Part shown: piece by piece, positions 1 to 11,985 of the stretch | Layout: each line of letters starts with the position of its first letter | How positions within the stretch are numbered: position 1 is the first letter of the stretch | Source of the DNA: Planctomycetota bacterium | Lineage (GTDB): Bacteria; Planctomycetota; Phycisphaerae; UBA1845; PWPN01 | Assembly: GCA_016209665.1 (NCBI GenBank) | Contig: JACQVT010000670.1 | Coordinates: 1-11,985 of the forward strand | Direction of reading: 5' to 3' | DNA length: 11,985 nt | The notes under the pieces: generated by a model | The model's input: only the letters and a program-made list of their open reading frames with translations | Databases searched by the model: none | Told to the model about the DNA's origin: nothing | Made by a program: the position numbers and the translations under genes

Positions 1-1
1 C

Positions 2-109
2 GACAGCATCAAGCTCCGCGAGGATGGCACCAACAAAGAGTACATGCTGCCCGGCGGCAAGGTCGAGTTGAAGTGCGGCCCGGACCCAGACTCGGAGCCT
101 GGTCAGTGA
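2..109 (+). CDS. C-terminal end of an unidentified protein (partial)
   Basis: An open frame enters from the left edge and ends at TGA 107-109, giving the last 35 residues of a protein (ending PDPDSEPGQ). The visible part is hydrophilic and acidic, with a short stretch LPGGKVELKCG and a single cysteine. I do not recognise a family. It lies on the same strand as the integrase, 240 nt upstream of its start, so it is probably a cargo gene of the same integrated element. A strong hairpin begins 20 nt after its stop, which supports this being a genuine gene end. The frame is short, so chance openness is possible. Confidence 0.5.
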   Translation, partial: DSIKLREDGTNKEYMLPGGKVELKCGPDPDSEPGQ

Positions 110-129
110 GGCGTAGACGGCGATAAGGC

Positions 130-161
130 CCGCGGCCGGTGGTGATCGCCACGGGCCGCGG
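130..161. terminator. GC-rich stem-loop after the partial gene, without U-tract
   Basis: CCGCGGCC (130-137) pairs with GGCCGCGG (154-161), and inside it GTGG (139-142) pairs with CCAC (149-152) around the loop TGATCG, leaving one G/G mismatch. It starts 20 nt after the stop of the gene ending at 109, a usual place for a terminator. There is no run of T on either side, so it is not a canonical intrinsic terminator. An operator or transcript-stabilising hairpin is equally possible. Confidence 0.4.
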
Positions 162-225
162 ATGGGTAGCGACGGCTCGTGTTCCCCTGGAACGCCACGT
201 TTCGGAACCCGCAACCCGCGTAGGC

Positions 226-235
226 GGGGGGGGGG
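226..235. repeat. Run of ten G upstream of the integrase
   Basis: Ten consecutive G residues lie about 115 nt before the integrase start, in a stretch (110-349) that has no convincing gene. Such a tract is prone to slippage during replication and to sequencing error. No good sigma70 promoter could be recognised around it. Confidence 0.6.
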
Positions 236-336
236 CGCGTAGGGCGCAGCGGGCGCATGCAAGGAGGTATCCAGGCCCTTGCGGCTGGGTGTGAACACGA
301 GAAAGGGTCGCCTGGACCTCGCCGGAACCGGGCGCC

Positions 337-344
337 AGGAGGTG
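337..344 (+). promoter_or_regulatory. Ribosome binding site of the integrase
   Basis: AGGAGGTG is a near-perfect anti-16S match, and its GGAGG core lies 7 nt before ATG 350. It decides the start at 350 over the in-frame ATG at 257, which has no Shine-Dalgarno sequence before it and would add 31 residues of poor sequence. Confidence 0.85.
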
Positions 345-349
345 CAAAG

Positions 350-2110
350 ATGGCTCGGCTGTTCAAAAAAACCTACCCAAAGACACACGTAGTCAAGGGG
401 CCGGACGGCAAGGCCGTCATGGTCCGCAACACTAAGGGCCGGCTCGAGCCGAAGCGGGAACCCGTCCTGGACGCAGACGGCCAGCCCGTCATGGCGACGG
501 CTCGCCGATGGTCGATCGAATACACCGGGGCCGATGGTCGACCGAAACGGAAGGTGGCCTACACCGACCGGCGGGCATCCGAGAAGCTGCTGTCCGACCT
601 GGGGGTCAAAGCTGAGCGGGTCAGGGCCGGCGTCCGCGACCAGACGACCGAGCAGCTCGTGGGGCCGATCAAAGAGCATGCCGCCGCGTACAAGGCCCAC
701 CAGGAGGCCCAAGGGTTTACCGCAAACCACGTGAAAGAGTCCCTGGCCCGAATCAGCCAGGTGATCGGCGCCTGCAAGTTCACGAGACTCGCAGACGTCG
801 AATCTGGCCCCGTGGAAGCGTTCCTGGTGGGTATCCAGCAGGACCGGCGGGACAAGAGCGGCAAGGTCACAAAGGCCGGCGTGGCGAACCGTACCCGCAA
901 CACGTACCTGATTTCACTCCGGGCGTTCATCAACTGGGCGGTGGACACGAAGCGCATGGGCTACAGCCCGCTCGATTCGATCGCCCTGCTGTCTGAGGAG
1001 GTCGACCAGCGGCGCGAACGGCGGGCGGCGACGGCCGACGAGTTGGTGAGGCTCGTTACTGCCGCCCGCCGGCGCCCCCTGACCGTCGCCAAGGCGTTGG
1101 TGAAGCACCGGGGCCACATGCTGACCGACGAAGGCCGCCAGCGGCTCGGGCTGGAGCGGGCCTTGATCTACAAGACGCTGGCCCTGACCGGCGTCCGCGT
1201 GGGCGAGCTGCGAGAATCGACCTGGGGTGACTTCGACCTGAAGGCCGGTTGGCTGAACGTACCCGCCAGAACGGCGAAGAATGACCAGGCCGCGGACGTC
1301 CCGCTCGGGGACGCGCTGGTCGCCGATCTGAAGGGCTGGTCGCAGGAACAAGGCCGGCCGGGGCCGGACGCTCGCGTGTTCGCCATCCCCGCGGACCTGT
1401 GCCGGGTGCTGAAGAAAGACCTCGCGTTTGCGGGCATCCCCTACAAGACGCGGGACGGATATTTTGACGTGCACAGTTTGCGTCACACCACGGGGACCGC
1501 CCTGGCGAACGCGGCGGGCATCCCCGGCAAGGTCGCTCAGAAGTTCATGAGGCACAAGACCCGGCGGTTGACCGAAGATACCTACGTTGACAAGCGGCTC
1601 GTCGATCTGCGGCGGGCCCTGCCTGCCCTGCCCGACGTCCCGATTCCCCACCTGGACGGCCCCGACGTTGAAGCACTCCGGGCGACGGGAACCGACGGCC
1701 GGACAGCCCAAAAGCTACCACCAGGTAGACCGGAAACACTACCCGCCGGTAGTCTGCGGGGCGGATTGCGGGGCGTGAATCTGCGCCGCAAGGGGGCGAG
1801 CAGTGGTCCTGATCGGTCAATCGACGAAAAACCGACGGATGCAAAACAGGCCGGAAACACGAGCGTAAACGGCTGTGGTGACAAGCATTTGGCCCCAAGG
1901 GGGCGAGCGGAAGTCCTCAGTGGTCAAGGTGCCAACTCAACTGACCCCGACGAGATTCGAACTCGTGTTGCCGGCGTGAAAAGCCGGTGTCCTGGGCCAC
2001 TAGACGACGGGGCCGACCGATCCATCCGGGACGTTACGCCGGATCAGAACGGTGAAGCGGCAGACCCATCGGAGGCGGGCCGGACCGCTCAGCAGTTCCC
2101 GGAAGTATAG
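350..2110 (+). CDS. Tyrosine recombinase / phage-type integrase
   Basis: Site-specific recombinase expected to integrate and excise the element at the adjacent tRNA-Glu gene. With the start at ATG 350 it has 586 residues. The N-terminus MARLFKKTY resembles integrases I associate with planctomycetes. Residues about 105-225 form the SAM-like core-binding domain. The catalytic domain shows R283 (TGVRVGEL), K310 (RTAKND), H375 and R378 (HSLRHTTG), H402 (RHKT) and the nucleophile Y412 (DTYVD), so the active site is complete. The domain should end near residue 425. The remaining 160 residues are low-complexity, and residues about 531-555 are the antisense reading of tRNA-Glu (DPDEIRTRVAGVKSR). The TAG stop lies in the tRNA promoter -10 box. 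The tail is therefore probably partly chromosomal and not a conserved domain; no earlier in-frame stop exists. Confidence 0.9.
   Translation: MARLFKKTYPKTHVVKGPDGKAVMVRNTKGRLEPKREPVLDADGQPVMATARRWSIEYTGADGRPKRKVAYTDRRASEKLLSDLGVKAERVRAGVRDQTTEQLVGPIKEHAAAYKAHQEAQGFTANHVKESLARISQVIGACKFTRLADVESGPVEAFLVGIQQDRRDKSGKVTKAGVANRTRNTYLISLRAFINWAVDTKRMGYSPLDSIALLSEEVDQRRERRAATADELVRLVTAARRRPLTVAKALVKHRGHMLTDEGRQRLGLERALIYKTLALTGVRVGELRESTWGDFDLKAGWLNVPARTAKNDQAADVPLGDALVADLKGWSQEQGRPGPDARVFAIPADLCRVLKKDLAFAGIPYKTRDGYFDVHSLRHTTGTALANAAGIPGKVAQKFMRHKTRRLTEDTYVDKRLVDLRRALPALPDVPIPHLDGPDVEALRATGTDGRTAQKLPPGRPETLPAGSLRGGLRGVNLRRKGASSGPDRSIDEKPTDAKQAGNTSVNGCGDKHLAPRGRAEVLSGQGANSTDPDEIRTRVAGVKSRCPGPLDDGADRSIRDVTPDQNGEAADPSEAGRTAQQFPEV
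1691..1925. repeat. Duplicated set of short repeats and two tandem dyads beside the tRNA
   Basis: Four words occur twice in the same order: ACCGACGG (1691, 1831), CCGGAAACAC (1730, 1851), CAAGGGGGCGAGC (1789, 1896) and AGTGGTC (1802, 1919). Their spacings (140, 121, 107 and 117 nt) differ, and the first three pairs fall in different frames of the integrase, so they are DNA-level repeats and not a repeated protein segment. In addition, CTACC-ACCA-GGTAG (1715-1728) and ACTACC-CGCC-GGTAGT (1738-1753) are two hairpins with a 24-nt period. Position next to the integration site suggests arm-type binding sites for the integrase or an excisionase; this is inference. Confidence 0.55.
1942..1987. other. 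Probable attachment site (att) in the 3' part of tRNA-Glu
   Basis: Tyrosine recombinases commonly use the 3' half of a tRNA gene as attB, and the integrase here lies directly off the tRNA 3' end. The likely identity block is the T-arm plus acceptor 3' strand, possibly reaching into the anticodon arm. The second copy expected at the other end of the element is not present between 1 and 1941, so it should lie to the left of the window. Exact limits cannot be read from one junction. Confidence 0.55.
1942..2014 (-). tRNA. tRNA-Glu (anticodon UUC)
   Basis: Read on the minus strand, the 73-nt gene starts GGCCCCG (2014-2008), which pairs with CGGGGTC at the 3' end with one G-U pair, followed by the discriminator A at 1942. 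The anticodon arm is CCGGC-TTTTCAC-GCCGG, with the anticodon TTC at 1980-1978. The T-arm is ACGAG-TTCGAAT-CTCGT. CCA is not encoded; the next minus-strand bases are GTTGAG. The whole gene lies inside the reading frame of the integrase on the other strand. The gene is intact, so integration has preserved a functional tRNA. Confidence 0.96.
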
Positions 2111-2132
2111 CCACCGACGCGCGCTCGTGCAA
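2104..2132 (-). promoter_or_regulatory. Promoter of tRNA-Glu
   Basis: On the minus strand, TTGCAC (2132-2127) and TATACT (2109-2104) are separated by exactly 17 nt, a near-consensus sigma70 promoter. Transcription should start near 2097, giving a 5' leader of about 83 nt before the tRNA at 2014. The integrase stop codon TAG (2108-2110 on the plus strand) overlaps the -10 box, so an integrase transcript would run head-on into this promoter. Confidence 0.75.
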
Positions 2133-2198
2133 TCACGGCGAGGCCTCACGCCGGCGGCGGGTGCCCCCGCCAGGTCGTGGCGACATTCGCGGGCCCGC

Positions 2199-2329
2199 GG
2201 AGTGAGAAAGTGGGAAAGTGGCAAAGTGGCAAAGTGAGAAAGTATGAACGCCCTGGGGCGCAGCATTCGCTTGCGCTTTCTCACTTTTTCACTTTCGCAC
2301 TTTCACACTTTCACACTTTCCCACCTCAC
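2199..2329. repeat. Inverted repeat built of octamers (AAAGTGNN / NNCACTTT)
   Basis: On the left, AAAGTG(A) recurs at 2207, 2215, 2223, 2231 and 2239, exactly every 8 nt, preceded by AGTGAG. On the right, CACTTT recurs at 2282, 2290, 2298, 2306 and 2314, again exactly every 8 nt, followed by CACCTC. The arms are mutually complementary, so the whole can fold into a long hairpin. Its apex contains GCGCAGC-ATTC-GCTTGCGC (2258-2276, one bulged T). A perfect 12-bp palindrome CGCGGGCCCGCG (2188-2199) abuts the left side. The gene-free stretch 2111-2383 contains little else. It could end transcription of the tsaE operon, but the sequence alone does not show this. Confidence 0.9.
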
Positions 2330-2383
2330 AGGGCACCCGCCGGGCGGACCACGGAACCTCGGATGCACCCGCCGCGGCGGGCG

Positions 2384-2863
2384 TCAGAATGCTGGTGCCA
2401 TCAGGCGGCGGGCGTTTGGGCCGCCGGGAATAAACGTCAGGCGCCGGCGGGTGTCGGCGGTCGGCTCAATCTCGATCGTCAGCCGATCATCGGGCAGCAG
2501 GTCGACGACGCGGTCAGCCCACTCGACGACGACGGCACCGTGGCGGCACATCTCGTCAAAACCGATGGCGTCGAGATCGTCGCTGCCGCGCAAGCGGTAC
2601 ACGTCGATGTGATAGATGTGCAGGGCGTCGGGGCGGCCGGCGGCGTCGTACTCGTTGACGATCACGAACGTCGGACTGTTCACCTGCCGCAGATCGCTCA
2701 CCCCCGCCCCGGCGGCGACGCCCTTGACCAGCGTCGTCTTGCCTGAGCCCAGGGGGCCGACCAGCGCGACCACGTCGCCGACGCGCAGGTGGGACCCGAG
2801 CCGGCGACCTACCCGCCGCGTGGCCTCGACGCTGTCGCAATCGATCGTGGACGGCCCGTTCAT
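2384..2863 (-). CDS. tsaE: tRNA threonylcarbamoyladenosine biosynthesis ATPase TsaE
   Basis: TsaE (YjeE family) is the ATPase that supports the TsaB-TsaD complex in making t6A at position 37 of ANN-decoding tRNAs in the cytoplasm. The protein has 159 residues, close to the usual size. It shows the Walker A loop GPLGSGKTT (36-44), the family motif SPTFVIVNEY (63-72), HIDVYRL (85-91) and the Walker B-like VVVEWADR (111-118). Its start codon overlaps the end of thiL by 4 nt (ATGA), so the two are translationally coupled. It is the last gene of the minus-strand group. Identification is firm; TsaB and TsaD are not in the window. Confidence 0.95.
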   Translation of the reverse strand: MNGPSTIDCDSVEATRRVGRRLGSHLRVGDVVALVGPLGSGKTTLVKGVAAGAGVSDLRQVNSPTFVIVNEYDAAGRPDALHIYHIDVYRLRGSDDLDAIGFDEMCRHGAVVVEWADRVVDLLPDDRLTIEIEPTADTRRRLTFIPGGPNARRLMAPAF

Positions 2864-3786
2864 TTGAAATGCTCGTAGCCCCGCGGCTCGAGCGGCTCGC
2901 GACGGCCGTCCGGATGCACGAGGGTCATGGTCGACTGGCCCTCTCGCGTCGGCACGATCCGCCCCACCGGGATCAACAGAAACCGTTCGTGCCGGAGTCC
3001 CTCCGTGCCGACGACGAGCAACTCGAAGTCCTCACCGTCGTGCAGGGCGTGCTCCAACGGGGATCGACCGTCGGTCTTTGCCTGAGTGCGGGCGGCGTCG
3101 CTGATCGCCTTGGCCAGCTCGGCCGCGTCGAGTTCGGCATGGCAGCCCGACGCCAGACACAGGCGAGGCAGGTCCATGGACAAACCGTCGGAGATGTCCA
3201 TCATCGCGTGCAGGCCGGGGTGATGGATGAGGCGAGCGGCCAGATCGATTCGCGGCGTGAACGTCAGATGGTGGCCCGCGAAGCTGCCGCCGAGGGGCCC
3301 GCTGATGTAAACGGTGTCGCCCGCAACGGCGCCGCTCCGGCGGATCGGCCCGCGGACGGACATCGGTTCGGCGATGACGGCCACGTCGATCACCAGCGGG
3401 CCGTTCCAACTGTTCGTGTCGCCGCCGGCGATGGCGCAGCCGAATTCGTCGGCGATGGCCGCCAGGCCCTCGTACAGGCGTTTCACGTCATCCATCGACA
3501 GGCCGTCGGGCAGGGCCACGCTGACGACGGCGGCCCGCGGCTGGCAGGCCATGCCGGCACAGTCGCTCAACGAGCAGGCGAGGGCCTTGCGCCCGATCAA
3601 GTCATAGGCGTGCCGCCGGGTATCGAAGTGCACGCCGTCCATCAGCATGTCGGCGGTGATGGCTACGAGGTTGTCGTCGACGTGAACGGCCGCCATGTCA
3701 TCGCCGATCCCGATGGGCACGCCGGGGGCACTGCCGCCGAAGCGGGTCCGCAGCCATTCGACCAAAACATTCTCGCCTTTGCTCAT
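2860..3786 (-). CDS. thiL: Thiamine-monophosphate kinase ThiL
   Basis: ThiL phosphorylates thiamine monophosphate to thiamine diphosphate with ATP, the last step of cofactor synthesis. The 308 residues match the family length and show the expected order of motifs: GIGDDMA (26-32), DMLMDGVHF (46-54), SLSDCAGM (72-79), GGDTNSW (121-127), MDISDGLSMDL (196-206), DGEDFELL (250-257) and the C-terminal EPLEPRGYEHF. These acidic motifs bind Mg2+ and nucleotide in the AIR synthase/PurM-like fold. The start at 3786 is preceded by AGGTGA at a reasonable distance. tsaE overlaps its 3' end, and argH ends 76 nt upstream. No thiamine riboswitch is visible in that 76-nt gap. Confidence 0.95.
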   Translation of the reverse strand: MSKGENVLVEWLRTRFGGSAPGVPIGIGDDMAAVHVDDNLVAITADMLMDGVHFDTRRHAYDLIGRKALACSLSDCAGMACQPRAAVVSVALPDGLSMDDVKRLYEGLAAIADEFGCAIAGGDTNSWNGPLVIDVAVIAEPMSVRGPIRRSGAVAGDTVYISGPLGGSFAGHHLTFTPRIDLAARLIHHPGLHAMMDISDGLSMDLPRLCLASGCHAELDAAELAKAISDAARTQAKTDGRSPLEHALHDGEDFELLVVGTEGLRHERFLLIPVGRIVPTREGQSTMTLVHPDGRREPLEPRGYEHFK

Positions 3787-3862
3787 ACTCTCACATCACC
3801 TGCGATCGTCGCGCCTGATACTCCGTCACGTACTCGGGGTCTGGATTTCCAGGCATGGGAAC

Positions 3863-5260
3863 TCAGTCCTTCACGTCCAGGATGCGCTTCCAGTATTCGA
3901 TCTGTTTGCGGGTCGCTCTCGGCCCGCCGCTGCCCTCGCTGCGATAGCGGGCGACGACGTTGCCGGCCCCGAGGTAGTCGTAGACGTCCCGCTCGATGCG
4001 GTCGCAGGCCGCCTGGAACGCCGCCAGCTTCAGGTCGCGCAACTCGCAGCCGGCCTTCTCGCACGCCGCCACCAGCCGGCCCACGATCTGGTGGGCCTGG
4101 CGGAACGGCACCTGCTTGCCGACGAGGTACTCGGCCAGGACGGTCGCGTCGAGGAACCCGAACTGCGTGGCCACCCGCAGGCGGTCGATGTTGAACGTCG
4201 TGTTCCGTACGACGGCGGCGGCAATCCGCAGCGAATCCCGCAGCGTGTCGTGCCCGCTGAACAGGTGGATCTTGTCCTCCTGCAGGTCTCGGTTGTAGGC
4301 CTGGGGCAGGCCCTTGGTCAGGGTCATCATGCCCACCAGGGCGCCGAACACCCGGCCGGTCTTGCCGCGGACCAGTTCCAGTACGTCGGGGTTGCGTTTT
4401 TGGGGCATCATCGACGAGCCGGTGCAGAAGGCGTCGGCGATGCGGATGAACTGGAACTCGGTGGAGGCGTACAGGATCCAATCCTCGGCCAGCCGCGACA
4501 GATGACCCGCACAGATGGCGGCGGCGGCCAGAAACTCGGTGATGAAATCGCGGTCGCCGGTGCCGTCGATGCTGTTGCGGCTGACCTCGGCGAAGCCCAG
4601 TTTCCGAGCCACTGCTTGCCGATCGATGGGCAGCGTGGAGCCGGCCAGGGCCCCCGACCCGAGGGGGCAGACGTTCACCCGCTTGCGGGCGTCGGCGAAC
4701 CGCTGGCGGTCGCGGTGGAACTCCTCGACGTAGGCCAGCAGGTACGCCCCCACCGTTACCGGCTGGGCCCGCTGCATATGGGTGTAGGCCGGCATGATCG
4801 CGTCGGCGTACTTCTCGGCGGAGGCGAGCAGGGCCGCCTGCAAGTCCCTCAGCAGCGGACAGACGTCCAGGTCGATCGCGTCGCGGGTGTACAGCCGCAG
4901 GTCCAGCGCCACCTGGTCGTTGCGGGACCGGGCGGTGTGCAGGCGTTTGCCCGGCTCGCCGATCCGCTCGATCAGGGCGGCCTCGATGGCCATGTGGATG
5001 TCTTCGCAGGCGGCGTCCCACTTGAACCTGCCGGCAACGATCTCCTCGCCGATGGCTGTCAGCCCCCGCCGGACCTTCGCGCAGTCGGCCTTGCCGATCA
5101 GGCCCACTTCCGCCAGCATCTCGGCATGGGCAATGCTCCCGGCAATGTCGTATTTCCACAGGCGGCGATCGAACGACAGGCTCTCGACAAAGCCCTCGGT
5201 CAGCTTGTCCGCCGCCTGGGAGAACCGTGCCTGCCAGCTTTTCTGTCGCGATCCTGCCAT
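3863..5260 (-). CDS. argH: Argininosuccinate lyase
   Basis: ArgH splits argininosuccinate into arginine and fumarate, the last step of arginine synthesis; the enzyme is a cytoplasmic homotetramer. The 465 residues match the family length. Visible signatures are the start QARFSQAAD (10-18), HTARSRNDQV (108-117), the catalytic T160-H161 in YTHMQRAQPVT, and the flexible catalytic loop GSSMMPQKRNPD (281-292). No Shine-Dalgarno sequence is obvious close to ATG 5260, but the length and the N-terminal alignment to known ArgH proteins support this start. It is the first gene of the minus-strand group with thiL and tsaE. Other arginine genes are not in the window. Confidence 0.96.
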   Translation of the reverse strand: MAGSRQKSWQARFSQAADKLTEGFVESLSFDRRLWKYDIAGSIAHAEMLAEVGLIGKADCAKVRRGLTAIGEEIVAGRFKWDAACEDIHMAIEAALIERIGEPGKRLHTARSRNDQVALDLRLYTRDAIDLDVCPLLRDLQAALLASAEKYADAIMPAYTHMQRAQPVTVGAYLLAYVEEFHRDRQRFADARKRVNVCPLGSGALAGSTLPIDRQAVARKLGFAEVSRNSIDGTGDRDFITEFLAAAAICAGHLSRLAEDWILYASTEFQFIRIADAFCTGSSMMPQKRNPDVLELVRGKTGRVFGALVGMMTLTKGLPQAYNRDLQEDKIHLFSGHDTLRDSLRIAAAVVRNTTFNIDRLRVATQFGFLDATVLAEYLVGKQVPFRQAHQIVGRLVAACEKAGCELRDLKLAAFQAACDRIERDVYDYLGAGNVVARYRSEGSGGPRATRKQIEYWKRILDVKD

Positions 5261-5353
5261 GATCCGTGTCCGTGCTCCGGGACGCCAAGCCGACGGCGTC
5301 CGCCCCCCTTTTCGGTGGGATCGTATGTCGTGCCATCCCGGCGGTCAACGCGG

Positions 5354-5487
5354 TTGTGGCAGGCGCGCCTCGTGGGCCCGCGGCCCAACCGTGTGGCCCA
5401 AGCGTGCGGCTCCGCCGGCCTCGGCTGGGTGTTTCGGGGGCGGAAGCGCAGCCGGGCGAGACACGGCCGGGGGCGGCTGTGCCACAA
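5354..5487. repeat. Element bounded by an 8-bp inverted repeat between argH and the peptidase
   Basis: TTGTGGCA (5354-5361) and TGCCACAA (5480-5487) are perfect inverted repeats bounding 134 bp of very GC-rich sequence with further partial self-complementarity (GGGCCCGCGGCCC, CACGGCCGGGGGCGG). It occupies most of the 285-nt space between the divergent argH and peptidase genes. I have an impression of similar text in planctomycete intergenic regions, but cannot confirm it here. No transposase is encoded, so it would be a small non-autonomous repeat. Confidence 0.45.
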
Positions 5488-5507
5488 GTCTTCCTTCCGC
5501 ACCCGCC

Positions 5508-5538
5508 TTGCCGTCAATTCGTCGGTTGCGCGTATAAT
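5508..5538 (+). promoter_or_regulatory. Sigma70-type promoter of the peptidase gene
   Basis: A perfect -10 box TATAAT lies at 5533-5538. A possible -35 box TTGCCG (5508-5513) is 19 nt upstream, slightly long. Transcription starting about 7 nt after the -10 box would begin at 5545-5546, which is the A of the chosen start codon. Confidence 0.6.
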
Positions 5539-5545
5539 ACGACGG

Positions 5546-6823
5546 ATGATTTCGTGCCGCGACCGACTGGCTCGGGCTCGTCTGATCATCGGCCTGGTGG
5601 CGGCCGCCCACCCGGCCATCGCCTGGGCGGCCCAGCCGGACACCAAACCGCCGTCGAAACCGCCCCCCGCCGCGTCCGACAAACAAGTGCTGCCCGCCGA
5701 CGACGCCCAGGAGCGGCAGTTGCTTCGCGTCGCCGGCGAGGGCTTTACCGTTCGGCGCACGCCGCACTTCGTGATCGCCTTCAACGCCGATCCCGGCCTG
5801 GTCGACTCGTTGTCCACCCGCCTCGAACAGACGTACGCCTCGGTCGACCGGTTCTGCCGGCAGAGCGGTTTCGCCGTCCGGCCGCTGAAGCAACGACTCG
5901 AGGTCCTGTTCTTCGACACCTGGCCCGACTACGAGCGGTACGGGCGGCGGTTGCAGTTCAACTGCGCGGGCACGTATGGCTTCTACTACGAGGGGACGAA
6001 CCGTTCGGCCTTCTTCAACGTCGAGAACGATCCGCAACTGATCAAGATGCAGGCCTCGATCGTCTCCGCCCGCGAGAACGTGGCCCGCATGGAGGAGACG
6101 CTCAAATCCATCCGCGGCAACCAGCCGATCGAGATCACGTACTCCGACGGCCGCCGCCTCCGCGTGACCAAGGCCCAGGCCAAGGAGCACCTCGAGTCCG
6201 CCCGTCGGGACCTCAAGAAGCTGGACGGACAGCGGCAGATCTACTGCGACCGGATCAACCGCACCGTCTTGCAGCACGAACTCGCCCACCAAGTGTCGTA
6301 CAACACCGGGGTCCACGTGCGGGGTGCCGCCAACCCCAAGTGGCTGGTCGAGGGGCTGGCGTGCATGTTCGAGACCCCGCCGAACGCCGGCAGCAGCGGC
6401 AGCGGCATCGCCACCATCAACCAGGCCCGGCTCAAGGATTTCCGCCAGGCGGTTGTCGGCGATGCCGATCGGGCGAGCCCGACGTCGGAGATGTACGCCG
6501 CCGCCGTCGCGGCCGGGCGGATGACGGTCGTCACGGACCTGATCCGCGACCCGGACCTGTTCGAGGAACGGGGCGAGCGGGGAGCCACTCACTACGCGGC
6601 CGCCTGGGCCCTCGTGCATTACCTGCACCGCACGCAGAACAAGGCGCTTCCCGGCTATCTGAAGGACGTGGCCTCGCGAAGGCCGGGCGCGGAATGGTCG
6701 GCGGACGAGGAATGGGACCTGTTCGTCAGGCACTTCGGCGTGGTCGACGACGCCTGGACCGGACGGTTCAGCAGCTACATCCTGCGCCTGCCGTATCGCT
6801 CGACGCCGGGCGATTTCCAGTGA
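5546..6823 (+). CDS. Secreted DUF1570-like zinc metallopeptidase
   Basis: The 425-residue protein begins with a signal peptide (arginines at 5, 7, 10 and 12, a hydrophobic stretch about 13-27, and an AWA-AQ cleavage site near 28). The mature part starts with a proline-rich linker (31-50). The segment RTPHFVIAF (71-79) and the following alpha/beta region resemble planctomycete DUF1570 proteins. The HExxH motif is H244-E-L-A-H248, and a third ligand is likely E269 in WLVEG, the gluzincin arrangement. Residues about 168-232 form a charged, probably coiled-coil insertion before the active site. The substrate is unknown; an extracytoplasmic protein or cell-envelope target is likely. The start at 5546 has no Shine-Dalgarno sequence and lies right after a TATAAT box; earlier in-frame sequence has no signal peptide and lies antisense to argH. 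Confidence 0.8.
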   Translation: MISCRDRLARARLIIGLVAAAHPAIAWAAQPDTKPPSKPPPAASDKQVLPADDAQERQLLRVAGEGFTVRRTPHFVIAFNADPGLVDSLSTRLEQTYASVDRFCRQSGFAVRPLKQRLEVLFFDTWPDYERYGRRLQFNCAGTYGFYYEGTNRSAFFNVENDPQLIKMQASIVSARENVARMEETLKSIRGNQPIEITYSDGRRLRVTKAQAKEHLESARRDLKKLDGQRQIYCDRINRTVLQHELAHQVSYNTGVHVRGAANPKWLVEGLACMFETPPNAGSSGSGIATINQARLKDFRQAVVGDADRASPTSEMYAAAVAAGRMTVVTDLIRDPDLFEERGERGATHYAAAWALVHYLHRTQNKALPGYLKDVASRRPGAEWSADEEWDLFVRHFGVVDDAWTGRFSSYILRLPYRSTPGDFQ

Positions 6824-6872
6824 TCTGGTTGTGCTGAGAGCGGCCGGCGGATACGCTGATGGCCGGCGTAGC

Positions 6873-6888
6873 CGAGCGATTGCGCTCG
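6873..6888. other. Small hairpin in the gap before the oxidoreductase gene
   Basis: CGAGCG-ATTG-CGCTCG forms a 6-bp stem with a 4-nt loop in the 132-nt gap after the peptidase gene. The word GGCCGGCG also occurs twice just upstream (6842, 6861). No T-run follows. It may slow or end transcription from the peptidase gene, but support is weak. Confidence 0.3.
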
Positions 6889-6955
6889 CCGAGGGGGCGG
6901 CACTCGGTCGGCGGTTCAGTTCATCGACAAGCGGTTCAACGAGGAAAGGTACATC

Positions 6956-8257
6956 ATGAATCGACGCGGATTTCTCAAGTCGACGGCGGCCGCGGCGGCG
7001 GCGGGGTTCTCGATGCGCTACCTGGGTGGCTGCTCGCAGGCCGCGGGGCCGGCGGCGGCGGTCCGGCCGGCGCGGCTCGGGGCCAACGAGCGGTTCAAGG
7101 TGGCGTTCATCGGTTGCGGCGGACGGGCCAACCAACTCATGACCACCGAGGACCTGGCCGTTCACGCGGACATCGTGGCGGTGGCGGACTGCTTCCTGCC
7201 CCGGATCGAGGAGCGGGCGAAGAAGGTGCCCGGCTCGGAGAACTGGAGGCGATACCAGGACTACCGCCAGTTGCTCGACAAGGAGAAGCTCGACGCGGTG
7301 TTCGTGCCGACGACGACGCACGCCCGGGCGCTGGCCGCGACGCACGCGATGCAGGCGGGGCTGGACGTGTATGCGGAGAAGCCGGTGTGCCTGACGATCG
7401 CCGAGGGGCGGTACCTGGTCAATGCGGCCCGGCATTACAAGAAGGTGTTCCAGGTGGGGACGCAGCAGCGGTCGATGCCGCCGAACGTCTACGCGAGCAA
7501 GCTGGTGCGGGAGGGGGCGATCGGCAAGATCAAAGAGGTGATCGCCTGCAACTTCCTCGCCCCGAACAAGTGGCAGCCCAAGCCGGCCGAGCCGATGCCG
7601 GACGGGCTCGACTGGGACAAGTGGTGCAACCAGACGGAGCTGCGGCCGTACCGCAAGGAGCTGCAGTTCGGCTGGGCCCAGTGGGGCGATTATGACGGCG
7701 GCGGCGTATCGTGGGGCGTCACCGGCTGGGGCACGCACGCTCTGGACCAGGTGCAGTGTGCCCTCGGCACGGACTACACCGGGCCGGTCGAGATCTGGCT
7801 GGAGGAGCCTGGCCCGCAAGGCAAGGTGACGATGAAGTATCCGGACGGGACCCTGCTCAAGCTGCACGGCCCGAAGCGCGACCTCGCGGACCTGGGGGCG
7901 ATCTTCGTGGGCGAGAAGGGCACGATCGAGATCAAGCGCGGCTCGTTTACGTCGACGCTGCCGGAGCTGCTCGAGAACCAGCCGCCGACGATCGACGCCA
8001 ACGTGCCGGGCGAGGTGAAGTGGCACATCGCGAACTTCTTCGACTGTATCCGCAGCGGCAAGCGGCCCAACGCCGACATCGAGATCGCCCACCGGTCGAC
8101 GACGGTGTGCTACCTGGTCAACATCTGCCGCGACCTGGGCCGCAAGCTCCGCTGGGACCCCAAGGCCGAGAAGTTCGCCGGCGACAAGGAAGCCGACAGG
8201 ATGCTGAGCCGCGAGCGGCGCAAGGGCTACGAGCTGCCGAACATCGGCTGGCTCTGA
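6956..8257 (+). CDS. Tat-exported Gfo/Idh/MocA family oxidoreductase
   Basis: NAD(P)-dependent oxidoreductase of the family that includes glucose-fructose oxidoreductase and inositol dehydrogenase; planctomycetes carry many exported copies. The 433 residues begin with a twin-arginine signal (NRRGFLKST, 2-10) followed by an alanine-rich stretch. LGGC (23-26) is a possible lipobox, so the protein may be a Tat-exported lipoprotein. The Rossmann fold starts at KVAFIGCGGRA (48-58), the conserved EKP lies at 141-143, and WGTHALDQVQ (258-267) holds the probable catalytic His/Asp positions of the second domain. Its ribosome site is GAGGAAAGGT (6941-6950). The specific sugar substrate cannot be read from the sequence. 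Its 3' end overlaps the anti-sigma gene tail-to-tail by 31 nt. Confidence 0.92.
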   Translation: MNRRGFLKSTAAAAAAGFSMRYLGGCSQAAGPAAAVRPARLGANERFKVAFIGCGGRANQLMTTEDLAVHADIVAVADCFLPRIEERAKKVPGSENWRRYQDYRQLLDKEKLDAVFVPTTTHARALAATHAMQAGLDVYAEKPVCLTIAEGRYLVNAARHYKKVFQVGTQQRSMPPNVYASKLVREGAIGKIKEVIACNFLAPNKWQPKPAEPMPDGLDWDKWCNQTELRPYRKELQFGWAQWGDYDGGGVSWGVTGWGTHALDQVQCALGTDYTGPVEIWLEEPGPQGKVTMKYPDGTLLKLHGPKRDLADLGAIFVGEKGTIEIKRGSFTSTLPELLENQPPTIDANVPGEVKWHIANFFDCIRSGKRPNADIEIAHRSTTVCYLVNICRDLGRKLRWDPKAEKFAGDKEADRMLSRERRKGYELPNIGWL

Positions 8258-8655
8258 GATCGCTCGACTGCCCGCGAGACGCCGTAGCGTTCGTGGCCGC
8301 GCGTCAGTCGGACGAGCCAGACGACCGCGACCGCCAGCGCCGCGGCGTTGAGCAGGACGCCGGCGGCGGCGAGGTCGAGCAGCTTGGGGGCTAAGCGGAC
8401 GATCAGCAGCAGGACAGCGGCGACGCCGATGGCTGTCCACGACCACGACGGGTGCGCGGCGGGGACGGCGACTTGCGGCGGGAAGGTCGCGGTGGCGGCG
8501 GCGCTCCGGCAGGCGGCGTCGAGGGCCTGCAACTGATCGAACTCGGCCCGCAGGGCGGGGTCGGCGTCGACGGCGGCCCGCACCTCGGCGGCCCTCGACG
8601 GTGTCAGTTCGCCATCCAGCAGTGCGGACAGTTCGGCGGGATCGACAGGGTTCAT
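8227..8655 (-). CDS. Membrane anti-sigma factor (no zinc motif)
   Basis: The 142-residue protein has a short helical cytoplasmic domain of anti-sigma type (ELSALLDGEL at 8-17, then AAEVRAAVDADPALRAEFDQL to 42), which should bind the sigma factor encoded just upstream. The usual HxxxCxxC zinc motif is absent. Two hydrophobic segments follow (about 73-88 and 97-117), so the protein is anchored in the cytoplasmic membrane, with a short charged C-terminus. Its ATG overlaps the sigma factor stop by 4 nt (8652-8655), indicating translational coupling. The last codons overlap the oxidoreductase gene on the other strand. The role is inferred from position and domain layout; the protein is too divergent for a named family. 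Confidence 0.75.
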   Translation of the reverse strand: MNPVDPAELSALLDGELTPSRAAEVRAAVDADPALRAEFDQLQALDAACRSAAATATFPPQVAVPAAHPSWSWTAIGVAAVLLLIVRLAPKLLDLAAAGVLLNAAALAVAVVWLVRLTRGHERYGVSRAVERSQSQPMFGSS

Positions 8656-9152
8656 AGCTCCTCCAGACGCATGTTTCGTGCCAGTGCCTTGCGGGCCAGG
8701 TGCAGACGGGACATCACCGTGCCCTCGGGGATGTCCAGTGCCGACGCCAGTTCGCGATAGGCCAGGCCGGCAAAGTAGCGCAGCCGCAGGATTTCGCGGT
8801 GCTCGTCGCTGAGCGCGGCCAGAGCGTTGGCCAGCACCTGCCAGCTATCCCCAGGCCCGGCGGTTTCACCGACCGGCTCGTGGCCTTCGATCGCGACCGT
8901 CCGGGCCGCCTGACGGTGACGCAAAGTGTCGATGCAGCAGTTCCGCAGGATCGTGAACCACCAGCCCTTGAACGGCCGAGTCGGATCGAACGTCCCGCTG
9001 CGTTCGAGGCCCCGCAGGGCGGCCTGCTGGACGGCGTCCTCGGCGTCGGTGCGGTTGCGGAGGATCGCGCGGGCATAGCCGGCGGCCTGACCGAGCAGCG
9101 GCTCGATCAGGCGGCCATAGTCGTCGGGCTGGATCGTCTTGCGTGCGGTCAC
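8652..9152 (-). CDS. ECF-type RNA polymerase sigma factor
   Basis: A 166-residue sigma factor of the extracytoplasmic-function class. Region 2 spans about 14-83, with the core-binding segment DAEDAVQQA (36-44) and FKGWWFTILRNCCIDTLRHR (61-80). Region 4 spans about 105-160, with the helix-turn-helix LAYRELASALDIPEGTVMSR (130-149). I choose GTG 9152 because GGGAG (9163-9159) lies 6 nt upstream. An ATG at 9203 would add 17 residues, and the longest frame (from 9293) starts inside a palindromic repeat and encodes repeat-derived peptide (NQHEAQASA). The anti-sigma gene follows with a 4-nt overlap. The signal and target genes are unknown; autoregulation is usual for such pairs, but no matching promoter was recognised. 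Confidence 0.92.
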   Translation of the reverse strand: MTARKTIQPDDYGRLIEPLLGQAAGYARAILRNRTDAEDAVQQAALRGLERSGTFDPTRPFKGWWFTILRNCCIDTLRHRQAARTVAIEGHEPVGETAGPGDSWQVLANALAALSDEHREILRLRYFAGLAYRELASALDIPEGTVMSRLHLARKALARNMRLEEL

Positions 9153-9158
9153 CGCCGT

Positions 9159-9163
9159 CTCCC
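9159..9163 (-). promoter_or_regulatory. Ribosome binding site deciding the sigma factor start
   Basis: GGGAG on the minus strand, 6 nt before GTG 9152. The alternative ATG at 9203 is preceded by the arm of the palindromic repeat and has no comparable site. Confidence 0.6.
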
Positions 9164-9205
9164 GCGAGGATGCGTCGCTAAACAGGAACGCAGATCGAGT
9201 CATGT

Positions 9206-9283
9206 ACCAGCACGAAGCGCAAGCGAGTGCTCCTTGCGCCGTTCGCGCCAACAGATGGGCACTCGCTTGCGCTTCGTGCTGGT
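9206..9283. repeat. Perfect 25-bp inverted repeat (REP-pair/REPIN-like element)
   Basis: The arm 9206-9230 (starting ACCAGCACGAAGCGC and ending AAGCGAGTGC) is exactly the reverse complement of 9259-9283. The 28-nt spacer 9231-9258 is TCCTTGCGCC at its left end. It can form a 25-bp hairpin or cruciform. From memory, this arm (translated as YQHEAQAS or LACASCW) occurs often in planctomycete intergenic DNA, which would make it a dispersed REP-like family; no transposase of the RAYT type is in this window. It lies 54 nt upstream of the chosen sigma factor start. Confidence 0.92.
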
Positions 9284-9369
9284 TGAGTCGCACCGGGTCA
9301 AACGGTTCATCCGACGCCCCTACTCAGTGATCCGGGCTCCGATGCGGCGCTGGCTGCGTTGTCGGTGCT

Positions 9370-9393
9370 ACCCGTCGCTTGCGCTGCGGGCTC
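9370..9393. repeat. Second short repeat with the core TCGCTTGCGCT
   Basis: ACCCGTCGCTTGCGCTGCGG and the following GCTC carry the 11-mer TCGCTTGCGCT (9375-9385), identical to the core of the inverted repeat at 9206-9283 and of the apex at 2267-2277. CCCG and CGGG flank it as a short dyad. It sits 20 nt beyond the stop codon of the small membrane protein gene, so it could be transcribed as its 3' end. Confidence 0.45.
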
Positions 9394-9412
9394 TGATGCG
9401 CATCCCGCCGAT

Positions 9413-9739
9413 TCATCCGAGCTGCTGCAGCAGATGGAACAACCGAGCGAACTTCTCGTGAAACGCGACGACGACGACGATGAATGTAACCGCGTAGAGG
9501 CCAACGATCACCAATGCCGCCAACCCGAGGCGACGGCCTCGTGTCCCGGGGGACAACCCCCTGAGCGAAACGACGGCGAGCACGGCCGCAAGGACGGCTT
9601 TCTCCACGCCGAGCAGGCTGATGAACGCGACGATGCTCATCGCCAGCGCCGCCGTTGCCAGGCCGGCCCGGCGCCCCTGCTGGTAGGCTCTGTCCAGTAC
9701 GTCGGTCCCGATCTCCCCCGGCTTGTATGGTTCGGTCAT
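9413..9739 (-). CDS. Small membrane protein, DUF4190-like
   Basis: A 108-residue protein with a hydrophilic N-terminus (1-24), a hydrophobic hairpin (about 26-59), a basic loop GTRGRRLG (65-72) and a further membrane helix (about 71-93) ending in a short amphipathic tail. The pattern of a hydrophobic pair, then a short loop with G-R-R and LGLAALVIVGL, resembles DUF4190, a family of unknown function. I choose ATG 9739 because AAGGAG (9752-9747) lies 7 nt before it; the longer frame up to 9910 has no such site and runs through a palindromic repeat. It is on the same strand as the sigma/anti-sigma pair but 260 nt upstream with repeats in between, so co-transcription is uncertain. Confidence 0.7.
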   Translation of the reverse strand: MTEPYKPGEIGTDVLDRAYQQGRRAGLATAALAMSIVAFISLLGVEKAVLAAVLAVVSLRGLSPGTRGRRLGLAALVIVGLYAVTFIVVVVAFHEKFARLFHLLQQLG

Positions 9740-9746
9740 GGTCAGG

Positions 9747-9752
9747 CTCCTT
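9747..9752 (-). promoter_or_regulatory. Ribosome binding site of the small membrane protein
   Basis: AAGGAG on the minus strand, 7 nt before ATG 9739. It fixes the start of the gene against the longer open frame. Confidence 0.75.
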
Positions 9753-9884
9753 GGCGGGCATCGCCTTGATGCTCCACACGTCACTACGGACAAGCCCGGT
9801 GGCGTATTCGCGCCGTAGGCCGGGCAGGGAGATTCGAGGCACGAGAAGAGCAACGGTTCGTCCTGGACTTTCGAGTTGCGAAGA

Positions 9885-9905
9885 AGGCGGGCAGGATGCC
9901 CGCCT
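9885..9905. repeat. Perfect 9-bp hairpin AGGCGGGCA-GGA-TGCCCGCCT
   Basis: AGGCGGGCA (9885-9893) pairs fully with TGCCCGCCT (9897-9905) around a 3-nt loop. There is no T-run. It lies in the gene-free stretch 9740-10283, upstream of the small membrane protein and in the path of transcription from the gene ending at 10284. I recall this hairpin as a recurring intergenic motif in planctomycete genomes, which needs a genome search. Confidence 0.75.
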
Positions 9906-10102
9906 CCCAAGAAGACGCCGGTGAATGCCTCTCGCCCGGCCCCGGAGGCCGACGGACTGTGGCCGACGGGCTGAAATTGGGTTCGTCGGCGGGGGGTGAC
10001 TCAAGCAGGGCTCGATATCGACCAGAGAAGGGTGGACTCTCGCGGGTGGAAATGCTTCGTGGTCCGGTTGTCGGACTGCTCCTGTCAGGGCTATCTCGGA
10101 GG

Positions 10103-10223
10103 GTGTGTGAGAAGCCCCAGGCTTGTCGGAACCGCGACCGTGAGGGAGCGGCATTCTGCTTCCCCGGGCGTTGTCCGCCCCGGTCCGTCCGACGGGCGCG
10201 GTTCGGAAAGACCTCTCACGCAC
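10103..10223. repeat. 121-bp element with two-part inverted ends
   Basis: The left end GTGTGTGAGA (10103-10112) is complementary to TCTCACGCAC (10214-10223) with one mismatch. Further in, CGGAACCGCG (10127-10136) is complementary to CGCGGTTCGG (10197-10206) with one mismatch, and pairing continues inward with CCGT (10138-10141) against the ACGG at 10192-10195. The two-step pairing with unequal interior spacers suggests a folded RNA or a small non-autonomous mobile repeat. No open frame inside it looks real. The rest of 9740-10283 shows only the two other repeats listed here. Confidence 0.65.
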
Positions 10224-10242
10224 GCTCCGGGACGTGGAGTTG

Positions 10243-10273
10243 AACCGCAAAGACGCGGAGAACGCGAAGAAGA
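10243..10273. repeat. A-rich degenerate repeat AACCGCAAAGACGCGGAG...
   Basis: The stretch is made of degenerate units CGCAAAGA, CGCGGAGAA and CGCGAAGAA, with an 8-9 nt period. It ends 10 nt after the stop of the GH38-like gene on the other strand. From memory, very similar strings (AACCGCAAAGACGCAAAG) recur between genes of many unrelated bacteria. Function is unknown. Confidence 0.55.
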
Positions 10274-10283
10274 TGGCGGCGGT

Positions 10284-11985
10284 TCAGCCGGTTCTTGTTG
10301 TCTTGAGCAGCAGCGTCACGATCTGGTGCGGCTTCATGGACACCTCCGCGGCGGCCTGACGGTCGATCGCGATTCGACGGCCGGTTGGACGTTCCAGCAG
10401 GTCGCAGACGTGCAGGACGTCGCCGCGTCGGGCGAAGGGCAAGGTCAGCCGGGCCGTCAGCGGGTCGGGATCCGCGCTCCACAGCCGCAGGACGAGGCCC
10501 TCGTCGGATTCCGCGGGTTTCATGGCGACCAAGTGGACGAGATCGGGCTCGACCCGCAGCAGCGAACGGCTGGCTTCGGCAGGCCGGCCGCGGACCACGG
10601 TGCCCAGGATCGGTCGGAAGACCTCGATGCCGCCGCGAGCCAGGCCGCCATCCCAGTCGTCGTTGCCGGTGGGCCGCAGAATGAATTCATACGACAAATC
10701 CCCCGACTGCTGCGGGGCCAAACCGGTGCCCCGGCCGCCGTTGAACAACGTGGCGTAAAGAACCCCGTTCGCGTACTCGCGGGCGTCGTCGAACCGGTAC
10801 GCGCCGGGAGCACTGAACCCGATCATCGGAGTATCCAGCGGGTAGAAGTTCACGCCCGCATGCTGGCACTCGATCCGTACGCCGCGGTGCACGGCCAGGT
10901 GGGCCGTGTTGACGCCGCGGAGAAAGCCATGACCGCCCTGGACGAGGTGCGCGATGCGGTCGATGAGCACCCAGGGCTCGCTGCCATAGAGGGGGAAAAA
11001 GCCGTAGCCCGCCCCGACGGTGGCCGGCTGGCCGCTCAGCAATGCGATCCGCACGTGCAGGTCGCGGCAACCGCGATAGACCGTGAACGTCGAGCGATAT
11101 CGGTGAACGTCGTCGCTGCGGCCGCTTGGTGCCTCGCGCTGGGGACAGGCGGCCTCCACGATGACGCGCGACCTCAACGGCCCGATCTCGGGCACGACCG
11201 TGGCCGGGCCGCCGCCCACGGGGCCGAAATCGGTCACCTCATCGCGGTCCGGCCCGCTCAAGAAGCCCGCGGTCGCCTCGGCGCAGTTGCCGCGTACGCG
11301 GCGGGCGAACTCGCGGAGGCGCCGGCTGGCGGGAACCTCGTACAGGTAGGTGCCCATCGGGAACTCGACCTCGTTTGAGCACCACTGCATCGAGCGGGCC
11401 CGGTCGTGCCAGCGGCACATCCCGCCGGCGGCGTGGAACTGGAGCGAGTAGGACTCGAAGTGAAGCGTGAATTGTCGCTCGTTCCAATCCGCCGGGGAGC
11501 CGGGCTGGTGGCGGCGGCCGACCGGCTTGACCTCCAGATAGAGGTATCCGCCCGCGGGCACGGCCGGGGCGATGAATTCGATCCGGCCGGCCTCGCGGAG
11601 GTACGGCACGGCGGAGCGCGTGCCGGCGTCGATCAGCTCGAAGTCGCCGGTCGGCAGGCCGGCGTCGCCCATCCGCACCAGCCCGCCGCGGGGCCAGCCG
11701 GCGACGTTGAACAGCACGACGCCGACGTCGCCGCGGCCCGCCGCCAGTGCGCCCGCCGCGGCCCGCAACGCCTGCGACTCCAACCGGTCAGTAGTCCGCC
11801 GACCACGATGGGCGAGGGCAACCTTGTCCTGCCGACGGCCCGGCCCGGCATCGGTCGTGTGCTCCACGTACCGCGACAACAGCTCATAGCCGCGGCGGTA
11901 TGCGTCTCGCTCCCTGGACGACGGGCCCACGCCCGACGCCGCCGCCGCCAGCGTGCGAACGATCTCGGCCGCGGGCAGCCGGTCG
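10284..11985 (-). CDS. C-terminal part of a probable GH38-type glycoside hydrolase (alpha-mannosidase-like)
   Basis: The frame stays open to the right edge, so the 566 residues visible are the C-terminal part and the start lies outside. The beginning of the visible part (YELLSRYVEHT) resembles the end of the GH38 catalytic region, followed by a long beta-rich domain: VGVVLFNVAGWPR, YRSTFTVYRGCRDLHVRIAL, YPLDTPMIGF, LYATLFNGGRGTG and a final GLVLRLWSADPDPLTARLTL. This order matches the beta-sandwich half of GH38 alpha-mannosidases and related DUF5054-type proteins. The catalytic aspartates would lie upstream, so activity cannot be judged. The residue GTG at 11930 is an internal valine, not the start. 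The gene ends at TGA 10286-10284 next to two repeat elements. Confidence 0.65.
   Translation of the reverse strand, partial: DRLPAAEIVRTLAAAASGVGPSSRERDAYRRGYELLSRYVEHTTDAGPGRRQDKVALAHRGRRTTDRLESQALRAAAGALAAGRGDVGVVLFNVAGWPRGGLVRMGDAGLPTGDFELIDAGTRSAVPYLREAGRIEFIAPAVPAGGYLYLEVKPVGRRHQPGSPADWNERQFTLHFESYSLQFHAAGGMCRWHDRARSMQWCSNEVEFPMGTYLYEVPASRRLREFARRVRGNCAEATAGFLSGPDRDEVTDFGPVGGGPATVVPEIGPLRSRVIVEAACPQREAPSGRSDDVHRYRSTFTVYRGCRDLHVRIALLSGQPATVGAGYGFFPLYGSEPWVLIDRIAHLVQGGHGFLRGVNTAHLAVHRGVRIECQHAGVNFYPLDTPMIGFSAPGAYRFDDAREYANGVLYATLFNGGRGTGLAPQQSGDLSYEFILRPTGNDDWDGGLARGGIEVFRPILGTVVRGRPAEASRSLLRVEPDLVHLVAMKPAESDEGLVLRLWSADPDPLTARLTLPFARRGDVLHVCDLLERPTGRRIAIDRQAAAEVSMKPHQIVTLLLKTTRTG

Follow-up and report, generated by a model that had tools for sequence, protein, structure and literature searches.

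The analysed window, a stretch of 11,985 nucleotides, is the complete contig C553 of an assembly that comprises 940 contigs and is 77.6% complete. On its plus strand, a frame at 350-2110 encodes a protein of 586 aa and ends with a TAG at 2108-2110. An in-frame ATG exists further upstream at 257, but relatives align from 350 instead. Residues 265-415 match PF00589 (Phage_integrase; 52.8 bits, cut-off 27.1), which places the protein among the tyrosine recombinases, and R283, K310, H375, R378, H402, and Y412, which we take to be its catalytic residues, are invariant in an alignment of 31 rows. PF16795 (Phage_integr_3) was matched neither by the window protein (E up to 0.001) nor by nine of its relatives (E up to 1). 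The codon of Tyr412 is situated 359 nt before a tRNA-Glu(TTC) gene on the minus strand, and the integrase frame crosses this whole gene in antisense. The following features are located in this region.

350-2110, plus strand: tyrosine integrase (586 aa), apparently in its integrated form; assigned from frame, domain, and alignment
1142-1594, plus strand: PF00589 catalytic domain, residues 265-415 (Pfam match), with the Tyr412 codon at 1583-1585
1682-1693, plus strand: ATGT motif, residues 445-448, typical of long-tailed members and conserved to at least 90% in the 31 rows
1755-1775, plus strand: candidate P-arm integrase site, 9-mer TGCGGGGCG at 1755 and 1767 with a 12-bp period, read as LRGGLRG; putative for the window
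1785-1820, plus strand: 36-nt direct repeat, copy 1, putative second arm element with 81% identity to 1892-1927
1892-1927, plus strand: 36-nt direct repeat, copy 2, partner of 1785-1820
1942-2014, minus strand: tRNA-Glu(TTC), the target gene, antisense to the integrase; same tRNA-tsaE neighbourhood in the relatives G362, G273, and G398
1942-1988, minus strand: predicted att identity block, from the tRNA 3' end to about nt 44-47, by analogy with 14 complete elements
1989-2110, plus strand: predicted chromosomal run-on tail of about 40 codons, deduced from the predicted att block; the same antisense frame is open in G362
2384-2863, minus strand: tsaE (PF02367, E 1.2e-38), first chromosomal gene beyond the tRNA, beside tRNA-Glu in three relatives

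The original prediction of about 175 open codons between Y412 and the end of the frame, running through the entire antisense tRNA-Glu, was confirmed with a count of 174 codons. Its placement of the TAG within the tRNA promoter was not confirmed. By eye, the minus strand shows a TATACT that shares two bases with the TAG and is preceded at a distance of 17 nt by TTGCAC, but a sigma-70 scan of 1900-2450 reported no site at the scan cut-off. In 4000 base shuffles, the stretch 1583-2107 stays open in 0.7% and its tRNA and leader part, 1942-2107, in 21.6% of the trials; thus the openness from the tyrosine to the tRNA is unusual, while that over and beyond the tRNA is unremarkable. Stops number 4 and 8 in the two other forward frames, and 5, 3, and 2 in those of the antisense strand.

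The chromosomal side beyond the tRNA carries tsaE, an AIR-synthase-like gene, which we name thiL by its place and domains, and an argininosuccinate lyase gene. The tRNA-tsaE stretch was matched in some part in nine of ten relatives searched, and the three in which tRNA-Glu and tsaE occur together (G362, G273, and G398) were fetched for comparison. In blastn comparisons against the window, homology starts at 1942, the tRNA 3' end, in all three, with no match to the left of this position. Since the homology begins exactly there, the integrase side represents inserted DNA, and the three relatives hold the unoccupied site of a tRNA-targeted integrative element. In G362, which belongs to the same genus, no integrase adjoins the tRNA-Glu and the antisense frame of the tRNA is likewise open, so that the tRNA sequence itself accounts for the final part of the window frame. 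Between tRNA and tsaE, an array of 8-nt units AAAGTGxG is located at 2201-2330, with an inverted copy 33 nt on. Since dozens of partial matches occur in the relative G297 and in several contigs of the window's genome, the array seems to belong to a family of dispersed palindromic repeats. Another intergenic inverted repeat was spotted by eye around CACGAAGCGCAAGCGAGTG at 9196-9290.

A second att copy of the window element was absent from its own assembly both in a DNA search and in a search with a 24-nt core pattern at up to 3 mismatches, and an arm-pattern search of the same assembly returned three 3-mismatch matches, about as many as the reversed control. As the assembly is 77.6% complete, the missing tRNA 3' fragment is weak evidence, and with the far end missing from it we infer the circle form of this element. 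No free forms were matched in PLSDB (two queries) and INPHARED (one query). One other integrase of the own genome is encoded on contig C918, with no tRNA in the 3.2 kb covered there.

Among 105 homologous proteins found, 102 could be classified by their tail; the remaining three were omitted because the tyrosine column is missing. Tails of at most 50 aa past the tyrosine are present in 31 proteins and 14 are long and unclassed; a T-arm-like peptide occurs towards the tail end in 50, this peptide together with a W..LP motif in 3, and W..LP alone in 4. The T-arm-like peptide was called by a loose regular expression, and the assignments of P0088 and P0094 look doubtful. Both types are mixed among the four closest homologues, with P0002 and P0003 being short-tailed. 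Homologous tails, against which the original prediction was to be checked, hence do not all end near residues 425-450. The short-tailed proteins, including P0002 and P0003, nevertheless speak for plain run-on as an explanation, according to which the integrase proper would end shortly past Tyr412 and the remaining frame would be a GC-rich accident in circle and chromosome alike. The unremarkable openness of the frame over the tRNA and beyond, as well as the weak constraint on the linker described below, point in the same direction.

To compare loci, an alignment of 31 homologues (A1), picked mostly for long tails, was used for fetching. The best 80 of 485 loci from genomes, with titles almost all Planctomycetota, and 64 loci from viral contigs were taken, 48 longer stretches were added, matches with fewer than 250 aligned positions or without the tyrosine were discarded, and identical copies were merged, resulting in 150 distinct integrases. 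In one step, ORFs of the loci were taken from the plus strand alone. An antisense tRNA or tmRNA is situated 100-700 bp past the tyrosine in 88 of the 150 integrases, a fraction that is no prevalence estimate since A1 was built from mostly long-tailed homologues and the sample is biased accordingly; a sense-oriented one occurs instead in two. The targets of the 88 loci comprise 15 amino-acid types, one untyped tRNA, and one tmRNA.

Except for L056, L080, L181r, L111, and L168, which stop early, the frame is open from the tyrosine into the tRNA or tmRNA in all of these loci (83 of 88), which is difficult to reconcile with plain run-on. The distance from tyrosine to tRNA in the 83 open loci ranges from 204 to 409 bp (median 302, quartiles 284 and 312). 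Base shuffling leads to an expectation of about 4 open frames in 79, and of the other two forward frames, one contains 210 stops and is open in 10 of the 83 loci, while the other contains 292 and is open in none. A regular expression for the ATGT motif matched 57 of the 83 tRNA-entering frames versus 1 of 40 short-tailed ones.

The frame stops inside the tRNA in 50 of the 83 loci and beyond it in 33, one of which is the window. The integrated frame is the earliest-, middle-, and latest-stopping of the three in 17, 33, and 29 cases, respectively. A selected stop within the tRNA was rejected due to this lack of a clear frame preference. As the stop position follows the tRNA sequence, the chromosomal tail is run-on, and the proposal that the integrated tail itself marks the integration state was not upheld. 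The meaningful event is the loss of the circle's own C-terminus, not the gain of a chromosomal tail.

This C-terminus became visible in loci in which a partial tRNA 3' copy lay upstream of the integrase, where the flanks were joined by script to reconstruct the circle. A second att was accepted as a block outside an intact tRNA that reaches the tRNA 3' end with at least 40-45 bits. In this manner 14 complete elements of 6.0-19.5 kb and two of 37.9 and 46.9 kb were obtained, among them elements of the cultured carriers Neorhodopirellula pilleata Pla100 (L046), Rubripirellula obstinata CECT 8602 (L086), and Rhodopirellula sallentina SM41 (L060). In the 14 elements, the identity block starts at the tRNA 3' end and reaches nt 44-58; in 11 of them it ends at nt 44-47, in the anticodon loop. 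In all 16 elements with both att copies, the circle extends the integrase frame by a further 61-205 aa to a different C-terminus. Of 28 readings of the circles in other frames, two reached 61 codons or more, and no frame is longer than that of the integrase in 13 of 14 elements. Once integrated, 11 of 14 elements have a chromosomal tail of 0-15 aa, and the remaining three have tails of 65, 139, and 538 aa. The longest of these tails, in L158 / L082, runs in frame into chromosomal sequence that by eye resembles an HD domain.

The claim that the break lies in the tRNA, with chromosomal DNA beyond it and another C-terminus in the circle, hence holds for 16 of 16 relatives, but in case of the window the far end was not found in its own assembly. 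The active site was correctly placed upstream of the break, where it stays whole in the relatives with both att copies, and the frame reads on in their rebuilt circles, an outcome on which the original prediction had also been staked. Its own simple alternative, a meaningless run-on, applies to the chromosomal tail but very probably not to the circle's own C-terminus.

Eight further loci were extended leftward. Two of them gave a second att, in both cases with a frame that continues to the W..LP motif, and in the other six, two of which were searched over 77 kb, a second att was absent. A profile made without the two new far ends recovered both of them, with E-values of 1.5e-12 and 2.6e-9 among 3572 frames and 0.66 for the next frame. 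The 69 open loci without a second att have left flanks of less than 5 kb (33 loci), 5-9 kb (13), and at least 9 kb (23); two of the last group yielded a second att after extension. L165 has a weak far att of 39 nt with 82% identity and a circle extension of 40 aa, and was left out of the 16 because its far att match is below the score cut-off. In the viral contigs L109, L120, and L126, the integrase tail contains a 43-50 nt tRNA 3' part, and a tRNA gene is lacking within 2 kb. Another viral contig, L112, has 20-nt arm repeats and no tRNA match at the same cut-off; all four look like free forms. The tail of L212r (P0010) contains an exact 43-nt tRNA-Gly 3' half with no intact tRNA and ends 17 aa later, so that it may be a secondary site or else a free form whose end is very short.

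The lost C-terminal modules are of several sequence types, namely W..LP, which is conserved and often present, SP(L)SDEERAEAV, AETLGTD, and LAPEQ. A leave-one-out profile over all module types reached E <1e-6 in 4 of 14 cases and ranked the left-out module first in 8 of 14. In the model of P0098, a natural full-length protein, a confident core is followed by a linker (385-490) with pLDDT below 50 and by a C-terminal helical hairpin with helices 495-506 and 509-522 and block means of 74-94. A protein search with the P0098 tail matched itself and P0106 alone; the two tails agree as far as the tRNA-derived FKSS and differ after it. On the basis of their protein sequences alone, P0098 and P0106 may be read as free and integrated forms.

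The hairpin motif was also searched for in five genomes, hand-chosen like those for the family-match search, in which G003, G006, G014, and G015 contain 21-27 integrase-family matches per genome, fragments among them. It was found at 44 places, 30 of which were made into loci. A tRNA 3' part is located at most 420 nt upstream of the hairpin in 19 of these loci and is missing in 11. With no intact tRNA, the frame between tRNA part and hairpin is open in 17 of the 19, a count that includes one place counted twice and two matches of 22-27 nt. With the W..LP motif alone, hairpin exons were thus located that stand as orphans next to tRNA 3' halves. Two W..LP hairpin exons are present in the own genome of the window (G000:C55:394-474 and G000:C14:2784-2864); neither adjoins a tRNA-Glu fragment, and one has a weak tRNA-Ala-like match, the other no tRNA match.

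Together, these results place attP within the integrase gene, and integration removes the C-terminal module and spares the catalytic domain. Considering the 83 of 88 frames open up to the tRNA, the 16 of 16 circle frames of at least 61 codons in the integrase frame, the out-of-sample recovery of the motif at far att sites, and the confident hairpin of P0098, we regard plain run-on of the whole tail as very improbable.

Identical 10-20-mers flank the core on both sides in 13 of the 14 elements (raw count), with L188r lacking any. They are usually 9-13-mers at a 12-bp period, e.g., GTTGCACCA. In 12 of 14 complete elements, repeats of this period are present on one arm or both, and exact 20-mers are common to both arms in 7 of 14. 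Mostly, they are placed about 90-200 nt after the tyrosine on one side and about 20-90 nt beyond the core on the other, and they read in frame as LAPTLAP, VVPMVVP, NACTNACT, and similar peptides. Judged by this arrangement, the flanking repeats look like integrase arm sites. For the linker, 20 of 21 pairs, which are non-independent, have a dN/dS below 1, mostly 0.3-0.76, the rates at the three codon positions are only 0.197/0.186/0.247, and 9 of 23 gaps are divisible by three; protein-level selection on the linker appears weak to moderate.

The overlap could accordingly matter for the DNA alone, if arm sites and core must adjoin the integrase gene, the frame is open merely for translation, and the module has no regulatory role. 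Within an element the arm repeats are strongly conserved (20-mers shared in 7 of 14) and the linker protein is not, and the modules are diverse, all of which would fit such a requirement. The W..LP motif, however, recurs across many elements and is predicted to fold, and running on is not forced, since short-tailed relatives end the integrase before attP. We consider it rather unlikely that the DNA requirement is the whole explanation.

With a probability of roughly 0.85, the window represents the integrase-side end of an element at the 3' end of tRNA-Glu, belonging to a family with the whole att site inside the integrase frame; the window gene looks like the integrated, cut state of such an element. 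Against this reading count the missing far end of the window, the diversity of the modules, the weak constraint on the linker protein, the six extended loci that lack a second att, L188r with its lack of shared arm repeats, and the short end of L212r. As read from the assembled sequences, the 16 complete relatives demonstrate the split frame and the swap of the C-terminus, and the window element would behave likewise by analogy, considering the homology of the enzyme, the tRNA placement, the linker motif, the arm-like repeat, and the unoccupied relatives. The attachment site would be laid out as arm sites, tRNA 3' core, and arm sites, all inside the integrase frame. The integrase of the circle would consist of the catalytic domain, a probably disordered linker that corresponds to attP DNA, about 45 nt of the tRNA 3' half read in antisense, and a module of 61-205 aa. 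After a crossover in the tRNA, this module would lie at the far end of the element, and the integrated integrase would keep its catalytic domain whole and end in a chromosomal tail that is short or accidental. Both forms are presumably translated, and the swap would act as an integration-state switch, the circle using the full-length enzyme and the integrated state the trimmed one. The exchange of the C-terminus may control direction, stability, or partners.

In a variant of this idea, the hairpin serves as a tag for stability or for the binding of a partner, e.g., an excisionase, and integration alters lifetime or partners instead of catalysis. The small separate module behind a disordered linker in the P0098 model would suit a tag, as would the finding that Pfam gave no match in the tails of seven module-bearing proteins, but by eye no known degron was recognised, and we judge a mere tag unlikely. 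As to a directional role, we speculate, with somewhat less than even confidence, that a lineage of the Planctomycetota keeps attP in frame so that integration removes a folded module, as a built-in directionality switch without a separate factor. The compact unit of site and enzyme would allow frequent changes of the tRNA target, and the elements would be a large bacterial counterpart of the archaeal suicidal integrases. If the switch is true, the direction of recombination would depend on the gene being joined to its own end.

In the integration-dependent immunity of mycobacteriophages, attP lies in the repressor gene and integration trims the C-terminus of the repressor; in the planctomycete elements it is the integrase that is cut. 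In the Myxococcus phage Mx8, according to PMC6070905, attP is situated within the int coding sequence and integration gives a new 3' end without inactivation and alters specificity; the same plan is reported for Mx9. The Mx8 record AF396866 contains a 25-nt tRNA-Asp 3' match on the coding strand and the T-arm-like peptide STGLEPVLLGS, with a further C-terminus after it. As in Mx8, attP lies inside the 3' part of the integrase gene with the active site upstream in 16 of 16 complete relatives. Mx8 Int itself is a distant enzyme that falls outside the planctomycete family, with 24.6 bits over 30 aa in blastp, 13.5 bits against the core profile of the family, and no W..LP match, and Mx8 and Mx9 are a single phage pair, compared to many planctomycete elements at 15 tRNA amino-acid types and a tmRNA.

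For the SSV-type "suicidal" integrases of archaea, a 2021 review (PMC8371274) describes a site inside the own gene, which integration splits, as a compact combination of enzyme and site; int(C) carries the catalytic domain, the halves are inactive, and integrases that disrupt their own gene are called exclusively archaeal. The archaeal likeness that had been proposed for the window therefore extends to the att site inside the integrase gene but not to the side of the break, which in the planctomycete elements is downstream of the active site, with the catalytic domain whole on the integrase side. The Islander database (PMC4383910) allows integrases that extend across attP as an exception. Its islands share with the present elements a tyrosine integrase, a tRNA 3' fragment at the far end, and a block of the anticodon-loop type, but in the planctomycete sample examined the overlap with attP is the rule. 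A literature search, with most subscription papers outside its scope, returned no paper on integrases of the Planctomycetota with the att site in their gene. In contrast to the statement of the 2021 review, this plan occurs in many bacterial elements, with complete examples in cultured, named species, the bacterial precedent being one phage and, by report, a second. The role of the lost tail, a question raised by Mx8, becomes testable across many natural variants. For annotation, it is a warning that many planctomycete integrase records end in an antisense tRNA.

In a tree of the 150 integrases (83 tRNA-entering, 40 short-tailed), the arrangement requires 18 parsimony changes, compared to a mean of 34 and a minimum of 30 for shuffled labels. 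The labels are clustered, but a single origin was rejected, since 18 changes correspond to several gains or losses. The nearest relative targets a different tRNA type in 54 of 83 cases. Among 152 ORFs of the 14 complete elements, 64 were scanned for domains, and AAA_25 (5), DnaB_C (4), DUF669 (2), and the small primase subunit (2) were matched, the remaining matches being single restriction-modification and other genes. This content suggests small replicons with varied cargo.
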